Shown here in pieces: positions 1 through 64,000 of a stretch of 64,000 bases of DNA. A program made the position numbers and the translations under genes. Source of the stretch: Halothermothrix sp. (GTDB taxonomy: Bacteria > Bacillota > Halanaerobiia > DY22613). The DNA is taken from NCBI GenBank assembly GCA_016841825.1, contig JAENYK010000004.1, positions 248,001-312,000 on the forward strand, given 5' to 3'. The notes below the pieces were generated by a model. The model ran no database searches, was not told where the DNA came from, and was given only the letters and a program-made list of their open reading frames with translations. Every line of letters starts with the position of its first letter. The first letter of the stretch is position 1.

Positions 1-233
1 ACTTTTGCATCCAGGTTGGCGGACAGGCCCTTATGAAGATTGCATTTATCTTTATACACCCGATCTAGATTATCGATCTCAAAAATGGTCCTCTCCCGAT
101 TGTCCATGAATTCGGTTAACTCATCTAACTGTCCAGCACTTACCATATCCCATATTTTCTGAGTTATTTGAAACAATCTTTCAACTAAATCTAACTTTTG
201 TTCCAGATAAACCTCTTTTAAATTAACGCCCAT
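1..233 (-). CDS. FliT/FlgN-like flagellar chaperone, 3' part outside window
   Basis: An ATG at 233 with a GAAAGG ribosome site opens a reading frame that runs off the left edge without a stop; about 77 codons are visible. The product begins MGVNLKEVYLEQKLDLVE and is a charged, helical peptide. It lies just downstream of fliS, where Firmicutes commonly have a small FliT-type export chaperone. The family call rests on position and helical character, not on a diagnostic motif, so another small flagellar-operon protein is possible. Confidence 0.55.
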   Translation of the reverse strand, partial: MGVNLKEVYLEQKLDLVERLFQITQKIWDMVSAGQLDELTEFMDNRERTIFEIDNLDRVYKDKCNLHKGLSANLDAK

Positions 234-370
234 TTATAATCATCCCTTTCAAAAAGCTCCTACCTCATATAGAGAACAATATTGCCTATTAGTGCAAATT
301 GATTTATACGCTTCAAGAAAATTAACTACCTTCTACAAATTTAAACACTTTTGCATTATAAGTCATCTCC

Positions 371-790
371 TCAAGCCTCTGTATCCACTCCATTGTTCGA
401 AGAATTTACTGCACCCCGACTAATCTTAATAACCTCTTCCCAGGTCTGACGTAGATCTGTAACTTTCTCTAATACCTCTTGAAGAATCTCTGGATTTTTC
501 TTAACATTAGCGTTAATTAATCTCCAATAAAGATAGTCGTAGAGTAAATAAAGATTTTGAGCTATCTCTCCTCCTTTATCAATATCCAATGTAATCATCA
601 GTTCCTGAATAATCGCCTGGGCTTTGACAATACTCTCATTAGAGGCTTGATAATCTTTAACTTCCATCGCCTGTAAAGCTGTTCGACAAAATTTAATCGC
701 TCCATCAAAAAGCATTAAGATTAATCTACCCTGGCTGGCAGTTGCTACTCCTGTCTTTTGATATGTTTGATAAGGATTGTTATTTAACAT
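371..790 (-). CDS. fliS: Flagellar export chaperone FliS
   Basis: FliS binds the disordered C terminus of flagellin in the cytoplasm and keeps it unpolymerised until export. The 139-residue product has the family's typical N-terminal block (NPYQTYQKTGVATASQGRLI) and the LMLFDGAIKFC segment. The ATG at 790 follows GGAGGGG by 6 nt and is preferred over the in-frame ATG at 817, which would overlap the gene upstream. It starts 1 bp after the stop of the Maf-type gene, so the two are probably co-translated. Length is normal for FliS. Confidence 0.93.
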   Translation of the reverse strand: MLNNNPYQTYQKTGVATASQGRLILMLFDGAIKFCRTALQAMEVKDYQASNESIVKAQAIIQELMITLDIDKGGEIAQNLYLLYDYLYWRLINANVKKNPEILQEVLEKVTDLRQTWEEVIKISRGAVNSSNNGVDTEA

Positions 791-791
791 C

Positions 792-2669
792 TCAAACCCC
801 TCCTTCAATCCGTTCAATCTCTTTTTCTATATCTTTTCGAGATTTTTTGATCATCTCCTCCAATATTTGAGCAATATAATTGATTCCGGAATAAAGTCTA
901 GTCGATAATCGAATAATTCTACTATGAGCTTCTTCTTCTGTTTCATTCGGTTGTGCCTTACTATCTGGTCCGTGGATAATTGGCAAAAATAATGGTTGAA
1001 GAATAGCCTGAACAAAAGTTTTTCCATCCTGCAAATCCATAATTTTTTGATCAACCTTATCTAATTTTCTTAAATCTCTTTTAATCTCTTTTTGATATAA
1101 ATGATAATGTTGTAAATGAATTTCCAGTTCCTCAATCAAATTATGAGCTCTTTTAGAATCTTTCTCCATACCCTCCACTTCTAATGCGAGGTTATTTAAT
1201 AGATCAACAACTTTTCGATATAAGTCTACATCAGGTTCTATATAACTGTTAAAAAAGCTGTCAATAATCTCGGCAATGGGCTGTTTTTGCGTACAATAAG
1301 TATCTAACACTTCCTGAAGAGTCATAATTACCGTTCCCTTAATTCTGGCACCGCCTTCGGTAGCGTCAATAATAATCTTATCAGATGTCTCATCAATTCT
1401 ATCTTCAAACCAGCGTAAGAAAGCTAACCAGCCTCTAGTAGTAGCAACCTTTTTACCATAAATATCATCAACGAAAACAACATCGCTATCAGTATCATTC
1501 AAACGATCTTCTTCATAAATCGTACCAGCCGCATGAGTTTTTCCCTCAGTATATGCCAGATCTTGTCCGACAAAGATGATAGGATTCCCATCAAATTTAA
1601 GGGCAATATCAAAAGAAACATTGGCGACCGATCCCCCAATCTTAATCTGTCCAAATTTAAGATTCAACCCACTTTCTAACATTCCAATAAAGACATTTTC
1701 AGCATTCATTACTATCAATGGTCCTGGATATTTCTGGACAATTTGTGGATAAATCTGAGCATCAAAGAGTAGTGGAATATCGTCAGCTACTATCCCTTGA
1801 AAATGTTGATAGTTGATTGGAGCCCCATCAAACGAGACGATGAAATCTGGTTTAATTCCATATGGTTTTAATGCTTTATAGGCAGTTCCCACACAGAGCA
1901 ATACTGCTTTTCCCTTTAAAGCCTTTAGCAGATGGACATTCTTACTTAAAGAAGGACCCGCAGCAATAATAATTATTGGAATTCCACTAAATTTTTTGAA
2001 TAAATCAATTATTTTAGGGCTTTTAACTGCATAACACAAATTGCAAAAATAATTTTCGGCCCATGTTTTGGAAAATTTCTTCATGGTATTAAAGTTAACT
2101 AAATAAGTACTAATTAGCTCATTAGTTGCTTTCTCCAACTGATAATACTCATCCAAAAACAACGTGCTATAGCTATTAAAACCTATAATTTCCATATTTG
2201 ACATTAAACCAGTTGTAACTATCCTATATATTTTCTGATTCAAAACCTTTGGCTTATCCTCAATAGAAAGGATGAGATTATCATTTGTAAATAACCACTC
2301 CAAATCAACATTTACCAGAGCCAATGCAAAAATCTCCATGGAGGGTTCAACGACCAAAATTTTGTCCACTCCTTCTTTAATTAATAGTCTTCGGATGTGA
2401 TAACCTAGACCCAAACCGAAAATAATATATTTAGAGCAGATTTTCTGATTTTCTACCCACCGTTCAGCTTCCTGTAGCGGATTATACGAACTCAATACAT
2501 ATTTCTCCAGGGTCTCTGCTGTATATTTAATTGTCAAATCCCCATTGCGGGCTTTACAGACAAAAAATTTAGTGGATAAATTCTTCTGATTAAGATATCT
2601 CTGGATCCTTGAATGAAGTTGAGTATCATACTTCTCTAATTCTTTTAAATTTTTAGTTAGATAAGACAT
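792..2669 (-). CDS. Motility-associated glycosyltransferase (Maf, DUF115 family)
   Basis: A 625-residue cytoplasmic protein of the Maf/DUF115 family, whose members in flagellar loci transfer nonulosonic acids or other sugars onto flagellin. Recognisable parts are an N-terminal region ending in KYIIFGLGLGYHIR, the central DUF115 core (PIIIIAAGPSLSKN, then KPDFIVSFDG and FVGQDLAYTEGKTHA) and a helical, charged C terminus. The ATG at 2669 has GGAGG 6 nt upstream; the earlier in-frame start lies upstream of that site. It sits between a small flagellar-locus gene and fliS. The sugar substrate cannot be read from the sequence; no sialic or pseudaminic acid synthase genes are visible nearby. Confidence 0.85.
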   Translation of the reverse strand: MSYLTKNLKELEKYDTQLHSRIQRYLNQKNLSTKFFVCKARNGDLTIKYTAETLEKYVLSSYNPLQEAERWVENQKICSKYIIFGLGLGYHIRRLLIKEGVDKILVVEPSMEIFALALVNVDLEWLFTNDNLILSIEDKPKVLNQKIYRIVTTGLMSNMEIIGFNSYSTLFLDEYYQLEKATNELISTYLVNFNTMKKFSKTWAENYFCNLCYAVKSPKIIDLFKKFSGIPIIIIAAGPSLSKNVHLLKALKGKAVLLCVGTAYKALKPYGIKPDFIVSFDGAPINYQHFQGIVADDIPLLFDAQIYPQIVQKYPGPLIVMNAENVFIGMLESGLNLKFGQIKIGGSVANVSFDIALKFDGNPIIFVGQDLAYTEGKTHAAGTIYEEDRLNDTDSDVVFVDDIYGKKVATTRGWLAFLRWFEDRIDETSDKIIIDATEGGARIKGTVIMTLQEVLDTYCTQKQPIAEIIDSFFNSYIEPDVDLYRKVVDLLNNLALEVEGMEKDSKRAHNLIEELEIHLQHYHLYQKEIKRDLRKLDKVDQKIMDLQDGKTFVQAILQPLFLPIIHGPDSKAQPNETEEEAHSRIIRLSTRLYSGINYIAQILEEMIKKSRKDIEKEIERIEGGV

Positions 2670-2842
2670 AATTAACCTCCATCTGTTGACATAAATTAAC
2701 AAAATATATTATTATCGATAATTTGTTGGTTAACTGTACCAGCTTTTAATATAACACTTTGAATTCCTCGAATACCTGCCACTCATTGTATTATTAAAAA
2801 ATCCGATCTGCATTTAGTCAAATCACAAATCTTGTCCTTATT

Positions 2843-3442
2843 TTAGTCTTTCACCTCAGCCAACCTATCCAATATAGTGGTTATGTTCTTATGCCATAAG
2901 CGAAGAAAAGGGATCAATTCATATTCAATCAGATCACTAACCAATACATAATCTTCGCTAGACCAGGCAGCTAACAACTCTTTAACAATTGGATTAAACT
3001 GTATTATGCTGGTTAAGTATTCAGCAGTATCAATTATCAGATCATCTTTCTCCAGAATATATATTCTTATCCCGGTTAGTAAATGATTAACCCAATCTAA
3101 ACCATCAATACATTGAGTGAATAGGTTAATTCCTTTTTCCATACTCCCCTGTTGAATAAAGTTAGCAGAATACTCCAAACTTTCGCAAAGTGCAGACAAA
3201 TAGCTCACACTCTCAACCATGCTTTCGATAACAGTCTCCAGAGAAGATTTAATATTAATTTTGACCTCAACAGATGGATCTAAAGGTATTAGATTAAGAT
3301 CATCAATATATCGATCATTAATTATCACTTCTATAACTTTTTTGGTTTTCTTACAATCCAGACGCAATTCTTCAATCAAATCTTTTAAAGACTCCACAGA
3401 TACTATCTGATTCTGTTGTTGACCATTAACGAATACTTTCAT
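2843..3442 (-). CDS. Uncharacterised flagellar-locus protein
   Basis: A 199-residue protein of unknown function. The first about 75 residues (MKVFVNGQQQNQIVSVESL) look like a small beta-rich domain; the rest is helical and acidic. There is no signal peptide or membrane segment, so it should be cytoplasmic. The ATG at 3442 follows GGAGG by 6 nt; the earlier in-frame ATG at 3457 lacks a site. It lies between the fliD terminator and the Maf gene, so a role in flagellin modification or export is plausible but unproven. Confidence 0.7.
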   Translation of the reverse strand: MKVFVNGQQQNQIVSVESLKDLIEELRLDCKKTKKVIEVIINDRYIDDLNLIPLDPSVEVKINIKSSLETVIESMVESVSYLSALCESLEYSANFIQQGSMEKGINLFTQCIDGLDWVNHLLTGIRIYILEKDDLIIDTAEYLTSIIQFNPIVKELLAAWSSEDYVLVSDLIEYELIPFLRLWHKNITTILDRLAEVKD

Positions 3443-3483
3443 CTTAAACCTCCACATAATTTTTCTAAATTATCTATAATGGT

Positions 3484-3514
3484 AAAAATGAGTGATACAA
3501 AATCACTCATTTTT
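3484..3514 (-). terminator. Terminator after fliD
   Basis: A perfect 13-bp inverted repeat (AAAAATGAGTGAT and its complement) with a 5-nt loop lies 12 nt beyond the fliD stop and ends in a T run on the minus strand. It closes the flaG-fliD unit. The A-rich opposite arm would let it act in both directions. Confidence 0.85.
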
Positions 3515-3525
3515 CCGGTACCCTA

Positions 3526-5355
3526 TTAAAACAGTCCTGTCGGTAATGTCTCCACCTGACTCATAAACCAGCTTGACTGATTATTCAGTTTAGCCAGTGC
3601 ACTCTCCATAGCATTAAACTGATTCCAGTAGCGTTCTTCGACCAATTCTAACCTCGTTTCATAATCTTCAATCTGAGTCTCATAACTCTTAACCTGGTCT
3701 TCCAATGAATCAATTCTCATTGGGATAATCCCTGTCTTATATACTTTTCCAGCATATTTTCTATTCGATGTACTGGTATAAGAATCTAATATGTTATACA
3801 TCTTTGCGGCAACACCCAACTCCCCATCATCTACCTTATCATCCTGATCAGTATCCTTCAAGAATAAATTCTTCACCGCATCAGGATTGTTTTTAATTGC
3901 CTCTCTTAACTTATCTTCATCAATTTCCAGTTTACCAGTTTTACCGTAATCCTCATCTGAGGTCGTTATTCCAATCGCTCTCAAGGAGGTGAAGGTATTA
4001 GAAAGACCTTCAACGCTCTCATAAGAGACACTTCTTAGCTGATTACGGATGGAAATCAAGGTTGAATCGGCTCTTAAAAGCCCCTTTTTCATCGCCGCTT
4101 CAGTAGTTGGCTCTTCTACCCTCGCTTCAGATAGTCGAGTATTGAGTAGAGTAATCGTTGAATTATACTGATCGACAAATTCTTTAATGGAATTATAAAC
4201 AGCATCTTCATCCTTTTTCACCGTAACAGTAGACGTACCAGGTTTAAGCAGATTAAAAGTTACCCCATTTATTTCAAATTCATTAGAATTTTTGGTCATT
4301 GCTATCCCGTTTAATTCAAAACTGGCTGCTGTTGCGGAGTTAATCTCGGTTATCTTTAGTGCATCTTTAAAAGTTCCTACAGTATCAGTAAATTCAATAT
4401 CTCCAGAAGCAGTATCTCTACTCGAGAAGAAGACCTTATCCTGATCACTGTCATAAAATGCGGTCACTCCAGCCGTTGATTGATTAATCTCTCGAATAAC
4501 GTCATTCAAACTGTCTTCAGTCACGTCAAAGCTAAAATTCACATCATTAAGCGTAAACGAGATAACATTATCAACGGCATTTAGTCCCATTAATCCCGAA
4601 TCTATCAGCTTAGTCTCCGGATCAATGGTGCCTGCACCTTTAACGGTAAGGGTATCAGTCTCACTCAGTTTCGCAGCCTGGAGAAAACCAGTCTCATCTT
4701 CAATCTCAATGATCGCTGAACTTCCGACTCCCCGGGATTTGAGAATAAATTGATCTGCCTCATCATCATAAGATATATTCACACCTACATCAGCATTAGA
4801 ATTAACCAACTGCATAAACTGATCAATGGTAGTTACCTCAGAATTAATTGTAAAATTTACTTCATTAATTGTAATAGTTCCACTGCCGAGAGTGAACCCA
4901 GCATCCCAGTTAGCAGCAGCAAAAGTTTGAGAAGTGTCAATCCCCTGGTCAGATTGAGAATTAACCTCTCCAGAACTGGTTATTAATGCAGCTGTGTCAG
5001 GAGCAAGATCCAGTGCCGTGGAACTGATAGCTGTACTTGGAGAAGCCAGAGAATTAACCTTGATACCATAGGTTCCCAAAAAAGCATCGTCATCTGAAGT
5101 AACAGAAATCACACTCTCATCTGTTGAAGTCACCTTCATCGGATTGAAAGTTGAAGTCTTAAACAGAGTTTCTAGCTTTGAACTCAATGCAGATAGACTG
5201 GAATTGATCTCAGAAAATAATCCCTTTTTAAGCTCAATCTGCAGTTGTCTTTTTTGCAGCTGTTCCAGAGGTTTGCGCTCTATTACCATCAACTGCTCAA
5301 CAATTGTCTGGGTTTCCATGCCCGAGGTCAGTCCACCTAATCTAAGCATACTCAT
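3526..5355 (-). CDS. fliD: Flagellar hook-associated protein 2 (filament cap) FliD
   Basis: FliD forms the cap at the filament tip that helps exported flagellin assemble. The 609-residue product has the FliD N-terminal domain (LRLGGLTSGMETQTIVEQLM), a central variable part and the C-terminal coiled-coil region ending near YWNQFNAMESALAKLNNQSS. The ATG at 5355 follows AGGAGGTG by 6 nt; a TTG one codon earlier is less likely. It starts 22 bp after the flaG stop and is followed by a strong terminator. Somewhat longer than the Bacillus protein, as is usual for FliD with an expanded middle domain. Confidence 0.95.
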   Translation of the reverse strand: MSMLRLGGLTSGMETQTIVEQLMVIERKPLEQLQKRQLQIELKKGLFSEINSSLSALSSKLETLFKTSTFNPMKVTSTDESVISVTSDDDAFLGTYGIKVNSLASPSTAISSTALDLAPDTAALITSSGEVNSQSDQGIDTSQTFAAANWDAGFTLGSGTITINEVNFTINSEVTTIDQFMQLVNSNADVGVNISYDDEADQFILKSRGVGSSAIIEIEDETGFLQAAKLSETDTLTVKGAGTIDPETKLIDSGLMGLNAVDNVISFTLNDVNFSFDVTEDSLNDVIREINQSTAGVTAFYDSDQDKVFFSSRDTASGDIEFTDTVGTFKDALKITEINSATAASFELNGIAMTKNSNEFEINGVTFNLLKPGTSTVTVKKDEDAVYNSIKEFVDQYNSTITLLNTRLSEARVEEPTTEAAMKKGLLRADSTLISIRNQLRSVSYESVEGLSNTFTSLRAIGITTSDEDYGKTGKLEIDEDKLREAIKNNPDAVKNLFLKDTDQDDKVDDGELGVAAKMYNILDSYTSTSNRKYAGKVYKTGIIPMRIDSLEDQVKSYETQIEDYETRLELVEERYWNQFNAMESALAKLNNQSSWFMSQVETLPTGLF

Positions 5356-5377
5356 CAATTACACCTCCTAACGATAA

Positions 5378-5755
5378 TTATATACGAACATCAATAAAAA
5401 AGCTAAAAGTCTCTTGCATCCTGGCGACCAGATCTAATAATTCCTCCGGAGGAATCTCCCGAATTACTTTATCATTTTCAGTATCCACTACTTTGACCAT
5501 CATCCGCTGAGTGTCATCATGAACCACAAAGTCCAGTTTTCGATTAAATACTTTGACCATCTTATTCATTTCATCAGCTATCTTCTCTATTGTATTCTTA
5601 GTTTTATCAGTATCCCGGAGCAAAGTAGTTTGATTTGAAGAGTTCTCAGCATTGATTGATTCCTTCAATCTGATAATCTGTTCGTTCTTTAGGTTTTCGT
5701 GATTCTTATAGGAAGTGGTATTAGGAAAATTAGGGGAAACATTTTTAATGTTCAT
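5378..5755 (-). CDS. flaG: FlaG family flagellar protein
   Basis: A 125-residue FlaG-type protein; family members affect filament length and lie next to fliD. The C-terminal half carries the conserved core (LDFVVHDDTQRMMVKVVD, then REIPPEELLDLVARM). The first about 45 residues are low-complexity and Asn-rich, probably disordered. The ATG at 5755 has an AGAGGTG site. It is the first gene of a two-gene unit with fliD. Confidence 0.88.
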   Translation of the reverse strand: MNIKNVSPNFPNTTSYKNHENLKNEQIIRLKESINAENSSNQTTLLRDTDKTKNTIEKIADEMNKMVKVFNRKLDFVVHDDTQRMMVKVVDTENDKVIREIPPEELLDLVARMQETFSFFIDVRI

Positions 5756-5777
5756 CTTTTTTCACCTCTTTATGCTA

Positions 5778-5820
5778 TTAAGATTTGAATAAAAAAAAAT
5801 TTCTTTCATTCAGATCTTAA
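5778..5820. other. Inverted repeat in the flaG leader
   Basis: Thirteen-base arms (TTAAGATTTGAAT and ATTCAGATCTTAA, one mismatch) flank a 17-nt loop rich in A and T between the hag terminator and the flaG ribosome site. It could be an RNA structure in the flaG-fliD leader or a binding site. No clear SigD or SigA promoter was found beside it. Confidence 0.45.
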
Positions 5821-5831
5821 CAGGTAAAGTT

Positions 5832-5861
5832 ATGACCGACCGGTTTTACCCAGTCGGTCAT
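5832..5861 (-). terminator. Terminator after flagellin gene
   Basis: About 12 base pairs (ATGACCGAC with GTCGGTCAT, extended by GG/CC) enclose a GTAAAA loop 17 nt beyond the hag stop. The following U tract is weak, so it may act mainly as a stable 3' end for an abundant mRNA. Confidence 0.65.
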
Positions 5862-5878
5862 GTTGACTATTGTCGTGA

Positions 5879-6721
5879 TTAACCTAAGAGCTGTAAGACA
5901 GACTGAGGTTTCTGATTAGCCTGAGCTAACATCGCAGTACCAGCCTGCATCAGAATTTGAGATTTGGTGAAGTTCATCATTTCAGAAGCCATATCAACGT
6001 CTCTTACCCGGGATTCTGCAGCTGTTAAGTTTTCAGCGGCTGCTTCCAGGTTAGCAATAGTGTGTTCTAAACGATTCTGGTATGCACCTAACTTAGAACG
6101 TTGAGAGGATACATTAGAGATCGCTGTGTCCAGAGTATCAATCAGAGCATTAGCAGCACTCTGTTGAGCAGCAGCACTACCAGTCGAAATTGTTATTGCA
6201 GCTGAGGTAATACCTAGAGCACTAGCACCCATATTTTCAATATTAATAGTGATATTTTGACTAGCGTTAGCCCCAATATGCAATTTCATGCCATTAGCAC
6301 TAAAGCTACCATCTAGCAATGTTTTACCATTAAACTCAGTAGTATCAGCAATTCTAACTAATTCTGCCTGTAACTCAGTCAACTCTTCCTGAATCTTAGT
6401 ACGTTCATCTGCTGAGTTAGTATCAGTAGAAGCCTGAACAGCCAGTTCTCTCATCCGTTGTAAGATGGAGTGGGTCTCATTCAACGCACCTTCAGAGGTC
6501 TGAATCATCGAGATACCGTCCTGAGCATTACGGATAGCCTGATTTAAACCATTAATTTGAGATCTCATCTTCTCAGAGATGGACAGACCAGCAGCATCAT
6601 CGGCGGCACGGTTAATCCGCAAACCGGAGGACAATTTCTCCAAAGATTTACCCATCATGTCATCTGTACTTCTTAAAGTTTTCCAGGCGTTTAAAGCTGA
6701 AAGATTGTGATTAATTCTCAT
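5879..6721 (-). CDS. hag: Flagellin
   Basis: The filament subunit, exported through the flagellar secretion system. The 280-residue protein has the conserved N-terminal D0/D1 helices (MRINHNLSALNAWKTL, LEKLSSGLRINRAADDAAGL) and C-terminal helices (SRVRDVDMASEMMNFTK to QANQKPQSVLQLLG). The exposed D2/D3 part is almost absent, giving a short, Hag-like flagellin. ATG at 6721 with GGAGGG 7 nt upstream. It lies 3' of fliW and csrA with a roughly 280-nt spacer; the leader carries a CsrA-type hairpin, so translation is probably under FliW-CsrA control. A nearby Maf gene suggests glycosylation. Confidence 0.97.
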   Translation of the reverse strand: MRINHNLSALNAWKTLRSTDDMMGKSLEKLSSGLRINRAADDAAGLSISEKMRSQINGLNQAIRNAQDGISMIQTSEGALNETHSILQRMRELAVQASTDTNSADERTKIQEELTELQAELVRIADTTEFNGKTLLDGSFSANGMKLHIGANASQNITINIENMGASALGITSAAITISTGSAAAQQSAANALIDTLDTAISNVSSQRSKLGAYQNRLEHTIANLEAAAENLTAAESRVRDVDMASEMMNFTKSQILMQAGTAMLAQANQKPQSVLQLLG

Positions 6722-6748
6722 TAAAAAACCCTCCTTAGATTTAATTTG

Positions 6749-6764
6749 TCGGCATCCTTGCCAA
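6749..6764 (-). promoter_or_regulatory. CsrA-binding hairpin in the flagellin leader
   Basis: On the transcribed strand a 5-bp stem (TTGGC with GCCGA) presents GGA in a hexaloop AAGGAT. The core CAAGGATG matches the CsrA consensus CARGGAUG fully. It lies about 28 nt upstream of the flagellin start; the GGAGGG ribosome site would be a second GGA site. This is the layout known for B. subtilis hag, where CsrA blocks ribosome binding. Confidence 0.75.
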
Positions 6765-6834
6765 CTAAGATTTTAATTAGTACTGCCCACTCACTCTTAA
6801 GGACCGGCCGTTATCCCAAGTGAGTTTAACAGTC

Positions 6835-6865
6835 ATTACTGAATTTACAGCTTAAATCCAGTAAT
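6835..6865 (-). other. Stable hairpin in flagellin leader
   Basis: Thirteen base pairs (ATTACTGGATTTA with TAAATTCAGTAAT, one G-T pair) around a 5-nt loop, about 115 nt upstream of the flagellin start on the minus strand. No U tract follows, so it is not a standard terminator. It may stabilise the hag mRNA or mark an RNA processing point between csrA and hag. Confidence 0.5.
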
Positions 6866-6905
6866 CAATGTTAAATACCTACTAATGACAGTCACTATAC
6901 TTTAT

Positions 6906-6913
6906 ATATCGAC
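6906..6913 (-). promoter_or_regulatory. Possible SigD-type -10 element for hag
   Basis: GTCGATAT agrees with GCCGATAA at 6 of 8 bases and lies about 185 nt before the flagellin start. No TAAA is found 15 nt upstream. An alternative SigA reading (TTGAGT with TATAGT) has a poor 19-nt spacer. The true hag promoter is therefore unresolved. Confidence 0.3.
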
Positions 6914-7000
6914 AGTTTACTCAAAAAAGATAACGGTTAAAAATGGTGATTTAAGTCGCTGAAGCTAATTTATCCAAAGAATACTCGATAATTCGGGGTT

Positions 7001-7255
7001 TTAGCCCTCGCTCTCATCTTTTTTTTGTAGATCTGTAAACAGTTTAGGCAGCCGGGAGATCAGATCAACATCAATATCCAGAGCTTTCAAATTCTCCTGA
7101 GCCACTTCGCCGACTAATTCTTCTCGCAAAATAGTTAGATCTTTTGGAGCTTCAATCCCTACTCTGACAAGATTATTTCTGAAATCAACGATAGTTATTT
7201 TGATATTATCACCAATTAAGATACTTTCGTCCTTTTTTCTCGATAAAATCAGCAA
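7001..7255 (-). CDS. csrA: Carbon storage regulator CsrA
   Basis: CsrA binds GGA sites in mRNA leaders and blocks translation; in Firmicutes its main target is flagellin. The 84-residue product begins with the family's MLILSRKKDESILIGDNI and has the VRVGIEAPKDLTILREE block. It is longer than E. coli CsrA, with an acidic tail as in other clostridial forms. The start codon is TTG at 7255, fixed by family alignment and by AGGAGGT 7-8 nt upstream. It follows fliW by 17 bp and precedes hag, so protein, antagonist and target lie in a row. Confidence 0.96.
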   Translation of the reverse strand: MLILSRKKDESILIGDNIKITIVDFRNNLVRVGIEAPKDLTILREELVGEVAQENLKALDIDVDLISRLPKLFTDLQKKDESEG

Positions 7256-7272
7256 AGGGTTGACCTCCTATC

Positions 7273-7698
7273 TCAACTATGGAATAGTGGGTGACGCAGA
7301 TCATACCCTTCATCTGTTAAAATTATCTGCTCACCTAACCGGGATTCTAGATTTAATATCAATGGAGCTCTTAAATTAATCGTCATCTTTTCCATCTCCC
7401 CAGGAATAACGACAATTCCCAGAACCATCACCTGATCTTCACATTGAATCTGCAGTCTCTGTTTAACATCTTCTGTTATCTCTATTTGATACCCTGGTTC
7501 AACCAACCAGGGATCTAATACTACAAATGCCAGATCAGTTGAATTAAGAGATTGTAACCACATGAACGGTTCCTGGATTTTATCTTTGAGTAAAATAAAT
7601 CTGTCCTCCCGTGAGAGACCTTTAATACCATCAGGAAAACGGAATAGATCTTCCAACCCATATTCCAAATCACCAAAACGCAGTGTATTTATTCTCAT
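7273..7698 (-). CDS. fliW: Flagellar assembly factor FliW
   Basis: FliW binds CsrA and releases the flagellin mRNA; free flagellin in turn traps FliW, so synthesis follows export. The 141-residue protein has the FliW pattern: a start MRINTLRFGDLEYG, FPDGIKGL, and FVVLDPWL. The ATG at 7698 has AAAGGTGG 9 nt upstream and matches the usual N terminus; the upstream in-frame codon would add an unlike extension. It sits 19 bp after the DUF6470 gene. Confidence 0.95.
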   Translation of the reverse strand: MRINTLRFGDLEYGLEDLFRFPDGIKGLSREDRFILLKDKIQEPFMWLQSLNSTDLAFVVLDPWLVEPGYQIEITEDVKQRLQIQCEDQVMVLGIVVIPGEMEKMTINLRAPLILNLESRLGEQIILTDEGYDLRHPLFHS

Positions 7699-7717
7699 AC
7701 ATATCCGCCACCTTTTA

Positions 7718-8278
7718 TTAGCAAACAAGATCTAATCTATTACCAATCCAGTCAATCTTAATGTAATCTTTTTGTCTCAAATAAAGGTTAATCTTACCCC
7801 AATCAAAATTCGACTCTACTTCCCCAAGAACCGTAGTGTAGCGGTTATTTCGAATTGTCCAGTCCATCTCAAGATAACCCGGCTGATAACTGACTTCTGC
7901 AGGTTTTTTACAATCCACTTCAACCTGTAAATATCGTTCCCAGGCCTCTCTCCTCCCAATCTTCCCCAGGACAAAACCGTTTTGATGAATGTCAGACATC
8001 TCAAAACCTTCCTGGACCCGTCGTTTAATACCTGTCAAGCCTTCCTGCAACCCGCGCTGAGAAAATCTACGCGCAAGGATCACCGGATCATAATAACCAA
8101 TAGATTGGAGAGCAGGTTTATTATCAACCACTACCTGTCCCACATCAACTTTTAGCTCGAACTTCGCTTGCCGTTCCTGAGACATAAGCATTCTGGGCAT
8201 CCTCTGCTCTAAAGTAGTCTCCGGAAAGGTTATATCTAATCCTATCAATGCAGGTTGATTAGTTATACGTATACTCAT
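7718..8278 (-). CDS. DUF6470 family protein (YviE-like)
   Basis: A 186-residue protein matching in position and type the Bacillus YviE protein found between flgL and fliW. Visible features are a start MSIRITNQPALIGLDITFPE, a GYYDPVILARRFSQRG segment and a beta-rich C terminus. No signal peptide or membrane helix. The ATG at 8278 follows AGGTG by 6 nt; the GTG three codons earlier is less well placed. Its biochemical role is unknown. Confidence 0.82.
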   Translation of the reverse strand: MSIRITNQPALIGLDITFPETTLEQRMPRMLMSQERQAKFELKVDVGQVVVDNKPALQSIGYYDPVILARRFSQRGLQEGLTGIKRRVQEGFEMSDIHQNGFVLGKIGRREAWERYLQVEVDCKKPAEVSYQPGYLEMDWTIRNNRYTTVLGEVESNFDWGKINLYLRQKDYIKIDWIGNRLDLVC

Positions 8279-8287
8279 ATTCTTCAC

Positions 8288-9163
8288 CTAACTAAAAAAA
8301 TCTATTAATGTCGGCTGCAGAATTCTAGCACCAGTAGCCAAAGAAGCCCGATAGACGTTCTCCTGCATCCGCAAATTCATGATGGTCTCCGCAATATCTA
8401 TGTCTTCAATTTCGGAGAGTAATTGAGTATGTTTGATCGTAGCATCTTCAAACCTATTCTTTGCCAGCTCCAGACGATTCTGTTTAGCACCCAACTCTGC
8501 ACGGATAGACAAACTATCATCAATAACTTTATCTATATCACCCAGAGTGACATTTGACAGATTTTCTGCACCATTAGGATCATTGAGATCAGTAATTACG
8601 GCCTGAACAACGGCAAAGACATCATCAAATATTTTGTTCCCCGGTACACTATATTCGATTTTCACACTCTTACTAATCTCTACTTTCAGGTCTTCGCCAT
8701 CACCCTGATATGTTTGAGTATAATCTTCATAAGGTTTAGTATCTGTTTGATATCCAGAGAATACATAACGATTCCCAATAGTCGTATTGGCAACCTGAAC
8801 CAAATAATTACCCAATTCAGTAACTTCATCAGCAATAGACTCTCTTTGCGAAGGCTCTAAGCTATCATTAGCCCCATAAATGGCAAGCTCTCTAATCCTA
8901 CTCAAAGATTGATCCAGATGGTCGAAAGCCATCTCTGAGATATCGATCCAATCCAGAGCCTGGTCAATATTATCAACATATTGTTCATTCTCTTTGATGA
9001 TCGTTTGCAATTGCATACTCCTTAACGCACCGACCGGGTCATCCGACGGCTGAATAATCTTTTTACCTGTTGATAATTGATTATTTAAACGATCAACCCT
9101 TTTTAGGTTACTTTGTAAATCCCTCATAAAATTACTTATCATCATCGAGTTGGTTAAGCGCAT
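8288..9163 (-). CDS. flgL: Flagellar hook-associated protein 3 FlgL
   Basis: FlgL is the second hook-filament junction protein. The 291-residue product starts MRLTNSMMISNFMRDLQSNL, carries LSTGKKIIQPSDDPVGA, and ends with a flagellin-like helix (DIAETIMNLRMQENVYRASL). ATG at 9163 with GGAGGG 8 nt upstream. It follows flgK by 14 bp in the flgM operon. Length is normal. Confidence 0.96.
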   Translation of the reverse strand: MRLTNSMMISNFMRDLQSNLKRVDRLNNQLSTGKKIIQPSDDPVGALRSMQLQTIIKENEQYVDNIDQALDWIDISEMAFDHLDQSLSRIRELAIYGANDSLEPSQRESIADEVTELGNYLVQVANTTIGNRYVFSGYQTDTKPYEDYTQTYQGDGEDLKVEISKSVKIEYSVPGNKIFDDVFAVVQAVITDLNDPNGAENLSNVTLGDIDKVIDDSLSIRAELGAKQNRLELAKNRFEDATIKHTQLLSEIEDIDIAETIMNLRMQENVYRASLATGARILQPTLIDFFS

Positions 9164-9177
9164 CTACATATCCCTCC

Positions 9178-10584
9178 TTAAGTCAAAATACCATTCACTA
9201 GAGTATCCAACATTTCAGATTGGGTCTTTATGACCTTTGCAGCAGCATTATATGCCTGTTGAAATTTAATCAAGTTAGCGTATTCTTCGTCTAATTGTAC
9301 GCCACAGACCGATTGACGCTGAGTATCTATCTGGGCTATTAAGTTCTCCTCATTTTCAACCATTTGGAACGCTCTTTGAGTCTCAACACCTAAAGCAGAG
9401 ACTATTCCTCCCCAATAATCTGCCATAGTCACTTTATCACCACTTAAGATACCTAGTTTCATAACTTCACTCAATTTGATCGCATTGTCCCCGTCACTTC
9501 GACTATCAGGCGCTGTAGCTGCGGCGATTCTATTCAACCCATCAACCTCATCCATAATTTCGTCACTAACCCTGATAGAAGAAGCATCTATTCCTGTAAA
9601 AAAATCTATACCATGACTATTATCTAGACCATAACCTTGGCGATGAATTTCGTTAAAATCGTTGATAAAAGTTTTAGCCATTGTATCTAACTCGTTCATA
9701 TACTTAACTATAGTTTCATCTCTGGCCTCCATAAGGCCCGCTATCTCACCACCAGTAATCTTCACTTCTTTGTTAGTGCTAACCCATTTTATATCAACTA
9801 GCCCATTATTATAATAATCTTCAACTACAGCTAATTCCTGTATCGAATCCCCAACAACCAGACTAAATCCACCAATGGTAACATTAGCCTTTCCACGTGA
9901 ATCATAGCTAGTCTCAATATCGACAATTTTGGAGAGTTGATCGATTAATAAATCTCGCCTATCCAATAAATCATTGGGATTATCATCTTTACCAACAATT
10001 TGGGAAATCTGTTTATTCAAATCCGCTATTCTTTGTGATATACCATTTATTTCAGATACTTTGTTTTTGATATAACTATCTACAGATCTCCGGTAGTCTT
10101 TTAACTGATCATGTAATGAGTTCAATAAATCAGCCATCGCAGCACCACTCTGACGAACGGTAGAACGTATGGAACCATTACCAGCGTCACTACTTAAATT
10201 TTGAATGGAACTCCAGAATTCACTTAGTGCACTTCGCAGCCCCGATTCAGATGGTTCACCAAAAATTAATTCAATCTCATGTAATATATTAGCACGCTGC
10301 TCCCATTCACCTAATAAAGAATTCTCATCACGAAAACGTCCATCAATAAAAGTGTCCCGGATTCGAGTAATCGCTTCTACTTCTACACCAGTTCCAATCT
10401 GCCCTGCCTGGGCACTACTAAATATGGATGGGTAAGTAAAGGGCGTTGTAGTAACTAACTCCGCCCGTTGACGAGAATATCCCGGTGTATTTGCATTAGC
10501 GATATTATGTGCAATTACGTCCAGAGCCCGCTGTTGAGCTTTCAAAGCTCTAACTCCTATGTTAAAACCCATCATTCCACTCAT
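9178..10584 (-). CDS. flgK: Flagellar hook-associated protein 1 FlgK
   Basis: FlgK is the first hook-filament junction protein, exported before flagellin. The 468-residue protein has the rod/hook N-terminal signature (LDVIAHNIANANTPGYSRQ), a FlgK middle region (LLDRRDLLIDQLSKIVDIE) and the C-terminal motif YANLIKFQQAYNAAAKVIKT. ATG at 10584 with AGGAGG upstream. Preceded by the FlgN-like chaperone gene with a 17-bp gap. Confidence 0.97.
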   Translation of the reverse strand: MSGMMGFNIGVRALKAQQRALDVIAHNIANANTPGYSRQRAELVTTTPFTYPSIFSSAQAGQIGTGVEVEAITRIRDTFIDGRFRDENSLLGEWEQRANILHEIELIFGEPSESGLRSALSEFWSSIQNLSSDAGNGSIRSTVRQSGAAMADLLNSLHDQLKDYRRSVDSYIKNKVSEINGISQRIADLNKQISQIVGKDDNPNDLLDRRDLLIDQLSKIVDIETSYDSRGKANVTIGGFSLVVGDSIQELAVVEDYYNNGLVDIKWVSTNKEVKITGGEIAGLMEARDETIVKYMNELDTMAKTFINDFNEIHRQGYGLDNSHGIDFFTGIDASSIRVSDEIMDEVDGLNRIAAATAPDSRSDGDNAIKLSEVMKLGILSGDKVTMADYWGGIVSALGVETQRAFQMVENEENLIAQIDTQRQSVCGVQLDEEYANLIKFQQAYNAAAKVIKTQSEMLDTLVNGILT

Positions 10585-10601
10585 ATAATTAACCTCCTTA
10601 A

Positions 10602-11099
10602 TTATGCCCGTTTATCAATCAAATGCTGCGACTTTTCTTTATCCACTCCGGTTTTTGTGTAAGTGGGTTTAGTTGATGGCATCGCTGCCTGAGTTAAAAG
10701 TCGTAGTGTAAAATCATTAATTCTCATAGCTTCCTCAATTAAAATTCGATTAGTTTCATTTACTGAATGTAATTCTTCTAAAACTTCTAAGAGACTTTCT
10801 TTGAACTGATCAAGTTTAGATTTAGCTGATTCATCTAATAATTCCCGTAACTTAGTAAAGGACAGTTCCTTATCAGGCATGTCCAATTCTGTACAGAGAC
10901 CGATCACTGCCTGGCGACGTTCTTTTTCTACATTTTCAATATCAGCAATCAAATCCTGTTCTTGAGTCAAATAATTCGCCAGTTGTTCGATATTATTGTT
11001 AATAATAACTTTCTGCTTCTCCTTAGCCATATCTGTCAATTCCAAATATAATTTTTTCTCAATACCCAATACCCGGATCAGTTCTTTTAAATAATCCAT
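10602..11099 (-). CDS. flgN: FlgN family flagellar export chaperone
   Basis: FlgN keeps FlgK and FlgL soluble before export. The 165-residue protein is nearly all helical, with a coiled coil (residues about 5-135) and a disordered tail, as in YvyG/FlgN. It lies exactly between flgM and flgK, as in Bacillus. The ATG at 11099 is 9 nt after AGGAGG; the ATG at 11108 is too close to that site. FlgN sequences are poorly conserved, so the call leans on position. Confidence 0.85.
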   Translation of the reverse strand: MDYLKELIRVLGIEKKLYLELTDMAKEKQKVIINNNIEQLANYLTQEQDLIADIENVEKERRQAVIGLCTELDMPDKELSFTKLRELLDESAKSKLDQFKESLLEVLEELHSVNETNRILIEEAMRINDFTLRLLTQAAMPSTKPTYTKTGVDKEKSQHLIDKRA

Positions 11100-11126
11100 C
11101 CTGTTCATCCTCCTAATGAGACAAGA

Positions 11127-11417
11127 TTATCCAATAATCTTGTCTATAAGATGTCCTTCTATCATCTTTTCTGCGATCTTTTCACCTTTAACTTCATATG
11201 TTCCTGCTTGTATAGCCATCTTCAGTTGGTTAACTTTATCAGTACGAATGTTGGGAGTTTGACTCAAGATATCATGAATTCGCTTAAGTTCATGGCCAAC
11301 CTGAGAAAGGTTCACTTTGTCACTATTCCTAATAGATTCTGTACTGTCTTTAAACTGAGCATTCTTCTTCTGATACATCTTTGCAATCTGTTGAAATTGA
11401 CTCCCTGTAATCTTCAT
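11127..11417 (-). CDS. flgM: Anti-sigma-28 factor FlgM
   Basis: FlgM holds the flagellar sigma factor until the hook-basal body is finished. The 96-residue product begins MKITGSQFQQIAKMYQ and has the FlgM C-terminal region (VNLSQVGHELKRIHDIL, then RTDKVNQLKMAIQAGTYEV and AEKMIEG). The start is placed at the last of several in-frame ATG/GTG codons, behind GGTGG. First gene of the flgMNKL operon and preceded by a consensus SigD promoter, so it is controlled by the factor it inhibits. Confidence 0.92.
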   Translation of the reverse strand: MKITGSQFQQIAKMYQKKNAQFKDSTESIRNSDKVNLSQVGHELKRIHDILSQTPNIRTDKVNQLKMAIQAGTYEVKGEKIAEKMIEGHLIDKIIG

Positions 11418-11457
11418 CATCATCACCACCATTTAAATAATCCTAATCTTATCTATA

Positions 11458-11484
11458 TTATCGGCAACAACAGATGTTTTTTTA
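11458..11484 (-). promoter_or_regulatory. SigD (sigma-28) promoter of the flgM operon
   Basis: On the minus strand TAAA, exactly 15 nt, then GCCGATAA: a full match to the sigma-28 consensus. It lies about 40 nt upstream of flgM and just beyond the yvyF terminator. It should drive flgM-flgN-flgK-flgL and perhaps yviE-fliW-csrA once FlgM has been exported. Confidence 0.92.
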
Positions 11485-11491
11485 ATTATGA

Positions 11492-11521
11492 TAAAAAACC
11501 CTGACTAATAATTAAGTCAGG
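11492..11521 (-). terminator. Terminator after yvyF
   Basis: CCTGACT and AGTCAGG arms are followed on the minus strand by GGTTTTTTAT. It separates the SigA-driven yvyF from the SigD-driven flgM operon. Confidence 0.88.
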
Positions 11522-11564
11522 ATATCTATCTGTATCTCATTTATTCTGCATTTTATAGCTTAAT

Positions 11565-11978
11565 TTATCTTCGCCTATGCTGTAAATGCATCTTTCCAGT
11601 TATATCCTCTTTCTTTGGCTGAGGTTCTTCCCTGGTAGTCTTGGTCATCTCTTCTGTCAAACCCTTGACCAACTTATCGCGACATTCTTTACAATAACGA
11701 CCTTCCGAAATCGGTTCCCCACATCCCTCACAGGATAAAAATAACTCAATATCCAAACCTTCTGCAGTAAGGCGTCCCTGGCGAACAAATTTAATTACTC
11801 GCTTCTTAGCTACACCTGTCTTATCACTAACATCATCTACAGAACTATGGGCTTTATCCCGCAGGAATTCTTTTACCTTCTGAAAATCTTGTTCCTCTGC
11901 TTCATAACATGCTGGACAAATCTCGCGCGATGGGTGAACAAATACTCTTCCACACTCTGTACAATTCTTCAATTGCAT
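11565..11978 (-). CDS. yvyF: Zinc-ribbon flagellar-region protein YvyF
   Basis: A 137-residue cytoplasmic protein of the TIGR03826/YvyF type found upstream of flgM in Firmicutes. Two CxxC zinc-ribbon pairs are visible: CTEC/CPAC near residues 6-24 and CEGC/CKEC near 83-98, flanking a helix-turn-helix-like middle (VDDVSDKTGVAKKRVIKFVRQGRL). This suggests nucleic-acid binding, but the role is not established. It has its own promoter and terminator. ATG at 11978 with GGAGGG 7 nt upstream. Confidence 0.88.
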   Translation of the reverse strand: MQLKNCTECGRVFVHPSREICPACYEAEEQDFQKVKEFLRDKAHSSVDDVSDKTGVAKKRVIKFVRQGRLTAEGLDIELFLSCEGCGEPISEGRYCKECRDKLVKGLTEEMTKTTREEPQPKKEDITGKMHLQHRRR

Positions 11979-12066
11979 CTATCTTCCCTCCGTTCCCCTC
12001 TACGGGATTTCATCTAGGTATTATTAAATTTCTCTCTTTTTTATGCATTCCCTGCTTAAAGGTAAT

Positions 12067-12095
12067 TATATAGGACTAATTTCCTGATTGATCAA
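12067..12095 (-). promoter_or_regulatory. SigA-type promoter of yvyF
   Basis: TTGATC and TATATA separated by 17 nt on the minus strand, about 90 nt upstream of yvyF and just 3' of udk. A housekeeping promoter here fits separate expression of yvyF. Confidence 0.6.
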
Positions 12096-12112
12096 CCTTT
12101 TTTGACTCTACT

Positions 12113-12751
12113 TCATGCTTCTATCATATTTAGCTCATCCAAATAACATTTGATTTTGGCTACTAAAATATCGATAGCTACCTGATTAAATCCACCTTTA
12201 GGAATAATAATATCTGCGTATTTTTTGGTAGGATGGATATACTTTTCATACATTGGACGTACAGTCCCCAGATATTGTTCGGTAATAGACTCCAGTGTAC
12301 GACCTCTTTCCTGTGAGTCTCTGAGTACTCGTCTGAGTAACCGAATATCAGATTCTGCATCGACAAAAACCTTGATATCCAACAAATCTCGTAAAGTTGG
12401 GTCATGTAAAATTAGAATTCCCTCTAGCAGAATAATATGTCTCGGTTCTACTATCATTCGTTCCTTTTTCCGATTATGCATGGTAAAATCATATTGGGGC
12501 TGTTCAATTGTTTGACCATTCCGTAAATGCTGAATCTGTTCAATTAACAATTCTGTGTCAAAGGCTGTTGGACAATCATAGTTAAGTTTAGACCGTTCTT
12601 CTAGAGAAAGATGATCATTGGCTTTATAATAATAATCCTGTTTGATCAGGAGAATATGATCATCTCCAATGAGTTTAAGTAGGTTTTCTGCTACAGTAGT
12701 TTTACCAGAACCTGAACCACCCGAAATTCCAATTACCACTGATTTTTGCAT
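12113..12751 (-). CDS. udk: Uridine kinase
   Basis: Phosphorylates uridine and cytidine to UMP and CMP in pyrimidine salvage. The 212-residue protein has the P-loop GISGGSGSGKTTVAENLL, the DYYYK substrate loop, YDFTMHNR, and the lid/recognition region RDSQERGRTLESITEQYLGT with VRPMYEKYIHPTKKYADIII. ATG at 12751, 10 nt after GGAGGG; the upstream TTG lies inside that site. It is unrelated to its flagellar neighbour and has its own SigA promoter. Confidence 0.96.
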   Translation of the reverse strand: MQKSVVIGISGGSGSGKTTVAENLLKLIGDDHILLIKQDYYYKANDHLSLEERSKLNYDCPTAFDTELLIEQIQHLRNGQTIEQPQYDFTMHNRKKERMIVEPRHIILLEGILILHDPTLRDLLDIKVFVDAESDIRLLRRVLRDSQERGRTLESITEQYLGTVRPMYEKYIHPTKKYADIIIPKGGFNQVAIDILVAKIKCYLDELNMIEA

Positions 12752-12805
12752 ATCGATTAATCCCTCCAAAACAAGTATTAACGCACACGATTAAATATCT
12801 AATAT

Positions 12806-12834
12806 ATTTTATCATCTCCCTTTAGTTTTTACAA
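12806..12834 (-). promoter_or_regulatory. SigA-type promoter of udk
   Basis: TTGTAA, 17 nt, TAAAAT with an upstream TG (extended -10) on the minus strand, about 55 nt before the udk start. Confidence 0.6.
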
Positions 12835-12862
12835 GTTAGTAAGAAAAACTACCCTAAAATTT

Positions 12863-12996
12863 AACGACACTTCAGAAGGAAAGTCTCCCAGTCTTTATAG
12901 GTAAATAACTAAATAGTGTTTATTTCATTGTATATACAAATCCCCTTCTGAAGTCGTTAAACTTAGGACATTAACAGTTTGCTGTTAATGTGACTT
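12863..12996. repeat. Intergenic multi-hairpin repeat, copy A
   Basis: A 134-bp element bounded by an inverted repeat (left AACGACACTTCAGAAGG at 12863-12879, right CCTTCTGAAGTCGTT at 12944-12958), followed by a perfect 10-bp hairpin (ACATTAACAG, loop TTTG) at 12968-12991. A second clear copy lies at 20221-20346. It fills most of the udk/LPP20 intergenic space and lies between the promoters of the two divergent genes. No open frame or ribosome site is seen. It could be a non-autonomous mobile repeat or a structured RNA. Confidence 0.75.
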
Positions 12997-13038
12997 TGAC
13001 TTATCTTAATTGATGAAAATAAATTCTAGGACCTATCG

Positions 13039-13068
13039 GAAGGATAATAAAGGAAAGTTGACGAATCT
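13039..13068 (+). promoter_or_regulatory. SigH-type promoter of the LPP20/PQQ pair
   Basis: GAAGGATAA, 12 nt, GACGAATCT on the plus strand, about 50 nt before the GTG at 13119. It fits RnAGGAwww and RnnGAATww except for one base at the 3' edge of the -10 box. Confidence 0.6.
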
Positions 13069-13118
13069 TATCATAAACAACTGCACATCTTCTTAATGGA
13101 AGGAGGCTTCTTAATTTT

Positions 13119-13895
13119 GTGAAAGCCGTAAAGATTATTGCTATAACATTGTTCCTAATTTTTGCACCGCTTAGCATAGCTGCTATGAATGAAGTGATTC
13201 CCGTACCCGAAATCGACCTGGAGAGAGGTTACATAGTCGTAGAAGGGGTAGGTTTGCCTCCAAAAAATGTTTTAGATACTGACAAATTTTATCTGGCACG
13301 CCTGGCAGCGAAGTTGGACGCTCAGCGTAATCTGCTAAAAATTATTGCCAATCTCAGGCTTGATAGTCAGGTTTCTGAGACTAACTATAGAGAACAGGAC
13401 ATTCTCAAAACCCAAATAGATGGTATTATAAAAAACATGAAAATTATCTCCGAAAGTGAATCTTTTAAAGATGGAATTTATCGCTTAAAAATGGAGATTC
13501 GGATCAAAACACTTACTCCCGTAGTCTATCCAACTGCTAAAGAATCTTCAGTTTCTGAGGAAAAATACCCGGTTACAGGGTTGATCATTGAAGCAAATCA
13601 AGTTAATGGCGTACTCACTGAACCATGGGAGATTCGTGATACAGAAGGAAAGTTAATTTATTCCTCTACCAGAGCTCTGTACTATCCAGAGAAAAGCCTC
13701 TTCTTTAATTCACAGGAACAGGCTTTACAGGGGAGTCTAGCTGGTAACAATCCATTAATGATCAGTTGTATTAGGTTCAAAGATTCCATATTACTGGTTA
13801 GTCCACAAGATGGGCAACTGATCTTGAATGTTTTACAGGATACTGATGTTTTTCTCTTATCAAAAATTGCTGTGATAATTGGAGGTTCTAAATGA
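13119..13895 (+). CDS. Secreted LPP20/FlgT-like protein
   Basis: A 258-residue exported protein: an N-terminal signal peptide (MKAVKIIAITLFLIFAPLSIA, no lipobox Cys), then a domain resembling the LPP20 family (ARLAAKLDAQRNLLKIIANL, ending KMEIRIKTL), then a beta-rich C-terminal part from about residue 145. LPP20-like proteins occur in the envelope of diderm bacteria. GTG start at 13119 behind AGGAGG (12-nt spacing). Its last codons overlap the next gene by 4 bp, so both are translated together. Function is unknown; a periplasmic or outer-membrane role is likely. Confidence 0.7.
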   Translation: MKAVKIIAITLFLIFAPLSIAAMNEVIPVPEIDLERGYIVVEGVGLPPKNVLDTDKFYLARLAAKLDAQRNLLKIIANLRLDSQVSETNYREQDILKTQIDGIIKNMKIISESESFKDGIYRLKMEIRIKTLTPVVYPTAKESSVSEEKYPVTGLIIEANQVNGVLTEPWEIRDTEGKLIYSSTRALYYPEKSLFFNSQEQALQGSLAGNNPLMISCIRFKDSILLVSPQDGQLILNVLQDTDVFLLSKIAVIIGGSK

Positions 13896-15307
13896 TGATT
13901 ACAAAAAGACGCCGGTTTGACTGGTTAGTATTAATTATCTGTCTTCTCATTCTACTCCCTCAATCCAGAGTGGCAGCAGATCAGAAAGAAGATCTAGATG
14001 AGCGAATTAAAGTTGAAGTATTAGGCCAGACGAATTTCGAATCAGATATAAGTAAAGCGAGAGATAGAGCTTTAAAAGATGCATTTCGGGCTGCGTTGGA
14101 GAAAGCTCTGGGGGCACGGGTTACTACTGCTACTACCATGGAGGGATTGACCATTACTTCCGATGTAGTGATTAGCCAGACGTGGGGACACATTCTCTCT
14201 TACAAAATCACCAAAGAATATCAATCAAAAGATAAGTATTATATTCAATTAACCGCGGAAGTCAGTTCTGATGCCCGTTGGTGGGCTGAATTTGAGGGTT
14301 CGCTAAGTGTTAACAGTCTGCATGTCAAAGATCTGACTTTACAACAGAGTTATGTGCTAGATGATCAGGTTTCACCGGGTGGCTTAAGCAAAGATAAAGT
14401 GTTGGTTATCCCGGTAAAAGGTGAAACATATGCTTTGATGGCAGTACATACTGAGAGCTTACAGGTAGTCTGGCGCAAAAATTTAAACTCAAAATTGACA
14501 ACACCACTGGTTACTGATGGTGAATGGATTGTCGCTGTAACTGATCGAGAGATTACTGTACTTAACCTGTTGTATGGTTGGATTAAGTGGAGTTACGATC
14601 TAAAAGAGTCGGTTAATCAGAAACCAGTGACATATAATGGCAACCTCTATGTGACTACACAAAAAGGTAACCTCTATGTTCTAGGGCTTAATAAAGGTGA
14701 TCTGATCTGGAAGTACAATAGTCAAAGTTATTTCATATCTGCTCCTGCTATTGCTGGGGAGAGAGCTTATTTCACCGATAGTCAAGGTTATCTCCATGTA
14801 CTAGATATTGCACGAAAGAGTCGAGTTTTTAAAAGATTAATTAATCCAAAGTTATACGCTACAGCCCCTACTCCTACCAGTATCTTTACGTATCTAGCGT
14901 GGAATGATGGTAATGATACGATAAGTGCTCTTGATTCTGTAAGCGGAGAGACGATCTGGAGTTTTATTGGAGATGTGGCGAAAACTTCCTCTGTAATACC
15001 ACCTTATCTTTTCAATGATAAGATTCTTGGAATATTCATTCATGGTAACCATAGTCGGGTTTATCTGTTAGATGCCAAAACTGGTCACCGCTATTGGACA
15101 AAAGATATGGATGAGACAGTGATCGAAGTTGCTGGAGCCAGTAAAGATCTGATTGTCCTCAACACCTGGCAGGGAATCAGAATTCTTGATCCTGAGTTTG
15201 GTGCTATACTCTGGGAGAGTGGTGCTGCCGGTTTGAAAACTCAGGTTGTATCTGGAGAAGATCGGTTATATTATCTGTATGATCAAAATGTGGATATATA
15301 TTGGTAA
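13892..15307 (+). CDS. Exported FlgT-N/LPP20-like and PQQ beta-propeller protein
   Basis: A 471-residue protein with an N-terminal signal peptide (membrane core about residues 10-28), a domain at 35-140 resembling the FlgT N-terminal/LPP20 fold (ARDRALKDAFRAALEKALGA), and from about 165 a run of PQQ-like beta-propeller blades (LYVTTQKGNLYVLGLNKGDLI, ALDSVSGETIWSF, VYLLDAKTGHRYW). Such propellers scaffold envelope complexes, as in BamB. ATG at 13892 with GGAGG 6 nt upstream. Together with its partner it forms the only plus-strand unit here. The N-terminal likeness to flagellar FlgT is suggestive, but the binding partner is unknown. Confidence 0.75.
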   Translation: MMITKRRRFDWLVLIICLLILLPQSRVAADQKEDLDERIKVEVLGQTNFESDISKARDRALKDAFRAALEKALGARVTTATTMEGLTITSDVVISQTWGHILSYKITKEYQSKDKYYIQLTAEVSSDARWWAEFEGSLSVNSLHVKDLTLQQSYVLDDQVSPGGLSKDKVLVIPVKGETYALMAVHTESLQVVWRKNLNSKLTTPLVTDGEWIVAVTDREITVLNLLYGWIKWSYDLKESVNQKPVTYNGNLYVTTQKGNLYVLGLNKGDLIWKYNSQSYFISAPAIAGERAYFTDSQGYLHVLDIARKSRVFKRLINPKLYATAPTPTSIFTYLAWNDGNDTISALDSVSGETIWSFIGDVAKTSSVIPPYLFNDKILGIFIHGNHSRVYLLDAKTGHRYWTKDMDETVIEVAGASKDLIVLNTWQGIRILDPEFGAILWESGAAGLKTQVVSGEDRLYYLYDQNVDIYW

Positions 15308-15313
15308 TAAAAT

Positions 15314-15341
15314 AGCCGCTACCAGGGGAAAGGTAGCGGCT
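15314..15341 (+). terminator. Terminator after the PQQ protein gene
   Basis: Perfect 10-bp stem (AGCCGCTACC with GGTAGCGGCT) and 8-nt loop just after the stop at 15307. TTT follows on the plus strand and ATTTTATT on the minus strand, so it may also serve the convergent LysM gene. Confidence 0.82.
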
Positions 15342-15379
15342 TTGATGTTTAAAGTCATTACTGAAAATTAAATTCTGAT

Positions 15380-15838
15380 CTACACTTGAAAACTATATGG
15401 CACCTTAAGACTATCCCCTAAATTAATCACATCAGGATTACTTAATTCATTCATAAACACCATCTCTTCCACTCCAAAAACAATCTGTATCGGATCAGTG
15501 GTATTCTGTAATCTCGCACTAATCTTCCACAATGTATCACCTTTAGTTACAGAATATGTCTGTTCTATTCCAGTTGGACAGATCAATATCTTTTCACCGT
15601 CAGGTTGCTCTAATTTCTCATCTTCTGCCACAGGTGCTGGTAAAGTTACCCATTCTCCCGGGACCTTAACCTCATCAACTGGAGCAACCTGTACCCTCTC
15701 AATAGGTGCTTCAATGGCAGTAATCACCAACATATCAGGGTCTTCTGGTTTTTCCACTCCCACCATAGCCAGAGTCGGTACTATAGAACCTACTACGATA
15801 ACTGCCATCATTGTCACCATCATTAAGCCTCGTTTCAT
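15380..15838 (-). CDS. Secreted LysM-domain protein
   Basis: A 152-residue exported protein with a signal peptide (MKRGLMMVTMMAVIVVGSIV, cleavage probably near residue 24), a proline- and acid-rich linker, and one C-terminal LysM domain (about residues 94-150: YSVTKGDTLWKIS to INLGDSLKVPYSF). LysM binds glycan chains of peptidoglycan. No enzymatic domain is present, so it may tether or sense cell wall. ATG at 15838 with GGGAGG 10 nt upstream. Single-gene unit between two terminators. Confidence 0.85.
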   Translation of the reverse strand: MKRGLMMVTMMAVIVVGSIVPTLAMVGVEKPEDPDMLVITAIEAPIERVQVAPVDEVKVPGEWVTLPAPVAEDEKLEQPDGEKILICPTGIEQTYSVTKGDTLWKISARLQNTTDPIQIVFGVEEMVFMNELSNPDVINLGDSLKVPYSFQV

Positions 15839-15954
15839 TTTCTAAATACCTCCCATTATTTTGTGTTCTTATACTGTAGACGATAGTTGTGATGATGAGT
15901 TCCGTTCGTCAAAAAGTAGATTTTTCCTTCACCTGCTATTCAACAAGAATGAAA

Positions 15955-15978
15955 AAGACTGCCACAGCGGACAGTCTT
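15955..15978 (-). terminator. Terminator after subtilase gene
   Basis: AAGACTG arms around a short loop (with a bulge in a GG/CC extension), followed by TTTTTC on the minus strand, 15 nt after the protease stop. Confidence 0.8.
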
Positions 15979-15992
15979 CCTGATATCATCAA

Positions 15993-17858
15993 TTAATCTT
16001 GTTCCCAGATAATTACACCTATATCGATAGCACAGAATTCACCAGGTACTAGATTTAATTCAACATCTACATCTGTCAACATATTCCCAGAAATAACCTC
16101 CAATTCTGTCGATTCTCCCAAATAATCACCACTATCGATTAGGAGATTAGCATTCATATCTATCCACCCCACAACCCTACCTGGACCTGGACGAACTCCA
16201 AATAACTCATAACTTCCGTTAACTTCCACCTGAATAACCTGACTTCTCACTTGAGCAAATCCTGCTTCTACTGATCCAAAGAAGACATAGCTGTGTTCAA
16301 ATCGATGTAAAACCGCAAAAGGATTGACCAACCCATACCCAGTTTTCAAATCATATCCTGGATAGTCCATATCAATTGCTGTCTCCCGTAAGATCAGTCT
16401 GATATAATCAGGGTCTGTGATACCACTGGAGATCAGTAAGGCCGCGACCCCTGAAACATGAGGAGCAGCCATCGACGTACCATATTTGGCAGCATATCCA
16501 TATTTCTCCGTTTTATCCCACCCAGTACTAACTATAGGTGCTGTCTGATCGTCACCTCCCGGAGCCATCAATTCTATTCCTGGACCATAATTTGAATACT
16601 CAGCACGTTCTCCATAGATATTGACTGCTCCAACGGCGATTACCTCCGGATAAGCAGCTGGATAGAGCAGATTACCATAAACGGAATTCCCTGCTGCTGC
16701 AACCAAAACAATCCCAGCCTCATATGCATCTTTTATGGCAGTGTGCAGATCTGGAAAATCATAAGCTGGATCTCCCAATCTTATAGCACCTAAACTCATA
16801 TTTATTACATCAACTCCAGCCTCAATCGCCTGATAAATACCCTGAACGACAGAACTGATAGAAGCAATCTCAGTCCTATCAAATACCCGTATTGGTAAGA
16901 TTGATACATCCGGCGCTACGCCAACAACTCCAACATTATTTCTAACAGCAGCAATAATACCAGCTACATGTAATCCATGTCCATTTAAATAAAGATTTTC
17001 TCCCTCTCCTGTTATATCAACCGGAGGAGGAAGCATATTAACCAACTCGGGATGAGCAGAAGTATGCAATGAATCTAATACTGCTACTGTTACACCGATA
17101 CCAGTAGAATACTCCCAAACTGTAGGCATGTCCAACATCTGCATATTCCACAGATCCAATTCATTTTCAGGTTCAGCCACATTCCCCTGAGTCTCTACCA
17201 GATAGTTAGGGGTAATAAACTCCACAACATCCGATTTTTCCAACTCATTAACCAATTCAAAACTATCTACATCGGGGTTCAAACGAATAGTATAGAAACC
17301 TTTATGTGAATCATAAATAATCTTACCCCTATCCCTCAACAGTTCAATTAACCACTTCTTATCCTCATGGATGACCAGATTATACTCACCCTGAACTACC
17401 TGACTGTCAAAGAGAGTCATTTGCTTTTGCGCAGAGGTTGCGTATGTTGTTTGAAAAACCACCTCCGGAGTGATCAATTGACGATAAATCCGACCACTAA
17501 TCTTCTCTCCGGCAGGTTTTAAATAAAGGGTGGGAACCTGAATCGAATGGGTAGATTTACCATCAACCACTAACTCCAGGGAATGGGTTTCAAAATCTAC
17601 ATGCTGAAAAGATAAATTGATCACACCTTTATCAGTCGTCGCTTCTACTAAAAACTGTCCAGCAGCATCAGTTACACCTAACATTTTACCCGTATAATCG
17701 ACAATCTGTACACCTTTTATAGGTTGATTTAAAATCGAATTATCCCTGATCTCACCAGTAAGCTTCACTGTAAAAAGATGAATTCCAGATGTAGTACAGC
17801 CAGTAATAAATATAAATAAGATCATCATCAAACACCAAAATTTTTTTATCTTTTTCAT
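15993..17858 (-). CDS. Subtilisin-like (S8) serine protease lipoprotein
   Basis: A 621-residue lipoprotein: signal peptide with lipobox ITGC (lipidated Cys21), a carboxypeptidase-regulatory-like beta domain at about 33-115, an I9-like propeptide region at about 155-225, and the S8 catalytic domain at about 250-510. Catalytic residues are readable as Asp262 (VAVLDS), His294 (NGHGLHVAG), oxyanion Asn391 (AAAGN) and Ser462 (GTSMAAPHVSG). A beta-rich C-terminal domain of about 100 residues follows. ATG at 17858 with GAGGTGG upstream; 14 bp after the preceding gene. The substrate is unknown; anchoring suggests surface or periplasmic protein processing. Confidence 0.92.
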   Translation of the reverse strand: MKKIKKFWCLMMILFIFITGCTTSGIHLFTVKLTGEIRDNSILNQPIKGVQIVDYTGKMLGVTDAAGQFLVEATTDKGVINLSFQHVDFETHSLELVVDGKSTHSIQVPTLYLKPAGEKISGRIYRQLITPEVVFQTTYATSAQKQMTLFDSQVVQGEYNLVIHEDKKWLIELLRDRGKIIYDSHKGFYTIRLNPDVDSFELVNELEKSDVVEFITPNYLVETQGNVAEPENELDLWNMQMLDMPTVWEYSTGIGVTVAVLDSLHTSAHPELVNMLPPPVDITGEGENLYLNGHGLHVAGIIAAVRNNVGVVGVAPDVSILPIRVFDRTEIASISSVVQGIYQAIEAGVDVINMSLGAIRLGDPAYDFPDLHTAIKDAYEAGIVLVAAAGNSVYGNLLYPAAYPEVIAVGAVNIYGERAEYSNYGPGIELMAPGGDDQTAPIVSTGWDKTEKYGYAAKYGTSMAAPHVSGVAALLISSGITDPDYIRLILRETAIDMDYPGYDLKTGYGLVNPFAVLHRFEHSYVFFGSVEAGFAQVRSQVIQVEVNGSYELFGVRPGPGRVVGWIDMNANLLIDSGDYLGESTELEVISGNMLTDVDVELNLVPGEFCAIDIGVIIWEQD

Positions 17859-17872
17859 GAATCCACCTCTTC

Positions 17873-18406
17873 TTATATTTCAAACCCAACCCAAAAAGCA
17901 TAACCATCATTGCTGCCCAAAAGGTTACCTACTCCTAAATTTCCTTTTAGCCACCACTTACTCAACTTCAGTTCTGTGTAATATCTGGGGAAAATTCCTG
18001 TCAGATCATCAAAAAAGACATCGGTGGTCATCTCTAATTCCCCAAACGCTAGAGGAAGTTCCAGACGTAAGCCAGTTCTAAAAAACTCATTTTTAGTCTC
18101 ATGAATTAAATATTCTTCTCCGCCTGCCACACCCCAGAGCTGTCCAATGGGGTAGTTGAGCAGGATTATCTCAAATCCTGCCCCCACTTGAGCATAATAA
18201 TCCTCTATTTTCAAATATTCCAGATACATTCCCTGACTTTCTAAAAGAGCTAACCTGGCTTTCCACCACTGACCAGTCTGTTCAGCATTTGCAAAAAATA
18301 CTTGACTGCCACTCAATAGCAAGTCAACACTATCAGCGTTGATCCTCACTGGAGAGAGCACCAATATCACTAGCAGAGAACATAAAATAAATCCATACCT
18401 TCTCAT
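17873..18406 (-). CDS. Exported protein, probable small outer-membrane beta barrel
   Basis: A 177-residue protein with a signal peptide (cleavage near residue 25, VRINA-DSV) and a series of amphipathic strands rich in Tyr, Trp and Gly, ending FWVGFEI. An aromatic/hydrophobic C terminus and alternating pattern suit a barrel, but no family was recognised. It lies between pgcA and the subtilase with short gaps (24 and 14 bp), so the three may be co-transcribed. Confidence 0.6.
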   Translation of the reverse strand: MRRYGFILCSLLVILVLSPVRINADSVDLLLSGSQVFFANAEQTGQWWKARLALLESQGMYLEYLKIEDYYAQVGAGFEIILLNYPIGQLWGVAGGEEYLIHETKNEFFRTGLRLELPLAFGELEMTTDVFFDDLTGIFPRYYTELKLSKWWLKGNLGVGNLLGSNDGYAFWVGFEI

Positions 18407-18430
18407 TCCATCTCTCCCCTTCTCTCTGTC

Positions 18431-20164
18431 TTAACAGTTCAACAGATTAACTACATCATCTTTTAATTTCTGAACTTTCTCCTTACCATCAACCATGGTT
18501 TCTCCCACAACAGAGAGGTATATCTTGATTTTTGGTTCAGTGCCCGAAGGCCGGATGGCAAAACTACTCTTATCAGCAAAGAAAAACTTTAATACATTAG
18601 ATTTGGGTAAATCCAATGGTGTAGTCTTACCAGTTATGAGGTCATATCTTTCTCTGGCCAAATAATCTTCAATCATCACAACCTGATTTAGACCTACCCA
18701 CTCTGGTTTTAATGAACGCAAATCTTTCATTATTTGTTTGATCTTCTCCTGACCAACAAGACCTTCTAACCTAATCGATTTAAGATCTTCGATATAATAA
18801 CCATACTTATCCATCAGGCTCAATAACTGTTCATAAAGGGTACGCCCCTTAGATTTATAATATGCTGCCATTTCACAGATTAAAGCTGCAGCTACTACTG
18901 CATCTTTATCTCTTGCATGGGTTCCTATTAGATAACCATAGCTCTCCTCAAAGCCTAGCAAGAATTGATATTCTCCAGTCTTTTCAAACTCTCTCATCTT
19001 TTCACCAATAAATTTGAACCCTGTCAGAGTATCCAGAACTTTAATTCTATAATCAGCTGCTATCTCATTGACCATATCAGTTGTAACAATAGTTTTAATA
19101 ATAACACCATTCGCAGGAAGTTGGTTTAACTCAGAGCGTCTGGCAAGGATATATTCAGATAACAGTACTCCTACCTGGTTACCTGTAAGAACCATGAATT
19201 CTCCATCACCAATCTGCTCTAGAACACCTATTCTATCACAGTCAGGATCGGTTCCCAAAATCAGATCTGGTTTCTCCTGTTTCGCCAGATCAATAGCCAG
19301 ACCAAAAGCATCTTTGTCTTCCGGGTTTGGCGATTTAACTGTACTAAATTTGGAATCCGGTAATTCCTGTTCAACAACTACTTTAACATCAGTAAATCCC
19401 AATTCTCGTAAAACCCGCCTAACTGGGATATTACCAGTACCATGTAATGGTGTATAAATAACCTTCAGATCAGTAACATATTTGCGAAAACTATCATCTA
19501 TCAATGATTGCTTTTTTACATTCTCCACAAATCGAGTTACCAGATCGGGGCTAATTATATTAAATAAACCTGTCTGTTCTGCTTCCTTTCTGGAAATAGT
19601 CTTCACCTGATCAAAATTCTGAATCTTTTTGGCTTCCTCAATAATAGCATTTGCCACTTCCGGTACTACCTGACCACCATCAGCCCAATAAACTTTATAT
19701 CCATTATATTCAGGCGGATTATGAGAGGCAGTAATCACTATTCCGGCAATAGCTTGCAAATCCCGAACTGCATAAGAAAGCATGGGAGTTGGAGTTAGTT
19801 CATCGAATATGTAACTTTTAATTCCATTCCCATTAAAAATCAGAGCTGCTGCTTCAGCAAATTCTTTAGAAAAATGTCGGGAATCATAAGCTATAGCAAC
19901 TCCGCTATCCATTGCTTCTTGCCCAAATTTCTTAATATAATTGGCTATTCCCTGAGTAGCATTCCTCACTGTATAAATATTCATTCTGTTAGTTCCAGCA
20001 CCAATAATCCCCCGCAAACCTCCGGTTCCAAACTCCAGGTCGCAGAAGAATCTCTCCTTGATCTCTGCTTCATTGTCTTTAATCTGCAAAAGTTCTTCTT
20101 TAGTTGTAGAATCAATAAACTCACTGTTAAGCCATTCATTATATCTCTGTAGATATTGCATCAT
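18431..20164 (-). CDS. pgcA: Phosphoglucomutase/phosphomannomutase
   Basis: Interconverts hexose 1- and 6-phosphates, feeding sugar nucleotide synthesis. The 577-residue alpha-D-phosphohexomutase has all four domains: the FGTGGLRGIIGAGTNRMN start, the phosphoserine loop TASHNPPEYNGYK, the metal loop DPDCDR, the sugar loop GFEESYGY and the phosphate-binding RPSGTEPKIK. Size and motifs match PgcA-type phosphoglucomutase. Two adjacent ATG codons follow AGGAGGAG; the first is used here. Works with GalU in this window to give UDP-glucose. Confidence 0.95.
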   Translation of the reverse strand: MMQYLQRYNEWLNSEFIDSTTKEELLQIKDNEAEIKERFFCDLEFGTGGLRGIIGAGTNRMNIYTVRNATQGIANYIKKFGQEAMDSGVAIAYDSRHFSKEFAEAAALIFNGNGIKSYIFDELTPTPMLSYAVRDLQAIAGIVITASHNPPEYNGYKVYWADGGQVVPEVANAIIEEAKKIQNFDQVKTISRKEAEQTGLFNIISPDLVTRFVENVKKQSLIDDSFRKYVTDLKVIYTPLHGTGNIPVRRVLRELGFTDVKVVVEQELPDSKFSTVKSPNPEDKDAFGLAIDLAKQEKPDLILGTDPDCDRIGVLEQIGDGEFMVLTGNQVGVLLSEYILARRSELNQLPANGVIIKTIVTTDMVNEIAADYRIKVLDTLTGFKFIGEKMREFEKTGEYQFLLGFEESYGYLIGTHARDKDAVVAAALICEMAAYYKSKGRTLYEQLLSLMDKYGYYIEDLKSIRLEGLVGQEKIKQIMKDLRSLKPEWVGLNQVVMIEDYLARERYDLITGKTTPLDLPKSNVLKFFFADKSSFAIRPSGTEPKIKIYLSVVGETMVDGKEKVQKLKDDVVNLLNC

Positions 20165-20220
20165 TACTCCTCCTTAACCTTAAATCCAGTAATCTTAGAC
20201 CTTTAAAAACTATCTTTATC

Positions 20221-20346
20221 ATCATTTCAGAAGAGAGTCTTCCAGCCTCTACATATGGAATATAAATAACTGAATGGTGTTTACACAAATCCCCCTCTGA
20301 AGTCATTAAACTTAGGATATTTAACAGTTTGTTGTTAATGTGACTT
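20221..20346. repeat. Intergenic multi-hairpin repeat, copy B
   Basis: About 126 bp aligning along its whole length with copy A at 12863-12996; an internal stretch of about 11 bp is missing and another of about 4 bp is added. Shared blocks include TTCAGAAG, AATAACTGAATGGTGTTTA, ACAAATCCCC, CTCTGAAGTCATTAAACTTAG and the TTAACAG-TTTG-TTGTTAATG hairpin. Several differences keep pairing, such as G-T replacing G-C. It lies between pgcA and the LCP gene and its last bases touch the LCP stop codon. Confidence 0.75.
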
Positions 20347-21143
20347 CAATTCTGTACTACCCGAAAACCTTTCATTCCCTGAATTTGATATTGATAGTCA
20401 CCATTAACCTGAGTAAACTTCCCCGGAATAATCCCAAAATTAACCTCCAGATTATCGGGATCTAAATTTATAGCATCCACAGCTAGATCGAGAAATCTTC
20501 GAACTCCCAGATTAGTTTTAATCATCTTGGGTAGTTTTAATGCAACAGGAATAATTTTCCATTTCTCTCTAGCCATCTGCTGAATCATTGTATTCAAAAA
20601 CAATTGTTGGAGTTCAATTACTTTAAGCTCTTCAGGACCATTCAAATTATTACTCCGATAACGCAAAAAACGCCTTGCTGTTCGCCCATCAAATAACTGC
20701 ATTCCAGATTTTAAATTCAAAGCTTCTTCTGTTTCTGTTGCAGCAAGCTGAATCTCATAAGGAAGGTCAAAAGATACTCCCCCCATCGCATCCACAACCG
20801 CCTGAGCTCCTTCGTAATCGACGATAAGGTAATTAGGTATATCCATCTTCAGGTATTCACTTAATGCCTTCTGCACAGGTTCAATACCCCTCTTTTGCAG
20901 AGAATGATGGATGGTCTCCGTTCTAATAGTCAGTGCTCCATCTAAAAAGACAGATCCAGGATGAATAGAGATAATCTGCGATGAATATGAACCAAAACTA
21001 TACATATTAACCATTACAGTTTCAAATTGCCCCTGATACTGGCCCAAAACTAATACATTTAACTCATCCTTCGCCGCCAATGTAGGAATTGTTCCCATAA
21101 GCAAAATACAGAAAACTCCAGGTAGAATCCAACGATATCCCAT
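20346..21143 (-). CDS. LytR-CpsA-Psr (LCP) family protein, divergent
   Basis: A 265-residue exported protein with a signal peptide (cleavage near TLAA, about residue 24). The LCP core is recognisable: LNVLVLGQYQGQFETVMV, YLIVDYEGAQAVVDAMGGV and the terminal LFDGRTARRFLRYRS with conserved Arg residues. LCP enzymes attach glycopolymers to peptidoglycan. The canonical SIPRDT motif reads SIHPGS here, so a usual catalytic Arg is absent and activity is uncertain. ATG at 21143 overlaps the manA stop by one base; a GTG at 21146 is possible. Confidence 0.78.
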   Translation of the reverse strand: MGYRWILPGVFCILLMGTIPTLAAKDELNVLVLGQYQGQFETVMVNMYSFGSYSSQIISIHPGSVFLDGALTIRTETIHHSLQKRGIEPVQKALSEYLKMDIPNYLIVDYEGAQAVVDAMGGVSFDLPYEIQLAATETEEALNLKSGMQLFDGRTARRFLRYRSNNLNGPEELKVIELQQLFLNTMIQQMAREKWKIIPVALKLPKMIKTNLGVRRFLDLAVDAINLDPDNLEVNFGIIPGKFTQVNGDYQYQIQGMKGFRVVQN

Positions 21144-22231
21144 CACCTTTGGACCCCTTTCTCATTTAACTTTAACCCTTCAAAACCACCTATTTTCCAC
21201 AAATCTTTGATAGTATACCCCATTTCCAATAAAGGTTTAACGATTTCAGAAAATATATCAGGTATATAACTGCGTAATATTTTAATCTCTCCAGTCAGAT
21301 GATAACTCCCTAAAACAGCCGGAATAAACCAGGTTTCACCCAGAGATAACTGATATTTTTCACCCTGCACAACCAACTCACCACTACCTTCAACCACCAT
21401 CCATACCTCAAAACGTTCGGGATTAACTTTTCCACCATAATTCTCCACTAGCAGTTCTTCTACAGCAAAATATTCACAAATCGTAATTAAATGACGCTGC
21501 CATCCATTTCCAGAGATCAAAATTCCTTCATGACAAATGGCATCATTACAGTTAAAATCAATCATTTCCAGAGCTTCCTTAATGTGTAGATCCCGTGGTC
21601 TTCCATCTAATCCCAAACGATTCCAATCATAGATGCGAAATGTAGTATCAGAATTCTGCTGAATCTCTGCAATCCTTACTCCTTCCATTATAGCATGCAC
21701 AGTCCCGGCAGGTATATAGAAAGTATCGCCCGGCTTGACTGTCACTTCTGTCAAATATTCATCAAGATTACCATGAAGAATCCCCTGTTCAAAGATTTCA
21801 GGGGTTACCCCTTCTTTAACTCCAATAACCAATCTGGCATCAGGTTCTGCACTCAGAACATACCACAGCTCACTCTTACCCAGATCATCTGTTCCTTTAG
21901 CAGTCATATAAGCATTATTGGGATGAACCTGAACCGATAATCTCTCTTTAGCATCGAGAAATTTAATTAATAGTGGAAAAGGATCTATCCCCTGAGAGAT
22001 AACCCTATCACCCAGCAAATCTTCAGGATGGAGATGAATCAATTCAGCAATAGTCTTACCAGCTAATGACCCATTCAAAACTTCACTCATCTCATCCGGG
22101 CGACAACTTAACTCCCAACTCTCACCAATCAATTTATTGTCAGGCAGCTTCCTTGCGAGTCCTTCTTCAAACCAACGACCACCCCAGATTTTCTCCTTAT
22201 AGATAGGTTTACAGCGAAATGGATAAATCAT
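21143..22231 (-). CDS. manA: Mannose-6-phosphate isomerase, class I
   Basis: Zinc-dependent isomerase linking fructose-6-phosphate with mannose-6-phosphate for GDP-mannose-type precursors. The 362-residue cupin protein shows KEKIWGGRWFEEGL, the metal-binding QVHPNN, the catalytic PAGTVHAIMEG and a C-terminal cupin with YHLTGEIKILRSY. ATG at 22231 with AGAGGAAGTG upstream; the earlier GTG lies within that site. Coupled to the LCP gene. Confidence 0.93.
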   Translation of the reverse strand: MIYPFRCKPIYKEKIWGGRWFEEGLARKLPDNKLIGESWELSCRPDEMSEVLNGSLAGKTIAELIHLHPEDLLGDRVISQGIDPFPLLIKFLDAKERLSVQVHPNNAYMTAKGTDDLGKSELWYVLSAEPDARLVIGVKEGVTPEIFEQGILHGNLDEYLTEVTVKPGDTFYIPAGTVHAIMEGVRIAEIQQNSDTTFRIYDWNRLGLDGRPRDLHIKEALEMIDFNCNDAICHEGILISGNGWQRHLITICEYFAVEELLVENYGGKVNPERFEVWMVVEGSGELVVQGEKYQLSLGETWFIPAVLGSYHLTGEIKILRSYIPDIFSEIVKPLLEMGYTIKDLWKIGGFEGLKLNEKGVQR

Positions 22232-22309
22232 ACTTATCACTTCCTCTAACTTTTCTCAAAGAACTATTCTTTATTATGCAATCAACAATAGTATATGCTA
22301 CATTCAAGA

Positions 22310-22341
22310 ATAAGGGAAGGTTTTGATCACCCTTCCCTTAT
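22310..22341 (-). terminator. Terminator after outer-membrane protein gene
   Basis: An 11-bp perfect stem (ATAAGGGAAGG with its complement) and 10-nt loop lies 16 nt beyond the stop at 22358. The U tract is short (TTCTTG), so efficiency may be moderate. Confidence 0.7.
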
Positions 22342-22357
22342 GAGCCTATAATCAGAT

Positions 22358-24160
22358 TTAAAACTTAGCTTTGATCCCAGCCAGAGAGTGTTCAACTACA
22401 TAACCATTGTCAGGATCTCGAAAATCAATATTTTTAAATGCCACACTAGCACTTACCCAATCATTGAATTGATATTCTATCTCCCCAAATCTAGTAAAAT
22501 TCAAACCTGGTAAGTCCACACCATACATCATATCTTCCATAGTATATTTTGCATGAAAAGTAAAATCCTCAGTTGGATGATAAGTAACTTCTATCCCAAT
22601 CTGGCTATTTTTCAAATTTTCAATCGGCCTGACCCCATACCCCAATAATCCTTTGAGAGTCACAGCATCGTTAGTATAAACAGGTTCTGCTGTTACTTGA
22701 ATATCTTCTGTACCACCAAAAATTTTTTTCACAGATATATTAGCATATGGATGTCGATAATTAGATTCAATAACTGCAGCTAAATCTCCTCCTGAATAAT
22801 AATCATATTCACCAGAAGTGGTCACAATTAAATCCGAAACTGGTTGATAATCCAATCCTATTTTTACAACTCCAGTATCCAAATAATTCTCTAAACTGCT
22901 ATTCACTTTGATATCTGAGTTAATCTGATAATCTGCCAGTAATTCAAATCCTTTCTGAGTCCTGGCGGGAAATTCTAAAGATTTACCATCCAGTAATTTA
23001 CGTACATAAACAGTATTGACAAACTCCGTTTTAGCCTGAATGGGCGTGAAATGTTCTGCCAATTCAGCCTTACTATGTAAACTTATTCTGCCAATCTGTC
23101 CTCCAAGGGTTAACTGAGTATAGTAACCATCACCCGCATCATTTACGGCCAGATCACTATTTAGATAATATTTCTCATATTCCAAATCAGTAGTTAGAGC
23201 AAAGATTACATTACGCCCAACCTTCTTAAAAGAAGGATTCTGAATCTCCCGTTCGCCGATATACAAGTTGACTGGCAAATAACCCAATCCTTCAGTTCCG
23301 ACCGCAATCCAGCGTACATCATGAGGTTGCTCATAGAGTCCTGGTGAATTCCAGGTCTCCTGGCCCAGACCGAAGAAAACCCCATAAGGAGCCTGAAAAG
23401 TAAGTCCAGTCAAGTTATAATCCTTAGAATTCTCAGGGTCATCATAGTATAGATAATCGCAAAAACCTAAAATCTGTTCCTTACCAACAGTCGCAGAAAA
23501 ATTAGGACCATATAGACTAAAAGTAAAATCATCTATTCGAGGTAAAGTTAAGTCATACTGGCGTTCATAATTATTTCCATTCTGGAGATAGCCAACTCCA
23601 AAATAATTCAATCCCATTTTCACATTAATTGCGCCATCCATCTGTGGACCCGAAACCACTGAATGAACATCCAGATATTGACGCATATATTCATCTTGTT
23701 CAAATAAATCAATCTGTCCATCTTCATCTAGATCATGTTTAAAAGGGTTCTGATAAAGATAAGTTCCAGGTTTTTCATCTCCATGGTTATGAATTACTTC
23801 TAACTCATATCCTGTTTCAAAACGATGATCAAATCTAAAATCATTTTGTTCATTGACTTTTTGATCCAATTCTTTAATCGCCCAGGCGATTTTATGAAGA
23901 TCATCTCTCTGCCAGCCAAAGTCTTGCTCCTGGCTGTATTGCTTTAAAGTATTGATCAAATCTAAAAAAATAGAATCAGATTCCTTAGAAAAAGGCTCTA
24001 ATTTCTCTATAATATTTATTAATTGATCTTTGGAAGAAACAATCTCTTCAGCAGGCACAAATCCATATTCTTGCAAAACCTCACCAGAAGATTTCGCATA
24101 AGTAATCGTCGAAAAAAGTATAAGACACACGAACATAATACCGGAAAACTTTCTTATCAT
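22358..24160 (-). CDS. Outer-membrane beta-barrel protein with EF-hand-like loop
   Basis: A 600-residue exported protein: signal peptide 1-22 (ITYA-KSS), a helical, charged region at about 25-110, then many amphipathic strands ending with the barrel-type C terminus AGIKAKF. Residues 143-154 form a complete 12-residue EF-hand loop (D-x-D-x-D-G-x-I-x-x-x-E), suggesting calcium binding at the junction of helical part and barrel. No SLH domain. ATG at 24160 with AGGAGG. No named family recognised; it could be a porin or a polysaccharide-related barrel. Confidence 0.72.
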   Translation of the reverse strand: MIRKFSGIMFVCLILFSTITYAKSSGEVLQEYGFVPAEEIVSSKDQLINIIEKLEPFSKESDSIFLDLINTLKQYSQEQDFGWQRDDLHKIAWAIKELDQKVNEQNDFRFDHRFETGYELEVIHNHGDEKPGTYLYQNPFKHDLDEDGQIDLFEQDEYMRQYLDVHSVVSGPQMDGAINVKMGLNYFGVGYLQNGNNYERQYDLTLPRIDDFTFSLYGPNFSATVGKEQILGFCDYLYYDDPENSKDYNLTGLTFQAPYGVFFGLGQETWNSPGLYEQPHDVRWIAVGTEGLGYLPVNLYIGEREIQNPSFKKVGRNVIFALTTDLEYEKYYLNSDLAVNDAGDGYYTQLTLGGQIGRISLHSKAELAEHFTPIQAKTEFVNTVYVRKLLDGKSLEFPARTQKGFELLADYQINSDIKVNSSLENYLDTGVVKIGLDYQPVSDLIVTTSGEYDYYSGGDLAAVIESNYRHPYANISVKKIFGGTEDIQVTAEPVYTNDAVTLKGLLGYGVRPIENLKNSQIGIEVTYHPTEDFTFHAKYTMEDMMYGVDLPGLNFTRFGEIEYQFNDWVSASVAFKNIDFRDPDNGYVVEHSLAGIKAKF

Positions 24161-24190
24161 ACTCTTCCTCCTTCTAACATTTATCTAAAT

Positions 24191-24219
24191 TATATAATTT
24201 TCACTATCAACTAGTGCAA
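24191..24219 (-). promoter_or_regulatory. SigA-type promoter of the barrel gene
   Basis: TTGCAC, 17 nt, TATATA on the minus strand, about 30 nt before the ATG at 24160. Confidence 0.5.
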
Positions 24220-24300
24220 AATAACTACATAGGCATAGTTAAACTATGAAAATCAATAATTTTAACACATTAGCACTTAATCTATTTTAAGAAAAAATCT

Positions 24301-24387
24301 TGAACAACTTCAGACTTTTGAATAACTTTTAACCAACAAATATAACCAAATTAAGTAGGTAAACAAGATAAATCCAGAAGTCGTTCA
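24301..24387. repeat. Inverted-repeat element, possible third copy of the intergenic repeat
   Basis: Arms TGAACAACTTC (24301) and GAAGTCGTTCA (24377) are complementary with one mismatch and resemble the GACTTC-type arms of copies A and B; the inside has a similar AGGTAAACAAGATAAAT run. The downstream TTTG hairpin of A and B is lacking, so the relationship is tentative. Confidence 0.4.
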
Positions 24388-24604
24388 CCACATCTTCTAA
24401 TTATTCACCAAATTCGGGATCTTTTAAATCAGCCCCTATGAACCTATTCATTTAATCTCGTAATGTCTAACTATTCTTCAAGAATTTAAACTCATTCCTC
24501 CTTAATATTACTACATAACTGACCAAAATCCTTCGTTTTTCAAAATAATATAAAATAAACTATGTGGTATTTTATAAAATATCATTTTAACAGCTACCTA
24601 TAAG

Positions 24605-26464
24605 TTAACTAATGGACTTTTCCTCTTTTAAAACTGATAAATGAAGGTCAGCAGGCTTATAAGTCACAACAAGAGAAACCAGTACTTTAACAATATGATG
24701 ACTCATTGATGAGTTTAATAGATGTTTCATATGTTCCAAACTCTTGTTTAATAGATCGCTATTAACTTCGTCCAGTTTAGCAACCATAATTCGCTTATGT
24801 TTAGTAGCTACAGTATTCTCTTTATCAGACAATAATTCTTCATATAATTTTTCCCCAGGCCTTAAACCAGAGATCTTTATCTCAATGTCTTCTCCAACTT
24901 TCAGACCCGATAACTCAATTAAATCTCGAGCTAAATCAATAATTTTGACCGGTCTACCCATATCTAAAACAAATACTTCCCCACCCTTTCCAATAGCTCC
25001 AGCCTGAATTACAAGTTGACTCGCTTCTGGAATAGTCATAAAATAACGAGTAATCTCAGGATGAGTGACTGTAACAGGTCCTCCAGCAAGAATCTGATTT
25101 CTAAATAAAGGAATAACGCTTCCTCTGCTGGCTAAAACATTCCCAAAACGAACTGCAACAAATTTAGTTTTGCTTTTTTTGGCTAAATCCTGAACAATCA
25201 TCTCAGCGACTCTTTTCGAAGCACCCATAATATTTGTCGGATTCACTGCTTTATCAGTAGATATCATCACAAATCGCTCAACACCATACTTAGCTGCTAT
25301 CTCTGCCACATTTTTTGTACCAAATACATTGTTTTTGATCGCTTCTTCCGGGTTATATTCCATTAACGGTACATGTTTATGAGCAGCAGCATGAAAAACT
25401 ACATCAGGCCGATACTTGCGAAATACCTGTTCGAGCTTTAAGGAATCACGAACACTGCCAATGATTGATACTATATTTAATTCCTTAAACTTATTTTTTA
25501 ACTCTAGATCTATCTCATAAACATTATTTTCACTTATATCAAATATGATTAGTTGTTCAGGTTCAAATTTAGCTACTTGCCGACAAATTTCTGATCCAAT
25601 TGATCCTCCCCCACCGGTAATTAAAATTCTGTTACTGGTAAGGTAAGCAGCAATCTCATTCATATTAACGTGAACTGGTTCACGTCCTAACAGATCTTCC
25701 ACTTGAACTTCCCGGATCTGACTCAAACTAACATCTCCATTTATTATTTCATATACCCCTGGTAAAATCTTAACACAAACAGCAGTGCTATTACATAATT
25801 GATGAATTTCTTTTATCTCTTTTCCGGATGCAGAAGGGATAGCAATAATTACTTCAGAGATATTATATTTATCAACTAAAGCTGGTATGCTTGTACGATT
25901 ACCCAATACTTTAATCCCATGAATCTCCATATTATGTTTGGAAGAATCATCGTCAACAAACCCTACAATTCTAGTATTTAGTTCTTTATGCTTATTGAAT
26001 TCTTTTAAAACCAATTCCCCTGCATCTCCCGCTCCTACAATCAATACTTTTTTTGCATTTCGATTGGGAACAGGAGTTTTAAATTCAGATAAAGCCCTAT
26101 AAAAAAATCTTGATCCGCTAATCAATATTATACTGGCCATCCAATCCAATATTATTACACTTCTTGGAAAAGAGAGTCTAAAAAAGAAGATATAACACAT
26201 AAATAAGACAGTAGCAATCGTAAGTGATTGGACTATAGTTATTAACTCATTCACATTAGCATACCGCCATGCTTTTTTATATAAATTATTTAAAATAAAT
26301 GACCCCACTTTTAAAAATACCAGAGGCAATATTAAGGGAGTGTACATTTTAAAATTTTGAGGAAGTGCTCCTTCAAAACGTAGATAAAAACTTAATCCAA
26401 AAGTAAGTAGGATCAATATCACATCTCCAAATATACAAAAAAATATTTTCTTATTAAAGGTCAT
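24605..26464 (-). CDS. Membrane-bound UDP-sugar 4,6-dehydratase (FlaA1/CapD/PglF type)
   Basis: A 619-residue polytopic enzyme with four N-terminal membrane helices (about 10-110), a first Rossmann unit (VLIVGAGDAGELVLKEF) and a second NAD-binding dehydratase domain (ILITGGGGSIGSEICRQ). The catalytic MxxxK variant of short-chain dehydrogenases is present in NIMGASKR. Such enzymes turn UDP-GlcNAc into 4-keto-6-deoxy sugars for surface glycans. ATG at 26464 with AGGAG. A close paralogue lies at 32324-34216. Confidence 0.9.
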   Translation of the reverse strand: MTFNKKIFFCIFGDVILILLTFGLSFYLRFEGALPQNFKMYTPLILPLVFLKVGSFILNNLYKKAWRYANVNELITIVQSLTIATVLFMCYIFFFRLSFPRSVIILDWMASIILISGSRFFYRALSEFKTPVPNRNAKKVLIVGAGDAGELVLKEFNKHKELNTRIVGFVDDDSSKHNMEIHGIKVLGNRTSIPALVDKYNISEVIIAIPSASGKEIKEIHQLCNSTAVCVKILPGVYEIINGDVSLSQIREVQVEDLLGREPVHVNMNEIAAYLTSNRILITGGGGSIGSEICRQVAKFEPEQLIIFDISENNVYEIDLELKNKFKELNIVSIIGSVRDSLKLEQVFRKYRPDVVFHAAAHKHVPLMEYNPEEAIKNNVFGTKNVAEIAAKYGVERFVMISTDKAVNPTNIMGASKRVAEMIVQDLAKKSKTKFVAVRFGNVLASRGSVIPLFRNQILAGGPVTVTHPEITRYFMTIPEASQLVIQAGAIGKGGEVFVLDMGRPVKIIDLARDLIELSGLKVGEDIEIKISGLRPGEKLYEELLSDKENTVATKHKRIMVAKLDEVNSDLLNKSLEHMKHLLNSSMSHHIVKVLVSLVVTYKPADLHLSVLKEEKSIS

Positions 26465-26672
26465 CTTGCTCGCTCCTTTTATGTTTGGGTTTATAACCAG
26501 GAAACTCTACAGATATTTAATGTCATATTTACCTTTTCACCATTAAAAAACTATTACGACTTGAAACTTAAAATCTTATGAACGTCTTTTCAATAAACAA
26601 CATTTTTAGAATATAACTATTTATATAAATTTATTCTAGATTCTTAGCAAAAGTCCTTTACCTTTTTATTGT

Positions 26673-26702
26673 ATAATATCGTAAATTCATTTATTTTTCC
26701 AA
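26673..26702 (-). promoter_or_regulatory. Possible SigA promoter for the capD-type gene
   Basis: TTGGAA, 18 nt, TATTAT on the minus strand, about 210 nt before the ATG at 26464. AT-rich surroundings make such matches common. Confidence 0.3.
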
Positions 26703-26780
26703 TAGTCCAAAGTTAAGATTGACAAGGCTCACCAATATTTTAAATAATATTGTAACAATTTTTTTACATAAAAAAAGCAT

Positions 26781-26835
26781 AAGCATCAAAAATAACTCCT
26801 CATTAATTATAAAATAAGAGCTATTTTTGATGCTT
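26781..26835 (-). terminator. Long hairpin, probable terminator downstream of pgi
   Basis: Eighteen-base arms (AAGCATCAAAAATAACTC and its complement, one mismatch) with a 19-nt loop, followed on the minus strand by ATGCTTTTTTTATG. It lies about 220 nt after the pgi stop, so the pgi transcript would have a long 3' tail. Confidence 0.6.
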
Positions 26836-27053
26836 GCGTGCATGGAAACCCCAAATATAGTCGAAAATTTAGACTTATTCCAGATTTTTAGTTATTTATT
26901 CACATTTGAAAATATAATTTAATTTTCATCATGTACTAGATATGTTCTAGCTACATTGAATAAACCATATTGCCTATTCCCACAATAATAATTCTATCAT
27001 TAATGCCCTCCTAACAATAACATAGGATCAAAAATTCAATAAAAATAAACCTA

Positions 27054-28484
27054 TCAAATTATCAATGAAGAATCTTTCTCCATTCGGTTTTCAAATCTTT
27101 CTTTCATATTTTTGTATTTTTCCCGCCCCAGAATACCATAGGTAAATTCTTTTCCTAATTCCACACCAGGTTGATCAAAGGCATTAACATCAAATAGTTC
27201 ACCCGTGAAAGCGGTCTGAATCTCAAAAAATTGAATTAGTTGTCCAATTGTGAAAGCATTAATCTCAGGCATTTTTATGGTACAGTTTAATCTATGATTA
27301 TCTGTCAGAGCTAACTCAGTCGCCTGTTTCTCCACAGCAATCAATTCATTCATTGTATGACCACCTAAATATTCCAATCCTTCAATAGATGAGAAGACAT
27401 TTGGAATCTCTATAGTTTTTCGAAATTCCTCGACCTCAATAAAGGTAATAACCTTATCAAAAGGTCCTTCTATGTATAACTGTACCTGAGAATGTTGGTC
27501 GGTTGCCCCTACAGATTTGACTGGTGTTGGGCCGACAAATACTTCCCGGCCATTCCGATCCGCTTTCTTCCCTAAAGATTCAGCCCATAACTGAGCATAC
27601 CAGTCAGCTATATCTTTTAATGCCGATGAGTATGGTATCATTACACTAATCATCTTACCATCATTATAGGCTAAAAATTGTAACAAAGCATTCAAATAGG
27701 CTGGATTCCTCCAGATATCTTGTTTCTGGCAAATCTGATCCATATATTTAGCTCCTGCCAACAATTCCGAAATATTTATCCCGACAAAAGCTGCGGGTAA
27801 CAATCCAACTGGACTTAATACAGAAAAACGACCACCGACGTTTTCCGGGATGACAAAGGTATATATATCTTCTATTTCGGCAATCTTTATAAGATTCCCT
27901 TTATCCTCGCTAGTAGTAAATACCAGATTATTCTTAACATCTTCGCCCAACTCTTCTTTTAGGATGTTATAAACAATCATAAACTGAGACATGGTTTCAG
28001 CAGTTCCACCCGATTTTGAAATAACATTAAATAAGGTTCTATGCAAATCTATATGTTCTAAAAATTCCCCAAACCACTCAGGATCTACATTGTCCAGAAC
28101 GTATAGCTTGGGAAAACCATTTCTAAGCTCAACGTTATCATTGTAATAAAATGGATTTAATGCTCGTTGTAAAGCAATCATTCCCAAAGCGGATCCACCT
28201 ATTCCCAGTACTACGATATTCTCAAAACGATTTTTATTATCATCAACATAGCGTATGATTTCTGCAATAACTTCCTTTTGAGTGTATGGTAACTCCATAA
28301 AACCCCAATTACCTTTTTCACGATTTCTAACCAGTGCCGTATGGGCATCATTAGCTTTTTCTATCCATTCATTAACTCTCGTTCTTGTTATGCCATGCTC
28401 AATTCCCACATTGTCGGCAAACATATTATTCACATCCAGTTTGATACGCATACTCTGCCGCCATTCTCCATTAGTGTAGTCCAC
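27054..28484 (-). CDS. pgi: Glucose-6-phosphate isomerase
   Basis: Interconverts glucose- and fructose-6-phosphate in glycolysis and supplies hexose for the surrounding sugar genes. The 476-residue protein has VVLGIGGSALGM, VISKSGGTAETM, the VGGRFSVLSPVGL signature and QHSQVQLYIEGP. The GTG at 28484 sits 6 nt after AGGGGGT; an ATG eleven codons later (28451) has a poorer site but begins closer to usual family length. Placed among surface-polysaccharide genes rather than with other glycolysis genes. Confidence 0.94.
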   Translation of the reverse strand: MDYTNGEWRQSMRIKLDVNNMFADNVGIEHGITRTRVNEWIEKANDAHTALVRNREKGNWGFMELPYTQKEVIAEIIRYVDDNKNRFENIVVLGIGGSALGMIALQRALNPFYYNDNVELRNGFPKLYVLDNVDPEWFGEFLEHIDLHRTLFNVISKSGGTAETMSQFMIVYNILKEELGEDVKNNLVFTTSEDKGNLIKIAEIEDIYTFVIPENVGGRFSVLSPVGLLPAAFVGINISELLAGAKYMDQICQKQDIWRNPAYLNALLQFLAYNDGKMISVMIPYSSALKDIADWYAQLWAESLGKKADRNGREVFVGPTPVKSVGATDQHSQVQLYIEGPFDKVITFIEVEEFRKTIEIPNVFSSIEGLEYLGGHTMNELIAVEKQATELALTDNHRLNCTIKMPEINAFTIGQLIQFFEIQTAFTGELFDVNAFDQPGVELGKEFTYGILGREKYKNMKERFENRMEKDSSLII

Positions 28485-28593
28485 TTCCTTACCCCCTTTT
28501 AAATAATCCTTTCAATAAATATTATTCTCTTTAATCAAAAACAGACTTATTTTAAAAACATAAATTAATAAACCCATCTGATATTTATAAAAT

Positions 28594-29742
28594 TTAATTG
28601 TATCCTAATGATAGTTTATAATCAAAACTAAGATCTAGACCAAAATTCAGTTTAAAGTATCCACGATCATTATTAAGTATATGTTCTGCATTTTGATTAA
28701 AGCCAAAAGTTACTCCAGACGAAAGGCAAATATTATCATCAAAATCATGAGTAATACCTATTGCTAATTCATTAAATCTTTCAATAACACCTGTTAAAAA
28801 TTCATAATTTCTTCCATAATCTTGCTCCCAATTATCATCATAATCCCCTTCCCCCTTTTGAATCCGATTAAATTGAAGTGTTAAGCTATTTTTCTGATCA
28901 AAGTCGTATTTTGTGCCTAAAGTCCATAAATCTCCATCCATTCCCAACCAATGCCCGAATGGCTTTGCATAATAGAGATATCTATTAAGCGGATTCTTAT
29001 GCGTATAGACAAAGTTATTAATTCTAACATATTCTGTCCATACACCTAAATTTGAGAATAATTGTTTTCTCATGCCCACTAAACCACCAATCTTCCGGGG
29101 ATTATTATATATAGCTCTTTGGGGGAAATCGTCAATCAGTACTTCGGCATATATATCATTTGAGTCATCCCAGGAATATTTGAAATCAAATCCTAACATC
29201 ACGTTACTGTTATAATCATAAATTCCATCAGATAACTTATATGCAATATGCTGTTTTGCATAAAGAGGGATTAAAGGGACAGGAACATAATACCCCCAAA
29301 AAACCTCTTCACTGCATAACATCAATTCCCAGGCTCCAAACTGAAGATTTGGTAAAATATCCATCTCTAATCGGTGCCCAAAAAGCCAGCGGTTGGTATC
29401 GTTCTCTAGCATACTCAAAAAATGCATATAGCGAATTTCAGGAATTGTAATATTATAAATATTATTTAATTTAAACCGATAACTAATACTAGGAAGACTT
29501 GGTGAATATTTTGACAGACTTAAAGAACTGTCACTTCCAGCACCCCAAATATATCTCGTCTTTCCAACTAAAATTTCAAAATTCGGCCACACAAACCCAA
29601 AAGTTCCTTCCCACTCCTTATATAAGAGGTCACTATGAGGAGTAGTATTTATATGAAAATTCAGTGTACTATCTAACGAAAAAGCATTTACAAAACCAGT
29701 TTGAATAACAATTAAAAACAGTACTAACAAAATTTTTTTCAT
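28594..29742 (-). CDS. Wzi-like outer-membrane capsule protein
   Basis: A 382-residue exported protein: signal peptide 1-20 (FVNA-FSL) and a barrel-like body of alternating strands with RYIWGAGSDSSLSLS near residue 65 and a polar, aromatic-rich series to the C terminus. The pattern agrees with the Wzi capsule-assembly family, which anchors capsule at the outer membrane. Neighbours are O-antigen ligase and chain-length genes. The C terminus (LSLGYN) is not the usual final Phe. Confidence 0.65.
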   Translation of the reverse strand: MKKILLVLFLIVIQTGFVNAFSLDSTLNFHINTTPHSDLLYKEWEGTFGFVWPNFEILVGKTRYIWGAGSDSSLSLSKYSPSLPSISYRFKLNNIYNITIPEIRYMHFLSMLENDTNRWLFGHRLEMDILPNLQFGAWELMLCSEEVFWGYYVPVPLIPLYAKQHIAYKLSDGIYDYNSNVMLGFDFKYSWDDSNDIYAEVLIDDFPQRAIYNNPRKIGGLVGMRKQLFSNLGVWTEYVRINNFVYTHKNPLNRYLYYAKPFGHWLGMDGDLWTLGTKYDFDQKNSLTLQFNRIQKGEGDYDDNWEQDYGRNYEFLTGVIERFNELAIGITHDFDDNICLSSGVTFGFNQNAEHILNNDRGYFKLNFGLDLSFDYKLSLGYN

Positions 29743-29774
29743 TATCGCTCACCTCCAGCAATTTACGTGAACTC

Positions 29775-29864
29775 GTTCAGCTAAAGCTGAACTTCGGGGC
29801 TTCAGCTGGGGATTCAATCCCACCTGAAGTAAAACAAGGCAGCTCCCACTTATAGAAGTGGGAG
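29775..29864. mobile_element. Palindrome-rich element, possibly an IS200/IS605-type remnant
   Basis: Three consecutive hairpins: GTTCAGCT/AGCTGAAC (29775-29792), a two-part stem CTTCAG..TGGG/CCCA..CTGAAG (29800-29829), and CTCCCACTT/AAGTGGGAG with loop ATAG (29843-29864). The last is like the subterminal hairpins of IS200/IS605 elements and the RNAs next to TnpB genes. No transposase or tnpB remains. It separates the ligase gene from the Wzi-like gene and lies just upstream of the latter. Confidence 0.5.
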
Positions 29865-29913
29865 TCATAGAACTTAAATATACTTGAATCTATAAAATAA
29901 AAGGTAATTTACC

Positions 29914-31068
29914 TCAAGATTCTGGTGTACCTTGAGCTACAACCAGATCAACTCTTGTCTGTTCTGATTGCATAAAAATAGGATGATCAATCATACCCAT
30001 AAAGAAACCAGCATATGCAGTAAAAAGATCATTGATAGCAACATGAGCAAGATATGAGATAAAAATAGCCATAATGATCCTCTGAAGAGGGGATAAACCT
30101 CGTAAGATAGCTCTCACTAAAACAAAAATATGCCATCCCCAAAAAATTACTCCACCGATAATCCCCCAACCGATAATAATATTTAGATAATTACTGTGAG
30201 CACACGTAATGGAACCCTTTAAAGACTCAACACGATATCTATCAATCACTTGTCCAAAATTTCCAGGACCCACACCGAACCAGGGATGTTCCTTAATAAT
30301 CCGTATAGAACTTTCCCATATCTTCAACCGTACACTATGAGATTGCATATTGAACACATTTTTGAATCGTTGACTAGAAAAAAAAGCAAATAGACCCGCC
30401 ATTGACCCAATGCCTAAGACTCCCAGGATAGCATATTGTAATACCAGAAATAAGAATCCAATAAAAACTCCCACCATCGCTCCTCTGGAACCTGAAATAA
30501 GCAATCCACAGCAGCTCAAAATAAAAATAATCAGATTCTCTATAATATACTTTTTCTCTCTCCAATATAAACCAATACTCCCAAAAGCCCCAATTATTCC
30601 TGCCTGGAAAATAAGTCCTAAACTATTATCAGCAATATAGAATATTTCCCCTCTCTGCCATGAATGAGCAAACTTGCCAAGAATTCTAATATTCCCAACT
30701 GACCACTCCCATCCAAAAATCTTAGCAAGAGTGGCTATCAAAGCTAAAAATCCCACTCCCCTTAAAAAATCCTGAAAAAAAATGTCTGGGAAATCAATAC
30801 ACCATCTACCTAAAATATACAGCCAAATAAAAATAAAAGGAATAAGAAAACTTCCTATAGCTGTTGGCAGATGAACAGCAACTATTATACTAATAACTCC
30901 AGATATAGCCAGAAGTCCCCAAAACCATAGGTTTACCTTATCAGAACGAATCTTCCCAAAAATACCTTTAGTTTTAGCAAAGGTCATATATATAAGTCCT
31001 ACCAGTGTAAATAATGGATTTATACCCAGAGTTAAACCAGTAAATCGTTCCATTCTCCGTTTATCCAT
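29914..31068 (-). CDS. O-antigen ligase/polymerase family membrane protein
   Basis: A 384-residue protein with about ten membrane helices and the Wzy_C/WaaL-type core: SGSRGAMVGVFIGFLFLV, then the large loop with RLKIWESSIRIIKEHPWFGVGPGNFG and AHSNYLNIIIGWG. Members join or polymerise glycan chains on a lipid carrier at the outer face of the inner membrane. ATG at 31068 with GGAGGG. Ligase versus polymerase cannot be settled from sequence. Confidence 0.88.
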   Translation of the reverse strand: MDKRRMERFTGLTLGINPLFTLVGLIYMTFAKTKGIFGKIRSDKVNLWFWGLLAISGVISIIVAVHLPTAIGSFLIPFIFIWLYILGRWCIDFPDIFFQDFLRGVGFLALIATLAKIFGWEWSVGNIRILGKFAHSWQRGEIFYIADNSLGLIFQAGIIGAFGSIGLYWREKKYIIENLIIFILSCCGLLISGSRGAMVGVFIGFLFLVLQYAILGVLGIGSMAGLFAFFSSQRFKNVFNMQSHSVRLKIWESSIRIIKEHPWFGVGPGNFGQVIDRYRVESLKGSITCAHSNYLNIIIGWGIIGGVIFWGWHIFVLVRAILRGLSPLQRIIMAIFISYLAHVAINDLFTAYAGFFMGMIDHPIFMQSEQTRVDLVVAQGTPES

Positions 31069-31155
31069 CTAAATCCCTCCATCAATTAGAATATGAATTC
31101 ATGTCTTATACTGTTTTAGAAAAAGCAAAATCTGTCATTGAATATATTACATATA

Positions 31156-31180
31156 AAAAGCCCGCTGTAACGGGGCCTTT
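31156..31180 (-). terminator. Terminator after chain-length gene
   Basis: AAAGGCCC and GGGCTTTT arms around a 9-nt loop, ending in a T run on the minus strand, about 24 nt after the stop at 31204. Confidence 0.8.
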
Positions 31181-31203
31181 ACATACATCACTTTTAAAAA
31201 ATT

Positions 31204-32211
31204 CTAGATATCTTCCATCTGCTGTTTGTTATCCTGGATAAATACTAACAAATAAGCAATAATTAATATAAATAGCAAACTAAACATAGAAGCAATTAAC
31301 ATATTAAACAGTGTGTTCGGTTTTATCGGTTTTTTGGATCCCTGTGCAGCAGATATTAATTCAAATGGAACTAAAGAAACATTTTTCTCACCATTGCTTT
31401 CATTAAAATAACTATCCCAATCAGATTCGAGTGTCCTATAAACTTCAAAACTTCTCTCCAGGTTTGCAGCATCTTGTTGGTTAAGTTCTAAAAAAGTTGC
31501 TTGAAAGGCATCATACAGACTGCTAAAAAATTCTGCTTGCTTTCTCAGGTCTTCTATCTCTAACTTAATCAGTTCAGCTTCAGTTTTAAGTTTTGTGTAA
31601 ATAGGATTTAACTCCTGAATCACAGCGGGGCTAACAATGGAAGGTTCCATAAATAAAACTTCAAGTTCAATAACCGGACTTTCCTTATCTAACCCTGTCT
31701 GGATAGCCTGATAGCGTTCTTCTTTTTTGTTCAGATTGAAACTAACAGATTTTAAAGCACTATTAATTGCAGACATAATTTCACTGGAGGAATCCAAAAT
31801 CATTTTCTTCTTAGTCAAATTCACCCAGGTGGTAAATAACTCTTTTCCGTTGTCTAACCGGGGATGGTCATACGAAAATTGGACGAGATTACCAAATCGT
31901 TCTAATTTTAGTTTTTCTTTTGATAAAAAATTTAGCGTTTTATTTTTATCAAGTTCATCTAATACTTCAGGATAGAAAAAATAAGATTTTAAATAATCTA
32001 TCAAATTTTCAGATGTTGAAATATAGTTTCCGGGAACTTTAATCCATAACTCAGTTCGATATTCTTTTTCTATAACAAATTCACTTACACAGTAACTTAA
32101 AATAATGGAAAAAATCATAATACCAATAATTAAATACTTATTCTTAAAAAGAAATTGAAAATATCTCCATAAATCAATCTCATAAGTCTCCATTGTTTCA
32201 TATTTTTCCAC
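31204..32211 (-). CDS. Wzz/chain-length determinant family protein
   Basis: A 335-residue inner-membrane protein with a helix near residues 26-46, a long helical periplasmic part, and a second helix near 300-325 preceded by the proline motif KKPIKPN. This topology is that of polysaccharide co-polymerases that set glycan chain length. No kinase domain. GTG at 32211 behind AAAGGGG; an ATG at 32193 is possible. Divergent from the larger homologue at 38197-39636. Confidence 0.8.
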   Translation of the reverse strand: MEKYETMETYEIDLWRYFQFLFKNKYLIIGIMIFSIILSYCVSEFVIEKEYRTELWIKVPGNYISTSENLIDYLKSYFFYPEVLDELDKNKTLNFLSKEKLKLERFGNLVQFSYDHPRLDNGKELFTTWVNLTKKKMILDSSSEIMSAINSALKSVSFNLNKKEERYQAIQTGLDKESPVIELEVLFMEPSIVSPAVIQELNPIYTKLKTEAELIKLEIEDLRKQAEFFSSLYDAFQATFLELNQQDAANLERSFEVYRTLESDWDSYFNESNGEKNVSLVPFELISAAQGSKKPIKPNTLFNMLIASMFSLLFILIIAYLLVFIQDNKQQMEDI

Positions 32212-32323
32212 AATTCATTCCCCTTTCAACCAAGCATTCCACTTACTTTTATAATAATACACCTTCAACTTCTAAATTCCTCTGTTCTCTCTAAAAAACA
32301 TTAATATGTCATACAATTAATCA

Positions 32324-34216
32324 TTAAACAGAAGATGCAGCAACTTCTTTAAGAGCGTTAACCTCATCTGGATCTCGATATGTGGAAACAATCTCCCTAA
32401 TATAGTTCTTTACGTCAGAATCATCACAGTTATTTATAATGATAGACAATTCTTGAATTTGTTTTAATAATTTGGGATAGTTTACTTCCATCGGTTTTCC
32501 AATGAATATCTTTGCATGGGTAGTTGATTTCATTCCCTCTTCACTCATGAGTAATTCTTCATACAATTTTTCCCCAGGTCTTAATCCCACAAACTCTATA
32601 GGAATATCAACATTTGGCTCAAAACCAGATAATTTAATCAAATCTACAGCTAAGTCAATAATTTTGACAGGTTCATCCATATCTAAAATAAATATTTCAC
32701 CACCTTTTGCCATTGCACCAGCTTGAATAACTAATTGTGCAGCTTCAGGAATTGTCATAAAATATCTGGTGATATCGGGATGTGTGACTGTAACTGGCCC
32801 CCCCTCTTCAATCTGTTTTTTAAAAATCGGTATAACACTTCCATTACTACCTAAAACATTACCAAATCTAACAGCTACAAAATCTGTACTGCTTAAACGA
32901 TCAAATCCCTGGACAATCATTTCACAGATTCGCTTAGTTGCTCCCATTATATTGGTCGGATTAACAGCTTTATCAGTAGAAATTAAAACAAATTTTTTAA
33001 CTCCATATTTGGCAGCTGATTGTACTACATTTAAAGTACCTAACACATTGTTCTTAACCGCTTCTTTAGGATTACTCTCCATTAATGGTACATGTTTATG
33101 GGCAGCAGCATGAAAAACTACATCGGGTTTATGCTTTTTCATGACCTCATCAATTCTAATTTTGTCTCTTACAGATGCGATGATAACAGTCAAATTCAAT
33201 TTAGTGCCTTTCCCAATATTTCTAAATGAAAATTTCTTTTTAAGTTCATTTTCAACATCATAAACATTATTCTCATAGATATCCAATAAGATAATCTCTT
33301 TGGGAACAAACTCCGCAATTTGTCTAGCTAACTCAGAACCTATTGAACCTCCACCACCAGTTACCAAAATTGTTTTCCCTTTCAAGTAAACATTAATCTC
33401 GTCATTATTCAGTTTTATAGGTTCACGGCCGAGTAAATCCAGGATATCTACATCTCTCAACTGTTTCACACTAACTTTACCTTCAATTAGTTCAAATATA
33501 CCAGGCAAGATACGAACTTTACATTTAGTTTTTTTACATTCTTCTACAATTTTCTTAATTTCAGCTTTGCTTGCAGAGGGAATCGCAATTATAATTTCAT
33601 CAATTTTTCGCCTAACAGCAATTTTGGGTATATCTTCTCTAACACCCAATACGGGAACACCATTAATTCTACGGCCAATTTTTAAATTATTATCATCAAT
33701 CAAAGCAACCGGATTGCTTTCCAATTCTGGATGATTTTTAAACTCTTTAATCACTATGGAACCAGCAGTACCAGCACCAACAACCATTATTCTCTTTTTT
33801 ATTAATCCTAAACCAAAGTGTGCCCTAAAATATGTTCTGGTTACTCTATAACTAAATCTTACTCCACCAAGGAAAGTAATATCCAATAAAGTCATAATCA
33901 GATATACGCTTGAGGGTATAACTACACCTTTGAAAATAAAAAAAGAAAGAATTGTTCCATTTGCAGCTAAAACAGCTGATATTATTTGAGTTGCCTCATC
34001 TATACTGGCATAACGCCATAAATTTCTATACATTTTAAAGAAAATCAATAAAAATATTTTCAAACACGATATAATAACAAAATTATCTAAATACACGTTT
34101 AGGTATTTTGCTGGGATATGCCAATCAAACCTTAACATAAAAGCTATAAGAAAAGAAATATTAATCGAAATAACATCAAAACAGAGTAACAGTAAACCCC
34201 TCAACTTCTTTTGCAT
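32324..34216 (-). CDS. Membrane-bound UDP-sugar 4,6-dehydratase, second paralogue
   Basis: A 630-residue enzyme of the same type as that at 24605-26464: four N-terminal membrane helices, the VMVVGAGTAGSIVIKEF Rossmann unit, ILVTGGGGSIGSELARQ and the catalytic NIMGATKR. The two proteins share blocks along their full length but differ throughout, so the duplication is old. It lies between wecB and a chain-length gene and is a likely source of a 6-deoxy amino sugar. Confidence 0.9.
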   Translation of the reverse strand: MQKKLRGLLLLCFDVISINISFLIAFMLRFDWHIPAKYLNVYLDNFVIISCLKIFLLIFFKMYRNLWRYASIDEATQIISAVLAANGTILSFFIFKGVVIPSSVYLIMTLLDITFLGGVRFSYRVTRTYFRAHFGLGLIKKRIMVVGAGTAGSIVIKEFKNHPELESNPVALIDDNNLKIGRRINGVPVLGVREDIPKIAVRRKIDEIIIAIPSASKAEIKKIVEECKKTKCKVRILPGIFELIEGKVSVKQLRDVDILDLLGREPIKLNNDEINVYLKGKTILVTGGGGSIGSELARQIAEFVPKEIILLDIYENNVYDVENELKKKFSFRNIGKGTKLNLTVIIASVRDKIRIDEVMKKHKPDVVFHAAAHKHVPLMESNPKEAVKNNVLGTLNVVQSAAKYGVKKFVLISTDKAVNPTNIMGATKRICEMIVQGFDRLSSTDFVAVRFGNVLGSNGSVIPIFKKQIEEGGPVTVTHPDITRYFMTIPEAAQLVIQAGAMAKGGEIFILDMDEPVKIIDLAVDLIKLSGFEPNVDIPIEFVGLRPGEKLYEELLMSEEGMKSTTHAKIFIGKPMEVNYPKLLKQIQELSIIINNCDDSDVKNYIREIVSTYRDPDEVNALKEVAASSV

Positions 34217-34306
34217 GTTTTATCCTCTCCTATTAAACTCAACCTAAAATGCCAATTAATTAAAAATTATATTTTGTGATTAGGCCCCAGCAAATGAGGA
34301 AAAATA

Positions 34307-35425
34307 TCATCTAGAACCATACCGTTCAAATAAAACATTCAGAATTCTCCCTGTCGCCTTCCCATCACCATAGGGATTAACTGCATTAGCCATCGCAAAG
34401 TATTTTGCTGAATCATCCAATAACTCACCAGTACGTGTATATATCTCTCCTCGATTAACTCCCACAACCTTAACCGTTCCGGCTTCAACAGCTTCAGGGC
34501 GCTCAGTTTCTGTCCTTAATACTAACACAGGTTTCCCAAATGCTGGTGCCTCTTCCTGAATACCTCCAGAATCAGTCAACATCAGATAACTCTTATTTAA
34601 AAGGTTTGCAAAAGGTTTATAGCTTAACGGTTCAATTAAATGAATTCTATCTTTACCACCTAATATTTCGACAGCATACTCTCTAATCTTCGGATTGAGA
34701 TGCATAGGAAAAACCACTTCCACATCATTACGTCTAGCAACAATGTCGTCAACTGCATTAAAAATATTCACCATCGGTTGACCCCAGTTTTCACGTCGAT
34801 GAGCTGTTAGAACAATAATTCTTTTATTCTGAAAATCAATTTTATTTAAAACTGGATCTGCGAACTTATAATCTTCTTCAATTACTTGAAACAATGCATC
34901 TATGACAGTGTTTCCCGTAACAATAATATTTTCTTCAGGTTTACCTTCTTTCAAAAGGTTTTCCTTATTACCTTTGGTTGGAGCAAAATGAATATTGGCC
35001 AATATGCCCGTGAGTCTTCGATTCATCTCTTCAGGATATGGTGAATATATGTTGCCACTTCTAAGGCCTGCTTCAACATGTCCTACTGGTATCTGGTTAT
35101 AGAAAGCGGCTAGAGAAGCTGCAAAAGTAGTAGTAGTATCTCCATGAACCAGAACAATATCTGGTTGAGCTTCTCTTATAATTGTATCAATTCCGGATAT
35201 TACCTTTGTCGTTATTTCACCTAAAGTTTGTCCATGCTTCATAATATTCAAATCATAATCCGGAATGATAGAAAATAGCTCTAGAACAGCATCTAACATT
35301 TCTCTATGCTGTGCAGTAACACAAACTATTGATTGGAAACGATCATCTTGACTAAGTCCATTAACTAATGGTGCCATTTTGATAGCCTCAGGCCTCGTAC
35401 CAAATACTGTCATTACTCTAATCAT
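34307..35425 (-). CDS. wecB: UDP-N-acetylglucosamine 2-epimerase (non-hydrolysing)
   Basis: Converts UDP-GlcNAc to UDP-ManNAc for surface glycans. The 372-residue GT-B fold protein has VFGTRPEAIKMAPLV, VHGDTTTTFAASLAA, HVEAGLRSG, TAHRRENWG and DSGGIQEEAPAFGKPVLVLR. ATG at 35425, 7 nt after GGAGGT; the upstream TTG lies in that site. No ManNAc dehydrogenase (wecC) is in the window. Confidence 0.96.
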   Translation of the reverse strand: MIRVMTVFGTRPEAIKMAPLVNGLSQDDRFQSIVCVTAQHREMLDAVLELFSIIPDYDLNIMKHGQTLGEITTKVISGIDTIIREAQPDIVLVHGDTTTTFAASLAAFYNQIPVGHVEAGLRSGNIYSPYPEEMNRRLTGILANIHFAPTKGNKENLLKEGKPEENIIVTGNTVIDALFQVIEEDYKFADPVLNKIDFQNKRIIVLTAHRRENWGQPMVNIFNAVDDIVARRNDVEVVFPMHLNPKIREYAVEILGGKDRIHLIEPLSYKPFANLLNKSYLMLTDSGGIQEEAPAFGKPVLVLRTETERPEAVEAGTVKVVGVNRGEIYTRTGELLDDSAKYFAMANAVNPYGDGKATGRILNVLFERYGSR

Positions 35426-35570
35426 AACAGGTACCTCCAATCATTATATTCATCCACTATTAGTATACCTATCATACAATTATTCTATCTTTTACAACAA
35501 AAACCTTTTTCATTTGGTTAATTTTCATATTCTTAACCTAAATCATTCTCCCATTATAGAAAAGCCGAAT

Positions 35571-35595
35571 AAAAACAGACCCAATTCAGGTCTGT
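35571..35595 (-). terminator. Terminator overlapping the galE stop
   Basis: ACAGACC/GGTCTGT stem with a 7-nt loop followed by TTTTTATTC on the minus strand. The galE stop codon lies within the hairpin, so termination is very close behind the last codon. Confidence 0.88.
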
Positions 35596-36575
35596 GAATA
35601 TCCATTAGGATTATTTTGATGCCATGTCCAGGCTGATTGAATAATTGTTCGCAGACCGCTGAATTGAGGTCGCCAACCTAACTCAGTAGTAGCTTTTTTT
35701 GAGCTTGCAATCAAAATAGCAGGATCACCAGCACGTCTTACTGATTCTGTCACTTTGAAATCTATACCTGTTACCTTTTTTGCCATATCAATTACTTCTT
35801 TGACAGAATATCCAGTACCATTCCCTAAATTATAGACCTTACTTTGGGAACCTTTGATAAGTGCTTCTAAAGCAAGCATATGTGCTTTAGCTAAATCGGT
35901 TACATGGATATAGTCTCTGACACAGGTTCCATCATCGGTGGGATAGTCAATACCAAAAATATTAAGAGACTCTCGCTGACCTAAAGCCGCTTCTAATACC
36001 AGAGGAATCAGATGCGTTTCAGGATTATGGTCTTCGCCGATTGTGCCTGATAGGTCGGCACCACATGCGTTAAAATATCTAAGAGAAATATATTTTAAGT
36101 TATAGGCTATATCATAATCTTTGAACATCTCTTCAATCATATATTTGGTTCTACCATATACATTTGTAGGTTTAGGTAATAGATCTTCTGTGATAGGAAC
36201 CTCGTTCGGTTCTCCATAAACAGCTGCAGTTGATGAAAACACAATATATTTAATGTTATTATCTAACATTACCTCGAGAAGGTTAATGGTATTCCTTAGA
36301 TTATTTTCGTAATATTTTGCGGGATCTTTCATTGATTCGCCAACTAAACTATCTGCAGCGAAGTGCATAATAGCCTGAACTTTATATTTATTACATATCT
36401 GATTGAGTTTTATTTTGTCACTCAAATCTCCTTTTACAAATGATACATCTGGCACTGACTGCTGATGACCTTTTTGAAGATTATCATAAACTATTGGTGT
36501 GTGCTCACTCAACTCAAATTCTTTTACAACATGACTTCCAATATAACCAGCACCACCTGTAACAAGAACATTCAT
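35586..36575 (-). CDS. galE: UDP-glucose 4-epimerase
   Basis: Interconverts UDP-glucose and UDP-galactose. The 329-residue short-chain dehydrogenase has VTGGAGYIGSHVVKEF, the catalytic Ser/Tyr/Lys in FSSTAAVYGEP and YGRTKYMIEE, and RYFNACGAD. ATG at 36575 with GAGGTG. It follows the PHP phosphatase gene by about 93 bp and closes the unit with an immediate terminator. Confidence 0.96.
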   Translation of the reverse strand: MNVLVTGGAGYIGSHVVKEFELSEHTPIVYDNLQKGHQQSVPDVSFVKGDLSDKIKLNQICNKYKVQAIMHFAADSLVGESMKDPAKYYENNLRNTINLLEVMLDNNIKYIVFSSTAAVYGEPNEVPITEDLLPKPTNVYGRTKYMIEEMFKDYDIAYNLKYISLRYFNACGADLSGTIGEDHNPETHLIPLVLEAALGQRESLNIFGIDYPTDDGTCVRDYIHVTDLAKAHMLALEALIKGSQSKVYNLGNGTGYSVKEVIDMAKKVTGIDFKVTESVRRAGDPAILIASSKKATTELGWRPQFSGLRTIIQSAWTWHQNNPNGYSQT

Positions 36576-36668
36576 GTCGTCACCTCATTTGTAATATACC
36601 TTAATATTTTAATCTATCAATTTATTTTAATTTTAAAGATCATAAATTCCAACTAAACTCTAGATCAT

Positions 36669-37472
36669 TTAATTTGCTCCTACTACTTTTTTGATTATAT
36701 TTAACATATTAGATCTACGTTTCTTAAAACGTATTCTCTTTTCTGGTAATTTACCATGATTGATTAGTGTTTTAGCATTATTATAAAATAATTCCGAAAC
36801 TATAGTGTTATTTGTTATCTCACTAACACTTTTTGAAGCTTCTTTTAAATGAATAGCTCGCTTATTAGGAGAATGTCCATCTGAAGCGACAAAACTAACA
36901 AGACCTTGACTAACTAATTCATGAGACATTTTTTGAATTGTTTTTCCATTTCTGCCAATCAAACTCGAAGCATTAACTTGTAGTAAAACCTTTTGCTCTA
37001 TTAAATCATTTATAATCAATGGATTCTCTAAAACTTGTCCATTTCTTTCTGGATGAGCTATAATTGGTAGGAAACCTCGAATACGAATCTCGTAAAGTAA
37101 ATTAATAAGATTTAATGGCATTGACCCACCGGGAAATTCTACTAGAAGATATTTACTATCTGCTAAAGAAAGTATTTTTCCTTCGTCAATATCCCTAATC
37201 AATTTTGGATGTAAGAACAATTCCATGCCCGAATGAACAATACAACTTAATCCCAAACTATTTATTTTCTCTTGTAATATCCGAATTCTTTGTAAAACCA
37301 CATTACTATCATACTCAATCTCCCCGGGAATATAATGTGGAGTGGCTATAACATCAGTAACCCCTTGAACAACAGCCTGTTCTATCATCAATATTGATTC
37401 TTCCCAGGAACGTGATCCGTCATCTATTTCAGGTAATATGTGACAATGAATATCAATAAATCTACCCCGCAT
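36669..37472 (-). CDS. PHP-family tyrosine-protein phosphatase (CpsB/YwqE type)
   Basis: Removes phosphate from tyrosines of the partner BY-kinase in exopolysaccharide regulation. The 267-residue protein has the metal-binding motifs DIHCHILPEIDDG, ATPHY, AHPER and SDGHS. The ATG at 37472 is chosen because it gives the family's N terminus and has AAGGTG 8 nt upstream; the longer frame adds 19 unlike residues. Its start overlaps the kinase gene by 11 bp, so translation is coupled. Confidence 0.92.
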   Translation of the reverse strand: MRGRFIDIHCHILPEIDDGSRSWEESILMIEQAVVQGVTDVIATPHYIPGEIEYDSNVVLQRIRILQEKINSLGLSCIVHSGMELFLHPKLIRDIDEGKILSLADSKYLLVEFPGGSMPLNLINLLYEIRIRGFLPIIAHPERNGQVLENPLIINDLIEQKVLLQVNASSLIGRNGKTIQKMSHELVSQGLVSFVASDGHSPNKRAIHLKEASKSVSEITNNTIVSELFYNNAKTLINHGKLPEKRIRFKKRRSNMLNIIKKVVGAN

Positions 37473-38157
37473 AGCTATCACCTTGTGATTCATAATAATA
37501 ATAGTACTCTTGATTTTTTTCAATCTCAATACGATTTAAAACAACTCCAAGGATCCTCGCCTTTACTTTAACTAAGAGTTCTTTCGCCTTTTTCAGCATA
37601 TCACGATCAACTATCTTTGCCCCCACAACCAAAATAACACCGTCTGTTATAGTGGTCAAAATTGCAGCATCAGTAACAGAAATAATTGGTGGTGTATCCA
37701 GAATTATCAAATCATATTTAACTAATACACTTTGTAAAAGTTTCGACATCCTTTGAGACCCTAATAATTCTGCAGGGTTTGGAGGAATTGGCCCACTCGT
37801 AAGGATATCAAAATTATTAACAATTGTATTTTGAATAAATTTATCTACATCAATAGAATAATCAACTAACGCATTTGTGAGTCCTTCCATGTTAGATAAG
37901 TTAAACATTTTATGCTGAACAGGTTTTCGTAAATCGCAGTCAATCAATAAAACTTTTTTTCCTAATTGAGCCATCGATATCGCTGTATTAGTTGCGGTAG
38001 TTGATTTCCCTTCCCCCGGACCTGTACTAGTAAATAAAATCGTTTTCAAAGGTTCATCTGGACTCATGAACTCTAAATTTGTTCTGAGAGTTCGATAGGC
38101 TTCACTAATAGGTGATTTGGTACCTAAATTTGTTATCAAACCCGATTCTCGATTCAT
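37462..38157 (-). CDS. BY-type tyrosine kinase (CpsD/CapB/YwqD type)
   Basis: Cytoplasmic autokinase that cycles phosphorylation to control polysaccharide polymerisation. The 231-residue protein has Walker A GPGEGKSTTATN, Walker A' KKVLLIDCDLRKP, Walker B LIILDTPP and a C-terminal tyrosine cluster (EYYYYYESQGDSYAG). The membrane activator is the separate gene upstream, as is usual in Firmicutes. ATG at 38157 with GGAGG. Confidence 0.94.
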   Translation of the reverse strand: MNRESGLITNLGTKSPISEAYRTLRTNLEFMSPDEPLKTILFTSTGPGEGKSTTATNTAISMAQLGKKVLLIDCDLRKPVQHKMFNLSNMEGLTNALVDYSIDVDKFIQNTIVNNFDILTSGPIPPNPAELLGSQRMSKLLQSVLVKYDLIILDTPPIISVTDAAILTTITDGVILVVGAKIVDRDMLKKAKELLVKVKARILGVVLNRIEIEKNQEYYYYYESQGDSYAG

Positions 38158-38196
38158 ATTAAATCCTCCAATCTATCTTAATCCTCCACTAAAGTT

Positions 38197-39636
38197 CTAT
38201 TTATTTTTCTTTATCTTATTCATATCCGGAATCGAGCCAATTACCGGTATATTAAGTAATTTCTCGACCTCTGAGGCTGTTTTAATAGTTCTATCTAAAT
38301 ATGCAAGAAGAAAAGCTAAACCAATACCCACAATAATTCCCATAATTCCTGCTAAAATTACAGTAGTCTTTTTGTTAGGCTTTATTGGTTTTATAGGAGT
38401 ATAAGCATTATCGACGAGAAAAACTTCCGACGTCTCCATCGCTTCAGAAATCTTTATCTCCTCTAATCTAGTCATTAAAAGTGTATAAATCTCTTCTGTT
38501 ACTTTTGCATCTCGTTCAAGCCTGAGAAGGTCTAATTCCTTTTTCGGTAATCTATCTAGCTCTTTCTCATATTGACTTATTAACCGATTATAACCTTCTA
38601 TTTTGGCCATATTCGCCTGGTAACTAACTTCCAGATTTAATAGCTGTTGAACTAATGTTTGATAAATTGGATTTATACTCGTTGTTTCAGAGGTTAGTTC
38701 TCTTTCCACTTCTTTCTGCAAAGAATTCATCAATGTTTCCCGTTTTGTACGTATTTCGATAACTTCTGGATGATTTGATGTATATTTCGATTCAGCTGCC
38801 ACTAAAGCTACCTCTAGATCAGTTAATTGTCCTTTATATTGTTTTATCAGTGGATTATTACTAACCACTCTGTTTGCAACAATAGTCTCTGGTTGTTCAA
38901 TAAGTCTATCATTAAGCTCGTCCATACTCTTATTTAGAGATTCTACTTCTATTTCAAGCATTGATCTTGAACTTTCAAGTTTTACCAAAGTTTCTAAACT
39001 ATTCACTGCTTCTTCTTTTGGAGAAACAATCTGATTAGATTCTTTATATTCCAACAATCTTTCTTCAGCATCTTGAAGTTCTTTTTCAATTGATACTTTT
39101 TGAGCTTCAACAAATTTTATCGCATTGCTCAAAGAACTTTTATTCATTTGCACATTTAATTCTTGAAACTCTTCAACAAGAGTATTAAGTATTTGTTGTG
39201 CCTTTAATGGTTCAGTATGTTCTATCGTAATTTCAATTAAATCAGTGCTGCCAACTGATTGCACTGACAACATTTTACCCAGTGTAGTTGGTTCAATTAC
39301 TTCATTATTTTTATCTCGAAGATCCAATCTCTGAATTACTTCGTGCAGCAAATTTCTCGATTTTAGAATCTTATTATAGGTATCTACTTTACTACTTCCC
39401 ATTGAAAATGCATCACCGGTAAATAAACTCTGCATCCGTTCATTATCCTGAACTAAAATCGTAGTGGTCGTCTGATAGATCGGGGTAACCGACTGAACAT
39501 ATAGATAAGCACACACTATCGCTATAAAAAATATCCCTATAATTAGTAATTTTCTCTTCCATAAAATCTTGATTAAATCTTGTAACTCGATCTCCATCTC
39601 TGTGTCTGAGTATGCTATGTTATTCCATTCATTCAT
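38197..39636 (-). CDS. Wzz/GumC-type polysaccharide co-polymerase
   Basis: A 479-residue inner-membrane protein with helices near residues 32-52 and 425-446, a long coiled-coil periplasmic part at about 150-400 including a GNVR-type section (LPKKELDLLRLERDAKVTEEI) and the proline motif PIKPIKPNKK. It activates the adjacent BY-kinase and shapes the polymer. ATG at 39636 behind AGGGGGT. It lies 12 bp downstream of the Wza-like gene. Confidence 0.93.
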   Translation of the reverse strand: MNEWNNIAYSDTEMEIELQDLIKILWKRKLLIIGIFFIAIVCAYLYVQSVTPIYQTTTTILVQDNERMQSLFTGDAFSMGSSKVDTYNKILKSRNLLHEVIQRLDLRDKNNEVIEPTTLGKMLSVQSVGSTDLIEITIEHTEPLKAQQILNTLVEEFQELNVQMNKSSLSNAIKFVEAQKVSIEKELQDAEERLLEYKESNQIVSPKEEAVNSLETLVKLESSRSMLEIEVESLNKSMDELNDRLIEQPETIVANRVVSNNPLIKQYKGQLTDLEVALVAAESKYTSNHPEVIEIRTKRETLMNSLQKEVERELTSETTSINPIYQTLVQQLLNLEVSYQANMAKIEGYNRLISQYEKELDRLPKKELDLLRLERDAKVTEEIYTLLMTRLEEIKISEAMETSEVFLVDNAYTPIKPIKPNKKTTVILAGIMGIIVGIGLAFLLAYLDRTIKTASEVEKLLNIPVIGSIPDMNKIKKNK

Positions 39637-39648
39637 TAGAAGTACCCC

Positions 39649-40530
39649 CTACCAATTTACAATCAAATCATGAATAATCTTAATCCCAGCTGCATAAGTG
39701 AATATCTTCTCCCAGTTGATATTCTTAACCTCTTCTATCTGAATAATATCGCCATCTTGCAAATACAAAAGTGAACCAGTATTATCATTTTCCAGATAAT
39801 CTTCAAGGTTTATAATCTCCGCCTCGTGAATTTCTGCTTTATGACTTATTTTCACCTTTGTTAAATTGGCTCTGTCAGTCGGTCCTCCTGCCATTGCTAA
39901 AATATCAGCAGGAGTTGTATTCTTATCTAATGGATAATTACCAGGATTTCTAACTTCCCCCAAGATATAAACCTCACGTTTTACATAGGGGATATAAATA
40001 ACATCTCCATTATTTAAGACATAATTTTGGTGACCACCCTGATTTAAAAGTCTGTCTACATTTACCTGAAGATTGGATTCTTCCCGGGTTAATGTTGCTT
40101 CTTCTAAGAGAGCAGCATCTTCGTTAAGACCAGCCATTGCCAGAACTTCTAACAATCTAGTTCCAGGTTTTATTTGAAATATTCCCTGATTTTGCACTGA
40201 CCCAATAACGCTAACCGTTATCTTCTTAAACTCCCTAACCATTACTGTTACTGTTGGATTCTTAATATATTTCTCCAGGCGTTGGCTGATCTCATTCTGC
40301 AACTCTATAGGTGTCAGTCCTTCAGCTTTTACTTCATTAATTAACGGAAACGAAATATATCCATCATCTCTAATGGTTATTATTTTTGTTAAATCGGGAT
40401 TATTCCACACTGCGATCTCAATAACATCATCTGTACCCAAGACATATCTCGATTCATCTGCAAAAACCGTACAAGAAAAAATTATAATAAACAGCAATAT
40501 TAATAATATATTCTTTCTAAATTTTAACAT
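39649..40530 (-). CDS. Wza-like polysaccharide export protein
   Basis: A 293-residue exported protein with an N-terminal signal (either lipidated at Cys near IFSC or cleaved at VFA-DE), a poly_export domain at about residues 25-105 (YVLGTDDVIEIAVWNNPDLT) and two SLBB-like domains (VIGSVQNQGIFQIKPGTRL and ILGEVRNPGNYPL). It lacks a long C-terminal pore helix of E. coli Wza. ATG at 40530 with GGAGTG. First gene of the wza-wzc-kinase-phosphatase-galE unit behind a SigH-type promoter. Confidence 0.92.
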   Translation of the reverse strand: MLKFRKNILLILLFIIIFSCTVFADESRYVLGTDDVIEIAVWNNPDLTKIITIRDDGYISFPLINEVKAEGLTPIELQNEISQRLEKYIKNPTVTVMVREFKKITVSVIGSVQNQGIFQIKPGTRLLEVLAMAGLNEDAALLEEATLTREESNLQVNVDRLLNQGGHQNYVLNNGDVIYIPYVKREVYILGEVRNPGNYPLDKNTTPADILAMAGGPTDRANLTKVKISHKAEIHEAEIINLEDYLENDNTGSLLYLQDGDIIQIEEVKNINWEKIFTYAAGIKIIHDLIVNW

Positions 40531-40583
40531 GCACTTCACTCCGTTCAACAATTTTATCTTTACTAATTCAGATATATTCTTTA

Positions 40584-40612
40584 TAATTCGCTAAAGAGAG
40601 CAAATGTCCTTC
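40584..40612 (-). promoter_or_regulatory. SigH-type promoter of the capsule operon
   Basis: GAAGGACAT, 11 nt, AGCGAATTA on the minus strand, about 50 nt before the Wza-like start. One base differs from RnAGGAwww (C for w). Confidence 0.65.
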
Positions 40613-40698
40613 CTGGGATTTCAGATTAATTGTCATTATCCGCTAAAAATAGACCTATCCAACATGGGTTAATTTTTCGTAAAAAGTTAAATATAATA

Positions 40699-42030
40699 TT
40701 AATATTTTAAATTAATTCCCATTTGCATAGTAGGGTGTAAGATATCAATGTTAAATTCCAGATTATAACAATCAAATGCTCTCGTTATTGAGGCCTCGAT
40801 TTCGCTAAATTTTCTATTACGGAGATTATACTTAGCCAATACATCCAGATCCCATCCTTCATCTAAAGTATTTCTGCTTGAATAGGATATTCCCCCGTTA
40901 ACATACTCCTCAAGACTCCACTCGGTCAGATTAGTCGGTAAACTCCCCCAAATATCTCTCCTACCATACTCCACGTTCAAATCTAAAGAAGGCATTATAT
41001 TAGCTTGCATCCAGATAGCCGATTTTAAATTGTAAGCATCACTATAATCTTCAACCCAGACATATCCTGGCTCTAGCTTCCAACCCAAATCAACCCTTTC
41101 TCCAAAATTATACTGGTCTTTAAGAACAAGTGTTGTATATACCTTATTATGATATATTTGCCTATCTTTTTCCAACGCCACTCCTGATGTTACCATTAAG
41201 TTAATTCCCTCCAAATTATACATCGGAGTACTTAGCTGCACGTCAGGAATGAATTTTGAGAATAATTCTTTTTCAAAAGTTAGCTTTGTGGACCAACCAT
41301 TATTGAGATAATCTATTACTAGATTAGTTTTTTCAGTTTCATCTTCTTGTTTTTCCCATCCCACCTTTCCTCCAAGGGAGCCTCCCTTATTTTCCCATCT
41401 CAATTCTATTTCACTATCCCATCCCTGGTCAAATATTAATTCACTAGAAAGGTTTAAATTTTTAGCTAACAGATAATCCAAATTTAAAGCTAATTGATAT
41501 TTACCCGAAGTGGTTGCAAAAACAGTGGTTGTAGTATCTAATTTATTAAAAAAGGTCCTGGCCATAGTGTATCGGACTCCAATACCATCCTCCAATGAAA
41601 TGAATAATTCAGGTAACCACTCTGGAAAATCATAATGTCCATCATGGTATTCTAATGTTAAGTCAAAGGGCATTGGCACAATAATGCTACCTATTTTTAT
41701 TCTGGCTCCAGAAAATATTATCTTCTCTTTTTCATAAATCGTAACCCGTTTGGCTAATATTTGATAATGCGGAGGTGATTTCTTACAGGCAGTGAAAGAC
41801 ACTTGGTTAAGACTATATAGTTCATTCAATATATCTATAGAAAGAGTATCACCAGTAAGATGTTTACCATAATACCATAGATCAAATTCTTGAGAAGCTT
41901 CGAGATACCCGTTCCCCCATTCAAGATATTTAGCTTCCAGAATAATCTCCCCATCTTCGGCAACCGCAGGTACAGAAAAAAATAATAACATCAAGACGCT
42001 TAGTATCAACAGACAAGATCTATGTCTCAT
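40699..42030 (-). CDS. LptD/OstA-like outer-membrane protein
   Basis: A 443-residue exported protein: signal peptide 1-24 (AVAE), an N-terminal beta region of OstA type (about 28-130) with the LptD-like pattern of Cys, double Pro, an AxxVTIYE segment and ARIKIGSIIVPMPF, and a barrel-like C-terminal two thirds ending MGINLKY. LptD inserts LPS into the outer membrane. It is much shorter than proteobacterial LptD (about 780 residues) and has one Cys rather than two disulfides, so it may be a minimal LptD or a related barrel. Confidence 0.6.
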   Translation of the reverse strand: MRHRSCLLILSVLMLLFFSVPAVAEDGEIILEAKYLEWGNGYLEASQEFDLWYYGKHLTGDTLSIDILNELYSLNQVSFTACKKSPPHYQILAKRVTIYEKEKIIFSGARIKIGSIIVPMPFDLTLEYHDGHYDFPEWLPELFISLEDGIGVRYTMARTFFNKLDTTTTVFATTSGKYQLALNLDYLLAKNLNLSSELIFDQGWDSEIELRWENKGGSLGGKVGWEKQEDETEKTNLVIDYLNNGWSTKLTFEKELFSKFIPDVQLSTPMYNLEGINLMVTSGVALEKDRQIYHNKVYTTLVLKDQYNFGERVDLGWKLEPGYVWVEDYSDAYNLKSAIWMQANIMPSLDLNVEYGRRDIWGSLPTNLTEWSLEEYVNGGISYSSRNTLDEGWDLDVLAKYNLRNRKFSEIEASITRAFDCYNLEFNIDILHPTMQMGINLKY

Positions 42031-42066
42031 ATTTGTAATCTCCTTAACTATAAAAGTATTTAATTA

Positions 42067-42093
42067 ATTCGCGATAAATTACAGATTACCTCC
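42067..42093 (-). promoter_or_regulatory. Weak SigH-like promoter of the LptD-like gene
   Basis: GGAGGTAAT, 11 nt, CGCGAATTA on the minus strand. It deviates by T for A in the -35 box and C for R in the -10 box. Confidence 0.35.
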
Positions 42094-42162
42094 ATGTAAT
42101 TGATACCATAACCAACACCATATATCCACTATCATCCTGAAAAAACATATTTTATTCGTAAA

Positions 42163-42192
42163 AAAGCTGAGATGATTCACCATCTCAGCTTT
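42163..42192 (-). terminator. Terminator after barrel gene 42197
   Basis: Perfect 12-bp stem (AAAGCTGAGATG) with a 6-nt loop ending in TTTTTT on the minus strand, directly after the stop. Confidence 0.9.
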
Positions 42193-42196
42193 ATCT

Positions 42197-43468
42197 TTAA
42201 AACTTAACTTCCAACTTGGCTTCCGCAGTAGTCTCATCCTCCGGATCATACTCTTCAGGCAAGATCCATTTATACTGAAAACTTAAGACCGAAGACTCTG
42301 CGATATTAAAATTCAATCCTAAATCTATCATAGTCTCCAAAATATCTTCAGATACTTGCTGATCCTGGGTGGTACTATATACCGCTTTCAAAGTAGCCTG
42401 ATCAACCAAGCCCAACTCTAAACCAGCCGAAGTAGTAATTTGAGATTTCTGATTCTCCAACTGATAGGTTGCATTCATCGCTTTTCCATTATCACCTAGC
42501 TTTAGTCCAAACACAGCTTTATTAATCTGCTCATCATTACCTTTAACTGATACATAGTCAGCAAAAAGTGAAGAAGAATTAGTAGGCCGCACTGCTAACC
42601 CTAATTGTTTAATAATTATATCATCAAGATCATTTATTTCAGGTCTTACCTCATTCTGAGCGGCATCGGCCAACCAAACAGGCACTGACTCAGGATCTAT
42701 AGTAGGCACTTCACTGGAGATTATTCCATACCCTGCATTAAAACTGGCAAAAGAGAATGGATTGTAAGCTAACTGAAACGTCTTGTGGGCTTTACTACTG
42801 GAATCTTCTCCCTCTAAAGTCCTTTTGTAATCAGCATTTAAAAGCATCCCGGGTAACAAATTTAATTCAATTCCGGCATTTTGAGTAACAAATTGGGATT
42901 TGTCAGTGAGCAATAGACTATCTGATAAGTCAAGTTTCTCTGCTGTATCAAACCCATAAAATACTTTCAAACCTTCCAATAGTTTACTCTGCGCTTCTAT
43001 AGTATAGTTGGCCGGATGTTGATTATCTTGTTCACTGTCACCCATAGACTGAAGTCCAAAAACTCCCTGAGTATCGGTATCCTGTATCTCATATAATACC
43101 AATTCCATCAATTCCGAAGGTAAAAGATCATACTGCCCAACGATTTTCCCCTTCTCCGTATCCATCAATGAATCCAAATTACCCGATAAATATGAGTTAA
43201 ATAGATCATAGTCCAAATTCATCAGGTCTGAAACCTTCATATCTGGCTGTAAAGCATATAAATAACTTTGTAGCGTATCAACGGCCTGTGAACTAGCATC
43301 ATTGGATATCTCATCTACTGCTTCAACATCAGCTTCAGTAACCTGAGCATAATCTTCAGATACTCCAAAGACACCAAAATCAGCCTGGAGGTGTGGCGAG
43401 ACAGAAATAAGCATAAAAGTCATTAGAATCATTATCCAGGTAAACACAGTCTGCCTCTTTCGTCTCAT
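42197..43468 (-). CDS. Probable outer-membrane beta-barrel protein
   Basis: A 423-residue exported protein: N-terminal signal (MRRKRQTVFTWIMILMTFML, cleavage about residue 29), an acidic helical section to about 120, then amphipathic strands ending AEAKLEVKF with the C-terminal Phe typical of barrel proteins. No SLH domain or named family seen. ATG at 43468 with GGAGGG; it lies 3' of ompM and has its own SigH-type promoter and terminator. Confidence 0.68.
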   Translation of the reverse strand: MRRKRQTVFTWIMILMTFMLISVSPHLQADFGVFGVSEDYAQVTEADVEAVDEISNDASSQAVDTLQSYLYALQPDMKVSDLMNLDYDLFNSYLSGNLDSLMDTEKGKIVGQYDLLPSELMELVLYEIQDTDTQGVFGLQSMGDSEQDNQHPANYTIEAQSKLLEGLKVFYGFDTAEKLDLSDSLLLTDKSQFVTQNAGIELNLLPGMLLNADYKRTLEGEDSSSKAHKTFQLAYNPFSFASFNAGYGIISSEVPTIDPESVPVWLADAAQNEVRPEINDLDDIIIKQLGLAVRPTNSSSLFADYVSVKGNDEQINKAVFGLKLGDNGKAMNATYQLENQKSQITTSAGLELGLVDQATLKAVYSTTQDQQVSEDILETMIDLGLNFNIAESSVLSFQYKWILPEEYDPEDETTAEAKLEVKF

Positions 43469-43518
43469 CAACACTCCCTCCTTTCAGTGGATTACTATAA
43501 GTATATTGTCTCTATATA

Positions 43519-43548
43519 TAATTCTATGTCAGTATATAAAAATCCTTC
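43519..43548 (-). promoter_or_regulatory. SigH-type promoter of barrel gene 42197
   Basis: GAAGGATTT, 12 nt, ATAGAATTA on the minus strand, about 50 nt before the ATG at 43468. Full match to RnAGGAwww/RnnGAATww. Confidence 0.72.
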
Positions 43549-43571
43549 TCGAAAGATTTACCTATTATGTA

Positions 43572-43601
43572 AAAAACCTCCGGGTAATCCCGGAGGTTTT
43601 T
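43572..43601 (-). terminator. Terminator after ompM
   Basis: Perfect 13-bp stem (AAAAACCTCCGGG) with a 4-nt loop and a T run, 12 nt after the ompM stop; the strongest hairpin in the window, as expected for an abundant mRNA. Confidence 0.95.
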
Positions 43602-43613
43602 GGATAGCTTAGA

Positions 43614-46235
43614 TTAGAAACTGAAGCTCAGACCAGCTTTAACCTGTTGAACATGAGAGTCATAACCTTCAACTTTATTCATTTGATCAACAATGTCATG
43701 GTCCTCTTCATAGGTGTAAGCATCGCCGAATACTTTCTTGTTCTGGTAAGACAGGGTAGCAGCAATATCTTCAGTTACTGCATAGTCCAGACCAGCAGAT
43801 AAAGTAGCTACTTGACCTACGATATACTCATCAGATTCTTCATCAATCTCATGGTTAGCATATGCGTAACCAGTATTCAGAGTTAAAGCATCGTAGCTCT
43901 TACTCAGGTCAACTTTACCACCATAGTTCATCATGTCATTCAGCATCTTGAAGTCAACAGCTGTATCAACATCTACACCAAATACGTTGTAAGCATCTGG
44001 GTCAACAGAAGCGGTGATAGTGCGGTCGCCATCTAATACTTGTTCAAAATCAACAGCAAAAATACTGTACTCAGCACCTGCACTCAATACTGTCTCTTCA
44101 TCTACAACATCATGACTTGCACCAAGACTCAGGATACCCATAGTTAAATCGGCACCAAAGTTCAGTTCTTCGTTCTCTTTGTCAGCTAAACTGTAGTCAT
44201 AAGCAGCATTTACACTCAGACCAGGAACAAAGGTATCCCAGTTCATGTTAGCGTAAATATTGTTATACAGATCATCAGCTTCCCATTCATCAATCTCTAG
44301 CTTGTTGTCAAAGATATCATATTGATAACGATCTACATCATCAGTACCTGTAGTGATATCATAAACAGTTTCCTCTTCGCCATAAACTGGATCGTCAGCA
44401 TAGTCGGTATATTGATCATACTTGTAACCTGCAGCTAATTCAATACCGAACAGGTCTTTGCTCAATTCAACATTGCGTTTTTGACGATCAGCTTTAGTGT
44501 CAGCATCTCTGTTACGCAGGTCTTGCTCAAAGCTACCAGTTAAACCGAAACCGAGCAGGTTCAGTTCATCTAAAGTAACACCAGCGTTAATAATATCCTC
44601 ATCATCAGTTACGGAAGTGTAACTACCATTAACGGTCAAAGGACCAACAGGCAGGCTAGCACTTACATCATAACCTGAGTCACCATAGTCACCTTCGTCA
44701 TATAGACCAACAAAGTTCTCATCAATGATTCTGTAGCCAGCAGCCAACTCAATAGGACCTAAGTTACGGCTAACAGCAAGTCTAACCAGTTTGTTCTCAG
44801 CTACATCTTTGTCACTAACAGCTACTGTAGTATTAATATCAGTACCCAGAACGTTAAATTCGGAGTCGATACCAGCTACAAAAGCTTCATCAAAGATATT
44901 GTCAACACCAACAAACAGTTTGGAACCTAACAGACCTAAGTCTTGTTGAACGGCCAATACGTCTTTTACAGTGTAATCTTTGGCTACATCTTCAGTACCC
45001 GCTGGGATTAAACCGTAAGTGCCGTCATCATAAACTTCAATACTCTTATACACCGAATAGTTCTCTGTTTCTAAATCATTATAATCAGCCTCAGTTAAGG
45101 CAAGTTTTTCATCCTGATCTACATAGTAATAGTTCTCACCATCAACTACTTTTAAGATAAAGAAGTTAGCAGCATTAGTAAAACCAGCGGCAAGTAATGC
45201 CTGTTCAGCTGCATCTTTAGTATCTTCATCCATCAATAACTGCTCAGTATCTTCGTTAGCAGTCTTGTTGCGAGCTAATACATAGATGCTCTCGCCAGCG
45301 TTAACAACAACGCCATCATAAGTTAAATCAGGATCGCCCAGCAGATAATCATTCATGGAAACTGCTTGTTCATTATCGATAGTAGCAGTCAATGCATCAG
45401 TAGTAATAGTAGCATTGAAGTCATCGAAATCGAAGCCTAAAGTGTCATCAAAACCACTGTCTTCAGCAATATCATTTCCATAATCCTCAGTATTTTCATC
45501 TACACTCCAGGTACCAAATACATCTTTACCCAGGGTCATGTTAACATCTAAAACAATAGGTGCTTTGTTAACAGCTACGTTTAGACCTAAAGTATGTCTA
45601 AAGACATCATCATCAGTAGTAAACTCGTCAGAACTCAGGTCAAATGGATCAGTGTAAGCAGTGCCTTCGATTGTAGTTTTGGTTAAGTTAAGACCATATT
45701 CACCACCGAAAGTAACTACTTCCAATGCATCCAGACGTCCTTCTGCAGCAGCCATGCGCTCTAACAGACCATCAACGTCTTTGCCCATAGCTTCCAGTTC
45801 AAATTTAAACTCTAAGGACAATGCTTCAACGATACCGGCAACTTCTTCTGCCTGAATAGCAGTTAAGTTTTCTGGCATATCAGCTTCAGGAGAATACTTA
45901 GCTAACAGGCTCTTGAAGATAGCGATAACATCTTCTGCCTGACCTGCAGTTAAACCATTCTCAACAGCTTCAACTTTCTCGTTCAGAAGTGCAGTTTCAG
46001 CTTCTACTGCATCCAATACACGACCAACCAGAACAGCAATTTGGTAACGAGTCAAAGTATCATTACCTTTAAAGGTGCCATCTGGGAAACCAGTGATAAT
46101 ACCAGTAGCGGACAATGTGTTTACAGCATCATATGCCCAGTGGCTAGCAGGTACGTCACTATAAGGGCCTGCCATAACAGGCGCAGCTACGGCAAAAATA
46201 ACTGCCAGAGCAACTAATAAAACGATCTTCTTCAT
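43614..46235 (-). CDS. OmpM-like SLH-domain outer-membrane porin
   Basis: An 873-residue protein: signal peptide 1-22 (APVMA), one SLH domain (about 23-75: YSDVPASHWAYDAVNTL, GFPDGTFKGNDTLTRYQ), an alpha-helical coiled coil to about 175, and a long barrel rich in Asp and Gly ending VKAGLSFSF. In diderm Firmicutes OmpM tethers the outer membrane to peptidoglycan through SLH and forms pores. The ATG at 46235 behind AAGGGGG gives the signal peptide at the N terminus; the ATG at 46280 would add 15 polar residues. The long leader with four promoters implies very high or finely tuned expression. Confidence 0.92.
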   Translation of the reverse strand: MKKIVLLVALAVIFAVAAPVMAGPYSDVPASHWAYDAVNTLSATGIITGFPDGTFKGNDTLTRYQIAVLVGRVLDAVEAETALLNEKVEAVENGLTAGQAEDVIAIFKSLLAKYSPEADMPENLTAIQAEEVAGIVEALSLEFKFELEAMGKDVDGLLERMAAAEGRLDALEVVTFGGEYGLNLTKTTIEGTAYTDPFDLSSDEFTTDDDVFRHTLGLNVAVNKAPIVLDVNMTLGKDVFGTWSVDENTEDYGNDIAEDSGFDDTLGFDFDDFNATITTDALTATIDNEQAVSMNDYLLGDPDLTYDGVVVNAGESIYVLARNKTANEDTEQLLMDEDTKDAAEQALLAAGFTNAANFFILKVVDGENYYYVDQDEKLALTEADYNDLETENYSVYKSIEVYDDGTYGLIPAGTEDVAKDYTVKDVLAVQQDLGLLGSKLFVGVDNIFDEAFVAGIDSEFNVLGTDINTTVAVSDKDVAENKLVRLAVSRNLGPIELAAGYRIIDENFVGLYDEGDYGDSGYDVSASLPVGPLTVNGSYTSVTDDEDIINAGVTLDELNLLGFGLTGSFEQDLRNRDADTKADRQKRNVELSKDLFGIELAAGYKYDQYTDYADDPVYGEEETVYDITTGTDDVDRYQYDIFDNKLEIDEWEADDLYNNIYANMNWDTFVPGLSVNAAYDYSLADKENEELNFGADLTMGILSLGASHDVVDEETVLSAGAEYSIFAVDFEQVLDGDRTITASVDPDAYNVFGVDVDTAVDFKMLNDMMNYGGKVDLSKSYDALTLNTGYAYANHEIDEESDEYIVGQVATLSAGLDYAVTEDIAATLSYQNKKVFGDAYTYEEDHDIVDQMNKVEGYDSHVQQVKAGLSFSF

Positions 46236-46444
46236 TATAAATTTCCCCCTTGATTGTTTTTGAAATTTTTGTGTTATCATAGGTTAATAAACTATAGTTC
46301 GTTAATCAACCTTTCAAGCGGAAATTTATGAATGAGTTGCCATGTTTCCTCATCCATTACATTCAGCTCTATTCAATTGTCAATGAACCAGTTTATTAGT
46401 TAACTTATCATTCACCCTTTCAAAGTCTCTAACGGCAATCTCAG

Positions 46445-46461
46445 GGCACCTCCTTCCTCCC
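46445..46461 (-). promoter_or_regulatory. Shine-Dalgarno-like block in the ompM leader
   Basis: GGGAGGAAGGAGGTGCC on the minus strand lies about 210 nt upstream of the ompM start and has a long match to the 3' end of 16S rRNA. No ATG frame follows; a TTG frame of eight codons is possible. It resembles the STAB-SD elements that protect long-lived Bacillus mRNAs. Confidence 0.45.
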
Positions 46462-46529
46462 GTGAAACCTTTGGTAAATGATAAACTTTAAAAACTAAAT
46501 TGAGTTAGTATCAGACAGACTAAATTATA

Positions 46530-46559
46530 ATATTCTCTTTCCCCTTTGAAAACTCCTGC
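46530..46559 (-). promoter_or_regulatory. SigH-type ompM promoter, proximal (P4)
   Basis: GCAGGAGTT, 12 nt, AGAGAATAT on the minus strand; one base differs in the -35 box. Confidence 0.65.
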
Positions 46560-46726
46560 CTGTCTCACAATAATATTTATTCCTCTTTTTAGTAATTTAG
46601 ACCTAACTGAGGCAACTTCCCCACATGAGCTATCTTCCTATTGCTTCAGCATGTCCCTGGTCATCAAATATGCGTTTTCTAGAGGAATCCTTTAAGGAAC
46701 GAGTGACTAAATATCACACTTATAAC

Positions 46727-46755
46727 TTATTCGTCAAAGCTTTTTGAATTCCTTC
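46727..46755 (-). promoter_or_regulatory. SigH-type ompM promoter P3
   Basis: GAAGGAATT, 11 nt, GACGAATAA on the minus strand; full match to RnAGGAwww/RnnGAATww. Confidence 0.75.
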
Positions 46756-46827
46756 ATTTTCTTCAGTCACTTTTTGCTAATTCGCTCAAAGTCTTATAAA
46801 TAAATTATTGTTTTTAACACTCTTTTT

Positions 46828-46856
46828 ATATTCTATAAATCTTTTTGAATTCCTTC
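46828..46856 (-). promoter_or_regulatory. SigH-type ompM promoter P2
   Basis: GAAGGAATT, 11 nt, ATAGAATAT on the minus strand; full match, and its -35 block repeats that of P3 101 bp away. Confidence 0.75.
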
Positions 46857-46952
46857 AAAAGTAAGGAAGGTACTATTTCCCATCCAAATATGAGATTAGA
46901 ATTGAATCATTCCCATATATCCAAAAGACATACTCTTTGAAGGTACTTATAT

Positions 46953-46981
46953 TAATTCGCTATACCTCTATAAACTCCTGC
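46953..46981 (-). promoter_or_regulatory. SigH-type ompM promoter, distal (P1)
   Basis: GCAGGAGTT, 11 nt, AGCGAATTA on the minus strand, starting 15 bp past the yqgF stop; one base differs in the -35 box. Confidence 0.65.
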
Positions 46982-46996
46982 TTATTTTTGTGATTT

Positions 46997-47407
46997 TTAT
47001 TTACATATTTTCGGCATATCTCCCAGATAGCGTTTTAACAAAATAATCGCTACCAGATCATCGACAGGTCGATCAGGTGTCTGCAGACCAAGAGGCAACA
47101 ATCTCTTCAAACCTTTTGGAGGATTCAATTCATAATATAGATTTCTGGCTTCCAGAGTGGAGTAAGCTTCATTTACCATCTCTATATGACATCCTGGTAG
47201 TTCTTCAGTAAGTCGCTTCAAAAACTTCTTAGATAGGGTCCCATCTCCCAGAATCACTCTACTAATCTGATATTTTCTATACCAGTCCATAATTTTCCGG
47301 AGAAAGTCCTGTGTTAATACCACCTGATGGTCTATTACTGTCTTTTGCTCTGAATCATAAATCGCTACACCTATTTTATCTCTACCCGGATCTATTGAAA
47401 GAATCAT
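46997..47407 (-). CDS. YqgF/RuvX-like RNase H-fold protein
   Basis: A 136-residue protein with the YqgF fold signature: ILSIDPGRDKIGVAIYD at the N terminus, the VNEAYSTLEARNLYYE stretch and RPVDDLVAIILLKRYL at the end. Family members process pre-16S rRNA or resolve junctions. It overlaps the DUF3084 gene by 4 bp and belongs to the lpt operon rather than to alaS, where the housekeeping copy usually lies; it may be a paralogue with another job. Confidence 0.82.
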   Translation of the reverse strand: MILSIDPGRDKIGVAIYDSEQKTVIDHQVVLTQDFLRKIMDWYRKYQISRVILGDGTLSKKFLKRLTEELPGCHIEMVNEAYSTLEARNLYYELNPPKGLKRLLPLGLQTPDRPVDDLVAIILLKRYLGDMPKICK

Positions 47408-48759
47408 GGCAGATCACCTACCCTGGAGATATTAAAGGTAAGGTTATCGCTGGACAAAGTATCCTCTCGCCAGATATCTTTTGAAGCCTTTACCGTTACC
47501 CGTATCTTTCCTGACTGATCTTTAATTGTTTCAATTATTTTAAAGAAATCTCCAAAAGCTATAGTTCCTACAGATCCGGCCGAGGTCACCAGTATATTCT
47601 TTTCACGAGCCTGCTCACTGACCACATCTAAAATATCTGTAATCTCTTTTTCAATTACAGATGGATTTTGATTAGAATCAATCATTTTCTCACAAATAAT
47701 CTCATCTTTTGTAAAAACCCTGTAATTAGGCTCTGTTGTGATTATAGCATCCAGAAATTCTCCAACCCAGATATTTTTCGAGGCAAATACCGCCACTAAT
47801 ATTTTTTCATTCTCTGAAGTAACTAATTCCTGGGCAATAGTTAATAGATCCTCACGATTTTCGAACTGAATGCTCCGGCCATTATTCTGCTCTTTGCGCA
47901 AATTCAACTTATATACATATTGATTAGCGCGAGCTAAAAACTCGTCAACAATCAGTTCTCCATCTTTTCTGGTACCTCCCGGAATGGTATCTAGTGACTC
48001 AATATACACAAGATCACCTTTGCGGTAAACAACGTCTTTATTATCCATAACAAGTTGAGAACCGAGAACCAAAGCATTTGATTTGACAATAACATCTGTC
48101 ATCTTATCTGTGAGTTGGTCAATCTCTTTTTGCATAGTTTTAATATCTTCTTCCAAAGATTGCTTATCATCCTGCAAAGCCAATCTCTCAGTTTCTAAGA
48201 CCTGCTTTTGAGACTCTAACTCAGTGACCTTATCTTGTAAAGAGAGTATATTATCCTCTAATTCCACTTTCGTCTGAGCCACGGTCTGATATTGGTCTTT
48301 TGTCTCATCAAGGAGATCTTTCAACTTGTTATACTCATCTTTTGTTTCGTTCAAGTCATTTTTTAAAGAGTCTCTCTCAAGCAAGATATTATTTAATTCA
48401 ACAGTAGTTTGAGCAATCTCAACCTCCATCTCTTTTACTTTGTTATTGTAGTTCTCGGTTGTATGTTTCAATAAACTGTCTTTTTCCATAACTTGTTGAT
48501 TTAAATGATTCAACTTAATTAACAGACCCTGCATATCAAAGACAGCCATTCTTACATCTTCAGAAGCTATCATCAATAATGTGATCGAAATTGTTGCAAT
48601 AAAGACTCCAGTTAAAATGGTAATAATGATGGAAGTATATTTTGGGCGAATACCAAAAATGGATAAACGCTTCTTACCAATTTTCATTCCTATCTGATCA
48701 CCAAGATAAGCAATCAGGCCACTGACCACAATAAGAGCAAATATTAAAAAGAGAAGCAT
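47404..48759 (-). CDS. DUF3084 domain membrane protein
   Basis: A roughly 451-residue protein with two N-terminal membrane helices (about 1-22 and 43-65) flanking the conserved IAYLGDQIGMKIGKKRLSIFGIRPKYT loop, a long coiled coil (about 85-220) and a C-terminal alpha/beta domain. DUF3084 proteins occur in cyanobacteria and diderm Firmicutes; function unknown. The ATG at 48759 is preferred over the GTG codons at 48774 and 48771, which crowd the ribosome site. Its place after lptF suggests a part in envelope assembly. Confidence 0.82.
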   Translation of the reverse strand: MLLFLIFALIVVSGLIAYLGDQIGMKIGKKRLSIFGIRPKYTSIIITILTGVFIATISITLLMIASEDVRMAVFDMQGLLIKLNHLNQQVMEKDSLLKHTTENYNNKVKEMEVEIAQTTVELNNILLERDSLKNDLNETKDEYNKLKDLLDETKDQYQTVAQTKVELEDNILSLQDKVTELESQKQVLETERLALQDDKQSLEEDIKTMQKEIDQLTDKMTDVIVKSNALVLGSQLVMDNKDVVYRKGDLVYIESLDTIPGGTRKDGELIVDEFLARANQYVYKLNLRKEQNNGRSIQFENREDLLTIAQELVTSENEKILVAVFASKNIWVGEFLDAIITTEPNYRVFTKDEIICEKMIDSNQNPSVIEKEITDILDVVSEQAREKNILVTSAGSVGTIAFGDFFKIIETIKDQSGKIRVTVKASKDIWREDTLSSDNLTFNISRVGDLP

Positions 48760-48786
48760 CCAGGTATTCACCACCTTCCGTAAATA

Positions 48787-49887
48787 TTAATTGGAAACTT
48801 TATAGTTCAAACCCAACCCAACTATCCCAAAGATCAAATTCGGTAACCAGGCTGCTAACAATGGAGGAATAAGACCGGTTTGACCAATAGCACCTCCGAT
48901 AGTCAGCACAATATAATAAATAAAAATTACTATAATACTCAAACCCAGCCCAATCGACGAACCAGACCTATTAGGTTGTAATCCTAAAGGAGCACCGATT
49001 AAGGCAAAGATTAAACAGGAAAAAGGAATAGCAAATCGCTGATAATAATTAACCAGAAGCTTGTTAACATCCCGTCCCTGCTCCTCACGGTCTTTAATCA
49101 GTGTCCTAAGTTCCTGTAAAGTCAATTCTTCTGTCGTCTTTTGACTGGAGCTTAATGTCAACATCTGAGGAGAACGGGTAATGTCCTTCATTTCATGCTG
49201 AGCAAATTTAACGGTAACAATCGGCTCATCTCCTTCAGGAAAATGCTGAGTTTCTCCATTCAGAAAGATCCATTGGTTGTCTAACCAGTTTGCTTTTTCA
49301 GCATGAGTCAAAGAAACATATCTACCATCCTCGTAATCCACATACAAAACGTCATATAATGCTAATTGTTCACCATCAAACTTTTCAGCATACAAAAGAT
49401 AGTCTGTTTCACCGCTTTTGGTCAATTGACTAATCTTCAGATGCTCCTGAGTAGCCGGAATCTTAGAATTATGAGTAAACTCATAAACCAATCTTCTGGA
49501 TTCAAATTTAGCAACTGGTACAATTCCCTCATTAACATATATAGTAAAAAAACTAACTAGTAGACCTACAATTAATACAGGTACAACCAGACGAAGAAAA
49601 CTTACCCCACTTGCCTGAAAAGCTATAATTTCACTATTACCTGACAGTCTACCAAAAGCTAATAAAGTTGACAACAGTGTGGACATAGGAAATGTCAATA
49701 CAATTATCCCGGGTAATTCGAAAGAAAAAATCTTTAATGCCAGGTGTAATGGCATACTCAGCTCAACCAGATAGCGTGCCAACTGAAATAAGAGATTAGA
49801 ACCAATCATAATACTCGAAAAAGCTGCCACGCCGAACAAAAAGGGTCCAAGAAGTTCAACTAGAATATATGAGTCTAATCTCTTCAT
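48787..49887 (-). CDS. lptF: LPS export permease LptF/LptG
   Basis: A 366-residue inner-membrane protein with three N-terminal helices, a periplasmic beta-jellyroll region (about 120-260) and three C-terminal helices, as in LptF/G. Start region KRLDSYILVELLGPFLFG and the TFPMSTLLSTLLAFGRLSGNSEI coupling segment are typical. Only one such gene is here; either it works as a homodimer or LptG is elsewhere. ATG at 49887 with GAGGTG; its upstream region overlaps the lptB stop. Confidence 0.93.
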   Translation of the reverse strand: MKRLDSYILVELLGPFLFGVAAFSSIMIGSNLLFQLARYLVELSMPLHLALKIFSFELPGIIVLTFPMSTLLSTLLAFGRLSGNSEIIAFQASGVSFLRLVVPVLIVGLLVSFFTIYVNEGIVPVAKFESRRLVYEFTHNSKIPATQEHLKISQLTKSGETDYLLYAEKFDGEQLALYDVLYVDYEDGRYVSLTHAEKANWLDNQWIFLNGETQHFPEGDEPIVTVKFAQHEMKDITRSPQMLTLSSSQKTTEELTLQELRTLIKDREEQGRDVNKLLVNYYQRFAIPFSCLIFALIGAPLGLQPNRSGSSIGLGLSIIVIFIYYIVLTIGGAIGQTGLIPPLLAAWLPNLIFGIVGLGLNYKVSN

Positions 49888-49895
49888 AACCCACC

Positions 49896-50615
49896 TCACA
49901 TGGAAAACCTTTCTCCAAGATAAAACTTCCGGGCCATCTCATCATTAGCTATCTCTTCGGAAGTACCAGAGATCAATATCTTCCCCTCATGCATAATATA
50001 TGCCCGATCAGTAATGGTCAACGTCTCCCGTACATTATGATCTGTAATCAATACTCCAAGCCTCTTCTCCTTCAGATGAGCAATAATATCCTGAATATCA
50101 CTCACAGCTATCGGGTCAACACCTGCAAAAGGCTCATCTAAAAGAATAAATGAAGGTTCTGTAGCTATAGATCTGGCAATCTCCACCCGACGCCGTTCAC
50201 CCCCAGAAAGACTTGCTCCCTTCTGTTTACGAACATGCTCAATACGAAACTCTCTCAAAAGATTCTCTAATCGATCATGTTGTTCAGCTTTTGGACACCC
50301 GGTGATCTCTAAAATAGATAATATATTCTCCTCAACGGTCATCCGACGAAAAACGGAAGCTTCCTGAGCCAGATAACCAATTCCCAACCTGGCCCGACGA
50401 TGCATCGGTAAATTAGTAATATCTTTATCATCAAGATAAACCTTACCTTGATTGGCCTTAATTAACCCAACAATCATATAAAAAGTAGTAGTCTTTCCCG
50501 CTCCATTAGGTCCCAAAAGACCGACAATCTCACCACGGGCTACCTCAAAATCCACATTTTTTACAACCGCTTTTTTCCCGTATCGCTTTACTAGATTAGT
50601 AGCTAAAATAGTCAT
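49896..50615 (-). CDS. lptB: LPS export ABC transporter ATPase LptB
   Basis: Powers extraction of LPS from the inner membrane. The 239-residue ATPase has Walker [13 protein letters not shown], the Q-loop [18 protein letters not shown] typical of LptB, signature [15 protein letters not shown] and Walker [17 protein letters not shown] at 50615 with GGAG. It lies between lptA and lptF. Confidence 0.97.
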
Positions 50616-50629
50616 TAAACATCTACTCC

Positions 50630-51082
50630 TTACTTACCAATCTCCTTTATTTTTACATTAGCATTGGTTGCCTTTAGAATTTTGGTCTCCAGATCATAAG
50701 TTACCACTGATCCCTTAATAAGTTGACCATCCCAATTCATCTGAACATCACCCGTCAGGGTAACCAGTTTTTTCTGCAAATCTATAAAGACCTTCTGGGC
50801 AGTTCCCTCTAATTTCCCTCCAGTAAGCTGCACATCTCCGGAAATATCCAAACTGTCATCTGCTCTATCCCACAGTAATCTGTGACTGATGATCGTCATA
50901 TCTTCATATAAAGCAAGGACATTTCCCGTAAATTCAATAATCTGTTTATCAGTGTCGATAAACAGATCATCACCCTGAATATCTAACGCTACTTTCTCTG
51001 CTACTGGTTCTGCCATTACCTGAGCAGCCAATACAAAAATTAACGCCATGAGCATAATAATAGTTTTACTTTTTCTCATCAT
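50630..51082 (-). CDS. lptA: Periplasmic LPS bridge protein LptA (OstA domain)
   Basis: A 150-residue exported protein with a signal peptide (cleavage at VMA-EP) and a single OstA beta-jellyroll ([41 protein letters not shown]). It carries LPS across the periplasm. ATG at 51082, 9 nt after AAAGG; the ATG at 51091 lies within lptC. Starts just after the lptC stop. Confidence 0.92.
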
Positions 51083-51083
51083 C

Positions 51084-51641
51084 TTAACCATCCTTTTTTA
51101 GGGTCAGCCTGGGGCGTCCGCTTAAGTGTATCTGTTTCAAATCAAGATCAGATGACATTCTTTCAGCTTGAATCTGATAATCATCGGCAGTGATCTCCAC
51201 CGACCCTGAAGCGACAAAATTACCTTGATTAAGGTCAATATCTACTCTATTCAAAAATAGTTCTAAATCTTCATTCATCATTGTGACTGGCCCAACCAAT
51301 TGAATCATTCCTTTGTCGGTTATCAGCCAGCCCTCTGGTGTTGAAAGTTTTTGTACAACTCTACCCTGATCTTTTAGCAGAGCGTTGAGCCCTTTATAAT
51401 TCAACTCAATATCAGTCTGTTGTACAATCTCCTCAAAATCGCTTTCAAATTTGAATCTATTCTCTTTGCCAAAATAGCTAATTTGTACATTTTCAAAACG
51501 ATTTTCGGGAATCTCTTCTACAGGTATTGCCTGATCAATTGTTTCAGGTTCTTCTGGTTCTGATATCATCGTCTTTCCCCAGAGAATAAATCCACCCAAA
51601 ACTAAGATTATTAGCAAAAATAATAAAAATTTGGAGTTCAA
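51084..51641 (-). CDS. lptC: LPS export protein LptC
   Basis: A 185-residue protein with one N-terminal membrane anchor (about 4-22) and a periplasmic LptC beta-jellyroll (FENVQISYFGKENRFKFES, SGSVEITADDYQIQAERM). It links the LptBF pump to LptA. The start codon is TTG at 51641, 7 nt after GGAGGG; no ATG gives a better N terminus. First gene of the lpt operon, behind a SigH-type promoter. Confidence 0.9.
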   Translation of the reverse strand: MNSKFLLFLLIILVLGGFILWGKTMISEPEEPETIDQAIPVEEIPENRFENVQISYFGKENRFKFESDFEEIVQQTDIELNYKGLNALLKDQGRVVQKLSTPEGWLITDKGMIQLVGPVTMMNEDLELFLNRVDIDLNQGNFVASGSVEITADDYQIQAERMSSDLDLKQIHLSGRPRLTLKKDG

Positions 51642-51666
51642 AATAGAGCCCTCCTCTCCTATTCTT

Positions 51667-51695
51667 TTATTCTCTTTGAATCATAGATATCCTTT
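51667..51695 (-). promoter_or_regulatory. SigH-type promoter of the lpt operon
   Basis: AAAGGATAT, 11 nt, AGAGAATAA on the minus strand, about 25 nt before the lptC TTG and after the galU terminator. Full match to RnAGGAwww/RnnGAATww. Confidence 0.78.
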
Positions 51696-51736
51696 AAGCA
51701 AACATTGGAGAGGTTGGAAAAAATAATCTTTGAAAA

Positions 51737-51763
51737 GACCCCGTTTCAAACAAAAACGGGGTC
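51737..51763 (-). terminator. Terminator after galU
   Basis: GACCCCGTTT/AAACGGGGTC stem with a 7-nt loop and TTTTC on the minus strand, 18 nt beyond the galU stop. Confidence 0.9.
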
Positions 51764-51780
51764 AAAAATCTAACAATCCT

Positions 51781-52650
51781 TTACAGCTTTACTGCCAAAT
51801 CTTTAATATATCTACGAAAAGATTCCTGCAATTCCGGACGTTTAAGTGCAAGTTCGACAGTAGCTCTTAAAAATCCTTCTTTATTTCCAACATCATAACG
51901 CTGACCCTCATAAGCATATCCATAAACCTGTCTGGTCTTATTCAACACTCTAATTGCATCAGTCAACTGAATTTCATTATTCTTCCCAGGTGGCAAATTC
52001 TCTAAAATCGAGAAAATCTCCGGTGATAAGATATACCGTCCCATTACTGCCAGATTAGATGGAGCTTCTGCGGGAGATGGTTTCTCTACCATATCTCGCA
52101 CCATAAAAAGCTGTTTATCAATCTCTTCAGCATCTAAAATACCATAACTGGAAACTTGTTGTTCAGCAACTCTTTTCACCGCCAGAACAGCACCTTTTGA
52201 TTCATCATAAACATCAATCATCTGTCTAATCGCTGGTTTGTCACTAATGATTAAGTCATCTGGCAAGAGAACTGCAAAAGGTGCATTACCCACGTGCATC
52301 TTAGCACAATAGATAGCATGCCCCAAACCCAAAGGTTCTTTTTGCCGCACATAATGAATTCTCACCATATCAGAAATCTGTCTAACTTCTTTTAATAAGT
52401 CTAACTTACCCGTTTTTTCAAGAGTATATTCTAATTCAAAAGAATAATCAAAATGATCTTCAATAGCTCTCTTATCCCGACCTACTATTAAAATTATATC
52501 CTCTATCCCTGAAGCAACCGCCTCTTCAATCACATACTGTATAGTTGGTTTATCAACAATAGGAAGCATCTCCTTGGGCTGTGACTTTGTAGCCGGCAAC
52601 ATCCTGGTCCCAAAACCTGCAGCAGGAATGACTGCATTCTTGATTTGCAT
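51781..52650 (-). CDS. galU: UTP-glucose-1-phosphate uridylyltransferase
   Basis: Makes UDP-glucose from the PgcA product. The 289-residue nucleotidyltransferase has AVIPAAGFGTRMLPATKSQPKEMLP at the N terminus, LPDDLI, RYILSPEIF and AYEGQRYDVGNKEGFLRA. ATG at 52650 with GGAGG. It follows the LpxB-related gene by 33 bp and may share its transcript. Confidence 0.96.
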   Translation of the reverse strand: MQIKNAVIPAAGFGTRMLPATKSQPKEMLPIVDKPTIQYVIEEAVASGIEDIILIVGRDKRAIEDHFDYSFELEYTLEKTGKLDLLKEVRQISDMVRIHYVRQKEPLGLGHAIYCAKMHVGNAPFAVLLPDDLIISDKPAIRQMIDVYDESKGAVLAVKRVAEQQVSSYGILDAEEIDKQLFMVRDMVEKPSPAEAPSNLAVMGRYILSPEIFSILENLPPGKNNEIQLTDAIRVLNKTRQVYGYAYEGQRYDVGNKEGFLRATVELALKRPELQESFRRYIKDLAVKL

Positions 52651-52683
52651 CTTCTAGTCCTCCTTTAAATCCAGTACTTTTTA

Positions 52684-53895
52684 TTAAGATTTCGGCATCT
52701 CCCGGGAAAATCCTCCTTTTAGCTCTTCTAGAATTGTCTCGACCATTCGTTCAATAGCTCCCCGCGGACCCATTCGCTCTTTACCAATCTGGCCCATCTT
52801 CTGATACCTTTCAATATCATGCAGAATAACCAGAATCTCAGTGGCTATCTTCTCAGGAATCGGTTCAACTACTGATATACTGTCATCTAAAAGTTTCTTC
52901 TGAGCCTTTATAAAACTCTTTTGAACCTGTGGCCCCGCTCCCCGAAACGTCACTACTGGTTTACCCAGCCCCACTGCCTGTTCATTGGCTGTTCCAGCCA
53001 ATCCAATAAATATATCACTTCTAGCTAAAATATCTCCAAAACATTTCCTACTGACCTTAATTTGCACTCCAGTAGGAGATGTTAAAATTGCGTTAACTCC
53101 TATCTCTTCCAGATCGGGAGTGTAATTCATCATCCAACCTACTTCATTAATCCTTCGTTCCAAATGTTCTAAAGATAACTGAGGCGCTAAAGATAAAAGA
53201 TATGCCATCTCTTCCACCTTTAATCCTTCTAGATATTCCACTACCTTCAAGATTGTCGGCATCTCATCATAAGCACCTTCTCTACTTCCCGGAAGAATAC
53301 CCACTACCCTGACATCTTCACTGATTCCAAAATTTTTACCCATTATTTCAAAACTATCCATCATGGCATTACCCACAAAGATAGCAGGAATTTTCGCAGC
53401 TAATAATACTTGACTGGTTTTTTCATCTCTTGGTAAAACCAAACTGGTATGTTTACGCATAATCCTTTTCTCAATAGCATAATGTCCACTAATATACTCG
53501 GATTTAGCAGTAGGGACAAAAATAATTGGTTTACGAACAAACAATCCGGCCAGGATTACCAATAATACATCTCCAACACAGATTACGACATCAATTTCTT
53601 TTCTTACCTGACGTAAAACCTTGATCTGATCATAAGTCTGACCCAATATTCCACCCTGCAAATCTTTTATAAAATTCCCCAAACTTAGGCGCATAAATCC
53701 ACCAGACGGCAGTCTCCTTAGTGGGCCTAAAAGTTTTACAGGTAAATTGCGATATGCATTACCTTCTCCAACAATTGGCAATACCCTAATCCATAAATTA
53801 CGTTCTTTAACAAATAATTCTCTTACCAGGGAAGCTCCAATTATATCTTCACCATGACCATTACTAAGGAATAAAATTGAACAAACTTCTGGCAT
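52684..53895 (-). CDS. Lipid-A-disaccharide synthase-related glycosyltransferase (TIGR03492 type)
   Basis: A 403-residue GT-B glycosyltransferase distantly like LpxB: LFLSNGHGEDIIGASLVREL, VGILPGSREGAYDEMPTIL, and the nucleotide-binding FIGLAGTANEQAVGLGKPVV. This subfamily occurs in cyanobacteria and diderm Firmicutes; its acceptor is not known. ATG at 53895 with GGAGG. It is separated by 180 bp from the next LpxB-like gene. Confidence 0.82.
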   Translation of the reverse strand: MPEVCSILFLSNGHGEDIIGASLVRELFVKERNLWIRVLPIVGEGNAYRNLPVKLLGPLRRLPSGGFMRLSLGNFIKDLQGGILGQTYDQIKVLRQVRKEIDVVICVGDVLLVILAGLFVRKPIIFVPTAKSEYISGHYAIEKRIMRKHTSLVLPRDEKTSQVLLAAKIPAIFVGNAMMDSFEIMGKNFGISEDVRVVGILPGSREGAYDEMPTILKVVEYLEGLKVEEMAYLLSLAPQLSLEHLERRINEVGWMMNYTPDLEEIGVNAILTSPTGVQIKVSRKCFGDILARSDIFIGLAGTANEQAVGLGKPVVTFRGAGPQVQKSFIKAQKKLLDDSISVVEPIPEKIATEILVILHDIERYQKMGQIGKERMGPRGAIERMVETILEELKGGFSREMPKS

Positions 53896-54076
53896 TACCA
53901 GACCTCCTTTATAAATACCATTTGATCAGGTGTTGAACACCAGGTAGAGTAATCTTTTTGAGGCATCTTATCTTACCTGACCATTATGTTCTCTTGATTA
54001 ATTTATGATAGCTGATGATAATTTTGTCCAATTGACTATTAAATTATCTCCTACAGATACTTTCCAAATAATAGCC

Positions 54077-55312
54077 TTAGTCGTTATTCTCTCCGGTCTG
54101 TTCAATATCTGTATTAATCTGTTCAATAATCAATTCTGCAACTTTTTCTGATTTATTAAAGTTTTGTAACTTCTCTTTTATCTGATAGATCTCTCCGTTC
54201 ATGACATGTAAAACCTGAGTAAATACTTGGTTCGGAGTTAACACTCCAATAAGTTCAGGTAAAATTTCTTCATTCTGATGCCGATTAACCGGGGAAACAT
54301 ATTTGAACTTTGGTAGAATTCTCGGTATCACAACTTTACGTTTTAACCAACCACCCAAACCCGGTATCGCCCCAATTATCCCAACTATGCCAGGTAAGGG
54401 GATTAATTCTGGCCAATTTAATGGCAAAACTACCAATGTAGGAATCTTCATCACTGCCAGTTCCACATTATTAGTTCCAGGTAAAGCCAGTACCAGATCG
54501 CTAATCTGCATTGTATTATAGGAAAGACCTTTATATATCCAGACAATCCATTCATTTAACTTAAGTTTAAACAGATCTCGATGCTCACTCTCAACAATCT
54601 CCCAATCAAATTCTTTAACTTTATAAAGTATGTCCTGTAGGTACTCAAGAGTAATAAATGGAGCCAAAGTTATGATAGGTGTTAATTTTCGTTCTGATAA
54701 AATCAACAATAAAGCTTTTAAAAAAAAAGGCAATGTCTCTCTAACCTCATAGGGCCTACTTCCCGGGAAAATATTTAAAACAAAATTATCCGTATCTAGC
54801 TGTAATTTTTCTCTCATAGCTGCAGCAGTGATATCTGGATTAATAGCATCTATCATCAAATCGCCAACCTGTCGAATAAGTTTCCGGGGAATCCCCTTAC
54901 GGTGCAATCTTTCAGTTACCTGAGTATCAGGTACAAAAAAAAGGCGAATAGATTTGGCATGTCCTGCTGCCCGTTCACTATAGGCATATACAGGATAGTT
55001 CAGTCTCTTACCCAAAAGAACTGCATGACCTAAATCTCCCCCCAAAAACAGAACAAAACCATTTTTCCCAGGACAAAACTCTCTGGGTTTACGACGAAAA
55101 ACAGCATACTTAATGTATGCCCTGGGACCTATAACCTGGTTGACCTCAGTAAAACTCTCTACAACAGGAGTCTCTCGCCCACTGGCAAAAGTACATGGAG
55201 GTATAAACACAGTTATTCTGGAATCAGGCCATTCCCTATGCAAAGCTTTGACCATTGGTTTAACCCAGGCAGAGACTTCTCCAGGACTATTGGTAGTTAA
55301 GATTATATCCAT
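54077..55312 (-). CDS. Second LpxB-like glycosyltransferase
   Basis: A 411-residue protein with GT-B features like LpxB: ILTTNSPGEVSAWVKPMVKAL at the N terminus, LNIFPGSRPYEV in the middle and LVLALPGTNNVELAVMKIPTLV near the donor site. It starts 14 bp after true LpxB and seems part of the lpx operon. The ATG at 55312 follows GAGGAAG by 8 nt; a GTG at 55318 is possible. The reaction is unknown; a sugar transfer in lipid A or a related glycolipid is likely. Confidence 0.75.
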   Translation of the reverse strand: MDIILTTNSPGEVSAWVKPMVKALHREWPDSRITVFIPPCTFASGRETPVVESFTEVNQVIGPRAYIKYAVFRRKPREFCPGKNGFVLFLGGDLGHAVLLGKRLNYPVYAYSERAAGHAKSIRLFFVPDTQVTERLHRKGIPRKLIRQVGDLMIDAINPDITAAAMREKLQLDTDNFVLNIFPGSRPYEVRETLPFFLKALLLILSERKLTPIITLAPFITLEYLQDILYKVKEFDWEIVESEHRDLFKLKLNEWIVWIYKGLSYNTMQISDLVLALPGTNNVELAVMKIPTLVVLPLNWPELIPLPGIVGIIGAIPGLGGWLKRKVVIPRILPKFKYVSPVNRHQNEEILPELIGVLTPNQVFTQVLHVMNGEIYQIKEKLQNFNKSEKVAELIIEQINTDIEQTGENND

Positions 55313-55325
55313 AGACACGTCTTCC

Positions 55326-56498
55326 TCACTTCCTCCTCCGGGCCAGCACATCTAAAATCATCTCAGCCACACGCTTGACAGCCCCTGTGGAACCCAGAGC
55401 CTGGCGAACCGCTGCCAGGTGTTGAGTCATCTGACCACAATAATCAGAGTCGTTGAGAATCTTCAGCCCTTCTTTAGCCAGATTCTCTCCCGTAACCTCT
55501 TTTTGTAAAAGTTCAGGTACAATCTCAGTACCAGCAATAATGTTGGGCAGACCAACATATTTGACCTTCACTAATAGTTTACCCAACCTATAAGTACTCC
55601 ATGATGTTTTATAAGCAATTACCATCGGCACATTAAGACAAGCCGCCTCTAGAGTTGCGGTTCCAGAAGCACACAAAATCATTTCTGAAGAATCCATAAT
55701 CTCATAAGCCTGTCCATCAACCAATTTGATAGGAAGCCCCCGACCTTTATTCTGTAATATTGATACTACCAGATCTTTTAAGGCAGGAGAAGCTATCGGC
55801 AGCAGATAGCTAAACTCCGGTCGTTCTCGATGAATTATCTGGGCAGCTTCCAACATGGGGGGCAATAGAGAAGTAATCTCACCCCTCCTACTTCCGGGTA
55901 ACAAACCAATAATTGGCTGTTCTACTGAAAGTCCCAACTTTTTGCGAAACTCTTCTTCAGTTAAGACAGGTGACACAAAATCCAATAATGGATGACCAAC
56001 AAAGGTAACATTGGCCCCTGCCTGCTCATAGACTGCAACTTCCATTGGAAAAACGGCAGCAATTCTGGCTTCATATTGAGCCATCTTCTTTGCCCGCCAT
56101 TTACCCCATACCCAGGCGGAAGGGCTAAAATAATTAACTACCGGAACACCCTTCTTTTGACCAATTTTAGCCATCTTCATATTAAAACCAGAATAATCTA
56201 CTAAAAATAATACATCTGGCTTACGTTCATCAATTTCTTCTGTCAACATATCCAATAATTGATAAAAATGACGCAAATGTTTTATTGCCTCTACAAAGCC
56301 AATAGTACTAATCTGGGTAGGATCATAAAGTATCTCTACCCCAGCTTTACGCATCTCTGCTCCACCCATTCCAAAAAAGACGACCTCTTCTCCCTCCTCT
56401 AAAGAACGGGTATTATACAATTTTTGAATCTCCTTAATCACCCGGGCAGCCTGCATATCGCCAGATACTTCTCCAGCAACAACCATGATTTTTGGCAT
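55326..56498 (-). CDS. lpxB: Lipid-A-disaccharide synthase LpxB
   Basis: Joins UDP-diacylglucosamine and lipid X into the lipid A disaccharide at the inner membrane. The 390-residue protein shows VVAGEVSGDMQAARVIK, FGMGGAEMRKAG, INYFSPSAWVWGKWR-like VVNYFSPSAWVWGKWRAKK, FVGHPLLD, LLPGSRRGEI and CASGTATLEAACLNVPMVIAYK. ATG at 56498 with GAGGTG 6 nt upstream; its region overlaps the lpxI end. Confidence 0.96.
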   Translation of the reverse strand: MPKIMVVAGEVSGDMQAARVIKEIQKLYNTRSLEEGEEVVFFGMGGAEMRKAGVEILYDPTQISTIGFVEAIKHLRHFYQLLDMLTEEIDERKPDVLFLVDYSGFNMKMAKIGQKKGVPVVNYFSPSAWVWGKWRAKKMAQYEARIAAVFPMEVAVYEQAGANVTFVGHPLLDFVSPVLTEEEFRKKLGLSVEQPIIGLLPGSRRGEITSLLPPMLEAAQIIHRERPEFSYLLPIASPALKDLVVSILQNKGRGLPIKLVDGQAYEIMDSSEMILCASGTATLEAACLNVPMVIAYKTSWSTYRLGKLLVKVKYVGLPNIIAGTEIVPELLQKEVTGENLAKEGLKILNDSDYCGQMTQHLAAVRQALGSTGAVKRVAEMILDVLARRRK

Positions 56499-56503
56499 TT
56501 CAC

Positions 56504-57310
56504 TCACCTCATCGCAATAACAACTATTCCCATCTCTCTGGCCAGTCTCAAAACTTCATCTTGTTGAATAAAAAAAGTCTTATCAGCTTCAACGACCAAT
56601 CCCCTGGCTCCGACACTCACCATATTTTGCATAGTAGTCAATCCTATCGTAGGGATATCAAAACGCAAATCCTGCTGAGGTTTACTAACCTTTGCAACAA
56701 TGACCCCCTGGGCCAGTTCTCCCCCCCGCAATATTGTCTGATCTGTCCCTTCAATGGCTTCAACCGCGATTATGGTTCCATCTTTGACAATCACTGTTTG
56801 ACCAATATCCAGACGTCCAATCTCTTTAGCCATCTTAAAACCATATTTCATGTCATCTAAAATCTCAGATCCAGGCTGTTGATCTGAAATTAACTGACCT
56901 TCTAAAGCCATATATTCATTCATAAAAGTAGTCTGCTCAATAAAAGTGATACCTTCTCTGGCCATCTCATTAACAATCGCCAGCAAAATAGCATCATCAT
57001 TCTTCTCCGGCAAGCCTTGCAAAAGATTCTGCAAACGTTGATCAATCTGTAATCCCAGAAACAATTGAGTCTTCTGAACCTTTCCCATCATCACAACCTC
57101 AGTGATTGTCTCAGCTTTCAAGGTTTCAATAATCCTATTTAGTTCACCTACACTTATCTGATGAATCGAATGGGAGAATTCGCTTAATAAATCTACTTCT
57201 GTAGCAGGAGTTAGAGCAATCGTTTCAACCTGTACACCCTGTTTAAAAGCACATTCAGCCCAAACCACAGGCAGCATACCTTCTCCGGCAATCAAACCAA
57301 TACGTCTCAT
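56504..57310 (-). CDS. lpxI: UDP-2,3-diacylglucosamine pyrophosphatase LpxI
   Basis: Hydrolyses UDP-diacylglucosamine to lipid X, replacing LpxH. The 268-residue protein has the LpxI (DUF1009) pattern: IGLIAGEGMLPVVWAECA, MMGKVQKTQLF, a TVIVKDGTIIAVEAIEGTDQ core and FDIPTIGLTTMQNM. ATG at 57310. Located between lpxA and lpxB, as in other diderm Firmicutes. Confidence 0.94.
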   Translation of the reverse strand: MRRIGLIAGEGMLPVVWAECAFKQGVQVETIALTPATEVDLLSEFSHSIHQISVGELNRIIETLKAETITEVVMMGKVQKTQLFLGLQIDQRLQNLLQGLPEKNDDAILLAIVNEMAREGITFIEQTTFMNEYMALEGQLISDQQPGSEILDDMKYGFKMAKEIGRLDIGQTVIVKDGTIIAVEAIEGTDQTILRGGELAQGVIVAKVSKPQQDLRFDIPTIGLTTMQNMVSVGARGLVVEADKTFFIQQDEVLRLAREMGIVVIAMR

Positions 57311-57320
57311 TTAACCCCTC

Positions 57321-58133
57321 CTAGCGGACAATACCGCGGGTGGCATTCCGCAAAAACCGCAAGAAATGTTCAATCTCAGGACTTGTTACCAGTTCCTGAT
57401 CCATCTTGTCAATAGCCTGAGAAATATTAAGCTCAGAGCGGTATAATATTTTGTAAGCTCGCTTAATCTCCTGTCTCACTTCCGGAGACAGCCCATTACG
57501 TCGTAAACCGACAACATTAATCCCGGCCACCCGTGCTGGATGTCCGTCAACAATAATGTATGGAGGAACATCTTTGACAACTTTAGTGTGTGCCCCAACC
57601 ATAGCCATCTTTCCGATTCGAACAAATTGGTGAACTCCTGTTAAGCCGGCAATCACAGCATGGTCTTCTACAATAACATGGCCCGCCAGATTAGCAGCAT
57701 TGGACATAATAATATAATTACTCAACTGACAATCATGGGCAATATGACAATATGCCATTAGCATATTATTATTTCCGATCCGGGTTTCGCCACCTCCACC
57801 TTCAGTACCTCTATTAATAGTAACATACTCTCTAATAGTATTATTATCTCCAATAAACAGGAATGATTTTTCACCATGATATTTTAAATCCTGTGGTTCC
57901 AATCCGATTGAAGCTCCATTAAATATTTTATTATTATTACCTATAGTAGTCCATCCATCAATCACAACATGTGGGCCAATAGTTGTATTATCTTTAATCT
58001 CTACATTAGGGCCGATTATAGAATAAGGACCAACTTCAACATTTCTACCAAGCTTGGCACCAGGATAGACAATCGCTGTATCATGAACTTTGGCAAGATG
58101 AACGATATTATCTTTCGTCTGTACTTTTTTCAT
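57321..58133 (-). CDS. lpxA: UDP-N-acetylglucosamine acyltransferase LpxA
   Basis: First acylation of lipid A synthesis. The 270-residue protein is a left-handed beta-helix of hexapeptide repeats (about 10-190) with the catalytic His in YCHIAHDCQLSNY and VHQFVRIGKMAMVGAHTKV, then a helical C terminus. ATG at 58133 with GAGGGGG. It follows fabZ by 55 bp. Confidence 0.96.
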   Translation of the reverse strand: MKKVQTKDNIVHLAKVHDTAIVYPGAKLGRNVEVGPYSIIGPNVEIKDNTTIGPHVVIDGWTTIGNNNKIFNGASIGLEPQDLKYHGEKSFLFIGDNNTIREYVTINRGTEGGGGETRIGNNNMLMAYCHIAHDCQLSNYIIMSNAANLAGHVIVEDHAVIAGLTGVHQFVRIGKMAMVGAHTKVVKDVPPYIIVDGHPARVAGINVVGLRRNGLSPEVRQEIKRAYKILYRSELNISQAIDKMDQELVTSPEIEHFLRFLRNATRGIVR

Positions 58134-58188
58134 TCTGCTTCCCCCTCGTATATGAACTAGAATATGTTTAATCTATATATCGATATAA

Positions 58189-58614
58189 TTATTTATCCAC
58201 AACTGTAAACATTAGTTCTCCCTGAGATACAACTTCATCATTAACCAGGGCACGACAGTTTACTTTCGCGACATTCCTCCTGAATTTGATCATCTCTCCT
58301 TCAATTCGTAGTTGATCTCCAGGTATGACCGGTTTACGAAATCTAACATTATCAATCCCAGTAAAATAGGGTACCTTGTCAGTGCTATTCTCATCTAAAA
58401 ACATAAAACCACATACTTGAGCCATAGATTCAACAATCATCACTCCCGGCATCACTGGGTGATTAGGATAATGTCCCAGGAAAAATGGTTCATTCATGGT
58501 CACACACTTAATCCCAACGACTTTCACACCTTTTTCCAATTCAATAATTCTATCAACTAATAAAAATGGATAGCGATGAGGTAGTGAATTCAAAATCTGC
58601 TTAATATCTAACAT
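58189..58614 (-). CDS. fabZ: 3-hydroxyacyl-ACP dehydratase FabZ
   Basis: Dehydrates 3-hydroxyacyl-ACP in fatty acid synthesis and competes with LpxA for substrate. The 141-residue hotdog protein has LPHRYPFLLVDRI and the active-site GHYPNHPVMPGVMIVESMAQ (His and Glu). ATG at 58614; its start overlaps the lpxC end by 7 bp. Confidence 0.96.
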   Translation of the reverse strand: MLDIKQILNSLPHRYPFLLVDRIIELEKGVKVVGIKCVTMNEPFFLGHYPNHPVMPGVMIVESMAQVCGFMFLDENSTDKVPYFTGIDNVRFRKPVIPGDQLRIEGEMIKFRRNVAKVNCRALVNDEVVSQGELMFTVVDK

Positions 58615-59456
58615 TTTTCTTCCTCCTGTAATGAAACAATTTTTTTCGAAAGTTGCGCATTCAAACTATGGCCTGATTTGATTCCAATAAAATGTCCCAA
58701 AACTCGTCCATTTACGGCTAAGTCACCGACCATATCTAAAACTTTATGTCGAACAAATTCATCCGGATATCTCAACGGGTTAACTGTACCTTTATCGTGA
58801 ATCAACACAGCATTATCAAGGCTGCCACCCAAAGCTAATCCGCGTTTATGTAAAACTTCAATCTCGCAGGCAAAGCCAAATGTTCTGGCCCTGGCAATCT
58901 CTGCATAAAATAAATCTTCTGTTATCTCGTAATCTGCATACTGTGTTCTGATTACCGGATGGTCATAAGATAAAGTATAGGTGATCCGAAAACCATCATA
59001 AGGCAAAGCAATCAAAGTAGCATCCTTTTCCCGTACATAAATAGGTCTAGAGATTTTAATATATTGCCTGGTTTCAGCCTGCTTCTGTAAACCGGCTTTT
59101 TTAAACAGGTCAAGAAAAATAATCGCACTACCATCGGTTACAGGAGGTTCTTCCGAATCAAGCTCAATAATTAAATTATCTATCCCCGCCATAGAAATCG
59201 CTGCCATCAAATGTTCAATGGTATGGATAGACCATTGTTCTTCGGTACAACCGATAGAGGTACACCTCCTGGTTGAGACTATATTATTTGCGTGCACTCT
59301 AAGTAATGGTTTGCCAGGTAAATCAACCCGGCAAAAGAGTATTCCTGAATTTTCTGGAGCGGGTAAACAGGTTATAGTAGCATCTTGGCCAGTGTGTAAT
59401 CCAATTCCAATATAGCTAATTGGTTGAGCAATTGTCTTCTGTAATTCCAACTCCAC
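58608..59456 (-). CDS. lpxC: UDP-3-O-acyl-N-acetylglucosamine deacetylase LpxC
   Basis: Zinc hydrolase for the committed step of lipid A synthesis. The 282-residue protein has QPISYIGIGLHTGQ, metal and catalytic residues in HTIEHLMAAI, HKVLDMVGDLAV and SGHSLNAQL. GTG start at 59456 with GGGGGG 5 nt upstream. First gene of the lpx operon, behind a SigH-type promoter. Confidence 0.96.
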   Translation of the reverse strand: MELELQKTIAQPISYIGIGLHTGQDATITCLPAPENSGILFCRVDLPGKPLLRVHANNIVSTRRCTSIGCTEEQWSIHTIEHLMAAISMAGIDNLIIELDSEEPPVTDGSAIIFLDLFKKAGLQKQAETRQYIKISRPIYVREKDATLIALPYDGFRITYTLSYDHPVIRTQYADYEITEDLFYAEIARARTFGFACEIEVLHKRGLALGGSLDNAVLIHDKGTVNPLRYPDEFVRHKVLDMVGDLAVNGRVLGHFIGIKSGHSLNAQLSKKIVSLQEEEKC

Positions 59457-59498
59457 TTAATCCCCCCCTCTCCGAATAAAAATCAAATTGACATAATA

Positions 59499-59528
59499 TT
59501 ATTCAATAATTTTATACCTATTTCCTGC
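59499..59528 (-). promoter_or_regulatory. SigH-type promoter of the lpx operon
   Basis: GCAGGAAAT, 12 nt, ATTGAATAA on the minus strand, about 40 nt before the lpxC GTG. Full match to RnAGGAwww/RnnGAATww. Confidence 0.78.
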
Positions 59529-59572
59529 TAATACTACAATATTTTTGACATATATTTTTACCTTTTAGTGAA

Positions 59573-60304
59573 TTAATGATATTCAATCATTTCTTTATAG
59601 CGTCTCCCTACCCAGGATTGGGGATTTTCAAAAATATTCTGTGGTGATCCTTCTTCAACAATAACCCCTTGATCCATCAAAACAATCCTGTTGGCAACTC
59701 TTCTGGCAAACGCAACTTCATGGGTTACAATTAACAGAGATTTATCCTTTTGAACTGTCAACTCTTCCATAACCTTTAACACTTCTCCTACCAAAATCGG
59801 ATCTAAAGAAGCTGTAGGTTCATCCAATAACATGAGGTCGGGATTTATAGCCAAAGCGCGGGCTATCGCTACTCGCTGCATCTGACCACCACTCAAATCA
59901 GCTGGTCGGGCATGGACAAAATCCCTAAGTTCTACCTGTTCTAGAACTTTTAAAGCCCTGGTTTCAGCCTGTTCTCTATCCCAACCCCATTTTACCAGTC
60001 CGAGCATTACGTTCTGTAATACGGTTAACCGATGAATCAGGTTAAAATTCTGAAAGACAAAACCCATATTTTTCCTCAATTCTAAGAGTTCTTTCTCTTT
60101 CAATTGATCAATTTCAATCCCTTTATATATAATTTTACCAGAATCAGGCTCTGTTAAACGGTTAATACAGCGGATCAGAGTGGATTTCCCACATCCACTC
60201 GGACCCATAATGACAACCGTTTCACCTGTAGCTACATTCAAATTAATACCTTTTAGGACTTCATGTGATCCATATGATTTTTTTAGATCAGACACTTTTA
60301 GCAT
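59573..60304 (-). CDS. ABC transporter ATP-binding protein
   Basis: A 243-residue ATPase with Walker A GPSGCGKSTLI, Q-loop FVFQNFNLIHRLTVLQNV, signature LSGGQMQRVAIARAL, Walker B LMLLDEPTASLD and H-loop VTHEVAFARRV. By sequence it resembles the amino-acid uptake (GlnQ) and LolD/MacB ATPases. The only membrane partner nearby is the 825-residue protein directly upstream (56-bp gap), and no binding protein gene is present, so an exporter or mechanotransmission role is more likely than uptake. Confidence 0.88.
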   Translation of the reverse strand: MLKVSDLKKSYGSHEVLKGINLNVATGETVVIMGPSGCGKSTLIRCINRLTEPDSGKIIYKGIEIDQLKEKELLELRKNMGFVFQNFNLIHRLTVLQNVMLGLVKWGWDREQAETRALKVLEQVELRDFVHARPADLSGGQMQRVAIARALAINPDLMLLDEPTASLDPILVGEVLKVMEELTVQKDKSLLIVTHEVAFARRVANRIVLMDQGVIVEEGSPQNIFENPQSWVGRRYKEMIEYH

Positions 60305-60360
60305 AGCACTCCCACTCTCTATATTCTCTTCTAAGAGTATTTTTACCTGTTCTCCAACAA

Positions 60361-62838
60361 TTATTTAAAATCCAGATTTCTTCTATTCAAAATTAGCAAT
60401 AAACCAGGTTTCCCGGCAGGAATAACAATCTCTCTTAGTATTTCCGTTAAATTAAAACCTAACGCTTCACCTGCCATATATTCATTTTTATTCACTGGAT
60501 TAATCCGATCAGTTAGTAGAGCTATAATCAATCCCATGACAAGACCAATCCAGAAACCTGGATGATTATCTAAATAGGGTACTTGACCATTAGTTAGGCT
60601 AAATATAATCTCTAGACTAATACTACCGAACAAAATACCCACTACATATTCTGAATTGATTAAATTCCAGATTAAAGATCCATTCTTTTTCTTCCTCAAT
60701 TCTTTAATCACAGACATAACACCGGTTAGATCAAGTAGCAGAACTAACATTACTAATACCACTGCCACCAAAGCAGTTATTGTCTCTCTAACTTCAGAGA
60801 TAATTCGCAGGAATTCACCGCGCACATTAGGTTGGACAACACCAGCATCCATATTAAATACAGAGATAGTAGATTGACCTACCGCTTCCATAACAAACGG
60901 CTTAGTTTTTGAGATATTTAGATTATTTGGAACCATGATCAAGATCTGTTCACCAGGAATAATCTGACCAGACATATAATTCTCGATCAATCTAATAGTT
61001 CTTGTCACTTCCTCATCTCGTAAACCTGGTAAAGTATCACTGATATATTCTAACTCTTTGATAATCGCACTAACATCAGATTGTTGAACCTTTTCCAGAC
61101 TCTCTTTGAAACCATGAATCTGCTCATTCATCTTCTCATCATCTAGTTTTCCCAGGTATTCCATCGTTGACGAACTACCGGTGATTAATTTATCCAGAAC
61201 TTCTGTAACTGCACCAGTATCTTCACTTAACAGATCGCCACTAGCCACCATCTGTTGTAATTTTTCTAAATCCTGTTTCCATCCAGCAATGTTTTTTAAG
61301 ATAGGATTATATCCACTGATTTTTTCCAGAATCTCGGTAGTATTATTCTGTAGTGCATTCTGCAAATCTTTTGCCATATCTACAGCATTATCTAACTGTT
61401 TGGAGTAAGTCTCACTTACACCAAATTCATTTTTGACCACATCTACCTGACCTTGAAACTGACCCAATTCATTGTCAATTTGCAACAATTCCTGTTTAGC
61501 CCAGTCCATTTTGCTGGTAATCTCCTCGGCAGTGGAAACTACACTTAACAAACTACCAACAAAATCTTGAATCTTGGTCAAGTCTACCTCTGTTAATTTG
61601 GCTCTAACCTCCTCAACTTTGGCCTGTCCCTCCTGTAAGGCTTGCTGTACATCTTCAACCTCTACCATAGTGTCACTATACATCTCAATAGCTGTAATCG
61701 CCTCATCTGTCATACCGTACAGATTGGTAAATATTCTATCAAGATCGGGTAAGATTTTTGCCAATTCATCAGCGGCATATTTTAAATCCTCACGGGGACT
61801 TAGCACCGCACCTGTACCCAGAAAAGCTGTGATTTTATCCTCATCAAAACTATAAATTTCATTACTCTGAATATCTGTTACATTACCTTCTACTATCAAG
61901 GCTTTGATCTCTTCGTCTGTGACCTCAATAACCTGTAATTTCATATCCATTGGGGTAATCTCTTCACCTACCTGAAGATCAAAACGACCAGGGCCAGGCA
62001 TAAGCAGATAATCATCCCGATGAACTACAATCTCACTATCCTCGGGAATAGGAATACTGATAACAGTAGCATACTGAAGCAAGAATTTCTTCATCTCCAA
62101 CATGGTGTTAATCAAATACTGCTGATCACCCATATCGTTGGTCGTCAGGTTCTCAGCATACTCCAGGTTGTATTCTTTTTTAAGCTTTTGAGCCAGGGTA
62201 TCACCTAAAGATACTGCATCTACAGGGCCATTATCTATCGGAAAACGCACTTCTAAAACCCTGTATTTGTTCAATATTTTATCAACCTCTGCTGATACAT
62301 GATTAAACTCTTTAGCATTATTTAACATCAGGTCAATACCTGTGCTCCCGGCCGGATAAGTGAACTTTACTCCATCAATCGTCGCCATATCTTGCTCCAT
62401 TTTTTCGACCAATCCAGCAGGAATCCCACGAATCGTTACCCGCGGCTCTGCCATCATAGTTACACCATTTAAACCAGTAACATTGACAAAATAGTTGTCA
62501 ACCTGCATAAAATATTCTCGTGTTCGATATTTTTGATCTAGCTGAACAAAAAAATTAGTTTTACCCGCAACGGTCACACCCTGCTCTACCGTTGAACCAG
62601 GTAATTTTACCCGTAAAATATCTCTAATTTGAGAAAGAGCTGAACTTCGTACCTCACGATTTACTGTAATTAGGAGATCAAATTCACCGTAGTCTCCGAT
62701 CAGCCCAGATACTGTCTTACCGAAGTAATTGTCTGCCAGATAACCCGCAGTCATAGATAACGCTGATCCAACGAGCACTACTACTAGCAAATGGATAATC
62801 AAATCTTTGCGAAATTTTGCTCTGAATAGATATAGCAT
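60361..62838 (-). CDS. Large ABC permease with MacB/LolE-like topology
   Basis: An 825-residue protein of unknown function: one N-terminal membrane helix (about 15-33), a very large extracytoplasmic part (about 34-685) with a coiled-coil-rich section at about 380-640, then three helices (about 688-708, 730-748, 761-778) and a cytoplasmic tail. One helix, a big external domain and three helices is the layout of type VII (MacB/LolCE/FtsX) ABC permeases. Paired with the ATPase downstream. ATG at 62838 with GGAGGG 8 nt upstream. Close to lpx, so outer-membrane traffic is a reasonable but unproven guess. Confidence 0.6.
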   Translation of the reverse strand: MLYLFRAKFRKDLIIHLLVVVLVGSALSMTAGYLADNYFGKTVSGLIGDYGEFDLLITVNREVRSSALSQIRDILRVKLPGSTVEQGVTVAGKTNFFVQLDQKYRTREYFMQVDNYFVNVTGLNGVTMMAEPRVTIRGIPAGLVEKMEQDMATIDGVKFTYPAGSTGIDLMLNNAKEFNHVSAEVDKILNKYRVLEVRFPIDNGPVDAVSLGDTLAQKLKKEYNLEYAENLTTNDMGDQQYLINTMLEMKKFLLQYATVISIPIPEDSEIVVHRDDYLLMPGPGRFDLQVGEEITPMDMKLQVIEVTDEEIKALIVEGNVTDIQSNEIYSFDEDKITAFLGTGAVLSPREDLKYAADELAKILPDLDRIFTNLYGMTDEAITAIEMYSDTMVEVEDVQQALQEGQAKVEEVRAKLTEVDLTKIQDFVGSLLSVVSTAEEITSKMDWAKQELLQIDNELGQFQGQVDVVKNEFGVSETYSKQLDNAVDMAKDLQNALQNNTTEILEKISGYNPILKNIAGWKQDLEKLQQMVASGDLLSEDTGAVTEVLDKLITGSSSTMEYLGKLDDEKMNEQIHGFKESLEKVQQSDVSAIIKELEYISDTLPGLRDEEVTRTIRLIENYMSGQIIPGEQILIMVPNNLNISKTKPFVMEAVGQSTISVFNMDAGVVQPNVRGEFLRIISEVRETITALVAVVLVMLVLLLDLTGVMSVIKELRKKKNGSLIWNLINSEYVVGILFGSISLEIIFSLTNGQVPYLDNHPGFWIGLVMGLIIALLTDRINPVNKNEYMAGEALGFNLTEILREIVIPAGKPGLLLILNRRNLDFK

Positions 62839-62867
62839 CCTTTAATCCCTCCGTTTCTCCAATACTT

Positions 62868-62896
62868 AGTATAACATTTTTTCTATTATCAGTAAA
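62868..62896 (-). promoter_or_regulatory. SigA-type promoter of the ABC transporter pair
   Basis: TTTACT, 17 nt, TATACT on the minus strand, about 30 nt before the permease start. Confidence 0.55.
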
Positions 62897-63118
62897 TATA
62901 ATGCGTTGATGTAAATCATGGCATAATAGATACTAATTTACGCTAGATGTCATAATTAATTGTCATTATATCATGAATCGTTAGCATTTTCGAAGGTAAG
63001 TTTAGCCAGGATAGCAAAATGCATAACTTACTGGCACAATAAAAAAAATAGACCCTACTAAACTGTAGAAGCCTATTACAGAGATTTTACTTATACCTAT
63101 ACGATTTTAGTTCTTATC

Positions 63119-63137
63119 AAACCCAGGTCAGTTAGAT
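63119..63137. repeat. Degenerate copy of the peptide gene 3' end
   Basis: The 19-nt AAACCCAGGTCAGTTAGAT matches AAACCCGGGCCAGTTAGAT at 63181-63199 with two transitions. In the intact copy the minus strand codes SNWPGF; here the Trp codon is TGA. It may be the remnant of a duplicated peptide gene or a shared regulatory site. Confidence 0.5.
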
Positions 63138-63168
63138 TATACTGGCAAAAAATTTTTTAGGAAAAACA

Positions 63169-63318
63169 TTAATCCTCACTAAACCCGGGCCAGTTAGATG
63201 TCGTCACTATAGGGTCAGTATCCGTCTGAACAGAATCAATAGATTCAGCAGCAAAAATAATACCACTACTTAGTAAAAGAATTGATACTACCAAAATACC
63301 CACTAATAATTTTTTCAT
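63169..63318 (-). CDS. Small secreted peptide precursor (candidate Phr-like signal)
   Basis: A 49-codon gene with ATG at 63318 and a strong site (GGAGGGGGAG) 7-12 nt upstream. The product has a classical signal peptide: MKK, a hydrophobic core LLVGILVVSILLLSSGIIF and cleavage near FAA-ES, then an acidic linker and a short tail TSNWPGFSED. It begins 20 bp after the TPR gene stop, so both are probably co-transcribed. Size, export signal and place directly behind a TPR gene fit the pro-peptides of RRNPP quorum-sensing systems. No family was recognised, and function is inferred. Confidence 0.6.
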   Translation of the reverse strand: MKKLLVGILVVSILLLSSGIIFAAESIDSVQTDTDPIVTTSNWPGFSED

Positions 63319-63338
63319 GAAAGCGCTCCCCCTCCTTT

Positions 63339-64000
63339 TTACATTTTTTCATAAAATAGAGTATTTTTAAAATACCCTTTAATTCCCTTCTGCAATGAAT
63401 TGACACACATATTGTCAAACTGTTTGGATACCTCTAATATCTTGCAGAAACATTTAAAAGCATATGGTAGTGCTTCTGCATCTATAAAGAAATCTAATGC
63501 CATGTACAGTGAATCTACAGCCCTTAAATATTCTTCATTCAATAAATATATTTTTGAAGTAGTATAAAAACCTTTTGCTATTTCTAAATTATTATGATAT
63601 TTTTCTCCTAATAATTCAACTTCCCGTAAATATTCTTCTGCCTTTGATAAACATTCGATCATCACATATAATTCAGCTAAGTTATTATATACTTCCGGTA
63701 ATTCTCCTTCTTGACAATACTGGATAGCCTGTTCTTGCATCTCTATTGCTTTATCAATATTACCGAATAGATAGTAATATTCGCCATAGTTTATACAGAT
63801 CAACTTTTTATTCACGTCTTTCTTAAGTAGTTCAAAATATGTATCAGTTGCCTTTAACCATTTTGAAGCTTCATCTAAATATTTTTTATCTTCTTCATAT
63901 GTACGATACATTGCCAAATAAGTAGCAGATAAATTAATGTATATCTCTGTTTGCAACTCAATATTATCAGTTTCTACTAATACTCTCTCATAAATATTTA
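63339..64000 (-). CDS. TPR-repeat protein, N terminus outside window (candidate RRNPP receptor)
   Basis: The frame is open to the right edge, so at least 220 residues are visible and the start is missing; the TTG at 63956 is not a convincing start because the same frame continues upstream. It is a helical repeat protein with TPR-like units, e.g. NYGEYYYLFGNIDKAIEMQEQA, NLAELYVMIECLSKAEEYL and TTSKIYLLNEEYLRAVDSLY. No signal peptide can be judged. Repeats of this type form the peptide-binding part of Rap, PlcR and related regulators; an N-terminal HTH would lie beyond 64000. Confidence 0.75.
   Translation of the reverse strand, partial: NIYERVLVETDNIELQTEIYINLSATYLAMYRTYEEDKKYLDEASKWLKATDTYFELLKKDVNKKLICINYGEYYYLFGNIDKAIEMQEQAIQYCQEGELPEVYNNLAELYVMIECLSKAEEYLREVELLGEKYHNNLEIAKGFYTTSKIYLLNEEYLRAVDSLYMALDFFIDAEALPYAFKCFCKILEVSKQFDNMCVNSLQKGIKGYFKNTLFYEKM

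Follow-up and report, generated by a model that had tools for sequence, protein, structure and literature searches.

The window, that is, the whole 64,000-nt stretch of DNA analyzed here, carries on its minus strand an ompM gene that is separated from a ruvX-like gene by a 761-bp gap. The product of this gene had been described in advance as an outer-membrane tether, an assignment that agrees with the Pfam match of its SLH domain (E = 1.2e-12) and with the match of its N-terminus to the solved SLH proteins 8bys, 8bz2, and 8bym, which we take to be Veillonella OmpM structures. Four SigH-type promoters, P1–P4, occupy the gap, and all of them lie upstream of a leader of ~200 nt that is located between P4 and ompM. 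A DUF3084 coiled-coil protein (47404-48774) is also found near the gene and is syntenic with lptB-lptG-ruvX-ompM in many relatives. The gene and the sites in front of it are as follows.

43614-46235, minus strand: ompM, 873 aa, SLH domain and presumed outer-membrane barrel (ATG at 46235)
46245-46251, minus strand: ompM ribosome-binding site AAGGGGG, 9 nt before the ATG
46524-46552, minus strand: SigA-like site overlapping P4, TTTTCA-17-TATAAT, 10/12 match, of a kind found at chance frequency in the scan
46530-46559, minus strand: P4, SigH-type promoter, GCAGGAGTT-N12-AGAGAATAT
46727-46755, minus strand: P3, SigH-type promoter, GAAGGAATT-N11-GACGAATAA
46828-46856, minus strand: P2, SigH-type promoter, GAAGGAATT-N11-ATAGAATAT
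46953-46981, minus strand: P1, SigH-type promoter, -35 box GCAGGAGTT (46981-46973), 11-nt spacer, -10 box AGCGAATTA (46961-46953)

Each of the four promoters is formed by an AGGA(A/G)TT box and a GAATWW box. P1, P2, P3, and P4 match the consensus RNAGGAWWW-N11/12-RNNGAATWW at 14, 15, 15, and 14 of 15 positions, P1 and P4 each deviating at one position. The preliminary description had placed four SigH-type promoters before the SLH-OmpM gene, and they are found on the minus strand at exactly the expected coordinates, the positions it gave being the 3' ends of the -10 boxes. The same box order and spacing had been claimed for all four; this holds for P1–P3, with spacers of 11, 11, and 11 nt, while the 12-nt spacer of P4 differs by one base. 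The 17-nt identity of P2 and P3 is also present, as the common stretch TGAAGGAATTCAAAAAG, and belongs to a 29-nt repeat with 86% agreement between its copies. No terminator-like site was seen on the same strand between P1 and ompM. Sigma-70 promoters alone were considered for this region and rejected, as a scan found 18 of them where 17.0 are expected by chance.

In Markov-1 sequences of the 760-bp region, four such SigH-type sites occur at P = 2e-4, and 400 column-permuted motifs place a mean of 0.08 sites (maximum 3) in it. Across the 64-kb window, 12 of the 16 high-scoring sites are intergenic and co-directional with the next gene, compared with a mean of 1.2 (maximum 6) for the column-permuted motifs. 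This excess needs spacers of 11–12 nt, since other spacers yield 0–3 sites. Genome-wide, the strict motif has 205 matches versus 20 for the reversed motif. As a check independent of the consensus used in these first scans, the sites were retested with a weight matrix; the training data were 34 C. difficile promoters taken from a SigH set with experimental support (PMC7438776 Table 3). Among the ~128,000 positions of the window, the matrix ranks P2 2nd, P3 3rd, P1 7th, and P4 10th. The scores (P1, 15.5; P2, 19.7; P3, 18.0; P4, 15.2) are all of the size seen in the training set, P2 and P3 lying above most of its promoters and P1 and P4 at its median. The AGGAGTT of P1 and P4 is also present at C. 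difficile lplA (PMC7438776). As judged from sequence, the identity of P1–P4 as SigH-type promoters is well supported.

The relatives compared belong to the class Halanaerobiia and include Halanaerobium, Fuchsiella, Orenia, and Natroniella. In the regions preceding 65 ompM leaders, the forward strand has 53 SigH-type sites and the reverse strand has 2, while permuted motifs give a mean of 3.05 and a maximum of 12; the sequences behind these conservation counts are related and thus non-independent observations. Spacers of 14–15 nt produce 18 matches in the same set, which is also above the permuted mean. The preliminary description had called for an alignment of ompM upstream regions, and the promoter number does vary, with no site in 29 leaders, one in 21, two in 14, and four in this window only. 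The promoter duplication it proposed is retained in part: P2 and P3 look duplicated and tandem sites recur in relatives, but the set of four is peculiar to this genome. Tandem sites in the relatives have a median spacing of 97 bp, which exceeds the ~75 bp footprint of a polymerase. In the nearest relative, the P4 block GACAGGCAGGAG is kept in the alignment and the P1 position has a counterpart as well, the P4-like site there scoring just 13. The ompM leaders of Halanaerobium are without SigH-type sites, and most have SigA-type promoters close to consensus, frequently as a tandem pair.

The genome encodes a canonical SigH (359.5 bits, above the TIGR02859 cut-off) and a second SigH-like sigma (215 bits; G000:C43:191906-192499, minus strand). 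In a survey of 31 genomes of the class, the canonical SigH is above the cut-off in 30 and the second paralogue is present in all 31. Halanaerobium keeps both paralogues, and few sigma-70 family genes were found there in the same search. The two proteins resemble each other in the stretches expected to contact the -10 and -35 boxes, and as a result the motif cannot say which of the two sigmas is used. We infer that P1–P4 are read by SigH. The presence of SigH-type promoters before ompM, as first described from the letters of the window, is backed by the experimentally based matrix, by the SigH of the genome, and by conservation in the class.

Six further SigH-type sites of the window lie 16–44 nt from the gene that follows, several of them before genes related to the outer membrane.

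35480-35508, minus strand: site before a UDP-GlcNAc 2-epimerase gene (34307-35440), 14/15, matrix rank 5
40584-40612, minus strand: site before a Wza-like gene (39649-40551), 14/15, matrix rank 11
43519-43548, minus strand: site 44 nt upstream of a porin-like gene (42197-43474), 15/15, matrix rank 1
51667-51695, minus strand: site before an lptC-like gene (51084-51641), 15/15, matrix rank 4
59499-59528, minus strand: site before lpxC (58608-59456), 15/15
60321-60350, minus strand: site before an ABC-transporter gene (59573-60304), 14/15

LpxC has been identified by Pfam and the Wza-like gene matches the Pfam family Poly_export. The porin-like gene has no match in the Pfam search; neither does the lptC-like gene, whose label comes from its position alone. 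Across the class, a SigH-type site is found at a similar distance in 12 of 29 lpxC loci, and 12 of 21 loci of spoIIAA, a classic SigH target, also have one, with none on the reverse strand in either set. Since counts of 8–9 were reached by some permuted motifs in these two groups of loci, the excess is evident without being overwhelming. None of the Halanaerobium lpxC loci has a SigH-type site. The lpxC matches in two assemblies (G017 and G001) are interrupted by an internal stop or frame break. Given the sites before lpxC and the lptC-like, porin-like, and Wza-like genes, SigH plausibly drives outer-membrane biogenesis, and a SigH regulon that includes this function is the simplest reading.

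The leader between P4 and ompM arguably outweighs the promoters in importance. Its parts are listed below.

46289-46493, minus strand: structured ompM leader RNA of two domains (covariance model R1, 57.2 bits, E = 1.4e-10)
46404-46485, minus strand: leader domain 1, a predicted fold with covarying helices 1–3, in which a 13-bp closing stem (46485-46473 with 46416-46404) surrounds a Shine-Dalgarno-like hairpin
46447-46455, minus strand: Shine-Dalgarno-like element AAGGAGGTG, 212 nt before ompM, no conserved start codon near
46332-46353, minus strand: apical hairpin ATGAG-GAAACATGGCAA-CTCAT with a near-invariant loop

When 60 leaders were aligned on sequence only, no fold emerged, while nine close leaders gave one, and the covariance model R1 was built from the leaders of these nine relatives. 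The R1 search retrieved 42 leaders at E < 1e-5, including some from high-GC Bacillota MAGs outside the class. In these 42 leaders, standard pairs occupy 92% of the pair cells (69.5% when shuffled), double-sided changes are seen in 39 of 46 pairs, and the covariation score is 0.54 as opposed to 0.05–0.12 for slid partners; since the alignment is fitted to the structure, the absolute covariation numbers lean towards it. The leader of the window alone has an MFE z of -4.34. In whole-genome searches, R1 has matches in 49 of 101 relatives, and those whose context was compared precede ompM or OMP-like genes. No Rfam 15 family matches the window or the loci of seven relatives at the gathering score. 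The ompM leader, conserved class-wide and strongly covarying, looks like a previously uncatalogued RNA family that accompanies OMP genes in several lineages. A snoZ101 match on the plus strand has been taken as chance.

In most leaders, the Shine-Dalgarno-like element of domain 1 is complementary over 11–12 nt to the usual 16S tail (a general tail and not that of this genome), while the true ribosome-binding sites of the leaders compared have mostly 3–5 nt of such complement. The stretch GGTTCATTGACAA had been considered as a boxA antitermination element; instead, it is one strand of a leader helix whose partner strand in relatives is TTGTCAATGAA. A long stem with GAG-GAAACNNGGNNA-CTC (46351-46334) at its tip makes up domain 2. 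The apical loop is near-invariant and the bases below the loop vary in pairs.

This hairpin extends beyond the class. An 18-nt pattern of it, derived from Halanaerobiia, was found in 67 of the phylum's 398 genomes, at more than 100 places in total, versus 9 places for the reversed control. At 72 of 75 distinct places sampled across the phylum, some of them in Halanaerobiia itself, the near-invariant hairpin GAGGAAACNNGGNNACUC precedes a signal-peptide gene, mostly a porin or OmpM, whose start lies 18–230 nt downstream; for random positions the figure is 21%. An SLH motif is present in 38 of these 72 genes. Written as GAGGAAACNNGGNNACTC, the hairpin stands before OMP or signal-peptide genes throughout the phylum, one genome (G199) having several copies in front of Negativicutes-type OmpM genes. 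Several of the downstream OmpMs are presumably those of Negativicutes; one OmpM of this type was checked and has the SLH domain, and another hairpin place precedes a Porin_4 protein. In family f3, the leader or hairpin is also found before non-SLH porin-like genes (one Porin_4), and therefore it is not confined to ompM. The Cyano-1 (RF01701) model, which corresponds to the Yfr2 family (PMC8400943), finds the ompM hairpin as its sole match at E up to 1 in the genome, a weak one of 22.1 bits that does not reach the 41-bit cut-off. The conserved Cyano-1 loop, GGAAACNNGG on a short stem, is present in the ompM leader and is near-invariant among leaders. This is a loop resemblance and not membership of the family.

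The sites, their conservation, the covariation of the leader, and its association with OMP genes are directly visible in the sequence, and from them the start sites, the growth-phase control, and the mechanism of the leader can be proposed. P1–P4 are probably serial promoters of SigH (or of the second SigH-like sigma) that feed one leader within a SigH-driven outer-membrane set. RNA polymerase with either sigma would load at P1–P4, and serial promoters spaced beyond one polymerase footprint would let several polymerases load at once. The up to four loading sites would raise, and possibly time, the transcription of ompM, which would amount to the dosage or growth-phase tuning that the preliminary description suggested from the promoter duplication. 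All four transcripts are expected to converge on one leader of ~285 nt. In STAB-SD leaders, such as that of Bacillus thuringiensis cry3A, a strong Shine-Dalgarno lies far upstream and has no start codon of its own. As in these, a 30S subunit may occupy the displaced strong Shine-Dalgarno of the ompM leader, and a trans factor may bind its apical loop. The core of the leader probably stabilizes the mRNA, supplies ribosomes to the weak true ribosome-binding site, or both, and the ompM unit would be a member of the SigH-driven set of outer-membrane genes.

Other explanations of the promoters have been weighed. Chance can yield single sites of such quality, and the region is AT-rich and intergenic; the permutation, spacing, strand, matrix, and conservation tests all contradict this, and a chance origin is extremely unlikely. 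A somewhat unlikely reading is that transcription comes from a single site, either P2 or P3 or else the SigA-like one overlapping P4, and that the remaining boxes are decayed duplicates. It draws on the zero to two sites that suffice in relatives, on the TATAAT overlapping P4, and on the repeat common to P2 and P3. However, both boxes and the spacer are kept in all four promoters while the intervening sequence differs, and the counterparts of the P1 position and P4 block in the nearest relative (P4-like score of 13) also argue against decay. The promoters may also be real but read by the second SigH-like sigma, acting as a dedicated envelope sigma in place of the canonical SigH. This sigma is encoded in 31 of the 31 genomes searched and its -10/-35 reading stretches are close to those of SigH, but we consider the assignment unlikely, as the sites fit a matrix of canonical SigH promoters, the canonical target spoIIAA is preceded by this motif in those genomes as well, and Halanaerobium retains both paralogues although its ompM promoters are SigA-like.

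For the leader, a large, conserved, and covarying 5' RNA with invariant loops could be a riboswitch or another ligand sensor. This is quite unlikely, because the leader has no Rfam match at gathering, no terminator or alternative fold sequestering the ribosome-binding site was seen, and the leader goes with OMP genes and not with one pathway. The conserved hairpin could instead encode a leader peptide through a small ORF (M-R-K-x-G-N/H/Y/D-S), which has an in-frame start codon in 52 of 68 leaders and whose frame is maintained in Halanaerobium with the ATG shifted. The synonymous third positions (AGG, AAA, NAC) are nevertheless invariant across the motif, in other lineages the ORF start is missing or lies in another frame, and for most starts no ribosome-binding site was seen, which makes a leader peptide very unlikely.

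If SigH drives lpxC, the porins, and ompM, the building of the outer membrane would be wired to a transition-phase and sporulation sigma. Such wiring, if true, bears on the debated question of how sporulation relates to outer-membrane gain or loss (PMC5007114). A broader proposal, possible rather than probable, is that GAGGAAACNNGGNNACUC is an ancient OMP-mRNA address in double-membraned Bacillota through which one trans factor coordinates OMP synthesis, the Yfr2 loop being the same; in Halanaerobiia this address would be coupled to a SigH outer-membrane regulon, which linked construction of the membrane to the sporulation sigma, and in Halanaerobium SigA would have taken over. The common loop across OMP leaders means that a common binder can be sought, and the hairpin could serve to mark OMP genes in genomes. 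Halanaerobium, with its swap from SigH to SigA, offers a natural experiment. Our literature searches found no account of outer-membrane control in double-membraned Bacillota and nothing relevant on SigH and the outer membrane. The Negativicutes OmpM papers examined deal with the protein and the genes and not with promoters or leaders, promoter or UTR being unmentioned in PMC10628300.

Each part of this locus can be compared with a known system. The OmpM of Negativicutes (Veillonella, and Mep45 of Selenomonas) also has an N-terminal SLH domain and is encoded in the same kind of genomic cluster (PMC5007114). The ompM hairpin and Cyano-1/Yfr2 (RF01701) are alike in the apical loop GGAAACAAGGAAAC on a stem, but the Yfr2 are separate cyanobacterial small RNAs whereas the ompM hairpin is part of an mRNA leader. 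STAB-SD and the ompM leader both have a strong Shine-Dalgarno far from any start codon; in the ompM leader it lies in a conserved hairpin within a large fold, to which a second conserved hairpin is added. The SigH (Spo0H) promoters of B. subtilis and C. difficile have the same boxes and the same 11–12-nt spacer as P1–P4, and spoIIAA has a SigH-type promoter here as in those systems. On the other hand, B. subtilis and C. difficile are single-membrane organisms without outer-membrane targets, whereas here four SigH-type sites stand before an outer-membrane gene.
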